From a virus: 36,098 nt of DNA. Below are positions 1 to 36,098 of this stretch, in pieces (position 1 is the first letter of the stretch; every line of letters begins with the position of its first letter). The stretch lies in IMG/VR virus record IMGVR_UViG_3300034682_000193, positions 1-36,098 of that record. One strand, given 5' to 3'. The notes beneath the pieces were generated by a model. The model worked only from the letters and a program-made list of their open reading frames with translations. It was not told the origin of the DNA and made no database searches. The translations under genes and the position numbers were made by a program.

Positions 1-48
1 AAAGTAGGGTAGAATGCCCACCCCGCCGAAAGGCTGGGGCAGTGCAAT

Positions 49-124
49 GGGCCGTTAGCTCAGTCGGTAGAGCAGAAGACTTTTAATCTTTTGGTCGAAG
101 GTTCGAATCCTTCACGGCCCACCA
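49..124 (+). tRNA. tRNA-Lys (anticodon TTT)
   Basis: A full cloverleaf can be read. The 7-bp acceptor stem pairs GGGCCGT with ACGGCCC, followed by discriminator A and an encoded CCA. The D arm, the anticodon loop CTTTTAA (anticodon TTT at 82-84) and the T arm GGTTCGAATCC are all present. It decodes AAA/AAG lysine codons. The gene is intact and reads toward the phage genes, and integrase lies on the same side. tRNA 3' ends are usual targets of tyrosine recombinases, so the 3' half is probably the attL core (inference; the other att copy is not in the window). Confidence 0.97.
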
Positions 125-141
125 TTGTAATCAATGACTTA

Positions 142-164
142 AAGCGCCCGAGTGGCGCTTTTTT
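142..164 (+). terminator. Rho-independent terminator of the tRNA-Lys transcript
   Basis: The stem AAGCGCC/GGCGCTT (142-148 with 154-160) has loop CGAGT and ends in a T run (159-164). It starts 17 bases after the tRNA CCA and is a classic intrinsic terminator. It may be brought by the phage or be the host's own; this cannot be told without attR. Confidence 0.85.
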
Positions 165-169
165 CATCG

Positions 170-190
170 CCTCCGTAATTCCCTCCGTAA
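170..190. repeat. Direct repeat CCTCCGTAA, 12-bp period, beside attL
   Basis: The 9-mer CCTCCGTAA occurs at 170-178 and again at 182-190, just inside the prophage from the tRNA. Short direct repeats at this position are typical of integrase arm-type or excisionase sites. That role is inference only, and two copies could be chance. Confidence 0.35.
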
Positions 191-234
191 AACACCATGG
201 GAGTTGGGAGTAGATCGCTTCTTCACTGCGGGCA

Positions 235-1185
235 TCAGACGGATCCAATCAGTTGCCAGTAGCGCTTCAGGGTTGCTCTGTCGCTAGCAAAAATCGTCTG
301 GCGGGCGAGACCGGCCTGTAGCCTATTGAGGTCATCAACTTCAGTGGGGCTCAAGTCCTGCAGTCCCTTGCTGAACTGATTTGAGTCACAAATAGCAAGC
401 GCAACCAGTGGGGTTAGCGGCACAAATAGGTCCAAGTGCTGCGGTGGTGACCCGTCATATTTCACAGAAGGGTGAATGTTGATGGCTGGTTGATCGGAGA
501 GGATGAAGGGGTGGCTTGCATCAGTGCGGAGCAGCGCCTGCGTCGTCATATTCCGATGGGTGTAGAGGCTGTGGCCCACATTCATTCCATGCAGGAAGTC
601 TAAAAACCATCGGCATGCTGACAAGTCTTCTGCGTCCTGAGGGAGCATCTTGGCTGACGTGCTGGCATCGATCGCTCTCCGGAATCGTTGGGTTCTGAAT
701 GCGAGGTGGCCGACGTAGCAAACAAGCTTCGAGAACTCGACATCGTCCTCAATCACTGAATAATCTTGCGCGACGATTGCCTTAAACGTGCCCTGTGCCC
801 CGTGCTCGATCCGTGCGTGCATATCTTCTATGAAGTTGCATTCGAATAGCTCCTTCTCAGCGCGCAGCTCTTCCATATGACTGAGTCCAGAAGCATCGGA
901 AAACTCGAACAGCCGCTGCCCGCGCAGCCAATTGTCGAGGTTCCACTCATGGAACTGACGAATACTGGCGTCGCACTTCGCGATCGTTAACCGGATCAAA
1001 GCTACCTGCCTGGCCGACAGGTGCCGGCCCCTGTAGAAGTCAGTCTCGCGAGCAAGTCCAACAACGCTGTCGCAGGCCAGCTTTCCTTTCGTTGTAACGT
1101 AGTGCACAGCATTGCCTGACGCTGCCCATTTCCCAAGGTGATGGGACCATATGTAATGGTGGTTCCGCTTAGCGTTCGACCTCAC
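235..1185 (-). CDS. DUF4238-family protein, probable prophage cargo
   Basis: 316 aa with a GTG start; an AGGAAG Shine-Dalgarno sequence lies 5 bases upstream. The N-terminus has the His-His-Tyr motif (residues 9-11) that opens DUF4238 proteins. The C-terminal half has the family's FILSDQPAIN stretch (about 227-236) and a following hydrophobic strand with LFVPLTPLVALAI (253-265). No signal peptide or membrane segment is seen. The biochemical function of DUF4238 is not known to me. The gene lies between the tRNA attachment site and integrase, a usual spot for lysogenic-conversion or anti-phage cargo. Its base composition looks clearly lower in GC than the phage genes, with more A/T third positions, which suggests separate acquisition. 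It is not translationally coupled to integrase (74-bp gap). Family call fairly sure; a defence role is only a guess. Confidence 0.75.
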   Translation of the reverse strand: MRSNAKRNHHYIWSHHLGKWAASGNAVHYVTTKGKLACDSVVGLARETDFYRGRHLSARQVALIRLTIAKCDASIRQFHEWNLDNWLRGQRLFEFSDASGLSHMEELRAEKELFECNFIEDMHARIEHGAQGTFKAIVAQDYSVIEDDVEFSKLVCYVGHLAFRTQRFRRAIDASTSAKMLPQDAEDLSACRWFLDFLHGMNVGHSLYTHRNMTTQALLRTDASHPFILSDQPAINIHPSVKYDGSPPQHLDLFVPLTPLVALAICDSNQFSKGLQDLSPTEVDDLNRLQAGLARQTIFASDRATLKRYWQLIGSV

Positions 1186-1259
1186 TGATACTTCCTAGTG
1201 TTAGCTGCGAACAATCTACGGCTAAGAGCGAGGAAGCGAAAGTGATCCATTTGCGATGG

Positions 1260-2414
1260 CTAAAGTTCCTTTAGCGATGACGGCTTCACGCGAGGCACGC
1301 TCTTGTCGTAGACCTTCATCATGGCGTCAGTGACGCCCAAGGCATCCTGTCTCTCGGCGCGGTTGCCGGCAGTGTCTGTGCCACCCTTTCGCTTGAGGTC
1401 GTGCAGGCTAAAGCGCTCATCTGCCAAGATTACCCCGGTGGCAATAGCGAGCTGGATGAATCGCTGCCAGGTGCTGTCCAGACTCGTCTTCTGCAGCGGC
1501 TCGCCGTGTTCTGCTAGGAAAAGGAAGCGCAGGTCTGCACGAAGCTGCACGGGCAGACCGTGGTGCTTGATGATGGCGTCGCGGCGCGCAATGGCAGCAT
1601 CCCAGGCGCTACGGAGTCGCGGCGTCCATTCCACGAGATTATCCCGGCTGCGCTTCCGTCGATTGGTGTGCAAGCCCTCGGCCGTCCCCTGTGCTTCGGT
1701 CAGGGTGAGGGTCTCAATGCCGCGCAACCGACAGAGATAGCCCAGCTCCATGATCATCCATAGATACTGCGGCACCGAGCCCTCAGTTCTCGCTACTCGC
1801 TGGGCGCGCTCCTGTGCGAAGTTGAGCAACTTTATGTATGCATCATCAGTGGGCAATCGCTGCCGCTTGCGCTCCTTCGCCTGTTCCAAGCCCTGCGCGG
1901 GGTTGTGGTTCACAATGCCCCGATTCAACGCCCAGCGGAAAACGAGCCGTGAGTAGCGAAGCACCTTGTTTGCTTTAGTGGGTGTGCCTGCCGACTCGAT
2001 CCGATCGACAAGCCGCTGGAAATTATGATTCCGCAGTTTGTTGACGTGGAGCTTGCCGAACGGCACGCCCAGGTTCGTGGGGTAGCCCACTAGGACATTA
2101 CGCGCCGACTCGTAGTCCGCACGCGTGCCAGCCGCGAGCCCCTTGAACTTGGCACTGTCGTGGTACTGAGTGCAGACCCATTCCACGGTTCCTGTGCCTT
2201 CTGCTGACTCCATGAGGCCATGCAATTCGGAGAGCTTGGCTTCGGGACCCGCGACCGTGCGGCGAGTTTTCCTGGGGCCATCGATACCAGTCGTGGCTTC
2301 GAAGACGTACCAGCGGCCACGGCCCGTCGCATCCCAGTAGACGCCCTTGGGGATCTTCGCCTGGTCGATGTGCGGCGGGATGGACGGATTGTACTTTCGC
2401 GGTCGAGGCGCCAT
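1260..2414 (-). CDS. int: Phage integrase, tyrosine recombinase with atypical active site
   Basis: 384 aa, the usual length for a lambda-type integrase. It would catalyse site-specific recombination between attP and the tRNA-Lys attB. The N-terminal part (about 1-75) is the arm-binding/AP2-like region with YWDATGRGRWYV. A core-binding domain follows (about 75-180), then the catalytic domain. Box I arginine is R231 (CRLRGIE), a basic beta-hairpin is at 252-257, and the nucleophile is Y369 (KVYDKS). Box II reads HDLKRKGGTD (H338), with Lys (K341) where Arg is canonical, and the later LGH motif reads LGV (V361). I recall similar HDLK versions in other proteobacterial phage integrases, so it is probably active. 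It starts inside the excisionase-like gene's stop (TGATG), so the two are translationally coupled. It is the last gene of the leftward operon. No clear terminator follows, only a 7-bp hairpin over the stop codon (1259-1275). Confidence 0.93.
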   Translation of the reverse strand: MAPRPRKYNPSIPPHIDQAKIPKGVYWDATGRGRWYVFEATTGIDGPRKTRRTVAGPEAKLSELHGLMESAEGTGTVEWVCTQYHDSAKFKGLAAGTRADYESARNVLVGYPTNLGVPFGKLHVNKLRNHNFQRLVDRIESAGTPTKANKVLRYSRLVFRWALNRGIVNHNPAQGLEQAKERKRQRLPTDDAYIKLLNFAQERAQRVARTEGSVPQYLWMIMELGYLCRLRGIETLTLTEAQGTAEGLHTNRRKRSRDNLVEWTPRLRSAWDAAIARRDAIIKHHGLPVQLRADLRFLFLAEHGEPLQKTSLDSTWQRFIQLAIATGVILADERFSLHDLKRKGGTDTAGNRAERQDALGVTDAMMKVYDKSVPRVKPSSLKEL

Positions 2415-2629
2415 CAGATTACGTCAGTCCCATATGCATCGTTCGACGCCAGCTGCAGGCCGAGCGCAGCGTTCATAGCTGCGGCGGTGGTCCAAATTCC
2501 CCCCTTACCGTCGTACTTGTAACGAATCCCTTCCCTGCGGGCCCATGCCTCTACGGTGGCAAGGCGTGGGCGCTCGCCGGGCCGGCAAAGCTCCTGCAGA
2601 TCCTGGAACTGGAGAACCTCTCCGATCAT
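2414..2629 (-). CDS. DUF4224-type excisionase-like DNA-binding protein
   Basis: 71 aa. The layout LQELCRPGERPRLATVEAW followed by a basic turn and GGIWTT matches the short DUF4224 proteins found directly before phage integrases. In these a winged-helix-like fold is thought to act as recombination directionality factor or AlpA/Xis-like regulator. Context agrees: it is immediately upstream of integrase with a one-base overlap. Its own start overlaps the stop of the preceding gene (ATGA). The excisionase role is inference from position and size. Confidence 0.7.
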   Translation of the reverse strand: MIGEVLQFQDLQELCRPGERPRLATVEAWARREGIRYKYDGKGGIWTTAAAMNAALGLQLASNDAYGTDVI

Positions 2630-2874
2630 GCGAACAGGTCCAGTTGGGCCGGCAGCGCCGGAGGTGGGGCGGGCACTGCTGATCGTTCAACGGCGATCAG
2701 ATGCAGCAGGCGCGAGCGATTCGCGGCGGCCAGGTCCATGCAGTGCCAGAACGGCGGATCCATCAGGCCGCGATTGCCGTGGCCAAGCAGGCGCACGCGC
2801 CGCGCGAGTGCCAAGTGCTCCCGCATGAAGATCAGCAGCCTGTGTCGGGCTAGGGGGAAGCCAGCGGCGATCAT
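2626..2874 (-). CDS. Small early phage protein with C-terminal clamp-binding-like motif QLDLFA
   Basis: 82 aa. The longer reading frame opens further upstream, but the start at 2874 overlaps the preceding stop as ATGA, the rule in this operon, so I chose it. The body is basic and Leu-rich (ARRVRLLGHGNRGL, residues about 24-37), followed by a Pro/Ala-rich linker (67-75). The last six residues are QLDLFA, which fits the bacterial beta sliding-clamp binding consensus QL(S/D)LF. The stop overlaps the DUF4224 gene start. Fold unknown. The motif suggests a protein tethered to DnaN of the host replisome (inference). Confidence 0.65.
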   Translation of the reverse strand: MIAAGFPLARHRLLIFMREHLALARRVRLLGHGNRGLMDPPFWHCMDLAAANRSRLLHLIAVERSAVPAPPPALPAQLDLFA

Positions 2875-3374
2875 CGAAACATCTCCAGCTGCTGCGGGAC
2901 GGCCGGACGACGGATTGCGTAGGGGTTTGGGTCTCGCTCGTTGAGCAGGTCCTGGGCGATATGGAAGTGGTAGCCGCGACCGTTCATGTCGGTGATGCAG
3001 ACCATCGGGAAGTAGCAGACCGCGATGGCCCCGGAACAGAACAGGTAGTAGCCGCGACCACACGGCGCGCGGCCGGCCTCGGTGCTGCTGTCCAGCATGT
3101 CGCGCGTCCAGCCGGCGGCGATCCGGACGGCTATCGCGTTCGATGCGATCTCCCATGCTTCGTCTCGGTCCATCATCCGCGAGGACGCCATGCCGATGTT
3201 GCGCAGCGCGGCGTCCATGTCGCCGGCAGCGAGCGCCTGAAGCGCTTGGCCACGGGCCTCCCACAGGCGGGCATCCTGGGAAGTGATCGAGTCGAGCTCG
3301 ACCCCCGACATGCTGGCCAGCTGCCGGCCTACCTCGCGGTGATCGATTGCAGCGGTGAGCAGCTGGTCAGCCAT
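2871..3374 (-). CDS. Phage early protein of unknown function, C-terminal QLEMFR
   Basis: 167 aa. The N-terminal half is helical and Ala-rich (about 1-85). The C-terminal half has a Cys/Tyr/Phe-rich beta-like segment with GRGYYLFCSGAIAVCYFPM (about 105-123), which resembles short phage proteins that handle small ligands or nucleic acid, though I do not recognise the family. It ends QQLEMFR, close to the beta-clamp motif QLxLF and to the QLDLFA end of its downstream neighbour. The start codon lies in the left copy of a 21-bp direct repeat (3356-3376). In the presumed ancestral operon, the upstream gene's stop overlapped this start as ATGGCTGA. Confidence 0.7.
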   Translation of the reverse strand: MADQLLTAAIDHREVGRQLASMSGVELDSITSQDARLWEARGQALQALAAGDMDAALRNIGMASSRMMDRDEAWEIASNAIAVRIAAGWTRDMLDSSTEAGRAPCGRGYYLFCSGAIAVCYFPMVCITDMNGRGYHFHIAQDLLNERDPNPYAIRRPAVPQQLEMFR

Positions 3375-3376
3375 TG
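3356..3376. repeat. Left copy of a 21-bp direct repeat flanking a reversed gene
   Basis: TGAGCAGCTGGTCAGCCATTG here and the sequence at 3675-3695 agree at 20 of 21 positions. Both copies contain the same start-codon region (ATGGCTGACCA on the minus strand). The 319-bp segment between the copies carries one rightward gene inside a leftward operon. This looks like a target duplication or recombination join left by an inserted cassette. Confidence 0.8.
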
Positions 3377-3444
3377 GTGGAATACCTCACGGCTGCCTGC
3401 TTTTTTATGCTGGGATCAAGGAGAGATGAAAAAGGGAGCACTGG

Positions 3445-3672
3445 ATGCCAGCGAGTGGGAGTTGGCACGAGGACTGGGTCTTCGCAATCAGGGGCAGGAC
3501 GGTGACGGCCAGGGTTTCGGTGGAGAGTCCAGGTCGTGGTGAGATCGTGGCGGTTCACGTGGTGTACGGCCCGAGTCTCAACGGTCTGGCGATTCCGGTG
3601 GTATCGCAGCAGGATGCCAAGGAGAAGACGGAGATTCTGCTCTGCGATCTGATGGGAAGAGACTGGTGTTGA
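3445..3672 (+). CDS. Small opposite-strand gene (moron candidate), unknown function
   Basis: 75 aa, transcribed against the surrounding operon. The start follows GGGAG with about 6 bases of spacing. Third codon positions look GC-rich (my count, roughly 70%), whereas the overlapping minus-strand frame reads His/Arg/Pro-rich and has lower third-position GC. The protein has a beta-like core (RTVTARVSVES, then IVAVHVVYG), a polar KEKTE segment and a Cys/Trp end. No family recognised. The gene nearly fills a 319-bp segment bounded by 21-bp direct repeats, with 68 bp upstream that include a T-rich stretch and a TATGCT -10-like hexamer (3406-3411) but no convincing -35. Promoter plus gene between repeats fits a moron. 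Confidence 0.5.
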   Translation: MPASGSWHEDWVFAIRGRTVTARVSVESPGRGEIVAVHVVYGPSLNGLAIPVVSQQDAKEKTEILLCDLMGRDWC

Positions 3673-3674
3673 GC

Positions 3675-3695
3675 TGAGCAGGTGGTCAGCCATTG
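3675..3695. repeat. Right copy of the 21-bp direct repeat
   Basis: Second copy of the repeat at 3356-3376, with one mismatch (G for C). On the minus strand it holds the end of the upstream gene (stop at 3686-3688) overlapping an ATG as ATGGCTGA. Joining this copy to the left one would restore an unbroken stop/start overlap between the genes on either side. Confidence 0.8.
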
Positions 3696-4723
3696 CCCAC
3701 CACCTGGCTGTCGATCAGGGCCAGCTCAGCCAGGCGCTCAGCACGAGGGCGCATGTGCTGGAAGTCGACCGTAGGGCGTGCGATCGCATCGATCTCTGCA
3801 CAGGGCCACGGGATATCCGTGTCGCGGGTGCGGTTCTTCTTGACGGCTTCCTGCTCCGAGTAGCGGCCAGCTTCATCCAGCCTGGTGACGTAGCCACCCC
3901 CGTTCGGCGCCCACCACACCGGGCAGTTCCCCACGAACTGCCGCGTGTCCTGGATGTAGAACATGCGCTCCAGACCTAGGTCCACGGCCTGCGCGGGCTT
4001 GTACTCCTCCGCCGCCTCGATGGCGTTCTGCCACGGGCAGTTGGCGCTGCTGTGCTCGCCGATATCCACGCCAGTGATGGCTGCGATGTGTCCGGCCAGC
4101 TCGTCGGCCACTTCGTGGTAGCGGTCGCGCTGATCGATGGTCTCTCCGTGCGCACGCTCTTCTGCGAGCAGCGCAGCCCGATGGTCCACGGCCTGCGCGG
4201 GCGGTGCGGCATAGGCGCGCTCGATCCGGCCCAAGCCCTGCCGCTCCGCCTCGACGTAAGTCTCGTCCGCGTCGCCGCTGAGCCAAGCCGAATGCTCCGC
4301 GGATTGGTATCGCTGGATGTAGCGGTGTGCAACAACCACCGGCTCCCCCACCGGCTGGCGGGCGGCGAGGGCGGCAATAGTCTGTGCGGGGATCTCGACG
4401 GCTCCATCATTGACGGTCAGCGTGCACTGACCGACACCGGGAACCCGGACGACGATCCGTTGCGCATCCTGACCCCCCGGGGAGGGCTGGGCGGAGAGGG
4501 CTAGACGGTGCTCAGGCATTTCCAGCACCAGACAGATCGCGTCCACGCACGCCTCGATGCAGGCCGTGTAGCCAAGGTCTTTGCCGTCTGCCTCGGTGAA
4601 CGCGTACTGGCCGGCCTCGAGTGCATCTGCCTTGGCGCGATCGCTCCAAACGAACGGGCCATCCCCCAGCCTCACCCTCCCACCGGGCTGCACGTCCGCC
4701 AGGGTTGTCTTCTCTTTGCTCAT
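3686..4723 (-). CDS. Mosaic early phage protein of unknown function
   Basis: 345 aa from the ATG at 4723, which overlaps the preceding stop (ATGA). An 18-residue upstream extension is possible but less likely. Three parts are visible. The N-terminal part has an AYAF-like TEADGKDLGYTACIEACVDA stretch. A middle segment has RAALLAEERAHGETIDQRD followed by ITGVDIGEHSSANCPWQNAIEA. The C-terminal part has YIQDTRQFVGNCPVWWAPNG, then a Gly-Tyr and RDTDIPWP. The middle and C-terminal pieces recur separately in early regions of many proteobacterial phages, so the gene looks like a fusion of exchangeable modules (from memory, not a search). No catalytic motif seen. It is in the leftward early operon and probably expressed from PL. 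Confidence 0.7.
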   Translation of the reverse strand: MSKEKTTLADVQPGGRVRLGDGPFVWSDRAKADALEAGQYAFTEADGKDLGYTACIEACVDAICLVLEMPEHRLALSAQPSPGGQDAQRIVVRVPGVGQCTLTVNDGAVEIPAQTIAALAARQPVGEPVVVAHRYIQRYQSAEHSAWLSGDADETYVEAERQGLGRIERAYAAPPAQAVDHRAALLAEERAHGETIDQRDRYHEVADELAGHIAAITGVDIGEHSSANCPWQNAIEAAEEYKPAQAVDLGLERMFYIQDTRQFVGNCPVWWAPNGGGYVTRLDEAGRYSEQEAVKKNRTRDTDIPWPCAEIDAIARPTVDFQHMRPRAERLAELALIDSQVVGNG

Positions 4724-4959
4724 GCCTGCAGGTCCTTGCTGGGGTTGGGAAGGCGCGCCTGACGCAGCGATTCCCAAGTGAGGGGATAGGGGCCGCGCTT
4801 CACCCGCGCGTCGGCAGTGGTCATCGACACGCCCAGTTCGTCGGCGATCTGGCGCATCGTGTAGCGCTTGTTCTCAATCACGCGGGCGTAAAGCGCGGCC
4901 TTTGCTCTGCCAGCCTTGACGCGGTAGCGGTGGTGCCGCTCGCTCAGCGTGGGGTCCAT
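4720..4959 (-). CDS. Small helix-turn-helix DNA-binding protein
   Basis: 79 aa. The start at 4959 overlaps the upstream stop as TAATG; the frame is open further upstream but that part overlaps the real upstream gene. The N-terminus is strongly basic (SERHHRYRVKAGRAKAALYA). A clear helix-turn-helix lies at about 33-55 (YTMRQIADELGVSMTTADAR), followed by KRGPYPLTWESL. Probably a regulator of phage or host genes, or a DNA-anchoring protein. Targets cannot be read from the sequence. Confidence 0.65.
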   Translation of the reverse strand: MDPTLSERHHRYRVKAGRAKAALYARVIENKRYTMRQIADELGVSMTTADARVKRGPYPLTWESLRQARLPNPSKDLQA

Positions 4960-5672
4960 TAGGGTGTGTCCGATCCGGAAGGGGCAGCTGTCGGCGTTGT
5001 CATTGCGGCGATTGCCAGTGGCCGCACGAACCATGCACCTGGGCCATCTTCTGTATCTCCCAACCACACCAGGCGCCAATCGGCGCCGGGGCCAGTGGGC
5101 TGCCACGCCCGCATCTCGTCCCAGTAGCGATGGTCACCGGCCTCCACCGCTTCCTCTGAGAACTCGCCCTCAACCACGACCAGGTCGAAGCCCTGCGCAA
5201 GGAACAGTGGGCGCAGCGATAGCTCGCGCCCATCAGCCCACATGGGCACGTCCGGATGGCACAGAATCTCGCCGTCGGCATTGCGCGGGGGAAGTCGGCT
5301 AGGGTGGTACATGCCGCGCCACGGGTCCGCCGGATCGACCACAGTGCGCGTCTGATTCCTGACCAGCTCCAGTAGCTCGGTCGCCTGCGCCAGCCGGGCG
5401 CGAGTCGTGTCGCAGAGTGGCGTGTCGCCGTCCTCCATGCTGCTGCGCAGAATGGAGACATAGGCGGTGACAGCGGCTTCGAACACGCGCAGATCCTGCT
5501 GGCGGGGCAGGCGGTGGTGCAGATCACGCAGCGCAGTCTGGGCCTGGGTGAGCGTGATGACCTTCGCTTGGTTCGGCAGCCACACAGCCTCGACCGCGAT
5601 CGCGCTGATCGTATCGAACGCGTTACGCAGGACGGGGCAGTTCGTGGGGAGAGTGGTGAGGTTCGCGGTCAT
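4959..5672 (-). CDS. Phage early protein, unknown function
   Basis: 237 aa. The first 105 residues look helical (TLTQAQTALRDLHHRL, then SILRSSMEDGD and a Leu-rich helix). After a linker rich in Pro, residues about 115-225 look beta-rich and acidic with several Trp (DPADPWRGMYHPSRLPP, VVVEGEFSEEAVEAGDHRYW, DWRLVWLGDTEDG). I do not recognise a family or a catalytic motif. The start overlaps the previous stop (ATGA) and the stop overlaps the next start. Confidence 0.65.
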   Translation of the reverse strand: MTANLTTLPTNCPVLRNAFDTISAIAVEAVWLPNQAKVITLTQAQTALRDLHHRLPRQQDLRVFEAAVTAYVSILRSSMEDGDTPLCDTTRARLAQATELLELVRNQTRTVVDPADPWRGMYHPSRLPPRNADGEILCHPDVPMWADGRELSLRPLFLAQGFDLVVVEGEFSEEAVEAGDHRYWDEMRAWQPTGPGADWRLVWLGDTEDGPGAWFVRPLAIAAMTTPTAAPSGSDTP

Positions 5673-6061
5673 CGGCGGTCCTGCTTGAATTGGGTGTCGG
5701 TGTTTACGAACGCGCCTGCGAGCGGGTGCGATGTGGACGCCTGCTCGGCGCCAGCGGAGCGAAGGGGGAAGGGCGGTGAATGTCGATATCGGCGATTCGG
5801 ATCGGCTGCGTACTTGCCATCGCTGATGCGCGTCACCTGGTACTCGGGGAACGCTTCATCCGGCAGCGCCTCGCGTGCCTCGAAAATCAGGGCGACAAAG
5901 CGCGCCTGCCATTCGATCGGCATGGATTGCAGGGTGCGACGTGGCACAACGTGATAAGCGGCCCGGCTGAGGCCGAATGCATGCCACACAGGACCATCGG
6001 AGTAGGTGCTGCCGGGCCGGCCGGGTTCGGTAACGCTCGCTGCGTGCGAATCGCTGCTCAT
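5669..6061 (-). CDS. Conserved-looking phage early protein, unknown function
   Basis: 130 aa. I chose the ATG at 6061 because GAGG lies 5 bases upstream. Starts at 6082 and 6103 would overlap the preceding gene and lack a good ribosome-binding site. The recognisable core is AYHVVPRRTLQSMPIEWQAR followed by FVALIFEAREALP and a YQVTRISDGKY strand (about 35-95), a pattern I know from small early proteins of many proteobacterial temperate phages. The C-terminal 35 residues look disordered. No enzymatic motif is visible. Confidence 0.65.
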   Translation of the reverse strand: MSSDSHAASVTEPGRPGSTYSDGPVWHAFGLSRAAYHVVPRRTLQSMPIEWQARFVALIFEAREALPDEAFPEYQVTRISDGKYAADPNRRYRHSPPFPLRSAGAEQASTSHPLAGAFVNTDTQFKQDRR

Positions 6062-6068
6062 GGGTACC

Positions 6069-6557
6069 TCAGTCGATGTCATGGGCTGCCATGCGTTCTG
6101 CATAGCTGCCGTGGTTGGCTGCGTGTCTGCTCATCAGCGGGCGAAGCGGCGTGTGCCCCAGCACTTCGATGTGCCTGCCGGCTGCGAGGAATGCGTCCAG
6201 GTCGTCGGCCAACTGCTGCCGGTCGAATTCCCGGTGTCGGATCGTGGTCGCCGCGTCACTGACGCCTGTAATCGGCCCCACTGCGCAGGTCGGCTGCACT
6301 CGAGCAGGAGCCGCGCGCAGCGGGGCGATCGCATGTTGCGTGTGGCCGGACAGGCGCCAGATCCCTCGTACGCCCGAGCGGTGGCAGATGGCTTGGCCGC
6401 TGCGCGCCAGCCCCTTTAGCGTGTAGCCGATGGCCTGGTGGGTGCCGTTGATGCGGCCAGCGGTCTTGATCTGCGCGACCGTGGCGCCTTGCGGAAACAT
6501 GGACAGGACCCTGCGCACTTCGGCAGCGCGGCCGGTCTGCTGTGGACGGGCGCTCAT
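6069..6557 (-). CDS. Winged-helix DNA-binding phage protein
   Basis: 162 aa. Residues about 8-70 form a winged helix-turn-helix pattern (VRRVLSMFPQGATVAQIKTA, IGYTLKGLARSGQAICHRSG, then VRGIWRL as wing). A Pro/Ala/Thr-rich linker follows. The C-terminal part has REFDRQQLADDLDAFLAAGR and EVLGHTPLRP, a short motif I associate with other phage early regulators. It probably binds DNA. It lies mid-operon with ATGA overlap at its start and a 7-base gap to the next gene. Confidence 0.6.
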   Translation of the reverse strand: MSARPQQTGRAAEVRRVLSMFPQGATVAQIKTAGRINGTHQAIGYTLKGLARSGQAICHRSGVRGIWRLSGHTQHAIAPLRAAPARVQPTCAVGPITGVSDAATTIRHREFDRQQLADDLDAFLAAGRHIEVLGHTPLRPLMSRHAANHGSYAERMAAHDID

Positions 6558-6793
6558 GCGCGGGCCTCCGCAAGCAGTTCACGCATGGCCCAGCCGTGAT
6601 GCATCACCGTTGACGAGCTGTCAGCGACAGCGTCGGGGTTCTCGGTCAGAACGAGTGTGTTGTCGAGCGGGTAGCTGCTGTGCCCATCCCAGTCCTCGAT
6701 CACGTCCTGTAGGCCGAAGTGCTCGCGCAGTTCCTGCACGTTTGCGTTTTTGCCGCACAGGTGCGGCCCATAGATCACAACAGAACGGCTCAT
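6554..6793 (-). CDS. Very small P-loop-like phage protein
   Basis: 79 aa. It opens with a beta strand and a Walker A-like loop, SVVIYGPHLCGKN (GxxxxGK followed by Asn instead of Ser/Thr). Next come a helix (NVQELREHFGL), an acidic strand (DVIEDWDG) and TLVLTENPDAV. This looks like the first half of a kinase-type P-loop domain without room for the rest of the fold. Similar mini P-loop proteins occur in other phage early regions (from memory). It may bind nucleotide weakly or have kept only the fold. Both ends overlap neighbours (ATGA). Confidence 0.65.
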   Translation of the reverse strand: MSRSVVIYGPHLCGKNANVQELREHFGLQDVIEDWDGHSSYPLDNTLVLTENPDAVADSSSTVMHHGWAMRELLAEARA

Positions 6794-7116
6794 GCGGGGA
6801 TTCCTCGCGTGCGGCGCGTAGCGCGGTTGATGGGGGAGGTCGACCGAACGCGGACGCCCTGGCGGTCAAGCCAGCGGTGCGCGGCCTGTGCGGCCAGTCG
6901 ATTGAGGGGAAACGTGATGCCGCCGAGCGTCAGCGAGCGGTGCGATACCCCCACGCTCCGGCTGGCGCTGGCGGCGACCTTCAGGAGCGACTCGCGCGGC
7001 GCGGCGGTGTACAAGCCGGCCCAGAGCCAGCCTTGGCACACCATCAGGACGATGGATTCGCCCTGATGGCCGGTGGCGAATTGCTGCTCCACTGGCAGCG
7101 CGGTATGCACGCTCAT
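6790..7116 (-). CDS. Hypothetical early phage protein
   Basis: 108 aa. Hydrophobic strand SIVLMVCQGWLWAGLYTAAP (about 20-40) is followed by basic segments SRSVGVSHRSLTLGG and RWLDRQGVRVRS. No family recognised. It is kept mainly because it fits without gap in the operon, with ATGA overlaps on both sides and GC-rich third codon positions. Confidence 0.55.
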   Translation of the reverse strand: MSVHTALPVEQQFATGHQGESIVLMVCQGWLWAGLYTAAPRESLLKVAASASRSVGVSHRSLTLGGITFPLNRLAAQAAHRWLDRQGVRVRSTSPINRATRRTRGIPA

Positions 7117-7385
7117 GCTGTCAGCGCCAGGTCGCGGGCTTTGGCGATCTCGGCCTCGGCGACGGCGATGCCGATGGCGGTCAAGGTCGCCTTGCGCGGC
7201 AGCTGCGGATCGTCGTACCTGATCAGCACCCGCTCATCCAGCCAGTTCATGACGCGGCGCGTGAACAGCTTCTCGGGGCGGTTGCGAGGTGCAAAGCCGT
7301 TCGCGGTGCGGTGTAGGGTGTGGTCGGATGCGCCATGCGCTGCGAGCAACGCGGCTTTTTCCTTCGGCTTCAGTGGAGCGGCCAT
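7113..7385 (-). CDS. Small phage early protein, unknown function
   Basis: 90 aa with a good ribosome-binding site (AGGAGA, 7 bases before ATG). Basic helical N-terminus (LKPKEKAALLAAHG), then a winged-helix-like stretch FTRRVMNWLDERVLIRYDDP followed by LPRKATLTAIGIAVAEAEI. This pattern could be a DNA-binding wHTH. The upstream gene shares the phrase KEKAAL, an internal similarity of the two neighbours. Function not known. Confidence 0.6.
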   Translation of the reverse strand: MAAPLKPKEKAALLAAHGASDHTLHRTANGFAPRNRPEKLFTRRVMNWLDERVLIRYDDPQLPRKATLTAIGIAVAEAEIAKARDLALTA

Positions 7386-7400
7386 GGGCAGTTCTCCTGG

Positions 7401-7721
7401 TCAGGCAGCGATGGGCGTGGAAGGGGACTGGGCGGCGATCTCGGCCAGGACCTCGCCGCGATGGCGGGCAAGCAGGGAGATCGGGATGCGCAGGTGGGCA
7501 AGGCTCGCGTCGGTCCAGCGCAGTTCGGCCAACGCGGCTTTTTCCTTCGGTACCGGGCGGGTCGCCAGGCCACAGCGATGGCATTCGATGTGCAGCAGCG
7601 GCGGGCAGGGGGCGCCCAAGCGATGGCCGGTCGGTGCGCCTTCGGTCACGACGATTTGCGGTCGGTGGCCGGGCGCGCACAGAGGCACTGAGTCGGGCAG
7701 CGGGCGAGCGGTCTGGCGCAT
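7401..7721 (-). CDS. Small zinc-ribbon-like phage protein
   Basis: 106 aa from the ATG at 7721, 2 bases after the preceding stop; the upstream open frame lies inside other genes. A Cys-containing N-terminal half has HIECHRCGLATRP (CxxC) with earlier Cys at about 15 and 39, so one zinc site is possible. The second half is helical (KEKAALAELRWTDASLAHLR, then LLARHRGEVLAEIAA). No family is recognised. Confidence 0.55.
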   Translation of the reverse strand: MRQTARPLPDSVPLCAPGHRPQIVVTEGAPTGHRLGAPCPPLLHIECHRCGLATRPVPKEKAALAELRWTDASLAHLRIPISLLARHRGEVLAEIAAQSPSTPIAA

Positions 7722-7723
7722 GG

Positions 7724-7873
7724 TCAGCCCCTCACCGAGGTGCTGAGCGCCCAGCGCGCCTTGGCTGCATCGCGGTCCGTGTGCGCCTGGTGGATCTCCG
7801 CGATACGTAGCGGCACGACAACCGCAGCCACCAGCGCAACAGCTGCCCAAGCGAGGCGGAGGCGCCGGCTCAT
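7724..7873 (-). CDS. 49-residue single-span membrane protein
   Basis: The start at 7873 overlaps the upstream stop (ATGA). The protein is a basic start (MSRRLR), one membrane span (about LAWAAVALVAAVVVPL, residues 7-22) and a charged tail with HTDRDAAKAR. Size and layout resemble small early phage inner-membrane proteins that alter host envelope functions; that role is a guess. Confidence 0.6.
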   Translation of the reverse strand: MSRRLRLAWAAVALVAAVVVPLRIAEIHQAHTDRDAAKARWALSTSVRG

Positions 7874-8124
7874 GCGGCACCGCCTTGGACGCGGGCGACG
7901 GCTCGCTGGCAACGAGGGCACGTCACCGGCTGCGATTCGCACACCGTCCAGCCGACCGAGCGGCGACCAGGCTGTGCGCCGCACATTGCTTTGCCTGCGA
8001 ATCCAGAGCTGCGGCGCACTTCGGCTGCGGAGACCGCGTGCAGATTTCTGCCTTGCCCGCGCTCCAAACCGTTTGTGCACCTGCCGGCGAGTTTCGCCGC
8101 AACAACATCGAGAGGAACGCTCAT
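7870..8124 (-). CDS. Hypothetical early phage protein with C-terminal CxxC
   Basis: 84 aa. ATGA overlaps on both ends support it. The N-terminus has a helix (LDVVAAKLAGRC). The middle has MCGAQPGRRSVGW, and the C-terminus has VCESQPVTCPRCQRAV. Four Cys could form a zinc site but the spacing is not a standard ribbon. No family recognised. Confidence 0.55.
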   Translation of the reverse strand: MSVPLDVVAAKLAGRCTNGLERGQGRNLHAVSAAEVRRSSGFAGKAMCGAQPGRRSVGWTVCESQPVTCPRCQRAVARVQGGAA

Positions 8125-8345
8125 GCCCGCACCTCGGCTGACATGTCGCGCGAGCAGGCTTCCAGGCGGAGGCTGGCGACGCCCATGCGCCGGGAGCGGC
8201 GCAACTGATTGCGGTTGTGTTCGCCCTTGCTACGGACCCACAGGGTCCGAGCGGTGCTGTGATCGCGTGCTGCCACTGCCCGCAGGGCCTTCACGGCCAA
8301 CAGGGGCAGCGGGCTCGGGGTTGGATCGGCGTAGCGATGAGACAT
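8121..8345 (-). CDS. Small basic protein, first gene of the leftward early operon
   Basis: 74 aa. The start has a strong ribosome-binding site (AGGAGCGCC then ATG). The sequence is rich in Arg and Ala (LLAVKALRAVAARDHSTART, HNRNQLRRSRRMG), so nucleic-acid binding is possible. The presumed PL -10 box is about 130 bp upstream, which leaves a leader of roughly 120 nt rich in G and C; an antitermination site could lie there but I see no recognisable nut-like motif. Confidence 0.55.
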   Translation of the reverse strand: MSHRYADPTPSPLPLLAVKALRAVAARDHSTARTLWVRSKGEHNRNQLRRSRRMGVASLRLEACSRDMSAEVRA

Positions 8346-8473
8346 GGCGCGCTCCTGTTCGAAGGAGGGCGCCGGCGGGTCAGTAGCCGAGGGGGCGGCT
8401 ATCGCCGGTCAGGGGAGGGCCCGGCGAGTGGCGACCCGCCGGTCGCCCGCCAGCTGCAAAGCTGGCAGGACGG

Positions 8474-8515
8474 ACTCTACAAACAAACTTGCGTGCTCGT
8501 CAACAAGAAAACTTG
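8474..8515 (-). promoter_or_regulatory. Leftward early promoter PL with two operators
   Basis: On the minus strand a -35 TTGACG (plus 8498-8503) and a -10 TAGAGT (plus 8474-8479) are separated by 18 bp. The operator CAAACAAACTTG (8480-8491) lies inside the spacer. A second operator, CAAGAAAACTTG (8504-8515), touches the -35 box. Both match the CAAG-N4-CTTG palindrome found at the rightward promoter, so the same repressor should close both promoters. Rest of 8346-8625: two GGGTCAA copies 15 bp apart (8561 and 8576) and otherwise no gene that I can support. Confidence 0.75.
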
Positions 8516-8625
8516 CGAAATCGGGCGATCACCTCGTAAACCCTGACCTTCGGCCTTCTTGGGTCAAAGCTGAATGGGTCAACGGGTGCTAACCTCCGGG
8601 CCTTCTATGGAGGGAGGGGAGGTGT

Positions 8626-8919
8626 ATGGAAGTGTTCTTCAGCACGCTGGGTGCGCTGGGTGTGTGGCTCGTGGCGCTGGCCGTGCTTGCTTTGGCCGTC
8701 ATGGGGCTGCTTATGCCCTTGGCCGTGTTCGGCATCAAACCTCTTTTGCGGGTGCTCATTGAGGAGCAGCGCAGGAACAACCGTTTGCTCGGGAGGCAGG
8801 TGCTGCGGGATCAGGGTATTGAGCCGGAGGACGTGGCAGGAGTAGCCACGTCCAGAGATGATGGTGAGCCGCAGACGCTGCAGGACTTCATTCGCGAGCG
8901 TGACGGGCACAAGCCGTAA
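8626..8919 (+). CDS. Small membrane protein in the immunity region (superinfection-exclusion candidate)
   Basis: 97 aa with a very strong ribosome-binding region (GGAGGGAGGGGAGGTGT before ATG). Residues about 6-38 are one long or two short membrane spans (LGVWLVALAVLALAVMGLLM). A cytoplasmic tail with basic (EEQRRNNRLLGRQ) and acidic parts follows. It is rightward, while the flanking operon and the repressor are leftward, so it has its own promoter; TGC-TAACCT (8587-8595) could be an extended -10. A separately transcribed membrane protein beside the repressor is typical of lysogeny genes such as superinfection exclusion (inference). It converges with the next gene, 9 bp away, with no obvious terminator between. 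Confidence 0.65.
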   Translation: MEVFFSTLGALGVWLVALAVLALAVMGLLMPLAVFGIKPLLRVLIEEQRRNNRLLGRQVLRDQGIEPEDVAGVATSRDDGEPQTLQDFIRERDGHKP

Positions 8920-8928
8920 GGGAACCAA

Positions 8929-9288
8929 TCAAGGGCGTGGCAAAACTGCGGCCATGTTCTTGATGAGCCCTGTTTGTTCGAGGGGGAAGCCCTCCATGAT
9001 GGCTTCCCTTGCTTCTTCCATTTCGCTCAGCAAGGCGCGCAGCTCTGCCGTTGATAGGTCGCTAAGACGCTGTCTCAGAACCAGGTGCTGGTCGACAAGC
9101 CACGCAAGCTGGAACGCGTCGCAAAGCATGCGAATTCGTCGAATATATGCCAAGGCGGTAGCTTCGCTTGGCTCATGTGCGTGGCACTGGCGCAGGCATC
9201 TTGCGTCGGGCGGCCGTGCTTGCTGCCGGACCTTGTTAGCGAGTGCCTGCGCGAGAGCTTCCAGTGCTGCCGCTTCCTTCATGATCAA
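8929..9288 (-). CDS. Repressor-operon partner, unknown function
   Basis: 119 aa; it starts inside the end of the repressor gene (53-bp overlap) with AAGGGG upstream. The ATG at 9282 is an equally good start by spacing. Mostly helical: ALEALAQALANKVRQQARPP, a middle helix LAYIRRIRMLCDAFQLAWLV, and an acidic helix LSTAELRALLSEMEEAREAI. No DNA-binding motif seen. Co-transcription with a repressor lacking its own cleavage domain makes it a candidate modulator or inducer-sensing partner (inference). Confidence 0.6.
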   Translation of the reverse strand: MIMKEAAALEALAQALANKVRQQARPPDARCLRQCHAHEPSEATALAYIRRIRMLCDAFQLAWLVDQHLVLRQRLSDLSTAELRALLSEMEEAREAIMEGFPLEQTGLIKNMAAVLPRP

Positions 9289-9769
9289 CCCCCTTTGAAA
9301 TCTGGCGCTTCCGCAGGTGCGCGGTAAAGTCGACCACGTTGTCCGGCGTGACTGTCTTCTCCTGACGGGCGGTCAGATAGCTGTGAGCCAGGATGACAAT
9401 CGAGGCGTCGCTGGCATCCTCTGGATCGAACGGCGATCCAAGAGCGAGACAGGCCAGGCGGACAAGTTGGTACGACGCGGCAAGCGTAGGGGCGTCGAGT
9501 TGCACGGTTTGAGACTGCGCAGCTCGGGGCGTTGAGAGCGCATTCAGTGGCTCATCCTTGTGCCAGCCAAGGAACTGCTCGACTGACATGCCGAACGCGC
9601 GCGCAAGCTCCACCATGTACCTGGGGCGGCGTGTCGGGGTATCTAGTAGCTGCTGGATGTGCTGGTACTTCACGTTGGGTGCGCCCGCAGCGCGGACACG
9701 GGCTGCCAGAGCCTCAACGCCAAGCCCGTGGGCCTCCATCAGGCCCCGTGTGATTTCACCGATCAACAT
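9236..9769 (-). CDS. CI-type phage repressor without peptidase domain
   Basis: 177 aa. The N-terminal about 65 residues are a Cro/CI helix-turn-helix domain (GEITRGLMEAHGLGVEALAA, VKYQHIQQLLDTPTRRPRYM, then LARAFGMSVEQFLGW). The C-terminal 110 residues are helical and lack the S24/LexA signature (no cleavage Ala-Gly site followed by Ser and Lys motifs seen). So classic RecA-stimulated self-cleavage is not expected, and induction must go another way. The ATG lies 1 bp from operator 9771-9782, and I see no Shine-Dalgarno sequence, so a leaderless mRNA is possible. It should bind the CAAG-N4-CTTG operators at PL and PR. Confidence 0.8.
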   Translation of the reverse strand: MLIGEITRGLMEAHGLGVEALAARVRAAGAPNVKYQHIQQLLDTPTRRPRYMVELARAFGMSVEQFLGWHKDEPLNALSTPRAAQSQTVQLDAPTLAASYQLVRLACLALGSPFDPEDASDASIVILAHSYLTARQEKTVTPDNVVDFTAHLRKRQISKGVDHEGSGSTGSSRAGTR

Positions 9770-9770
9770 G

Positions 9771-9832
9771 CAAGCAATCTTGCACTGTTGATTCGCAAGA
9801 AAGATTGCGTTAGTTTATCGCAAGAATTCTTG
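9771..9832 (+). promoter_or_regulatory. Rightward promoter PR with three evenly spaced operators
   Basis: Three operators start at 9771 (CAAGCAATCTTG), 9796 (CAAGAAAGATTG) and 9821 (CAAGAATTCTTG), exactly 25 bp apart. A promoter with -35 TTGATT (9788-9793), a 17-bp spacer and -10 TAGTTT (9811-9816) reads rightward to the Cro-like gene. The middle operator fills the spacer and the third covers the start point. The first lies against the repressor start, as expected for autoregulation. The layout resembles lambda OR in logic but with a different operator. Confidence 0.8.
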
Positions 9833-9846
9833 TGAACGGGCATTTC

Positions 9847-10173
9847 ATGACCCCTCTGCAACGGGCTATCGCGATCTGTGGGACCCAGAGTGAGCTGGCG
9901 CGGCGTGTGACCGGCAAGCCTGCGACTGGCTACGTCTATCACTGGCGAAAGAACGGTGTGACCGAGGAGGTGGCGATCGCCATCGAGAGGGCGGTCGCCT
10001 CGGCGATGGCCGAGAACCAGGATGCCGCAAAGCGGGCCGCCACCCTCGGGGGCAGAGTAACCGCCGACGAGCTGATACCGGACGTGCGCTGGGAGCGTGA
10101 TGCTGGTGGCACCATCGTCGGCTACTTCAAGCGCGTCAGCGGATCGCTGGGGGGAGCCAGTGCCAGCCCGTGA
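9847..10173 (+). CDS. cro: Cro/YdaS-like DNA-binding regulator
   Basis: 108 aa. A GTG at 9832 is open but lies inside the third operator, so I chose the ATG at 9847, about 24 nt after the predicted transcript start. The N-terminal domain (PLQRAIAICGTQSELARRV, then YVYHWRKNGVTEEVAIAIER) is the short helix-turn-helix typical of YdaS/Cro proteins that face a CI gene. The C-terminal part (ADELIPDVRWERD) also recurs in that family. Divergent from the repressor across three operators, it is the natural Cro. Sure of the class, less of the exact family. Confidence 0.8.
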   Translation: MTPLQRAIAICGTQSELARRVTGKPATGYVYHWRKNGVTEEVAIAIERAVASAMAENQDAAKRAATLGGRVTADELIPDVRWERDAGGTIVGYFKRVSGSLGGASASP

Positions 10174-10516
10174 CCCAGCGCTAATCGTCTCCATAGCTCG
10201 CTACGGCTGGGTGCGCGGCCACCAGCGCTACCGCCTTTTCCGCATCCGGCAGCAGATCCGCAAGAGCGGGGTGGTGATGATCCTCCTGGCGATGATTGCC
10301 GCTCTTGCGCTGGGAGTGCACGGGCACCCACAGGATCGCAACAACCCCGCCTGCCCCGGTGCGAGCGTCAAAGGATCGGATGGTTTGAAAGCGCATGCGC
10401 TGAGGGAACGTGATGATCTCTGGCATGGCAGCAATGTTGATCGACGCACTGCGCAGCGCGGAACGATGAAATGCTCGGTGTTTCAGGGGGAGCGCTATGA
10501 CCTGTCTTCGCTCTGA
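10160..10516 (+). CDS. Small single-span membrane protein, unknown
   Basis: 118 aa from the GTG at 10160, which follows a strong GGGGGGAG site; the frame is open further upstream but only within cro. A basic N-terminal part (RGHQRYRLFRIRQQIRKSG) is followed by one membrane span (VVMILLAMIAALALGV, about 38-53). A polar tail with one Cys and a second near the end completes it. It overlaps cro by 14 bp and the CII-like gene by 20 bp. Function unknown. The tail codons look less biased, so the true end function is uncertain. Confidence 0.5.
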   Translation: MPARDPALIVSIARYGWVRGHQRYRLFRIRQQIRKSGVVMILLAMIAALALGVHGHPQDRNNPACPGASVKGSDGLKAHALRERDDLWHGSNVDRRTAQRGTMKCSVFQGERYDLSSL

Positions 10517-11027
10517 TCTTCATTGGCGGGATGCCTTGAATAATGCAGTTTCGTGCGCGCCGGGTGGAGTGCAAGACGCTGCTGCCCACATCAGCAAGCG
10601 CCGTGGGAAATCCATTACCACGGAGACACTACGGAAGAAGCTTCGTGGAATAGAGGGTGAATCCATCTCGATGGAGATGGCCGAGATCCTCACCGAGTAC
10701 CTGCAGCGCTTCGTCGGTACCCAGGCGATGGCAACTGACTGGGTGTGCTCGTTGGCTGGGCAGTTTGGCTTGATGGTGGATTACGTGCCAGCGCCGCCCG
10801 CAGGCGGTTGGCCGGATGAACTGGCTGCAATCCAGGCAAAGCTTCTGGAGCTGCACAAGTTGACTGGTCAGCTGGCTGGCGCTGGCATCGACGCCTTGGC
10901 GGATCGGCGACTGACCGTACCCGAGGCAGATCGCATCCAAGACCTATCCCGCGAGGTACGCACGCTTTGCTTCCGTCTGGAGCGCAACGCGTGCCGGGCT
11001 GCTGGTTTGCAGGGAGCTGAGGACTGA
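10497..11027 (+). CDS. CII-like phage regulatory protein
   Basis: 176 aa with a strong ribosome-binding site (GGGGGAG before ATG). The N-terminal domain (WRDALNNAVSCAPGGVQDAA, AHISKRRGKSITTETLRKKL, then ISMEMAEILTEYLQ) is the helix-turn-helix of the phage regulatory CII family (Phage_CP76 type). The second half is helical (about 100-170), probably oligomerisation. Position after cro matches CII: it would act on lysogeny promoters such as the repressor or integrase. No direct-repeat target of the lambda type was found. Confidence 0.7.
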   Translation: MTCLRSDLHWRDALNNAVSCAPGGVQDAAAHISKRRGKSITTETLRKKLRGIEGESISMEMAEILTEYLQRFVGTQAMATDWVCSLAGQFGLMVDYVPAPPAGGWPDELAAIQAKLLELHKLTGQLAGAGIDALADRRLTVPEADRIQDLSREVRTLCFRLERNACRAAGLQGAED

Positions 11028-11028
11028 C

Positions 11029-11259
11029 GTGGCGATTCACCACGCCCCTCGATCTAAGTATCGATGGCGTGGCCGAGCCAGCGCTTCTGCGCGGCAAGCC
11101 ATGGAGCTTGCAGCACTCGCGTTGACTGATGCAGTGCCAGGTTTGGTAGGCGACGAAGCATTGGCGGAGCGCGAGCGCATCCGCCGGCGACAAGAGAAGC
11201 AAGACAACCGGCAGCACTGCCTGCCTTTGGGGAACCCAGATGTACCAAGCAAGCATTGA
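11029..11259 (+). CDS. Small basic phage protein, unknown
   Basis: 76 aa with a GTG start one base after the CII-like stop; GAGG upstream. Arg-rich N-terminus (HHAPRSKYRWRGRASASARQ), a helical middle (MELAALALTDAVPGLVGDEA) and a charged helix with ERERIRRRQEKQDN. Looks like a nucleic-acid-binding or replication accessory peptide by position just before the primase-helicase. No family recognised. Confidence 0.5.
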   Translation: MAIHHAPRSKYRWRGRASASARQAMELAALALTDAVPGLVGDEALAERERIRRRQEKQDNRQHCLPLGNPDVPSKH

Positions 11260-11434
11260 ATCGGCCCCATCCCCCCGGGTGGCTTGTGAAAGGCCGCGTG
11301 CTGCCCACTCTATTGAATCCGCCCTGGCATCGAGAGCGATTCTCGATACCAGCGATGGGTCCTTCCTGGGCCCCTCGGACGCGGGTAATCAGACGCGCAT
11401 TTCCTGGCTAGATAGCGGCTCGGGAAACTACTGA
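11240..11434 (+). CDS. Possible small ORF between the basic protein and primase
   Basis: 64 aa. ATG follows GGGGAACCCAG, and the stop abuts the primase ATG (TGA-ATG), which would give coupling. The sequence is Ser/Ala-rich without a fold signature. The DNA contains a 7-bp inverted repeat (11329-11335 with 11341-11347, ATCGAGA/TCTCGAT). It could equally be an untranslated leader of the primase gene. Low confidence. Confidence 0.35.
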   Translation: MYQASIESAPSPRVACERPRAAHSIESALASRAILDTSDGSFLGPSDAGNQTRISWLDSGSGNY

Positions 11435-13849
11435 ATGTCTGAGAACTATGGGGATGTGCTGCAGCAGCTACAGTCAGCCGGCCTGCTGGTCACCGAGCTG
11501 GACACCACCGGGCGCATGGTGCGCTGCCGCGTCGAAGGGTCGCGCGAGCGTCGCGGTTGGTACGCGCTCCACGAACTGAACACGCAGGCCGGAGAGGTCC
11601 TGGTCGTCGGCACGTACGGCGTCTGGCACGGCAACGAAAATGGCGCGACCAAGGTTGATCTGCGCAAGCGCGACAAGACCTTCTCCGAAGAACAACGCGA
11701 AGCGCTGCGCAACCGTCTGGCCGAGGATCGTCGCAGGGCGGAGTCCGCTCGCCTGTCTCAGGCGAAGCGGGCAGCAGAACGGGCATCGTCGGCCTGGGCC
11801 AAGGCCAATGCAGTTGGCGAGGCCGACTACCTGGTCAGCAAGGGCGTGCAGGGCTTCGGCCTGCGCTATGGCACCACGGGCGCCGCACTCGTTCCGCTGC
11901 TGGACGTGAACGGCCAGGTGCATGGCCTGCAGGTGCTGCGCAGCGCCAAGCTTGCCGCAGCAGGGCGCAAGCCAGCCAAGGAATATTGGCCAGCGGGCAT
12001 GGTCAAGAAAGGCCACTTCCACCTGATCGGCGGAACTCCTCAGTGGATCCTGCTGGTGGCCGAGGGCTATGCCACCGCCGCCACGTTGCACATGGCGACC
12101 GGCTACCCGGTGGCCGTGGCGTTCGACGCCGGCAACATGCTGGCCGTCGCCTCGGCCTTGGCGAAGCGCTATCGCGGCATCAGGATGCTCCTGTGCGCCG
12201 ATGACGACGTGCTGCAGAGGTGCCGGCACTGCAAGAGCCGCTTGGTGCTTGCCGACCATCCGCAATTCTGCCCATCGTGCGCGCAGCCACATGGCGCGTC
12301 GAATGCCGGCCTGCTCGGTGCCGAGGCCGCAGCGCTGGACGTGGGCGGAGCGGTGCTGCAACCCGTCTTTGTCGATGAGCCGGCCAGGCGTGAGCACTTC
12401 ATCGACAGCGGCCGAAAGGTCAGCGACTTCAACGATCTGCACGCCCGTGAGGGCCTGCATGTCGTGCGGGCGCAGGTCGAGGCCCGTCTCACGGAGCTTT
12501 CATGGCGAGTGCCTGCAGAAAAACGCGCGCCTTCCACCACCAGCGACGGGGGCGAGGGGAGTGACCGCTTGGCTCCCATCCATTCGCTGACCGAGCTGCT
12601 CGAGCGCTTCGCGCTGGTCTATGGGCAGGGCGGCACGGTGTTCGACCACAAAGAGCACATGTTGGTTGCCCTAGGCGACATGCGCGATGCCTGCGTGCGG
12701 AAAGAACTGCATCGAGCGTGGATGGAGCACTCGGATCGATCCATCGTGCGCGTGCGGGAAGTGGACTTCGACCCGTCATGCGAGAAGCCCGGGGTGACCT
12801 GCAATCTATTTGCCGGTTGGCCGACCGTGCCGCAGGAAGGCAACTGCGAGAGACTGTTGCAGCTGCTCTGGCACATGTGCGGAAACGAGGCCAACCAGAA
12901 GGCGCTGTATGACTGGGTGGTCAAGTGGCTTGCGTACCCGCTGCAACATCCAGGCGCCAAAATGAAATCGACCATCGTCATTCATGGTCCGCAGGGCACC
13001 GGCAAGAACATGTTCTTTGATGAGTACATGAAGCTCTACGGTGACTACGGTCGCGTGCTCGACCAGGCAGCGCTGGAAGACAAGTTCAATGACTGGGCAA
13101 GCCGCAAGCTGTTCCTGCTGGCCGATGAGGTGGTTGCACGCACCGAGGTGTACCACCTCAAGAACAAGCTCAAGGCGCTGATCACTGGCGACCGCATCCG
13201 CATCAACCCGAAGAACATCCAGGCCTACGAGGAGGACAACCACGCGAACCTGGTGTTCCTCTCCAACGAGGCGATGCCTGTCGTGCTGGAGGAGGATGAC
13301 CGGCGCCACGCAGTGATCTGGACGCCGGACAAGCTCAGTCAAGAGTTCTACACCGAGGTGCTGGCCGAAATCCGCAATGGCGCCACGGCTGCGCTGCACC
13401 ACTACTTGTTGCAGGTGGATCTGACCGGCTTCACCAATGGCACCAACCCGCCGATGACCCAGGCGAAAGAGGAGCTGATTGGCCTGAGCCAGGATAGCCC
13501 GCAGCGATTCCTGGACGAGCTGTACGGCGATGACATACCGGGGTTAAAGCCCATGCCAGCGCTGTCGAAAGAGTGGTACGAGGTCTACAAGGCCTGGTGC
13601 GCGCGTGAGGGCCTGCCGCGCCCGGCACCTTCGCCAAAGTTCATCAATGCGCTGGTGCGCAAGCGCCAGATCATCCACCCGGACAGAGCGCGGAAACGCT
13701 ACCAGATCGAGCAGAGCGTGAACGGGCCTCACGGCTTCCTGATGCTCGGCAACTGCACCGTGCCAGACGGCAGGACAGAGGCGGCATGGCTGGGTGACCA
13801 GGTCGTGTCGTTCCGTCGCATGTTCTCCGACTACAAGGGGCGCGCGTGA
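11435..13849 (+). CDS. Phage primase-helicase (TOPRIM plus SF3/DUF5906 helicase)
   Basis: 804 aa. It would synthesise primers and unwind DNA at the phage origin. Residues 1-130 form an N-terminal module with a charged helix. The TOPRIM domain spans about 150-315, with the Glu motif LLVAEGYATA (E210) and the acidic LLCADDD (D256-D258). A four-Cys zinc ribbon (C263, C266, C279, C282) is inserted directly after the acidic motif. Residues about 385-710 are the superfamily 3 helicase: Walker A GPQGTGKN (518-525), Walker B-like LFLLADEV (559-566) and sensor NLVFLSN (605-611), as in DUF5906/D5-like phage proteins. The C-terminal about 90 residues may bind DNA. Start chosen at the ATG after TGA. It is the only replication enzyme seen, so polymerase and loader are probably taken from the host. 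Confidence 0.92.
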   Translation: MSENYGDVLQQLQSAGLLVTELDTTGRMVRCRVEGSRERRGWYALHELNTQAGEVLVVGTYGVWHGNENGATKVDLRKRDKTFSEEQREALRNRLAEDRRRAESARLSQAKRAAERASSAWAKANAVGEADYLVSKGVQGFGLRYGTTGAALVPLLDVNGQVHGLQVLRSAKLAAAGRKPAKEYWPAGMVKKGHFHLIGGTPQWILLVAEGYATAATLHMATGYPVAVAFDAGNMLAVASALAKRYRGIRMLLCADDDVLQRCRHCKSRLVLADHPQFCPSCAQPHGASNAGLLGAEAAALDVGGAVLQPVFVDEPARREHFIDSGRKVSDFNDLHAREGLHVVRAQVEARLTELSWRVPAEKRAPSTTSDGGEGSDRLAPIHSLTELLERFALVYGQGGTVFDHKEHMLVALGDMRDACVRKELHRAWMEHSDRSIVRVREVDFDPSCEKPGVTCNLFAGWPTVPQEGNCERLLQLLWHMCGNEANQKALYDWVVKWLAYPLQHPGAKMKSTIVIHGPQGTGKNMFFDEYMKLYGDYGRVLDQAALEDKFNDWASRKLFLLADEVVARTEVYHLKNKLKALITGDRIRINPKNIQAYEEDNHANLVFLSNEAMPVVLEEDDRRHAVIWTPDKLSQEFYTEVLAEIRNGATAALHHYLLQVDLTGFTNGTNPPMTQAKEELIGLSQDSPQRFLDELYGDDIPGLKPMPALSKEWYEVYKAWCAREGLPRPAPSPKFINALVRKRQIIHPDRARKRYQIEQSVNGPHGFLMLGNCTVPDGRTEAAWLGDQVVSFRRMFSDYKGRA

Positions 13850-13865
13850 TCCCTATGCCCATCAA

Positions 13866-14128
13866 TGTGCGGTGTGTGCGGGATGTGCGGGCAGATGTGC
13901 GGGCACGGAATTGCTGTGAATCGCTTGCGGCAGTAGGCGCGTGCGGGACGTGTGGGCATCGGCCTACATGGGCGTGCGCGGGCGCGAACGGGTATCCAAC
14001 TGCCACATCAGGATGCGCCTCGCGTGCGTATGTAGGTGGCCGCACATCCCGCACACGCCGCACACGCCTTGTGCCACGGCAATCTGGCGCTCGTCGCGTC
14101 CCGCACACGCCGCCGCACAGCCCGCACA
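13866..14128. repeat. GTGCGGG/CCCGCAC multi-copy inverted-repeat element (origin or packaging-site candidate)
   Basis: The 342-bp gap between primase and terminase has no convincing gene. Left half: TGTGCGG(G) at 13866, 13875, 13884 and 13896, and CGTGCGGGA at 13940. Right half: the inverse (C)CCGCACA at 14040, 14048, 14058, 14100, 14113 and 14121. The middle adds a dyad, CGGCC..TACAT (about 13960-13969) facing ATGTA..GGCCG (about 14030-14042), so about 13936-14070 can fold into a long imperfect stem. An AT-richer stretch follows (14144-14175). Position suits an origin of replication or terminase-binding (cos/pac) site; which one cannot be read from sequence. Confidence 0.8.
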
Positions 14129-14191
14129 TGCTCGCGCGCGCGCAATTTTCCGTTTTAACGATCTTCGAAGGAAATGGAGTAGGGGGTACCA

Positions 14192-14836
14192 ATGGCTGAG
14201 GATGACGTGACGATCACTGGGAAGGAGCTGGCCTCCCTGATCGGCTGCAAGCCGTCCTACGTGGTCGAGCTCAGGAAGAAGGGAAGGGTGGTGGTGGGTG
14301 CTGGCGGGAAGGGATTCCTGAAGAGCGCCTCCCTGGAGCTCTACGCTCGCACCGCTGATCCGGTGTATGCCGGCGTAGCCCAGCGCCACGCAGATGAGCG
14401 TGGCAGCTCGCTGGTGGGGAGCCTGGAGGGTGCAAATGCCCTCGACGCCGACATCGACGACGATGAAGAGGACGGTGACGACGACGATGCCAGGCCATCG
14501 CGCCCCGGCCGCCCACAAACACCGGATTCCGCGCGCAAGGCCAAGGCGCTGGCTGACAAGGCCGAGACCGACGCGCACATGGCCCACATCGCGCTGCAGA
14601 AGGAGCTGGGGCTGCTGCTGCCCCGCGCAGACGTGGAGGCGTTCCTCGCTGAGCATGCAACGACGTTCCGGGGTGCGATGGAACGTCTGGCCGACACGCT
14701 CGCGCCACAGCTCGCGGCAACGCTGGATGAGGCCGGTTGCCGGCGCCTGGTCTGGGATGAGGTGAGCCATGCCTTGGAGGAACTGAGCCAGGGCTTCCGA
14801 ACGCTGGCGGCCAAGGCTGCGGAGGCTGCGGAATGA
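14192..14836 (+). CDS. Terminase small subunit (Nu1-like)
   Basis: 214 aa with ribosome-binding site AGGGGG 7 bases upstream. N-terminal winged helix-turn-helix (ITGKELASLIGCKPSYVVEL, about 8-28) as in lambda Nu1, for binding packaging sites. A strongly acidic linker with DDDEEDGDDDD (89-99) follows, then a helical domain (about 112-214) with KAETDAHMAHIALQKELGLL, typical of Nu1/DUF1441-type subunits that contact gpA. The acidic run is longer than in lambda. The dyad element directly upstream is its most likely DNA target. Stop overlaps the large-subunit start (ATGA). Confidence 0.85.
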   Translation: MAEDDVTITGKELASLIGCKPSYVVELRKKGRVVVGAGGKGFLKSASLELYARTADPVYAGVAQRHADERGSSLVGSLEGANALDADIDDDEEDGDDDDARPSRPGRPQTPDSARKAKALADKAETDAHMAHIALQKELGLLLPRADVEAFLAEHATTFRGAMERLADTLAPQLAATLDEAGCRRLVWDEVSHALEELSQGFRTLAAKAAEAAE

Positions 14837-16758
14837 CGGAGGCACAGAGCTGCATGGCGTCGGTGCTGGCGCGCTCGCTGCAGCCGCGGCGGCCCATGAG
14901 CGTGTCTCAGTGGTGCGATGAGCACATGCGCTTGTCCACCAAGAGCGGCAGCAAGCCTGGCCGGTGGGTGACGGATCGGAATCCGCCGCTGCGGGAGCCG
15001 ATGGACAACATGTCCGCCCGCAGCCCGGTACATGACCAGGTCTGCATGTTCCCGATCCAGTTCGGCAAGAGCCAGCTGGCGACTAATGCCATGGCCTACT
15101 GGATGGACTATGCGCCAGGCCCGATGATGTACGCGCTGCCGGGTGAGGTGTCCATGAACAAGTGGATCGCCCAGAAACTCAACCCGATGATCGAGGTGTG
15201 CGCAGCGGTCAAGAAGGCACTGACCAGCACTGCCAGCCGCGACAGCGCCAACCAGCGCACGTTCAAGGACTTCGCAGGCGGCCAGCTGTTCGTGGAGCAC
15301 ATGGGCAGCCCGCAGCGCCTGAAGTCCTCGACGGTGAAGTACCTGCAGGTGGATGAGATCGATGAGGCGCCGCAGCAGCTCTCCACGGGCGACGATCCTG
15401 TGAAGATGCTGGACGGCCGCACGTCGTCCTTCCCGACGACCTACAAGCGGCAGTACATCAGCACGCCTGGCATCGCCGGGCTCAGCCGCATTGCCAAGCT
15501 GTACGACAAGAGCGATCAGCGCCGGTATCACGTGCCGTGCCCCCACTGCGGCCATTTTCAGGCGCTGCAGTGGAGTGGCCTGGTGTGGTCGCCCGACAAG
15601 AGCCACGCATGGTATGCGTGCTGCGAGTGTGGCGTCGCCATCGAGGAACACTTCAAGACCGAGATGATCGCCAACGGGCGCTGGGTCGCGGCCAACCCTG
15701 ACTCGCCGATTCGCGGCTACACCATCAACTGCCTCTACTACCAGTTCGGCCTGGGGCCGCGCTGGTTGGACCTGGTGAAGGAATGGCTGGAGGCGCAGGG
15801 CGATCCCGCTTCCCTAAAGACGTTCGTGAATGATCGCCTGGCCGAGACGTGGGAAGACCCGGCAATGCGGGCAGTGAAGCACAACGTCATCAAAGATCGT
15901 GCCGAGCCCTATGCGCTTCGCTCGGCTCCGCAAGGTGTGCTGGCTATCACCGTAGGTGTGGATACGCAGGACAACCGTCTTGCTGTTCACGTCGTCGGCT
16001 GGGGACGGGGTATGACCGCATGGACGCTGGATTATGTGGAGCTGCAGGGCGATCCAGCCGAGGAAGCGGTGTGGGTAGCCCTGACCGATCTGCTCAACCG
16101 CGCAATCGAGCGCGAAGATGGCGCGCTGCTCCGGCCGATGGCAGTGGCCATCGACGCTGGTGGCCACCGCACCGAGGCCGTCAAGAACTACGTCCGTCAG
16201 CGGCGCGTCACCCGACCAATGTGCATCTTTGGTGCTGTACCCAACAACGCTCCCGTGCTGTCCAAGGGCAAGCTGGCTGACGTCACCTGGAAGGGCAAGA
16301 CTGACAAGCGCGGCATCACCATCAACCACGTGGGTACCGTTGCGGCCAAGCACTACCTTTATAGCCGCCTCTCCGCTGATGCAGAGCGCAAGCCCGAGAA
16401 TCGGATGGTCCACCTCAGCGACCAGTTGCCGGAAGAGTTCTTCCCGGGCCTGGTGTCTGAGGTCTACAACCCTGTGAAGAATCGTTTTGAGAAGAAAGTG
16501 ACTCGAAATGAGCCTTTGGACACATGGGTCTATGCCTACGCTGCGACCCATCACCCAGAGGTTCGAATCAACCGCTTCACGCGTGCGGATTGGGATTTGC
16601 TGGAACAGAGGCTCGCCGGCCCGTCTAGCGTGAACGTTCCACGCGAAACGCCCGCCGAAGTGACTGAAGACGCCGCGCGTACCGATTCCCGTGAAACATC
16701 GAGCTTGCCTCGCCGGCAACGTCCCGCGCAGCCTCGCAGCACGGGGAGGCAGTGGTGA
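14833..16758 (+). CDS. Terminase large subunit, GpA type
   Basis: 641 aa, the length of lambda gpA. It translocates DNA into the prohead and cuts it. ATPase half: deviant Walker A PIQFGKS (74-80) and Walker B LQVDEIDEAP (D174, E175), as known for GpA proteins. A zinc-binding pair CPHC (236-239) and CCEC (263-266) follows. Nuclease half begins near GVDTQDNRL (D377) with DAGGHRTEAV further on. The C-terminal about 50 residues are a disordered Ser/Arg/Pro tail that probably holds portal-docking residues. GpA-type enzymes usually cut at cos ends, so this phage probably has cohesive ends (inference). Confidence 0.95.
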   Translation: MTEAQSCMASVLARSLQPRRPMSVSQWCDEHMRLSTKSGSKPGRWVTDRNPPLREPMDNMSARSPVHDQVCMFPIQFGKSQLATNAMAYWMDYAPGPMMYALPGEVSMNKWIAQKLNPMIEVCAAVKKALTSTASRDSANQRTFKDFAGGQLFVEHMGSPQRLKSSTVKYLQVDEIDEAPQQLSTGDDPVKMLDGRTSSFPTTYKRQYISTPGIAGLSRIAKLYDKSDQRRYHVPCPHCGHFQALQWSGLVWSPDKSHAWYACCECGVAIEEHFKTEMIANGRWVAANPDSPIRGYTINCLYYQFGLGPRWLDLVKEWLEAQGDPASLKTFVNDRLAETWEDPAMRAVKHNVIKDRAEPYALRSAPQGVLAITVGVDTQDNRLAVHVVGWGRGMTAWTLDYVELQGDPAEEAVWVALTDLLNRAIEREDGALLRPMAVAIDAGGHRTEAVKNYVRQRRVTRPMCIFGAVPNNAPVLSKGKLADVTWKGKTDKRGITINHVGTVAAKHYLYSRLSADAERKPENRMVHLSDQLPEEFFPGLVSEVYNPVKNRFEKKVTRNEPLDTWVYAYAATHHPEVRINRFTRADWDLLEQRLAGPSSVNVPRETPAEVTEDAARTDSRETSSLPRRQRPAQPRSTGRQW

Positions 16759-17072
16759 GCAGGAATACGGTCCGAAACAAGGTACGAATCAGTGAGCTGA
16801 CGGAGGAGCTCGCGGTCGGCGCCGCGCTGCGCCTGCGATGTGACAGCGACGATATACGCAGCGTAGTGGAGGCCGTGGTGGCCTACCTTGTCGAGGAGTA
16901 CCCAGCACAGGACCTGTACATCCCTGCCAGCATGCAGATCAGTGCCTACCCTGTGGATGAGATCCGAAAAGGGATGCAGGAACAGGAGTCTGTACGGTCG
17001 CTGTGCAGGAGGTTCAGGATTGACAGACGGACGCTGTACCGCTTGCTTGATGAGCCTTGCGCCAATGAGTAG
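16755..17072 (+). CDS. Mor-like transcription activator
   Basis: 105 aa. Two GTG codons are adjacent; the second (16755) has GGAGG at 5 bases, so it is preferred. The N-terminal half (ELTEELAVGAALRLRC, YLVEEYPAQDLYIP) resembles the dimerisation region of Mu Mor/C activators. The C-terminal SVRSLCRRFRIDRRTLYRLL (about 78-97) is the helix-turn-helix. It overlaps the terminase stop by 4 bases. A Mor-family activator here could switch on the head/tail genes or be a late regulator. Assignment from pattern only. Confidence 0.65.
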   Translation: MSRNTVRNKVRISELTEELAVGAALRLRCDSDDIRSVVEAVVAYLVEEYPAQDLYIPASMQISAYPVDEIRKGMQEQESVRSLCRRFRIDRRTLYRLLDEPCANE

Positions 17073-17075
17073 GGG

Positions 17076-17107
17076 GTGCGGGTGAGTTCCCCGAGACTCA
17101 CCCGCAC
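17076..17107. promoter_or_regulatory. Perfect 12-bp hairpin between the Mor-like gene and gpW
   Basis: GTGCGGGTGAGT (17076-17087) pairs fully with ACTCACCCGCAC (17096-17107); the loop is 8 nt (TCCCCGAG). No T run follows, so it is not a simple terminator. It could be an operator dyad, an RNA stability element or a Rho-assisted pause. The stem contains the same GTGCGGG/CCCGCAC pair as the element at 13866-14128. The rest of 17073-17151 shows no gene. Confidence 0.7.
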
Positions 17108-17151
17108 TTGATCAGGAAACTGGCATCCATGATCTCGCGGATGCCTCACTG

Positions 17152-17367
17152 ATGAGCTGGACCAAAGACGATGTGCAGAGGCTGAAGGCCGCCATCGCCA
17201 GCGGTCAGTTGTCCGTTCGGCATGGTGATCGTCAGATCACGTATCAGTCCGTCGAAGCCATGTTGACGGCATTGGACCGTATGGAAGCTGAGGTTGCCGC
17301 CACGGCGGCTGGCCGACCGAAGTCGGCCACACGCCGCTACCGCTTCACGACGCTGAGGGGCTTCTGA
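17152..17367 (+). CDS. Head-tail joining protein, gpW family
   Basis: 71 aa, near the 68 of lambda gpW. The pattern W-T-x-D-D-V-Q-R-L-K-A-A-I at the start, GDRQITYQSVEAML, and a basic C-terminus RRYRFTTLRGF match gpW, which seals the portal after packaging. Located directly before portal as in lambda. The ribosome-binding site is weak. Confidence 0.85.
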   Translation: MSWTKDDVQRLKAAIASGQLSVRHGDRQITYQSVEAMLTALDRMEAEVAATAAGRPKSATRRYRFTTLRGF

Positions 17368-17368
17368 C

Positions 17369-18859
17369 ATGGCGGCCTCGCTGCTGGACAGGGTCATCGG
17401 CGCCATTTCTCCGCAGGCAGCCCTGAAGCGTCACCGCGCCAGGGCAACGCTGGATGCGGTACGTGCCTACGAGGGCGCCTCGCGCACTGACGGTTGGCGT
17501 GTTCGTAGGGCGGGGGCCAGCGCGAACACCGATCACCTGGCAGACGCCCGCGAGCTGCGCAACCGCGCTCGGGCGCTGGTGCAGAACGTTCCGTACTGCG
17601 CGCGGTCCCTCCAGGTGCTGGTGAGCGCAACGATCGGGACCGGCATTACTCCCAAGGCCGAAGGCCCAAACGCTTCCGCGCTGGACATCCTGTGGGGCCG
17701 CTGGGCCGATGTGGCGGATGCTGATGGAAAGTCGGACATCTACGGCCTCATGGCTACCGCGTATCGCGCGATGGAGCAGGACGGTGAGGTCATGATTCGC
17801 CGCCGCACCAGGCGTCAGTCGGATGGTCTCGCAGTCCCGCTGCAGCTTCAGGTACTCGAGATCGACTGGCTGGACGGGAACAAGAGCGGTTCTGCGTCGG
17901 GCGGTGGTCAGATCATCAACGGCATTGAGTACGACGCGATCGGTCGGATTCGCGGCTACTGGTTGTTCGGAGCGCATCCCGGTGAGGTTGTGCGTGGCTC
18001 TGCACGCTTGAGCAGTTCGTTGGTGCCGGCATCCGACATCATCCACCTCTACAATCCCGTCCGCCCCGGGCAGGGACGCGGCATTACGCGCTTCGCCCCG
18101 GTGATCGCGCGAGTGCGCGACCTGATGCTGTACGAAGACGCCGAGCTGGCGCGGAAGAATCTGGAAGCGCGGCTTGGTGTGATCGTCAGTGGCGACATCG
18201 ACTCGATGTCCAACGCGGACGATGACGGCCCTTCGCAGCTCGGCTCAGATCGCGACCAGGTCACCGACCTTGGGCCACTGCCCAGCGGTGGTGTCACCCA
18301 CATCACTGGTGCCACAGCCTTCCAGACTGTCGAGCCAAAGCCGGCAGGGGGCTACGTCGAATATTGCAAGTTTAACGCGCACATCATTACTGCTGGCGTC
18401 GGTGTCCCGTACGAGTCGGCCACCGGTGATATGCGTGAGGTGAACTTCTCCAGTGCCCGCATCCGGCAGATGGAGTTCCGTCGTGATTGCGAGCAGATGC
18501 AGTGGCTGGTGCTAGTCCCGCAGATGTGTAAGCCAATCTGGCGCTGGTTTGACGAAGCAGCTGCGCTTGGCGGTGGGGTGCGTTCCACGGGAAGCACTGC
18601 CGACTGGAGCACGCCGCGTTGGGACTACGTCAATCCCAAGCAGGACATCGAGTCGGAAATCGCAGCGATGGGCGCCGGTCTCAACTCACCCAGTGAAGCG
18701 CTGCGTCGGCGTGGCTACGACCCGGATGCGGTCTACGTCGAGATGGGCAAGGACTTCAAGCGGATGAAAGAGACCGGCGCCCTCGGTCTGATGACTTTCC
18801 TTCAATCCAGTGGCGCCCGGACCGGCCTGGTCGACGCCTCAACAACCAACGAGGAATGA
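17369..18859 (+). CDS. Portal protein, lambda gpB family
   Basis: 496 aa (lambda gpB 533). Portal dodecamers form the DNA entry vertex and dock terminase. Recognisable parts: RNRARALVQNVPYCARSLQV (65-83) with TIGTGITP after it, YRAMEQDGEVMIRRR, the EIDWLDGN and GIEYDAIGRIRGYWL strands, and FSSARIRQMEFRRD in the stem region. GAGGGG lies before the start, which follows the gpW stop after one base. It overlaps the following gene's frame (ATGA), although that gene's true start is probably 6 bases further. Confidence 0.93.
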   Translation: MAASLLDRVIGAISPQAALKRHRARATLDAVRAYEGASRTDGWRVRRAGASANTDHLADARELRNRARALVQNVPYCARSLQVLVSATIGTGITPKAEGPNASALDILWGRWADVADADGKSDIYGLMATAYRAMEQDGEVMIRRRTRRQSDGLAVPLQLQVLEIDWLDGNKSGSASGGGQIINGIEYDAIGRIRGYWLFGAHPGEVVRGSARLSSSLVPASDIIHLYNPVRPGQGRGITRFAPVIARVRDLMLYEDAELARKNLEARLGVIVSGDIDSMSNADDDGPSQLGSDRDQVTDLGPLPSGGVTHITGATAFQTVEPKPAGGYVEYCKFNAHIITAGVGVPYESATGDMREVNFSSARIRQMEFRRDCEQMQWLVLVPQMCKPIWRWFDEAAALGGGVRSTGSTADWSTPRWDYVNPKQDIESEIAAMGAGLNSPSEALRRRGYDPDAVYVEMGKDFKRMKETGALGLMTFLQSSGARTGLVDASTTNEE

Positions 18860-18861
18860 CC

Positions 18862-20838
18862 ATGCCCCAGCCAATCCAGGCTTTGACGCAGGACGGTACG
18901 ACACGCCTCATGCCCCCGCAGTTGCGTGAGGCCGAGCTGCAGCCGACCAGCTTCGATAGCGAGGCACGCACGATCGAACTCCAGTGGACCGCCGGTACCC
19001 GAGTGCGCCGCTATGACTGGTGGAACGACACGTACTACTGGGAGGAGCTGGTCGTTGATGAGGCTGCCTGCAACATGGAGCGTCTGTCGTCTGGCGCTGC
19101 ACCGGTCCTGGACAGCCATAACACCTGGGGTATCGGCTCACAGATGGGAGTGGTTGATCGCGCCTGGCTCTCCAATGGTGAAGGCCACGCCCTTATCCGT
19201 CTCTCCGGTCGCGAGGAGCTGGCCGGCGTAATCGCCGATATCGGTGCCGGAATCATTCGCAATATCTCGGTTGGTTACACCGTGCAGCGCTATGAGATCG
19301 AGCGCGCGGTCAACCCCGGTGATTTGCCGATCTACCGCGCAGTGGAGTGGACGCCGAGCGAGATCAGCTTCGTCACTGTGCCGGCCGACCCGGCAGCAGG
19401 TACCCGCAGCAATCAACCCGCACAGGGGACCCCCTGTGTGTTCACCCGTAGCGCATCGTCGCAGGAGCACACCATGCCTCAGCCCGCCGCCCGCGCCGCC
19501 GAATCGGCGGTCCAGCAGGAACCCATCAACAACACCCCGGCTCCGGTAGCGCCGGCCGCAGCTCAGGCTCCGGAAGGTGACACGCGCGCAGCCGACATCG
19601 TGGAGCTGGCAACCCGCCACGGCCAGACCGAGCATGCAGCTGGCTGGATTCGCGCTGGTCACTCGGTCGACCACGTGCGTGGCCTGATCTTGACCACATT
19701 GGAGCAGCGCGACGCCGCTGCTGGCGGCAACATCAACCGCATCAGCGTCACCGAGGACGAGCAGGATCTGCAGCGCTCCGCTGTGACGCATGCACTACTG
19801 CACCGAGCCCAGGTGATCGATCCCGCAACCAAGCGGATCTTCGCGCTCACTGGTGACAATCCGGTGCGCGGCCTGACGCTGATGGACCTGGCTCGTCGTA
19901 GCCTGGAGCGCTGCGGCGTACGTACCGATGGCATGGCGAAGCTGGAGCTGGTCGGCCGCGCGTTCACGCAGAGCGGTAGTGACTTCCCGGTGCTGCTCGA
20001 AAGCACGATGCACAAGGCGCTGCAGGCGGCCTACGCGGTTGCACCGGACACCTGGTCCCGCTGGTGCGTCACCGGCACCGTCAGTGACTTCCGCGAGCAT
20101 TCGCGCTACCGCGTGGGCAGCATTGGCAACCTGGACAAGCTGACCGAAGCTGGCGAGTTCAAGAACAAGAAGATCCCGGACGGCGAGAAGGCAACCATCA
20201 CCGCTGGCACCAAGGGCAACACCATCAACCTGACGCGTCAGGCGATCATCAACGACGACCTGGGTGCGTTCCTCGGCTTGGCGACCGCCTTCGGTCGTGC
20301 CGCAAAGCGGACCATTGAGGCCGACGCGTATGCGTTCCTCGCCAGCAATCCGAAGCTGGATTCCAACAAGACGCTGTTCCACGCCGACCACGGCAACATC
20401 CTGGCGGCAGCAGTGCCGAGCGTCACCTCGGTCGACGCGATGCGCGTCCAACTGGCCCAGCAGAAGGACGTGGGCGGGAATGATGTGCTGGATCTGTCGC
20501 CGGCACTCTGGCTCGGGCCGACCAAGTACGGCAGTGCCGCGCGTGTCACCAACAAGGCCGAGTACGACCCGGACGCTGAGGGAAAGCTGCAGCGTCCGAA
20601 CGCGGTGCAGGGTCTCTTCCGCGACATCGTCGACACCGCGCGCATCAAGGATGACAAGTGGTACCTGTTCGCCGATCCGAACGACTGCCCGGCCATCGAG
20701 GTCGCATTCCTCGATGGGATCACCGAGCCCTTCCTGGACTACGAGGAAGGCTTCACCGTCGACGGTGTGCGCTGGAAGGCTCGCCTCGACTTCGGCATCG
20801 CTGCCCTCGACTATCGCGGCGTGCAGCGCTGCGGCTGA
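18862..20838 (+). CDS. Prohead protease / major capsid protein fusion
   Basis: 658 aa. ATGs lie at 18856 and 18862; GAGG is 7 bases before the second, so that is taken. Residues 1-180 are a prohead protease of the HK97/S78 type (LDSHNTWGIG with H86; IRNISVGY with S136; end strand ISFVTVPADPAAGT). A Pro/Ala/Gln-rich linker follows (about 190-240), with a helical delta/scaffold-like segment (about 240-300). The HK97-fold major capsid protein covers about 300-658 (GLTLMDLARRSLER, FPVLLESTMHKALQAAY, NLTRQAIINDDLGAFLGL, ALDYRGVQRCG). Such protease-capsid fusions are known in phages. Capsid subunits would be freed by cleavage in the linker, or made from an internal start at 19474. Confidence 0.92.
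   Translation: MPQPIQALTQDGTTRLMPPQLREAELQPTSFDSEARTIELQWTAGTRVRRYDWWNDTYYWEELVVDEAACNMERLSSGAAPVLDSHNTWGIGSQMGVVDRAWLSNGEGHALIRLSGREELAGVIADIGAGIIRNISVGYTVQRYEIERAVNPGDLPIYRAVEWTPSEISFVTVPADPAAGTRSNQPAQGTPCVFTRSASSQEHTMPQPAARAAESAVQQEPINNTPAPVAPAAAQAPEGDTRAADIVELATRHGQTEHAAGWIRAGHSVDHVRGLILTTLEQRDAAAGGNINRISVTEDEQDLQRSAVTHALLHRAQVIDPATKRIFALTGDNPVRGLTLMDLARRSLERCGVRTDGMAKLELVGRAFTQSGSDFPVLLESTMHKALQAAYAVAPDTWSRWCVTGTVSDFREHSRYRVGSIGNLDKLTEAGEFKNKKIPDGEKATITAGTKGNTINLTRQAIINDDLGAFLGLATAFGRAAKRTIEADAYAFLASNPKLDSNKTLFHADHGNILAAAVPSVTSVDAMRVQLAQQKDVGGNDVLDLSPALWLGPTKYGSAARVTNKAEYDPDAEGKLQRPNAVQGLFRDIVDTARIKDDKWYLFADPNDCPAIEVAFLDGITEPFLDYEEGFTVDGVRWKARLDFGIAALDYRGVQRCG
19461..19476 (+). promoter_or_regulatory. 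Internal ribosome-binding site and ATG in the protease-capsid gene
   Basis: GCAGGAG (19461-19467) stands 6 bases before an in-frame ATG at 19474, at the exact boundary of protease and linker. The codons after it (Met-Pro-Gln-Pro) repeat those at the gene's first start. This would give a 454-residue scaffold-plus-capsid protein, similar in idea to lambda Nu3 inside gene C. Inference from sequence. Confidence 0.6.
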
Positions 20839-20860
20839 TCCCCAACTGGAGCACTGAGAC

Positions 20861-21226
20861 ATGGCACAGAACTTCGTATCCGATGGGGACGTGATCCCCT
20901 GGACCAACACCACCGAACAGCAGGTTGCATCGGGTCAGGCGGTTGTCGTCGGTCATCAGCTGGGGGTTGCCCTGGTCAACATCGCAGTCGGTGCAACCGG
21001 TAGCGTGGCCCTGGGCGGCGTGTTCACGTTGCCGAAGGTGCAGACGGCGGTCTTCGAACAGGGTGAAAAGCTCTTGTGGAGCGCAAGCGCCAAGGCATTC
21101 GACGGAAGCGCTGCGGCAGCTGCTGCCGGCGACATCACTGGTGCGGCGTTTGCATGGGCTGCCGGCTCCGCCGGTCAGGCGACGGCCGAGGTGCGGCTCT
21201 CGCCGGGCAACGCCACAAAGGCGTAA
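20861..21226 (+). CDS. DUF2190 capsid cement (decoration) protein
   Basis: 121 aa, GGAG before the start. The opening MAQNFVSDGDVIPWTN, the SGQAVVVGHQLGVAL strand with following VGATGSVALGGVFTLPK, and the Ala/Gly-rich C-terminal strands match the DUF2190 family, small beta proteins that bind and stabilise the capsid surface. Position after the major capsid protein agrees. Ala- and Gly-rich, abundant-protein codon use. A strong hairpin follows. Confidence 0.82.
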   Translation: MAQNFVSDGDVIPWTNTTEQQVASGQAVVVGHQLGVALVNIAVGATGSVALGGVFTLPKVQTAVFEQGEKLLWSASAKAFDGSAAAAAAGDITGAAFAWAAGSAGQATAEVRLSPGNATKA

Positions 21227-21237
21227 CCGAACAGATC

Positions 21238-21276
21238 GGCACCGCTCAGAAATGCCAAGGTGGCGTGAGCGGTGCC
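21238..21276 (+). terminator. 11-bp perfect hairpin after the cement-protein gene
   Basis: GGCACCGCTCA (21238-21248) pairs with TGAGCGGTGCC (21266-21276) around a 17-nt loop. No T run follows, so it is probably an attenuating or mRNA-stabilising structure that separates the abundant capsid transcript from the lysis genes. A possible GTG start (21265) of the next gene lies at its 3' arm and would be hidden by the fold. Confidence 0.6.
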
Positions 21277-21306
21277 GGTTCTTCCACAGCGACAACGGGG
21301 AATCGC

Positions 21307-21738
21307 ATGGGCACCACCAGCACGCCGCGCGGCGTACGCAACAACAATCCTGGCAACATCGACCGTACCAGCACGCCGTGGCAAGGTGAGGATCGTTCCG
21401 TCGCCGCTATCGCCCGCGAGCAGCGCTTCTGCGTGTTCCTGACTCCGCAGGCCGGGTTCCGTGCTTTGGGGAAGACCCTTCTCACCTACCAGCGCAAGCA
21501 CGGCCTGCGCACGGTGAAGGAGATCATCGGACGCTGGGCCCCCCCTGTGGAGAACGACACCGGTGCCTACGTCCAGCAGGTTGCCACTGCAGTAGGTGTG
21601 TCGCCGTCCGAAGTCATTCGCCTGGACAACCCAGTGACATTGGGGCGCCTCGCGACCGCCATCGCAAAGCATGAGAACGGTGGCATGTACTGGAACAAGG
21701 ACGTGGTGGCGGCAGGCATCGCCGAGGCGCTCAAGTGA
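21307..21738 (+). CDS. Structural-protein-P5-like / lysin candidate
   Basis: 143 aa. ATG at 21307 follows GGGGAA. The start RGVRNNNPGNIDRT, the FLTPQAGFRALGKTLLTYQR segment, the WAPPVENDTGAYVQQVA motif and the late NPVTLGRLATAIAKHENG motif are characteristic of a widespread phage family often annotated structural protein P5 or lysozyme-like. It probably degrades peptidoglycan. No signal peptide. Next to it are a membrane protein and Rz/Rz1, which supports endolysin. A virion-associated role remains possible. No glycosidase catalytic pair is proven. Confidence 0.75.
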   Translation: MGTTSTPRGVRNNNPGNIDRTSTPWQGEDRSVAAIAREQRFCVFLTPQAGFRALGKTLLTYQRKHGLRTVKEIIGRWAPPVENDTGAYVQQVATAVGVSPSEVIRLDNPVTLGRLATAIAKHENGGMYWNKDVVAAGIAEALK

Positions 21739-22073
21739 TCGGGGGCGTCGACGGAAACGGCGCTCCTTGGTGGCTGGCTGCCAGCGCAGTCGCGCTGTGG
21801 CTGCTCAGGGAGACGTGGGGTGCCATCCTGGCGCGCCGGAAAGAGCGCACCGAAACCGATGCCAATGTGGATCTGCTCAACGGGCTCGTTGAGCGGGTGA
21901 AGTCCCTGGAGACCTCCCAGGCGGAGGTGGTGAAGCAGTACAACGAGGAGGTTCGCTTGCGCATGAAGGCGCAGGAGGACGCTCATCGGTTGAGGCTTCG
22001 CGTCATCTCGCTGGAGTCAGCCCTGAAGCAGTTGGGAGTAGTCGTCCCGCCTGTCGAGGAGCCTGTGTCATGA
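21735..22073 (+). CDS. Holin candidate: one N-terminal span plus coiled coil
   Basis: 112 aa with a GTG start overlapping the previous stop (GTGA) and GAGG at 7 bases. A membrane span (WWLAASAVALWLLRETWGA, about 12-30) is followed by basic RRKERTE and a long coiled coil (about 40-103) with NGLVERVKSLETSQAEVVKQ and RLRLRVISLESALKQLG. This single-span coiled-coil layout is common in lysis cassettes of GC-rich phages. The holin role is inferred from position between lysin and spanin. Confidence 0.6.
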   Translation: MIGGVDGNGAPWWLAASAVALWLLRETWGAILARRKERTETDANVDLLNGLVERVKSLETSQAEVVKQYNEEVRLRMKAQEDAHRLRLRVISLESALKQLGVVVPPVEEPVS

Positions 22074-22561
22074 ATCGGGTGCTTCTGGCGCTGCTGCTTG
22101 GCTTGAGTGCCCTGGTCATCTGGCAAAGGGGTTCGGTTGCCCAGGCGCACCGAGCTGCCGACATCGCCTCGGCTGCCCGAGACAAAGCTCGTGATGAGCG
22201 TGACGCCGCTGCGGCAGCACTGGCTGATGCAAACGCTGTGCTGGCGCTGGAGCGTGCTAGTGCTCAAGCAGCCAATCGCCTGGCTGCCACATATGAAAAG
22301 GAAAAGGACGATGCACAGAAAGACTCTGATCGCCTTGTCGCTGATCTCCGCGGTGGCAATCAGCGCCTGCACCAGCGCTGGCAAGCGGTCGTCGCCACCG
22401 CCGAGCTGTCCGCAGCCGCCGCTGCCGCCAGCCAGCCTGATGGTCGAGCCGACGACCGAATTGAGAGTGCGGGCAGAGCTATTGGCGCCGCAGCCCAGTG
22501 CGACGCACAAGTGAGGGCGCTGCAGGCATACGCGCTGCTCTGCACGGGAGGTTCAAAGTGA
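22070..22561 (+). CDS. Rz: Rz-like inner-membrane spanin (DUF2514-like)
   Basis: 163 aa, GAGGAG upstream and ATGA overlap with the holin candidate. Uncleaved N-terminal anchor (VLLALLLGLSALVIW, about 4-18), then a periplasmic Ala-rich coiled coil (about 25-100) with charged EKEKDDAQKDSDRLVADLRG, and a C-terminal domain with two Cys (about 143-157). This is i-spanin architecture. With Rz1 it would fuse inner and outer membranes at lysis. The companion Rz1 is nested in another frame. Confidence 0.85.
   Translation: MNRVLLALLLGLSALVIWQRGSVAQAHRAADIASAARDKARDERDAAAAALADANAVLALERASAQAANRLAATYEKEKDDAQKDSDRLVADLRGGNQRLHQRWQAVVATAELSAAAAAASQPDGRADDRIESAGRAIGAAAQCDAQVRALQAYALLCTGGSK
22311..22514 (+). 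CDS. Rz1: Rz1-like outer-membrane lipoprotein spanin, nested in Rz
   Basis: 67 aa in the +1 frame wholly inside Rz. Start at 22311 follows AAGGA; an earlier ATG at 22293 is possible. A lipoprotein signal MHRKTLIALSLISAVAISAC has lipobox I-S-A-C (Cys20). The mature part is Pro-rich (SSPPPSCPQPPLPP), typical of o-spanins. Nested Rz1 is a known arrangement in lambda, and the coding of both frames explains the odd codon bias here. Confidence 0.85.
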   Translation: MHRKTLIALSLISAVAISACTSAGKRSSPPPSCPQPPLPPASLMVEPTTELRVRAELLAPQPSATHK

Positions 22562-22902
22562 GCGAAGTCGAGTTCCTGCGGGATCTGGATGCTTCCCTGC
22601 ATGCAGCTTTCGCCGTTGCCGGGATGGCGTCGATTGGTACGCATACAGCGAAGAAGGACGGTGCTGTGACGGCAAACGTCCGCGTCTACATCGCCCGTGA
22701 CGTTGAGACCATCGGAGAGCTTCGTCAGTTCGTTGCCGGGCGGGTCGAGATCGCTTACCTGCGTGCTGATGTTGAGCCAGAGCAGGGCGACCGCCTGGAA
22801 GTGGGAGTAGCAGGGAGCGGGCTTGGCGTGGAGGTGTTCGTGAACAGCAAGAAGCTCAGCGACGACGGCTCCCGCAGCCGGTGGCTGGTGAACCGTGGTT
22901 GA
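22558..22902 (+). CDS. Head-tail joining or head completion protein (gpFII-like position)
   Basis: 114 aa from a GTG with GGGAGG at 6 bases; it overlaps the Rz stop. N-terminal helix (FLRDLDASLHAAFAVAG), then beta strands (GAVTANVRVYIARDVET, VEIAYLRADVEPEQGDRLEV and EVFVNSKKLSDDG) as in small head-tail connectors such as lambda gpFII. Sequence identity to a named family is not clear. Position before the tail completion and tube genes supports the call. Confidence 0.5.
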   Translation: MSEVEFLRDLDASLHAAFAVAGMASIGTHTAKKDGAVTANVRVYIARDVETIGELRQFVAGRVEIAYLRADVEPEQGDRLEVGVAGSGLGVEVFVNSKKLSDDGSRSRWLVNRG

Positions 22903-23377
22903 CCTGGCCGAGCCGCTGTCCTGGCAGCTGGTCGAGTTCCTGCGGGGCCGCGTGGAGCTGATCCGGGAGAGTGCTGGCTTCCGCACCGACATCGGCACCG
23001 GCTTGATCGTCGTTGACGACAGCGAAGTTGATGAAGACTTCGAGGGCCCGGCCACATTGATCTCTGTTAGGCAACTGTCGCGAAGTGGTGGGGGAAGCGC
23101 GCAGGTTACCTCGGATGCCGCGATCACCATCGAGTTCGAAGTCCCGCGTACCAGCAACCTCGCGAATCCGCGGCTGCTTGTGCACCGTGCCAGGCACGAC
23201 TTGATCCGCGCGCTCACGTTCAACGTGAAGACGCTGCCCAAGGGCATTACCAGTTTCGATCTTCTTGAAACCCAGATGGCATCCCTGGAAGACGACGCAG
23301 GGCATTCCGCTGTCGTCGCTCAGATCACCGCGCGGGCTGGTCTGACCGAGACCTTCGAGCCCGTCCCCAACCCGTAG
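22895..23377 (+). CDS. Tail completion / terminator-like protein
   Basis: 160 aa with a GTG start, overlapping the previous gene by 8 bases. A short N-terminal helix pair (WQLVEFLRGRVELIRES) is followed by alternating strands (GTGLIVVDDSEVDEDFEG, AAITIEFEVPRTSN) and a late helix-strand part. The length and the position right before the tail tube fit the gpU/tail-terminator group. I recognise no exact family. Confidence 0.5.
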   Translation: MVDLAEPLSWQLVEFLRGRVELIRESAGFRTDIGTGLIVVDDSEVDEDFEGPATLISVRQLSRSGGGSAQVTSDAAITIEFEVPRTSNLANPRLLVHRARHDLIRALTFNVKTLPKGITSFDLLETQMASLEDDAGHSAVVAQITARAGLTETFEPVPNP

Positions 23378-23390
23378 GAGAAGCACCACC

Positions 23391-24191
23391 ATGGCACAGC
23401 CCAAGGTCCGTAAATTCGCAGGCGATCTGCGCTTCTGGGAGCACGGCGCGAACGGCGCCAGGATTCCCGTCATTCCCGAGCCCACTGACAAGTTCGGCAA
23501 TCAGCCCCTGGAGCAGTCGTCGTTGACGTTCAGCTACGAAGCCGGCGACTCGGTGGAGATCAAGAGCAAGCGCCGTGATGCGCGCTATCAGCAGATCATC
23601 CACAAGGATTCCAACCCCGGCGTCACCAGCGTTTCGATCACCGCGTTGGAAGTGCCGCCGGCCATCCTGGCCCGCATGTTGTACGGCACGTTGGTGGCCA
23701 CCCAGGTTGCCGCCGGCACAGCCACCGACGCTTCCGTGACCGTGGGTAGCGTGGACACGCCGGTGAAGCTGCCGCACAACTTCCTTCTGGCCGACACCGA
23801 GCCGACTTTCAAGAAGGGGGCCGTCGATCTGGTCAAGGGCACCGATTACACCCTCGATCCGGCGCACGGCCTGCTGATTCCGAAGTCCGGCGGCCAGTTG
23901 CAAGCGGGCGATACCGTTGTGGCGAACTACAAGTACGACGCGTACCTGGAAACCGCCATCAGCGGTGGCACCACGCCGAGCAAATCCTTCCAGATCCTGG
24001 GCGACATGCAGGACCGCATCAGCGGTGACGAGGGCCTGCTGACCATCCCGAACGTCGACCTGACCGTGGACGGTGACGTGGACTGGTTCAGTGATGAGCC
24101 CATCCAGGTGACCCTGACCGGCCCGGTGATCTTCCAGGCCGGCGAGAGCGACCTGTACACCTTCAAGATCGCGGCGCTGGCAGCCGGCTGA
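23391..24191 (+). CDS. Major tail tube protein
   Basis: 266 aa with AGGAG before the start. The beta-rich sequence has SSLTFSYEAGDSVEIKSKRR, an EVPPAILARMLYGT helix and a central insertion with DYTLDPAHGLLIPKSGG. It ends with YKYDAYLETAISGGTTPSKS and a C-terminal strand SDLYTFKIAALAAG. This pattern is usual for siphophage tube proteins. It would polymerise around the tape measure. The insertion (about 120-180) has an Ig-like character and may be an exposed domain. A strong hairpin follows, consistent with high expression. Confidence 0.8.
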   Translation: MAQPKVRKFAGDLRFWEHGANGARIPVIPEPTDKFGNQPLEQSSLTFSYEAGDSVEIKSKRRDARYQQIIHKDSNPGVTSVSITALEVPPAILARMLYGTLVATQVAAGTATDASVTVGSVDTPVKLPHNFLLADTEPTFKKGAVDLVKGTDYTLDPAHGLLIPKSGGQLQAGDTVVANYKYDAYLETAISGGTTPSKSFQILGDMQDRISGDEGLLTIPNVDLTVDGDVDWFSDEPIQVTLTGPVIFQAGESDLYTFKIAALAAG

Positions 24192-24214
24192 TCGCCGGAT
24201 TGACTCCAGCATGA

Positions 24215-24239
24215 GGAGGGCGCCAGCACGGCGCCCTCC
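24215..24239 (+). terminator. 10-bp perfect hairpin after the tail tube gene
   Basis: GGAGGGCGCC (24215-24224) pairs with GGCGCCCTCC (24230-24239), loop AGCAC. No T run follows, so it is probably a partial terminator or a 3' stability stem between the abundant tube gene and the low-level gpZ and tape-measure genes. The rest of 24192-24262 shows no gene. Confidence 0.6.
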
Positions 24240-24262
24240 CGATTCGAACCAGGAAGGGTGCC

Positions 24263-24913
24263 ATGGCGTCCAATCGCAACAACAACCTGCTCAAGTTTTT
24301 CGTCAGCGGGCGCCGTGCGAAGGGCCTCCATGGCTTGACCAATCTTGCTGGCGACGTTCTCAACCGCTACGACCTGTCAGTGCAAAGGGCCTTCATCGGC
24401 CTGCAGCGACGGGCAGGCCCTGCGACCACGCAAGAGGTGCGGGGGTCCTACAACATCCGCGCGGCCGCGCTGAGGGGGAAGTACCGCGTGGAGACCGGTG
24501 AGCGCGGCTACTCGACGGGCAAGCGCGGTAGGGATGACTTCCTCTCGATCTGGGCGAGTACCCGGCAAATCTCGCTTCTCGAATTCGGTGGCCGCTGGGC
24601 TGGCAGGCGATCGGCCGGCGCAACGGCCAGCATCGGTCTCGGCGAGTCCAGAAGTTATGACGGAGCGTTCATCGCCACAATCAAGGGCCGAAGGGCCATT
24701 CGAGTGCGAAGTTGGGACCGCGCTACCCAGAAGCGGGCGGGGCGAGGCCCTGTTCGGATTCTTCGGGGCCCAAGCCCCTTCGAGATGCTCTCAGGCGCTG
24801 ACGGCAACAGCCGGGCTCTCGCAGCGCGCAGCCGCTTGATCGAACGTTTTCACACCACGTACCTGACTGAGTTGCGCCGCCAGTGGCGCGTCAATGGAAA
24901 GAGCAATGGCTGA
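24263..24913 (+). CDS. Minor tail protein Z family
   Basis: 216 aa (lambda gpZ 192), AGGAAGG before the ATG. The N-terminal helix NLLKFFVSGRRAKGLHGLTN, RAFIGLQRRAGPATTQEVRG, the ISLLEFGGRW strand and the basic tail RFHTTYLTELRRQW fit the gpZ group needed for tail completion. It sits after the tube gene, whereas lambda has it before. Stop overlaps the tape-measure start as ATGGCTGA. Confidence 0.65.
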   Translation: MASNRNNNLLKFFVSGRRAKGLHGLTNLAGDVLNRYDLSVQRAFIGLQRRAGPATTQEVRGSYNIRAAALRGKYRVETGERGYSTGKRGRDDFLSIWASTRQISLLEFGGRWAGRRSAGATASIGLGESRSYDGAFIATIKGRRAIRVRSWDRATQKRAGRGPVRILRGPSPFEMLSGADGNSRALAARSRLIERFHTTYLTELRRQWRVNGKSNG

Positions 24914-27900
24914 CCGGCTGGAAGAAGCAATCAGGGTTGTCATTGAAACCCAGGGGCGCGAAGGTGTGGATGACCTGCGCTCGGCATTTGGCGAGCTGGG
25001 TGATGTCTCGGTCGAGACGGCGGGAAAGACTTCTAAGCTGCTCGATTCCCTGACGGGCTTGACCTCGGCGGCGGCAAAAGCCGACGCATTTGAGGCGATG
25101 CTGGACCAGTTGGGCGAGCTGGAGCGGGAGTTCAACGCCAACCAGCGGGCGGCGCTTGAGCTGAGCCTCAGCATCGGTGAGATGGAGAAGCCGTCGCGCG
25201 AGGTGTTGGCGTCACAGCGCGATCTACGCAAGGAAGGGGAGCGCCTGAAGAGGGCGCTGAACGAGCAGTGGGCCGAAGTTAGCAAGGCAGATTCGGAGCT
25301 GGCGGCGCTGGGGGTCAGCACAGCTGACCTGGCCGGCAGCCAGCAGCGCCTGCGGTCCGAGGCGGCGCGTACCACTGCGGCGCTGAGCGCGCAGGCAAAA
25401 GCAGTCAGCGATGAAGCCTCCGCTAACCGCCGTCGCACGCAGCAACTCGCGGAAGGCGACGCCGCGATGCGCAAGCAAGCGGACACGACCCGCGCAGCGC
25501 AGAAGGCTCTGGCGGAATACCGTGAGCGCGCAGACGACGCTGCTGCTGGTAGCGCGAACCTGGCTGGGGCAACCGAAGGCGCGGCAGGCTGGCTGGACAA
25601 GCTGAAGGGCCTTGCCGCCGGCGCGATAGCGTTTGTCGGCTTGAACCGGGTGGTTGACGGCATTAAGTCGATCATCAAGGAAGGTAGTGACGCGGAGCAG
25701 GAGGTCAACCAGCTCGATGCCGCCATTCAGGCGGCTGGCCGCAGCAGTGAGTTCACTGCTGAAAAGCTGCTGCAGCTTGGTAAGCAACTGCAGACCGGCC
25801 TTTTTGACGGAGGGCAGGTCAACAGCGCGATGGTGCGCATGTTGTCCTATACCAACATCGTCGGCGATCAGTTCCCCGCCGCGATGCAGATCACCATTGA
25901 CCAGGCCCAACGGCTTGGCTTGTCACTGGAGTCCTCGGCGGAGATCGTAGGCAAGGCGCTGCAGACGCCATCGAAGGCGATGGAGAGTCTTAGCAAGCAA
26001 GGCTTCACCCTGTCCGACAGCCAGAAGGAGTTGATCAAGAACCTCGAGGCAACCGGTCGCGTTGCAGAGGCGCAGACCATCATTCTCGACCTTCTCACCG
26101 AGTCCTACGGCGGCGCAGCGGCGGCAGCCAAGGTCGGAACGATCGCGGGCCTCTGGAAGGAGGCGACCGATCGCTTCAAGGATTGGAAGCAGGAAGTCGC
26201 GGATCAGGGGGTGCTGGCCTACTTCAAGGATCAGCTGACGACCCTTCTGGCGACGCTGGATCGTCTGGCGCAGGATGGGAGTCTTACCCGCTGGGCCAAG
26301 CAGACATCGCAGGCCATTATCGGGATGGCGGAGGCGGTCAAGGGGGCTACACGATGGGTGGCCGACCATGCGCGTGTAATTGGCCTCATGGCTGCGGCCT
26401 ATGCTCAGTTCAAGGTCGTAGGCGCGTTGCTTCAGCTGAACGCGTGGAGGGCGGCGTTGCTTGCGACCACGCGCGCGCAGCTGGCAAACAACGCTGCAGT
26501 TGCCGCCGGCAGTTCTGGCATCGGGCGCTTTGGGCTGTTGCTCAGGGGCCTACCGAAGGCGGTTCCGATCGCGGTATCGGTGCTGGGGCTGGAGGCCGCG
26601 ATGGGTGGTCTTGGCGTGCTCAAGACTGTTGCCCAGGACATCTGGAAGCAGCACGATCCTGCCCTGAAGCGAGCCGGCGAGGCGCAGCGTGCGTACATCA
26701 GCCAGGTTCGGGACTCCGCCTTGGAGCTTCGCCGCCAGGCCGTCTCGTTCATTGAATACCGCGACGTGGTGGTTAAGACCACTGAGGAAGTCGCTCGTAT
26801 GGGGCAGGCTGAGCGGGAAGCCTATGCGCAGCGCCTGGCAGGGCTTGAGCAGTACCTGACAGCCCAAGAGGGATTCCTGCTGATGCAGCAGAAGGCGGGC
26901 GTTGCTACGGCCGCTCAGCTGCAGGAGCTTGGCCTTGTGACACAGCAGCTGCTGGCCGTGTCTACAGGGTACGCAGGACTCTCCAAGGCGGTGAACACCG
27001 CTGCGGATGCCATGAAGAGTGGTATCGGGGGCGCGGCACAGCTGGTGGTCGAACAGCTTCAGGGCGTACAGAGCAATGCGCGCCTCGCCACCGATTCGAT
27101 CAGCAAGATGATGACGGGGCTCAATTTTGCTGATACGGGTAGCTTGGCCGCCGTTGGCAAGGCGCTGGGCTATGTCGCGTCGCAGGGCGCTGCTGCGGAG
27201 CGCAATGTTCGGGATGGGCTCCTGGAATCACTGCGGAAGCTCTCCGGTGAGGAGTTGGCAAGGTTCCAGGCTGCATCCCAGGCGGCATTTGAGGCGCTGC
27301 CTCAAAGTGCTGCCAATGCAGCCGCAGTCCTGCAGACGACGTTGCTTGCCGCGATGGAGAAGCTGGGTGTCTCCGCGTCCAGGTTGGGTGTGCAGTTCAC
27401 CGGAGCCGGCCGGGACGCGATCGCCGCGTTCGGTGCCGTAACTGAGAGCGCTGTTGCCACTGGCGTTCAGATCGAAGAGGCGTTCAAGGCAGCCCTCGGG
27501 AAGGTCGCAACGCTGGACGAGGCGAGGGCGCTTGGCGCGCTGCTGGAGGCAGCGGGAACTCAGGGCAAGGTCGGGTTCGACGCGGCGGCGCGTTCTGCAG
27601 CGGCACTGAATGCCCGCATTCGCGACATCCAGGCATCGGTGAACCCTCTGGCCGATGAGTTCGCCCGCCTCGGCATCCAGTCGCAAGAATCCCTGAACAA
27701 TGCCCGTGATTCTGCGAAGGCAGCGTTTGAGGCGATCCAACGTGGCGCCTCGCAGGGCAAAGCCAGCATCGAAGACGTGCGTCGGGCCTTCGAAGCTTAT
27801 GCAAGCACTGCACGTGCAGCAGTGGCCGATAGCGACGATTGGCGTCGAGGGCAGGTGGAATCGCAGCTCCAGGTGCAGGGACAGATCCTTCAGACGGGCC

Positions 27901-28655
27901 AGCACCTGAAGGACATGGGCGGCAGCGGCCAATCTGCGATGCAACAAGTTCAGGCCGGGGCACAGGCAGGGACGCAGGCAGTGGGGCAGCTGGCTCAGGA
28001 GACATCCCAGGCAGGTAATCAGATGGAGAACCTGGGCAACCGCGCGGAGCAGTCGGGGCAGCAGATGGGCAAGGCGGGCCAAGCTGCGCAGAGCATGGCT
28101 TTCAGCATCGGAGAGGTTTCCGACGCAGCACTCAAGGCCATGCGCAACTTGAGCGGTCCAAATCCGCTGCAGCAGTTCGCGAACGCCCTCAACAGAGTCA
28201 CGGCTCAGCGTAAGCAGCTGGCCGAATACAAGAAAGAGCTCCAGGGATTGGCCGAGACCGAGGACGAGTTCGCTTCCTCGGCAAAGAGCCGTCTTGAGTA
28301 TCAGTATGACTACCTCGGGAAGCAGGAGGTGGCGGAGGTCGCGGCGCTGGAAGCCCAGGTGCAAAGAAAGCGCGCCGAGCAGGATCGTGCGGCCGCCGAT
28401 GCGATGAAGGAGCGGCGCAGGGCCGCTCAGGCCGAGGCAGATGCTCAGGCGAAGCTCGATGCGGGGCGGATACAGGCAGGCGCCGACAAGGAACAAGTGC
28501 TGATCATCGACTGGAAAGTGCCCAGCAAAGAAGTGGTGGCCGGGGCGACCGCCCAAGAGCTCCAGCATGCCCAGAGGATCGCGAACCTGGTGACGCCGAT
28601 GGTGCTGACTGCTGTCCAGAAAAGCCGCTCGGTTTCGGTCAGGGGGCGTCGCTGA
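24906..28655 (+). CDS. Tail tape measure protein
   Basis: 1249 aa from the ATG at 24906 (an ATG at 24894 is less likely; GGAAAG favours 24906). It sets tail length and helps eject DNA. Residues about 50-215 are a long coiled coil. Around 230-255 is a hydrophobic segment (LAAGAIAFVGLNRVV). About 255-415 is the prophage tail-length tape measure domain (EVNQLDAAIQAAGRSSEF and GFTLSDSQKELIKNLEATGR). A second hydrophobic region lies at about 490-580. The rest is a helical, Ala/Gln-rich rod with a coiled coil near the end (about 1095-1200). At about 0.15 nm per residue, 1249 residues suggest a tail near 190 nm (inference from the general rule). Confidence 0.95.
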   Translation: MADRLEEAIRVVIETQGREGVDDLRSAFGELGDVSVETAGKTSKLLDSLTGLTSAAAKADAFEAMLDQLGELEREFNANQRAALELSLSIGEMEKPSREVLASQRDLRKEGERLKRALNEQWAEVSKADSELAALGVSTADLAGSQQRLRSEAARTTAALSAQAKAVSDEASANRRRTQQLAEGDAAMRKQADTTRAAQKALAEYRERADDAAAGSANLAGATEGAAGWLDKLKGLAAGAIAFVGLNRVVDGIKSIIKEGSDAEQEVNQLDAAIQAAGRSSEFTAEKLLQLGKQLQTGLFDGGQVNSAMVRMLSYTNIVGDQFPAAMQITIDQAQRLGLSLESSAEIVGKALQTPSKAMESLSKQGFTLSDSQKELIKNLEATGRVAEAQTIILDLLTESYGGAAAAAKVGTIAGLWKEATDRFKDWKQEVADQGVLAYFKDQLTTLLATLDRLAQDGSLTRWAKQTSQAIIGMAEAVKGATRWVADHARVIGLMAAAYAQFKVVGALLQLNAWRAALLATTRAQLANNAAVAAGSSGIGRFGLLLRGLPKAVPIAVSVLGLEAAMGGLGVLKTVAQDIWKQHDPALKRAGEAQRAYISQVRDSALELRRQAVSFIEYRDVVVKTTEEVARMGQAEREAYAQRLAGLEQYLTAQEGFLLMQQKAGVATAAQLQELGLVTQQLLAVSTGYAGLSKAVNTAADAMKSGIGGAAQLVVEQLQGVQSNARLATDSISKMMTGLNFADTGSLAAVGKALGYVASQGAAAERNVRDGLLESLRKLSGEELARFQAASQAAFEALPQSAANAAAVLQTTLLAAMEKLGVSASRLGVQFTGAGRDAIAAFGAVTESAVATGVQIEEAFKAALGKVATLDEARALGALLEAAGTQGKVGFDAAARSAAALNARIRDIQASVNPLADEFARLGIQSQESLNNARDSAKAAFEAIQRGASQGKASIEDVRRAFEAYASTARAAVADSDDWRRGQVESQLQVQGQILQTGQHLKDMGGSGQSAMQQVQAGAQAGTQAVGQLAQETSQAGNQMENLGNRAEQSGQQMGKAGQAAQSMAFSIGEVSDAALKAMRNLSGPNPLQQFANALNRVTAQRKQLAEYKKELQGLAETEDEFASSAKSRLEYQYDYLGKQEVAEVAALEAQVQRKRAEQDRAAADAMKERRRAAQAEADAQAKLDAGRIQAGADKEQVLIIDWKVPSKEVVAGATAQELQHAQRIANLVTPMVLTAVQKSRSVSVRGRR

Positions 28656-29071
28656 TGACCCGCATTCTGCTCGCCGGTATTGAGCTGCCGGCCGATCTCC
28701 AGTGGACCGATGAGTTCACAGCATGGAGGGTGGGGCAGCAGGTTCGAAACAGCCTCAATGGGGCAATGATCGTGCAGGAGTCCGCGCGACAGGCCGGTCG
28801 CCCCATCACGCTGCAGACAACCCGCGACGGCACTGCGTACGTCGGTGTGGTTGCCTTGCCCATCGTCCGCGCACTTCAGGCCAGTGAGAGCGAGGCGCGC
28901 CTGTCGCCTCTGGAGTTGGTCATGCCTGCCCATAACGGCGGCGATCGCACTTTCCAAGTTCGCTGGCGTCGTGTCGATGGGCCAGCTATCGAGGTCGAGC
29001 CCACTCGCTTCGCTGTTCCCGCGCTGGATTCGGACCTTTTCTCAATCACTCTTCGCCTCATGACGGTATAA
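28655..29071 (+). CDS. Tail-tip protein, unknown (after tape measure)
   Basis: 138 aa; starts inside the tape-measure stop (TGATG). N-terminal ILLAGIELPADLQWTDEFTA, a basic SARQAGRPITLQTTRDG strand pair and a C-terminal beta part. I know this pattern from small proteins next to tape-measure genes in some proteobacterial siphophages. A distal tail role is likely but not shown. Confidence 0.6.
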   Translation: MTRILLAGIELPADLQWTDEFTAWRVGQQVRNSLNGAMIVQESARQAGRPITLQTTRDGTAYVGVVALPIVRALQASESEARLSPLELVMPAHNGGDRTFQVRWRRVDGPAIEVEPTRFAVPALDSDLFSITLRLMTV

Positions 29072-29074
29072 CTA

Positions 29075-29695
29075 ATGCCCATTTCCGCAACCGACATCAA
29101 GCTCCGCCAGTCGCAGCGCCTCACAGACAATCCGGATGGTGGTGGCCGGATGATTCAGGCAGAAGTTCAGGACGGCGCCATGAACAATCTCTTCCCTGAC
29201 ATCGGCGATGAGGAGCGGACGACCGGCCGTGCCACGCTGCGCAAGATGTTTGTGCACGTGGACACTCCGAACGTTGATGTGCTGAAAGATGCTATCGGCG
29301 TCCTCATCGAGCCGCCGTCTGACCCGAAAGTGACGGTGAGCATGTTCGCAACGGGGTCCTACAGCGATGTGCGCCTGGACGCCAAGAACAGGGTCGAGAG
29401 CTACATCACCCGTGGAACCGAGTCGCGATTCATCCTGATGGGGAACCACTTCATCGGCCAGATGACGCTGCTGGTGTACACGACCGCAGATGCGCCGAGC
29501 CCTGACATCAATGACAACCTGTCGCTGTTGACGCCCGCCAGCTCGGGGCATGATGAGGGCGAGCAGTACGTGCGGGTGAAGTCGGTGCTCTCGCGCACGA
29601 CCCGAACCTTCACGGACGATCAGGGTGCTTTCGAGCGGGATGTTCTTGTCATTGAGCTGGTCAATGCCCTGCTGCGGAATTTCTACGGTCAGTAA
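29075..29695 (+). CDS. N-terminal part of a large tail protein, split by an in-frame TAA
   Basis: 206 aa up to TAA (29693-29695). The sequence QSQRLTDNPDGGGRMIQAEV, NNLFPDIGDEERTTGRATLR and PPSDPKVTVSMFATGSYSD belongs to a phage tail protein type that I remember as the start of a much longer protein. The codons after the TAA continue in the same frame without another stop to 32680 and read as normal protein (VVRYTASKPATRVYETN). So this and the next ORF are probably one broken or read-through gene of 1201 codons before its final stop. No clear ribosome-binding site before 29075; coupled to the upstream stop, 3 bases away. Confidence 0.7.
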   Translation: MPISATDIKLRQSQRLTDNPDGGGRMIQAEVQDGAMNNLFPDIGDEERTTGRATLRKMFVHVDTPNVDVLKDAIGVLIEPPSDPKVTVSMFATGSYSDVRLDAKNRVESYITRGTESRFILMGNHFIGQMTLLVYTTADAPSPDINDNLSLLTPASSGHDEGEQYVRVKSVLSRTTRTFTDDQGAFERDVLVIELVNALLRNFYGQ

Positions 29696-29746
29696 GTCGT
29701 CCGCTACACCGCGAGCAAGCCGGCCACCCGTGTCTACGAGACGAAC

Positions 29747-32680
29747 GTGGTGGATGCCAACAGCTATCACAGCGTGAAGCGCCTTACTGCGGCCGGCAAG
29801 CCTGGCGATCTCTCCGTTCTGGTGGATACGCCGTACGTTCCGATCGTACCCACGTCTACCGCTGAAACCCCGGTGAGCGACGTGCTTGCCGGTCTGGGCA
29901 TGATGAGTTTCGTTCCTTCCGGCGCGGCGGGAAGCCTGGCGCTCAACTTCGCGTCCAGCTTCCAGGCAGGCGTGCCGGTCACCCGCTACCTGGGCACAGG
30001 AATGGCCGTCGGCAGCGTGAAGGTAGTTGCCGGGAGCGTGGAGCTGTCCGACGATGGTTCCGGATCGTTGACCTCGGTGGCGGTCACGCCCTGGGGCGGA
30101 ACGGTCGACTATCAGGCGGGCGTGATATCCGTCACCCATGCTTCTGGTGCGAGCGCAACCTCCATCAGTGTCACGGCGACCCCGGCCGGCGCGATCCCCA
30201 TGCAGGGCTTTACCGATGAGATCGCGGTGACCCAGAACAACCAGGGCATGGTGTGGCTGATCCAAGCCACGCCATTGCCCGCACCTGGAACGGTGATCGT
30301 CGACTACCGGGCACTCGGTCGCTGGATACGCCTGACCGACAATGGTCGCGGGCAGCTTGTTGGCAAGCCGGGGCAGGGTAGTGGCACGGTCAATTATTCG
30401 ACTGGGTCCATCGTGCTCACTGCCGGTGCGTTGCCCGATCTGAAAAGCAGCATCATCGCGGCGTGGGGTACGCCTGTGATCGCTGAATCCCGCGTAGGGG
30501 ATGCGGCCATCCAGCCGCCCGCATTGCACTTCGTTCTCAGCGAGGGCTCGGCTGTTCCGGGTACCGTCAGCATGACCCTGCGGATCGGTGGTGCAGACGT
30601 TGCTGTCACCGACAATGGGTCGGGCGGCATGCTGATCGCTGGTCAGGTGCGCGGGTCGATCGCGTACTCGACGGGTGAGGTATCGCTGCGGCCTGGCACC
30701 CTGCCGGATGCGGACAGTCGCCTCGCAATCACCTACGATTGGGGGCAGCCGCTACATGCTGCTCCGCAGCCGGTACCGGACGCGTCAGGCATCGTCTCCT
30801 TCACCTTGCCGCAGGGGCCGGTGCGCGCCGGCTCCGTTCTTCTCGATTGGTTGGTCAGCGTTACCCGTGATCGGGACGACCTGACCTCTGCTCCTCAGCC
30901 GATGCGCGTTGTTGCCAAGGACGATGGGAACGGCAACATCGTGGCCGTGTCAGTGGGCGACACCGCATCCACGACTGTGCTCGGGTCCGTGAACTACAGC
31001 ACCGGCGCGGTGTCTGTGCAGGCCGGAAAGTTCATGGTGCGTCAGGTCTCCTATCCGCAGTACGAGAACAGGTCCGGGCGGCTCAGAGTTGTAGGGTACG
31101 GCCGACTGGACGTGCTTTCACAGTTCTCGGCAGGCACGATCATGTCGGCGGCGTGGCTGCTTGCAGGGGACAGTTCGCAGCAGGCGCAGGAATCGTTGCC
31201 GCTGCCCGCCATGCAGCTGCAGCTGACACCGACTATCAGCGATAGCGTTGTGCCCGGCAGCGTGCGCTTTGGCTTCCGTGGTAGGACCTACATCGACCGG
31301 AGCGGTGGGCTGTACCACAGCATCGACCCACAGACTGGTGCCGGTGTCTACGCCGGCACTGTGGACTACACGTCGGGTATCGTGAACCTCACTCAGTGGC
31401 AGCCCGGTGGCGGCAACACCGTACAGGTGCTTTCGCTGCTGACCCGGATCGCTGACCCGGGCGTGGCGTTCTCTTTCTTCCGCGCGCCAGGCTCACCACT
31501 TCGTCCGGGTATGTTCACGCTGCGTGCCAACCGACTGGACGGCGAGCTGCTGACGGCGACAGCTGACATCAACGGTGACATCACCAGCGCCCAGATCCGC
31601 GGCCACGTGGATTGGGAAAGCGGCGTTGCGAAGGTGAAGTTCGGTCAGCTGGTGCCGGTCGCCGGTAATGAAGGCCAGCCGTGGTTTGATCCCGGCCAAG
31701 TGGAAGGCGACCAAGTCTGGCGCCCGGCTCTCGTACTAGCCGGCTCAATCTACATGGGGGCGGTGGTTTACCGGTCCATTCCGCTCTCCGAGGTGGTCAT
31801 CGGCCTGTCCTCGGTCCGCTTGCCCAGTGATGGACGTGTGCCGGCATTCAAGCCCGGCCAAACGGTGCTGATTCATCACACCGCCAAGCACAGCGTCACG
31901 TCGCCGCAGGCGGGCCAGGTCGTGCCTTTCGGCCGCACGCGGATCGCCGGTGTCGAGGTCAGGGACTCCAAGGGGGCTCCGGTCGACAGCGCTTGGTATG
32001 TCGTGGAGCCCACGTTGGGTCGGCTCACCTTCAGCGACCCCCTGAATTTGTCCGCCTATACCCTGCCCATCGTGATCAGTGAGCGTGTCGAGGACCGCCG
32101 GCTGGTGGTCCAGCCTCAGATCACAGGGGAGATCGAAATCAACAGTGGGCTTACGCATGATTTCCCCGCCGGGGAGGCCATGATCAGCGCGGCCCTGCGT
32201 CTTGGCGAGGCCAACGGGTCGCTCGACCTGCAGGCACGCACGGTGAACCTGTTCGACCAGGCAGCCTGGACTGGTGTTTGGAGCGATCTGCTGATCGGCA
32301 GCGCCGCACCTGGCACGTTCAACGACACCGACTATCCGCTGGTTGTGACCAATGCGGATGCCATTACCGAACGGTGGGCGATTCGCTTCAACAGCTCCAC
32401 GACGTTCGAGGTGATGGGGGAGACGGTCGGCACCATCACGGCGGGGGCGGTGACCGCCGATTGCGCACCTGTCAATCCGCGCACGGGGCGCCCCTACTTC
32501 ACGATTCCGCGAGCAGGCTGGGGCTCCGGGTGGTCTACCAACAATGTGGTTCGCTTCAACACAGTCGGTGGCTTGGCGCCGATCTGGTTGGTGCGGACCA
32601 CGCTCCCAGGTACACCTGAAAGCGTCGTGGATTCGACTCGCTTCCAGGTCATTGGCAACGTCGCAGGAGTTCAAGCATGA
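29747..32680 (+). CDS. Large repeat-rich beta-structured tail protein (C-terminal part of split gene)
   Basis: 977 aa from a GTG with only a weak GAGA upstream. About six repeats of a beta unit lie in residues 85-635: D-N/D-G-x-G then G-T/S-V-x-Y-S-T-G-x-V-x-L-x-x-G. The G-T-V-x-Y cores start at 118, 213, 303, 413, 537 and 619, so units are roughly 80-120 residues. The following 340 residues also look beta-rich without clear repeats. It probably builds the tail tip or side fibres. Its frame is continuous with the 29075 ORF upstream of the TAA at 29693. Either a reinitiation start makes it, or it is a pseudogene half. Stop overlaps the next start (ATGA). Confidence 0.75.
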   Translation: MVDANSYHSVKRLTAAGKPGDLSVLVDTPYVPIVPTSTAETPVSDVLAGLGMMSFVPSGAAGSLALNFASSFQAGVPVTRYLGTGMAVGSVKVVAGSVELSDDGSGSLTSVAVTPWGGTVDYQAGVISVTHASGASATSISVTATPAGAIPMQGFTDEIAVTQNNQGMVWLIQATPLPAPGTVIVDYRALGRWIRLTDNGRGQLVGKPGQGSGTVNYSTGSIVLTAGALPDLKSSIIAAWGTPVIAESRVGDAAIQPPALHFVLSEGSAVPGTVSMTLRIGGADVAVTDNGSGGMLIAGQVRGSIAYSTGEVSLRPGTLPDADSRLAITYDWGQPLHAAPQPVPDASGIVSFTLPQGPVRAGSVLLDWLVSVTRDRDDLTSAPQPMRVVAKDDGNGNIVAVSVGDTASTTVLGSVNYSTGAVSVQAGKFMVRQVSYPQYENRSGRLRVVGYGRLDVLSQFSAGTIMSAAWLLAGDSSQQAQESLPLPAMQLQLTPTISDSVVPGSVRFGFRGRTYIDRSGGLYHSIDPQTGAGVYAGTVDYTSGIVNLTQWQPGGGNTVQVLSLLTRIADPGVAFSFFRAPGSPLRPGMFTLRANRLDGELLTATADINGDITSAQIRGHVDWESGVAKVKFGQLVPVAGNEGQPWFDPGQVEGDQVWRPALVLAGSIYMGAVVYRSIPLSEVVIGLSSVRLPSDGRVPAFKPGQTVLIHHTAKHSVTSPQAGQVVPFGRTRIAGVEVRDSKGAPVDSAWYVVEPTLGRLTFSDPLNLSAYTLPIVISERVEDRRLVVQPQITGEIEINSGLTHDFPAGEAMISAALRLGEANGSLDLQARTVNLFDQAAWTGVWSDLLIGSAAPGTFNDTDYPLVVTNADAITERWAIRFNSSTTFEVMGETVGTITAGAVTADCAPVNPRTGRPYFTIPRAGWGSGWSTNNVVRFNTVGGLAPIWLVRTTLPGTPESVVDSTRFQVIGNVAGVQA

Positions 32681-33672
32681 GTCTGGTTCCATCGGTTTAT
32701 CGAAGCACTGATCCGGGCGCGCCGCTTCTGTCTGGCGCGCCGGGGGCCCTGATCGCGCTACTGGACGCGCTGCTGGTGGATGGGTATGGCGTCGGAGCGG
32801 GCAGGGTGAATGGTCTAGGCTGGACCAAGGAATTTGGGGGAGTGAACGTTCGGGCATATCGCAACTCGCCCGTGTCCGGGACCGGCTATTTCCTGCGGGT
32901 CGACGACACTGCCGCACGGTCGGCACTGCTGCGCGGCTACTCCAGCATGAGCGATCTCAGTGCAGGATCGGATGCGACCCCGTCTGACTCGCTGAAGTCG
33001 ATTGGCTCCATGTGGGAGAAGTCAAACGTGGCCAGCGGTGCTGCACGACACTGGATCGCGGTAGGCAATGAGCGCTTTTTCTACTTGTTCATCGATACTT
33101 CCGGCGCATTCGGATCCCAAGGCACCCAGGGAACGCACGGGCACTACGCCGGCGATATGAACTCGATTCGTCCCGGCGATCGACACAGCTTTGTTATTTC
33201 CTACAAGGGAAGTGACACCGAGGGCAGCAACAACATCGGGTATGGATTCAAGGCCCGGCCTTGGAACATGAGCGCAACTGTGGATAGCGAAACCTGCGCG
33301 TTTGTCGGGCGCTCGCATTCGGGGGCTCCTGGCTCTGTGCGATTGTTCCTGTCTGCGCCAGCTGTTACTTCCAGTTTGACAGTGGGGGCGCAGGCGACCT
33401 TCCCCAACTATCCGTATGTCGGTAACGGCGGGCTGCTGTATGGAAGTATTGATCTGCTTGAGGGACCGTTCACGCCTCGCGGTTACCTCCCCGGCGTGTA
33501 TGCGCCGATACATCGGCGCCCCTTCCCCGAACAGACGATCGTTTCGGATGTTGATGGACTGCCGCTTGGCACGAGATTGCTCGCCAAGAATGTGACTGCT
33601 GACAGCACCGCTGGATTTGCCGATACCTGGACCGGCCAGATCCTTATCGACATCACCAATTCCTGGGGGTAG
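32677..33672 (+). CDS. Tail-tip structural protein, unknown
   Basis: 331 aa. The opening SVYRSTDPGAPLLSGAPGAL and IALLDALLVDGYG is a pattern known to me from tail genes of some phages that have a similar large beta protein upstream. Later parts are beta-rich and Gly/Ser-rich (WIAVGNERFFYLFIDTSGAF, LYGSIDLLEGPFTPRGYLPG). It may be part of the tip or receptor-binding complex. No enzymatic motif. Overlaps the previous stop (ATGA). Confidence 0.65.
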   Translation: MSLVPSVYRSTDPGAPLLSGAPGALIALLDALLVDGYGVGAGRVNGLGWTKEFGGVNVRAYRNSPVSGTGYFLRVDDTAARSALLRGYSSMSDLSAGSDATPSDSLKSIGSMWEKSNVASGAARHWIAVGNERFFYLFIDTSGAFGSQGTQGTHGHYAGDMNSIRPGDRHSFVISYKGSDTEGSNNIGYGFKARPWNMSATVDSETCAFVGRSHSGAPGSVRLFLSAPAVTSSLTVGAQATFPNYPYVGNGGLLYGSIDLLEGPFTPRGYLPGVYAPIHRRPFPEQTIVSDVDGLPLGTRLLAKNVTADSTAGFADTWTGQILIDITNSWG

Positions 33673-33674
33673 TC

Positions 33675-34061
33675 GTGGCGATCACAGCAGCCCGCTTTGG
33701 CTTCAGATGGTCTGTGGTGACCTGGACTCCGCAGCAAACCGCAGCGCGCTATGGGACCTACAGTTCGTCGGGACAGTACTGGGCCGGGCCAGGCTATCTG
33801 GCTGGTGAAGCTCCCAAGACCAACGATCCTTCCGAGCCGGATGGACGCTTCCGCATTCTGAATCAGCCTGCTCGAGGTCGCGTTATGGTGCTGGAGCGCG
33901 GTAGCGGTATCTGTGTTGCGTCAACAATGAGTAAGGAAGATGGCACCTGGAGAGTTGATCGGCTCAACCCTGCCACCCGGTTCACCGTGATCGGTTTCGA
34001 CGATCGCGGACTGCAGAACGCGGCCATTCAGGATTGGATTGCTCCAGCAGTGCGCGAGTAG
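33675..34061 (+). CDS. Small tail-tip protein, unknown
   Basis: 128 aa with a GTG start 2 bases after the previous stop. Aromatic beta-rich N-terminus (AARFGFRWSVVTWTPQQTAA, TYSSSGQYWAGPGYLAGE), then GRFRILNQPARGRVMVLERG and a C-terminal DRLNPATRFTVIGFDDRG. The middle resembles carboxypeptidase-regulatory or transthyretin-like beta folds found in tail proteins (weak impression only). Likely a minor tip component. Confidence 0.6.
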   Translation: MAITAARFGFRWSVVTWTPQQTAARYGTYSSSGQYWAGPGYLAGEAPKTNDPSEPDGRFRILNQPARGRVMVLERGSGICVASTMSKEDGTWRVDRLNPATRFTVIGFDDRGLQNAAIQDWIAPAVRE

Positions 34062-34064
34062 CTC

Positions 34065-35867
34065 ATGAATCAGTTGGGCAATAGGACTGTACTGAATCTC
34101 GGGCCGCCCGCTGCGGCGGGCGGTGCACTAGTCGGGCTGAATCTTGGCGTCGACTGGTGGACGGAGGAGCCGCCGGAACCGGAGCGCGCCTACCTTCGGG
34201 CGAGTTCCTCGCTCTCATGGTCGGTAGCTCGCCCGCACGCAGCCATGATTCTGGTTGGTTGGGGAGGCGCGGGTAGTGCGTCGATTGTGACCTCTTCCGG
34301 TTGGCGTGGCGCGCCGCGCCTGCAGGGGAGAGCCACAGCCATGGGGTGGGGTCTTACTCCACTGCTGAGCCGTGGGGGCGCCCTGCGGTGGCGGACTTCT
34401 CAGGGCGTTCTTCGGAGGTCAAATGCCCAGCCGTGGCGGTCCATGGACTTCGAGAGCGTGTCGCTGCTATCCCGATGGGACACGCCAGGCATCCTCGGCA
34501 GGGGCGGCGCTTTGCGCTGGTCCTCGCAGGGGCAGGTGAGCGCATCGACAGGGGCGCGCTGGCTTTCAAGCAATTCAGCGCGAAACCAATGGCAGGGCAG
34601 CTGGGGGTGCGGCGATCGTTTGCCCAGGTCGTGGCGGCTGCGCTGGGGGAGTGCAGCCAAGCTTCCATGGATCGTGCGGCCTCCAGTTCCACCCGATCCT
34701 GATCCCGAGCCCGGTTGGCCGGCCGGCAACATGGTCGGACTGAATTTGGGCTGCCCGGTGGTTGGTGGCTTCGGGGTTGTTCCACTCAATCTCGGCGTTG
34801 TCGCGTGCTACGCGGTGCGCCCGCAACGAAGGACGTATGTCGTGATCAATACCGTGTCATTCGTACGGCTGCCGGACCGTATGCCGATCGAAGTAACAAG
34901 AATCACCCTGGAATCGGGCCGGAGCGCGTGGGGCTGGTCGTTCGACTTTGAGCTTGCCGATCCGGCACAGCTTGATCTCCTGAAACCCACAGCGGCGGGC
35001 CCGCGCCAGTTCGAGGTTGTGCTCAACGGCCATGCCTGGACTGGGATCGTGGAGAGCTATCAGAAGCAGCGCGAGTTCGCGGATGGGGCGGTACGCCTCA
35101 GTGGTCGGTCGCGCACTGCGCTTCTCGCTGCGCCTTACGCGCCAGCTCGGGTGAAGGTCACCGGCGATGATCGGAGCGTTTCGCAGCTGGTGGCGGAGGA
35201 GCTCGCCGATACGGGGTTCACAAGCCAGTACGGCACTGTCGACTGGATCGTTCCTGCAGGTGCGTGGTTCTATGACGCGAACACCCCTCTCGATGCCATC
35301 AGTGGCCTGGCCGGGGCAAGCGGCGCAGTGGTGCAGTCCGACCCAGCGCAGCCGGTGTTGCGGGTCAGGGCTAGCTATCCAGTCAGCCCGTGGTATTGGC
35401 GGGAATCACCTCCTGACCATGTTGTGCAGGAGGACATCGTCCTTACTGAGAGCCTCCAGATGCGCAGCGCGCCGCTGTACGATGCGGTGGTGGTCACCGG
35501 TGAGCTGCCGGGGAAGGGTATCACCTGCAAAGTGCGCAAGGACGGCGAGGCAGGTCAGCTGTTCGCGCAACAGGTCAGCAGCCCGCTGATCAATGTTGCT
35601 GCTGCCGGCGCCGAGCGCGGTCGGAACATCCTCAGTGATCGCGGTGAGCAAGCCGCTGTAGACCTCACCATGCCGCTATTTCCCAAACCGCTTAGACCAG
35701 GTGAGGTCGGTCCTATCATGCCGTTGGACTTGGTGGAGGTCGTTGGCACTGCGGGGAGATGGCATGGGCAGTGCGAATCACTGCGCGTTGATGTTGTGAT
35801 CGATCAGCAGGCAGTGGTGATCGAGCAGACCGTAACCCTTGAAAGGCACTACAGCGATGCGGACTGA
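34065..35867 (+). CDS. Tail hub-like protein with Trp-rich N-terminal repeats
   Basis: 600 aa. The N-terminal part has repeated LNLG motifs (VLNLGPP, VGLNLGVDWW; later VGLNLGCPV and VPLNLGVVA). Two copies of a Trp-rich unit RGGALRW(R/S).SQG fall about 43 residues apart (near 103 and 146), and a further SWRLRWGSAAKLPW follows. After PDPDPEPGWPAGNM the C-terminal about 340 residues read like a baseplate/hub domain (MPIEVTRITLESGRSAWGWS, FELADPAQLDL, SGRSRTALLAAPYAP). Probably the hub that anchors tail-tip proteins (inference). Overlaps the last gene. Confidence 0.65.
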   Translation: MNQLGNRTVLNLGPPAAAGGALVGLNLGVDWWTEEPPEPERAYLRASSSLSWSVARPHAAMILVGWGGAGSASIVTSSGWRGAPRLQGRATAMGWGLTPLLSRGGALRWRTSQGVLRRSNAQPWRSMDFESVSLLSRWDTPGILGRGGALRWSSQGQVSASTGARWLSSNSARNQWQGSWGCGDRLPRSWRLRWGSAAKLPWIVRPPVPPDPDPEPGWPAGNMVGLNLGCPVVGGFGVVPLNLGVVACYAVRPQRRTYVVINTVSFVRLPDRMPIEVTRITLESGRSAWGWSFDFELADPAQLDLLKPTAAGPRQFEVVLNGHAWTGIVESYQKQREFADGAVRLSGRSRTALLAAPYAPARVKVTGDDRSVSQLVAEELADTGFTSQYGTVDWIVPAGAWFYDANTPLDAISGLAGASGAVVQSDPAQPVLRVRASYPVSPWYWRESPPDHVVQEDIVLTESLQMRSAPLYDAVVVTGELPGKGITCKVRKDGEAGQLFAQQVSSPLINVAAAGAERGRNILSDRGEQAAVDLTMPLFPKPLRPGEVGPIMPLDLVEVVGTAGRWHGQCESLRVDVVIDQQAVVIEQTVTLERHYSDAD

Positions 35868-36090
35868 CCTTTGGGATCAATTTGGCGAACTGGTCAGCAG
35901 CAACCCTCGATTGCTGGCGACGGTCACCACGCACAACAGTGATGGCACCAGCACGCTCACGACGTACGACGGCGTACAGATGCGGGCGTTCGGCCAGCTG
36001 CAGCAGGCCATCCCATACAACGTCTGGGTTCGCGGTGGTCGCTTGGTCGAGGCGGCTCCCAACCTTCCGGTGATCGAAGTCACCATCTAG
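35857..36090 (+). CDS. Small protein at the end of the tail operon
   Basis: 77 aa from the ATG at 35857 (AAAGG upstream); a TTG further up is unlikely. Sequence RTDLWDQFGELVSSNPRLLA, then VTTHNSDGTSTLTTYDG, an alternating beta pattern, and a C-terminal strand NLPVIEVTI. Similar small proteins follow hub genes in some phages. Function unknown. It overlaps the hub gene by 11 bases. The window ends 8 bases after its stop, so the rest of the prophage lies outside. Confidence 0.6.
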   Translation: MRTDLWDQFGELVSSNPRLLATVTTHNSDGTSTLTTYDGVQMRAFGQLQQAIPYNVWVRGGRLVEAAPNLPVIEVTI

Positions 36091-36098
36091 CAAGACAG

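Follow-up and report, generated by a model that had tools for sequence, protein, structure and literature searches.

Facing repeat arrays between the primase and terminase genes very probably mark where a Stenotrophomonas phage starts copying its DNA

The DNA analysed here (the window) comprises 36,098 nt, positions 1 to 36,098 of the IMG/VR virus record IMGVR_UViG_3300034682_000193, and closely resembles Stenotrophomonas phage S1, with 87.5% identity across 1.5 kb. At its start a tRNA gene (49–121) lies near an integrase gene (1260–2414), and this region is likely to be the attachment site; an Rfam search of the window returned tRNA only. In the interior, a gene for a primase–SF3 helicase is followed by the gene for the small subunit of terminase (TerS), and the 342 nt interval between them holds six forward copies of a TGTGCGGG-type word (one is mutated) and, facing them, six inverted copies; most neighbouring copies have a 9-bp spacing. 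The copies, each with 0–2 mismatches to TGTGCGGG, fall into four arrays, which are listed by their starts with the neighbouring features in Table 1. The first word lies 17 nt past the primase stop. The copy at 13949, CGTGTGGG, is the mutated sixth forward word; aligned relatives carry C there, so that six words facing six is the usual arrangement. The centre between the two sets is approximately 80 bp in the window, and a length of approximately 95 bp is kept across several primase types. After array D there is an alternating CG tract (14131–14144), which is kept in S1-type relatives.

Table 1. Features of the primase–terminase region, in window coordinates.
Feature	Position	Strand	Basis or remark
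Primase–SF3 helicase gene (804 aa), proposed initiator reading the repeats	11435..13849	+	phrog_2249, E=1.3e-194
C-terminal domain of primase, proposed repeat-binding domain	13541..13846	+	Model; L106 substitutions
Open frame annotated gp2 in phage S1; by selection not protein-coding	13846..14199	+	pN/pS
Array A: four forward words (13866, 13875, 13884, 13896)	13866..13903	+	Conserved in relatives
Array B: two forward words at 9-bp spacing (13940, 13949; second mutated in window)	13940..13956	+	
Centre between facing arrays, GC-rich here	13957..14038	.	Other types: AT-enriched centre
Array C: three inverted words, 9-bp period (14039, 14048, 14057)	14039..14064	-	Conserved in distant relatives
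Array D: three inverted words (14100, 14112, 14121)	14100..14128	-	Forward orientation in PG1- and H4907-type loci
AT-rich stretch (GC 0.43) separating array D from terS; possible site of melting	14145..14191	.	
Terminase small subunit gene; neighbour, outside the element if this is an origin	14192..14836	+	phrog_57

A first-pass annotation, made from the sequence of the window, had described five copies of (T)GTGCGG(G) on the left and six inverted copies on the right over 263 bp, and had argued from their opposite orientation against a random GC bias. These claims hold. Exact GTGCGG occurs five times in the element and exact CCGCAC six times, 13866–14128 is exactly the distance from first to last copy, and complete segregation of the words by orientation has a chance of approximately 0.004. 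The 11 words in 342 nt compare with a mean of 0.88 and a maximum of 6 in 2000 dinucleotide shuffles, a control that the annotation had itself proposed, and the best 7-mer word has 10 copies vs a shuffle maximum of 7; elsewhere in the window there are at most four words in any 342-nt stretch. The extra central dyad that it had also reported exists (13963–13981 with 14018–14036), but is weak (74% complementary), and distant relatives do not share its sequence. The words themselves did survive the proposed comparison with relatives: within the close group, word columns are 99.4% conserved and other columns 88%, and the words persist in relatives whose TerS has fallen to 58% identity.

Viral contigs were scanned with the window primase first and with other primase types afterwards, and the stretch following each primase stop was assessed by an array score that is independent of the word itself (one word repeated in both orientations, with a score of 6 or more, within 380 nt after the stop). 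A two-orientation array was present directly after the primase stop in 177 of the 195 related-primase loci, which include many close relatives and are not mutually independent, and in none of 585 control windows from the same loci; the PG1-type primase by itself matched 469 stretches of viral contigs. Within the S1 type, the array is always directly 3' of the primase gene. Between primase types the word switches as a set, with the layout staying similar: it is GTGCGGG in the S1 type, GTGCAAGG in locus L106, GTGCAGC in L111, GTGCAGGGT in L118, L121, L122 and Moraxella phage Mcat3, TTACCCGA in L119, GTGAAGGGT in L124 and L128, TGTTGGGT in Pseudomonas phages PG1, Turba and SC_9, GTTAGGGT in L183, TCAGACAG in Halomonas phage H4907, and GGTCACCCC in Marinobacter phage PS3. 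The array keeps its place beside the primase even as the terminase changes in type and in distance. PG1-type loci combine one word type with at least four terminase types located 1.5–4.3 kb away, and the array therefore travels with the primase. This linkage across primase types, as judged by sequence comparison, is the firmest part of the case that we make below. The composition of the centre also differs between types; it has a GC content of 0.66 vs 0.63 for the loci in the S1 family, and is AT-enriched in the PG1, H4907, Moraxella and PS3 types.

The PHROG to which the window primase belongs is also matched by P4 alpha (2.9e-241) and by the rep protein of EcCICFT073 (1e-61), and the window protein additionally has DUF5906 and weak Toprim/VapE-like matches. 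A model of its last 102 residues (pLDDT 95) has the order helix–helix–strand–strand–helix, and the predicted fold resembles a winged helix. Two Foldseek runs with this domain gave no significant PDB fold match, 1KA8 (the P4 origin-binding domain) included, and a profile comparison with the P4 C-terminus and 1KA8 gave no significant match. The C-terminal domains of the S1, PG1 and Moraxella primases share homology. Across 22 diverse S1-type members, a changed word occurs in L106 alone. Of the 11 substitutions private to the L106 primase, seven are within the C-terminal 114 residues; for the remaining members the figure is six of 56 (Fisher p=4.5e-4). The model places these seven (P730A, P734H, H748S, A752S, Y756F, H766T and L771V, spanning residues 730–771) near the beginning of the second helix, ahead of the strands and within the strand hairpin, and the L106 TerS has no private substitutions. 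In these alignments, then, the word has changed together with the primase C-terminal domain in a single lineage.

The first-pass annotation knew of no described element with such a layout; related layouts are in fact present in P4 crr and in the origins of the PICIs (PMC6092414). In P4, crr is annotated as a cis-required region for replication. As in the window, it is situated directly 3' of the gene for an initiator of the same PHROG, alpha, and its repeats (type 1 iterons) have a 9-bp tandem spacing and form facing groups. It differs in the repeat word and its orientation, and in consisting of two 120-bp direct repeats, and P4 has an annotated origin separate from it. The PICI origins occupy the region 3' of rep, where two iteron sets flank an AT-rich stretch, and plasmid replication in E. 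coli was supported by EcCICFT073 rep–ori, the region 3' of rep together with rep (PMC6092414). An island in CFT073 at 1380000–1389000, which we take to be EcCICFT073 from its gene content, as the record does not state it, has two-orientation arrays directly after the primase gene, followed by a gene for single-stranded DNA-binding protein (SSB). The pri–rep–ori modules of the PICIs (SaPI, EcCICFT073) share with the window an origin-like region directly 3' of rep and two iteron sets around a central region (PMC6092414); the window differs in being a full phage genome with its own head genes and, like the rest of the S1 family, in having a centre that is not AT-rich.

A third comparison is with phage BIP-1, for which a stem-loop 3' of the replication protein gene was proposed as the origin (Berkner 2014; PMC4234260), and with the archaeal plasmid pRN1, which showed no specific binding at its stem-loop. 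In BPP-1-type phages and pRN1, as in the window, the putative origin is directly 3' of a primase–SF3 helicase gene; the difference is that it has been described as a stem-loop with unidentified binding motifs (PMC4234260). We found that BPP-1, which is near-identical to BIP-1, has two 9-bp words facing two inverted ones in the region 3' of its primase. The hypothetical BPP-1 gene bbp28 (L258:2810–3166), on the opposite strand, overlaps the primase 3' region beside this putative origin. The simplest account of all these arrays, those of P4, the PICIs, BPP-1 and the window, would be that they are iteron origins of primase–helicases. The window has a P4 alpha-family primase–SF3 initiator, iterons directly 3' of it, and two sets flanking a central region; because the S1-family centre is not AT-rich, we class the element as a probable variant that functions in the way of the P4/PICI replicon and not as a full member of that group.

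Four other explanations of the repeats have to be weighed. In phage S1 the interval is annotated as a gene, gp2, and the corresponding frame, which overlaps the primase stop, has no interruption in any of the 61 S1-type loci; the stretch, described as gene-free in the first-pass annotation, is thus not wholly without open reading frames. The pN/pS of the gp2 frame in S1-type loci is 0.78–1.01, no lower than that of the two other frames, vs 0.13 for the neighbouring primase control, and the frame has no Pfam match. A small protein gene was rejected on pN/pS, and we give it a negligible probability; the greater conservation of the words than of the spacers, together with the lack of protein selection, points to a DNA element, and this reading would correct the gp2 annotation. 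A frame through the element is also open in approximately 75 of 80 PG1-type loci (the S1- and PG1-type loci are L051–L217); shuffled spacers leave that frame open only 2–29% of the time, and there is no amino-acid conservation in S1- or PG1-type loci. Translation through the element may have been retained, perhaps because it keeps transcription from terminating ahead of terS. The first-pass annotation also listed a large RNA structure among its three candidates. In that case the late operon would carry a structured RNA or terminator whose inverted words pair in the transcript, and folding, which the annotation had suggested, does predict a structure more stable than shuffles (z=-4.07). Any facing inverted words would give such stability, however, and the last block is forward in PG1-, H4907- and some L121-type loci; in the PG1 and H4907 types the pairing is lost and the copies are kept. 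Furthermore, all copies change word together and not pair by pair, and no Rfam family matches the element. An RNA structure was rejected on the orientation changes and the concerted word change, and its chances appear slight.

The second of those candidates, a packaging site (cosB or pac) at which the repeats would be bound by the downstream TerS to start packaging, has three points in its favour: S1-type loci carry the element just ahead of terS (at a median of 342 nt), TerL is gpA-like, and lambda cosB likewise consists of repeated TerS sites (PMC4669245) upstream of the TerS gene. However, cosB has three R sites and an IHF site rather than six words facing six, and sites of this kind should be linked to TerS and change with it, whereas the word follows the primase type. 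PG1-, Moraxella- and H4907-type arrays are mostly 1.3–4.3 kb from terminases of several types, and in L122 terS is approximately 2 kb beyond the array. The retention of one word by the PG1-type primase in the company of such different terminases argues strongly against cos/pac, which we rejected on this linkage and on the L106 comparison, where the word has changed and TerS has no private change; we consider it very unlikely. Alternatively, the primase might bind the repeats as an accessory cis site, serving copy control, incompatibility or primase repression, with the true origin elsewhere, much as the annotated P4 origin is separate from crr. We regard this as improbable: there is no second word cluster in the window, and the same position is reported as a functional ori in PICIs (PMC6092414). 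The GC skew of S1 is close to monotonic and was uninformative here, and a search of plasmid records gave no match to the element.

The remaining candidate of the first-pass annotation, a phage origin, is strongly supported. We think it highly probable that the element is the replication origin, or a cis-required part of it, and that its iterons are bound by the primase–SF3 helicase encoded immediately upstream, most likely via the C-terminal domain. We favour this reading because the arrays adjoin the primase so regularly and are absent from the controls, because the word is kept across terminase types and changes as a set with primase type, and because the L106 word change is accompanied by changes in the primase C-terminal domain and by none in TerS. 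It is favoured also because P4 alpha, of the same PHROG, has its cis-required crr directly 3', because the EcCICFT073 region that replicates a plasmid together with rep (PMC6092414) holds comparable arrays, and because the words are far more conserved than the spacers with no protein selection. Counting against an origin are the GC-rich centre of the S1 family, the separate origin of P4, the failure to match 1KA8, and the restriction of the L106 case to one lineage.

From this evidence we infer that the C-terminal domain binds DNA, that helicase is loaded, perhaps as a pair of opposed rings, that the duplex melts and that replication proceeds in both directions. With both facing arrays bound, helicase would be loaded on either side of the centre; it would then open the DNA, and the same protein would prime synthesis. 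Melting may start outside the centre, for example in the AT-rich stretch before terS, or may rely on the helicase alone. More tentatively, and with somewhat less than an even chance of being right, we propose a widespread class of temperate-phage replicon whose facing 9-bp iteron arrays would load a single primase–SF3 helicase as two opposed rings, much as for SV40 T antigen. In such a class the word and the initiator C-terminal domain would switch together, so that one phage family would contain many origin specificities separate from one another. The origin reading would supply a large set of temperate phages with a specific origin. The switched words and their matching primase C-terminal domains would provide a natural experiment on how the domain reads DNA, and the sets of word and domain predict which phages and satellites could use one another's origins.

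The surroundings of the array vary. In L122 an extra gene, apparently for an ATPase (L122:2366–2950), is located between primase and array, and in L081 the TerS frame (from 7753) diverges past its N-terminal part, with the array intact. Between arrays A and B of the window (13916–13940) there is a short non-repeat box resembling CTGAAA-CC-NNGCC-RTTGGC, which recurs in several primase types, with matching places in L105, L109, L114, L115, L131 and L260; a similar string is present in the CFT073 island, and the box is a possible host-factor site. An SSB gene follows the array in L121, by our reading, and an annotated one does so in the CFT073 island (L260:4539–4949), an arrangement that fits a replication module.
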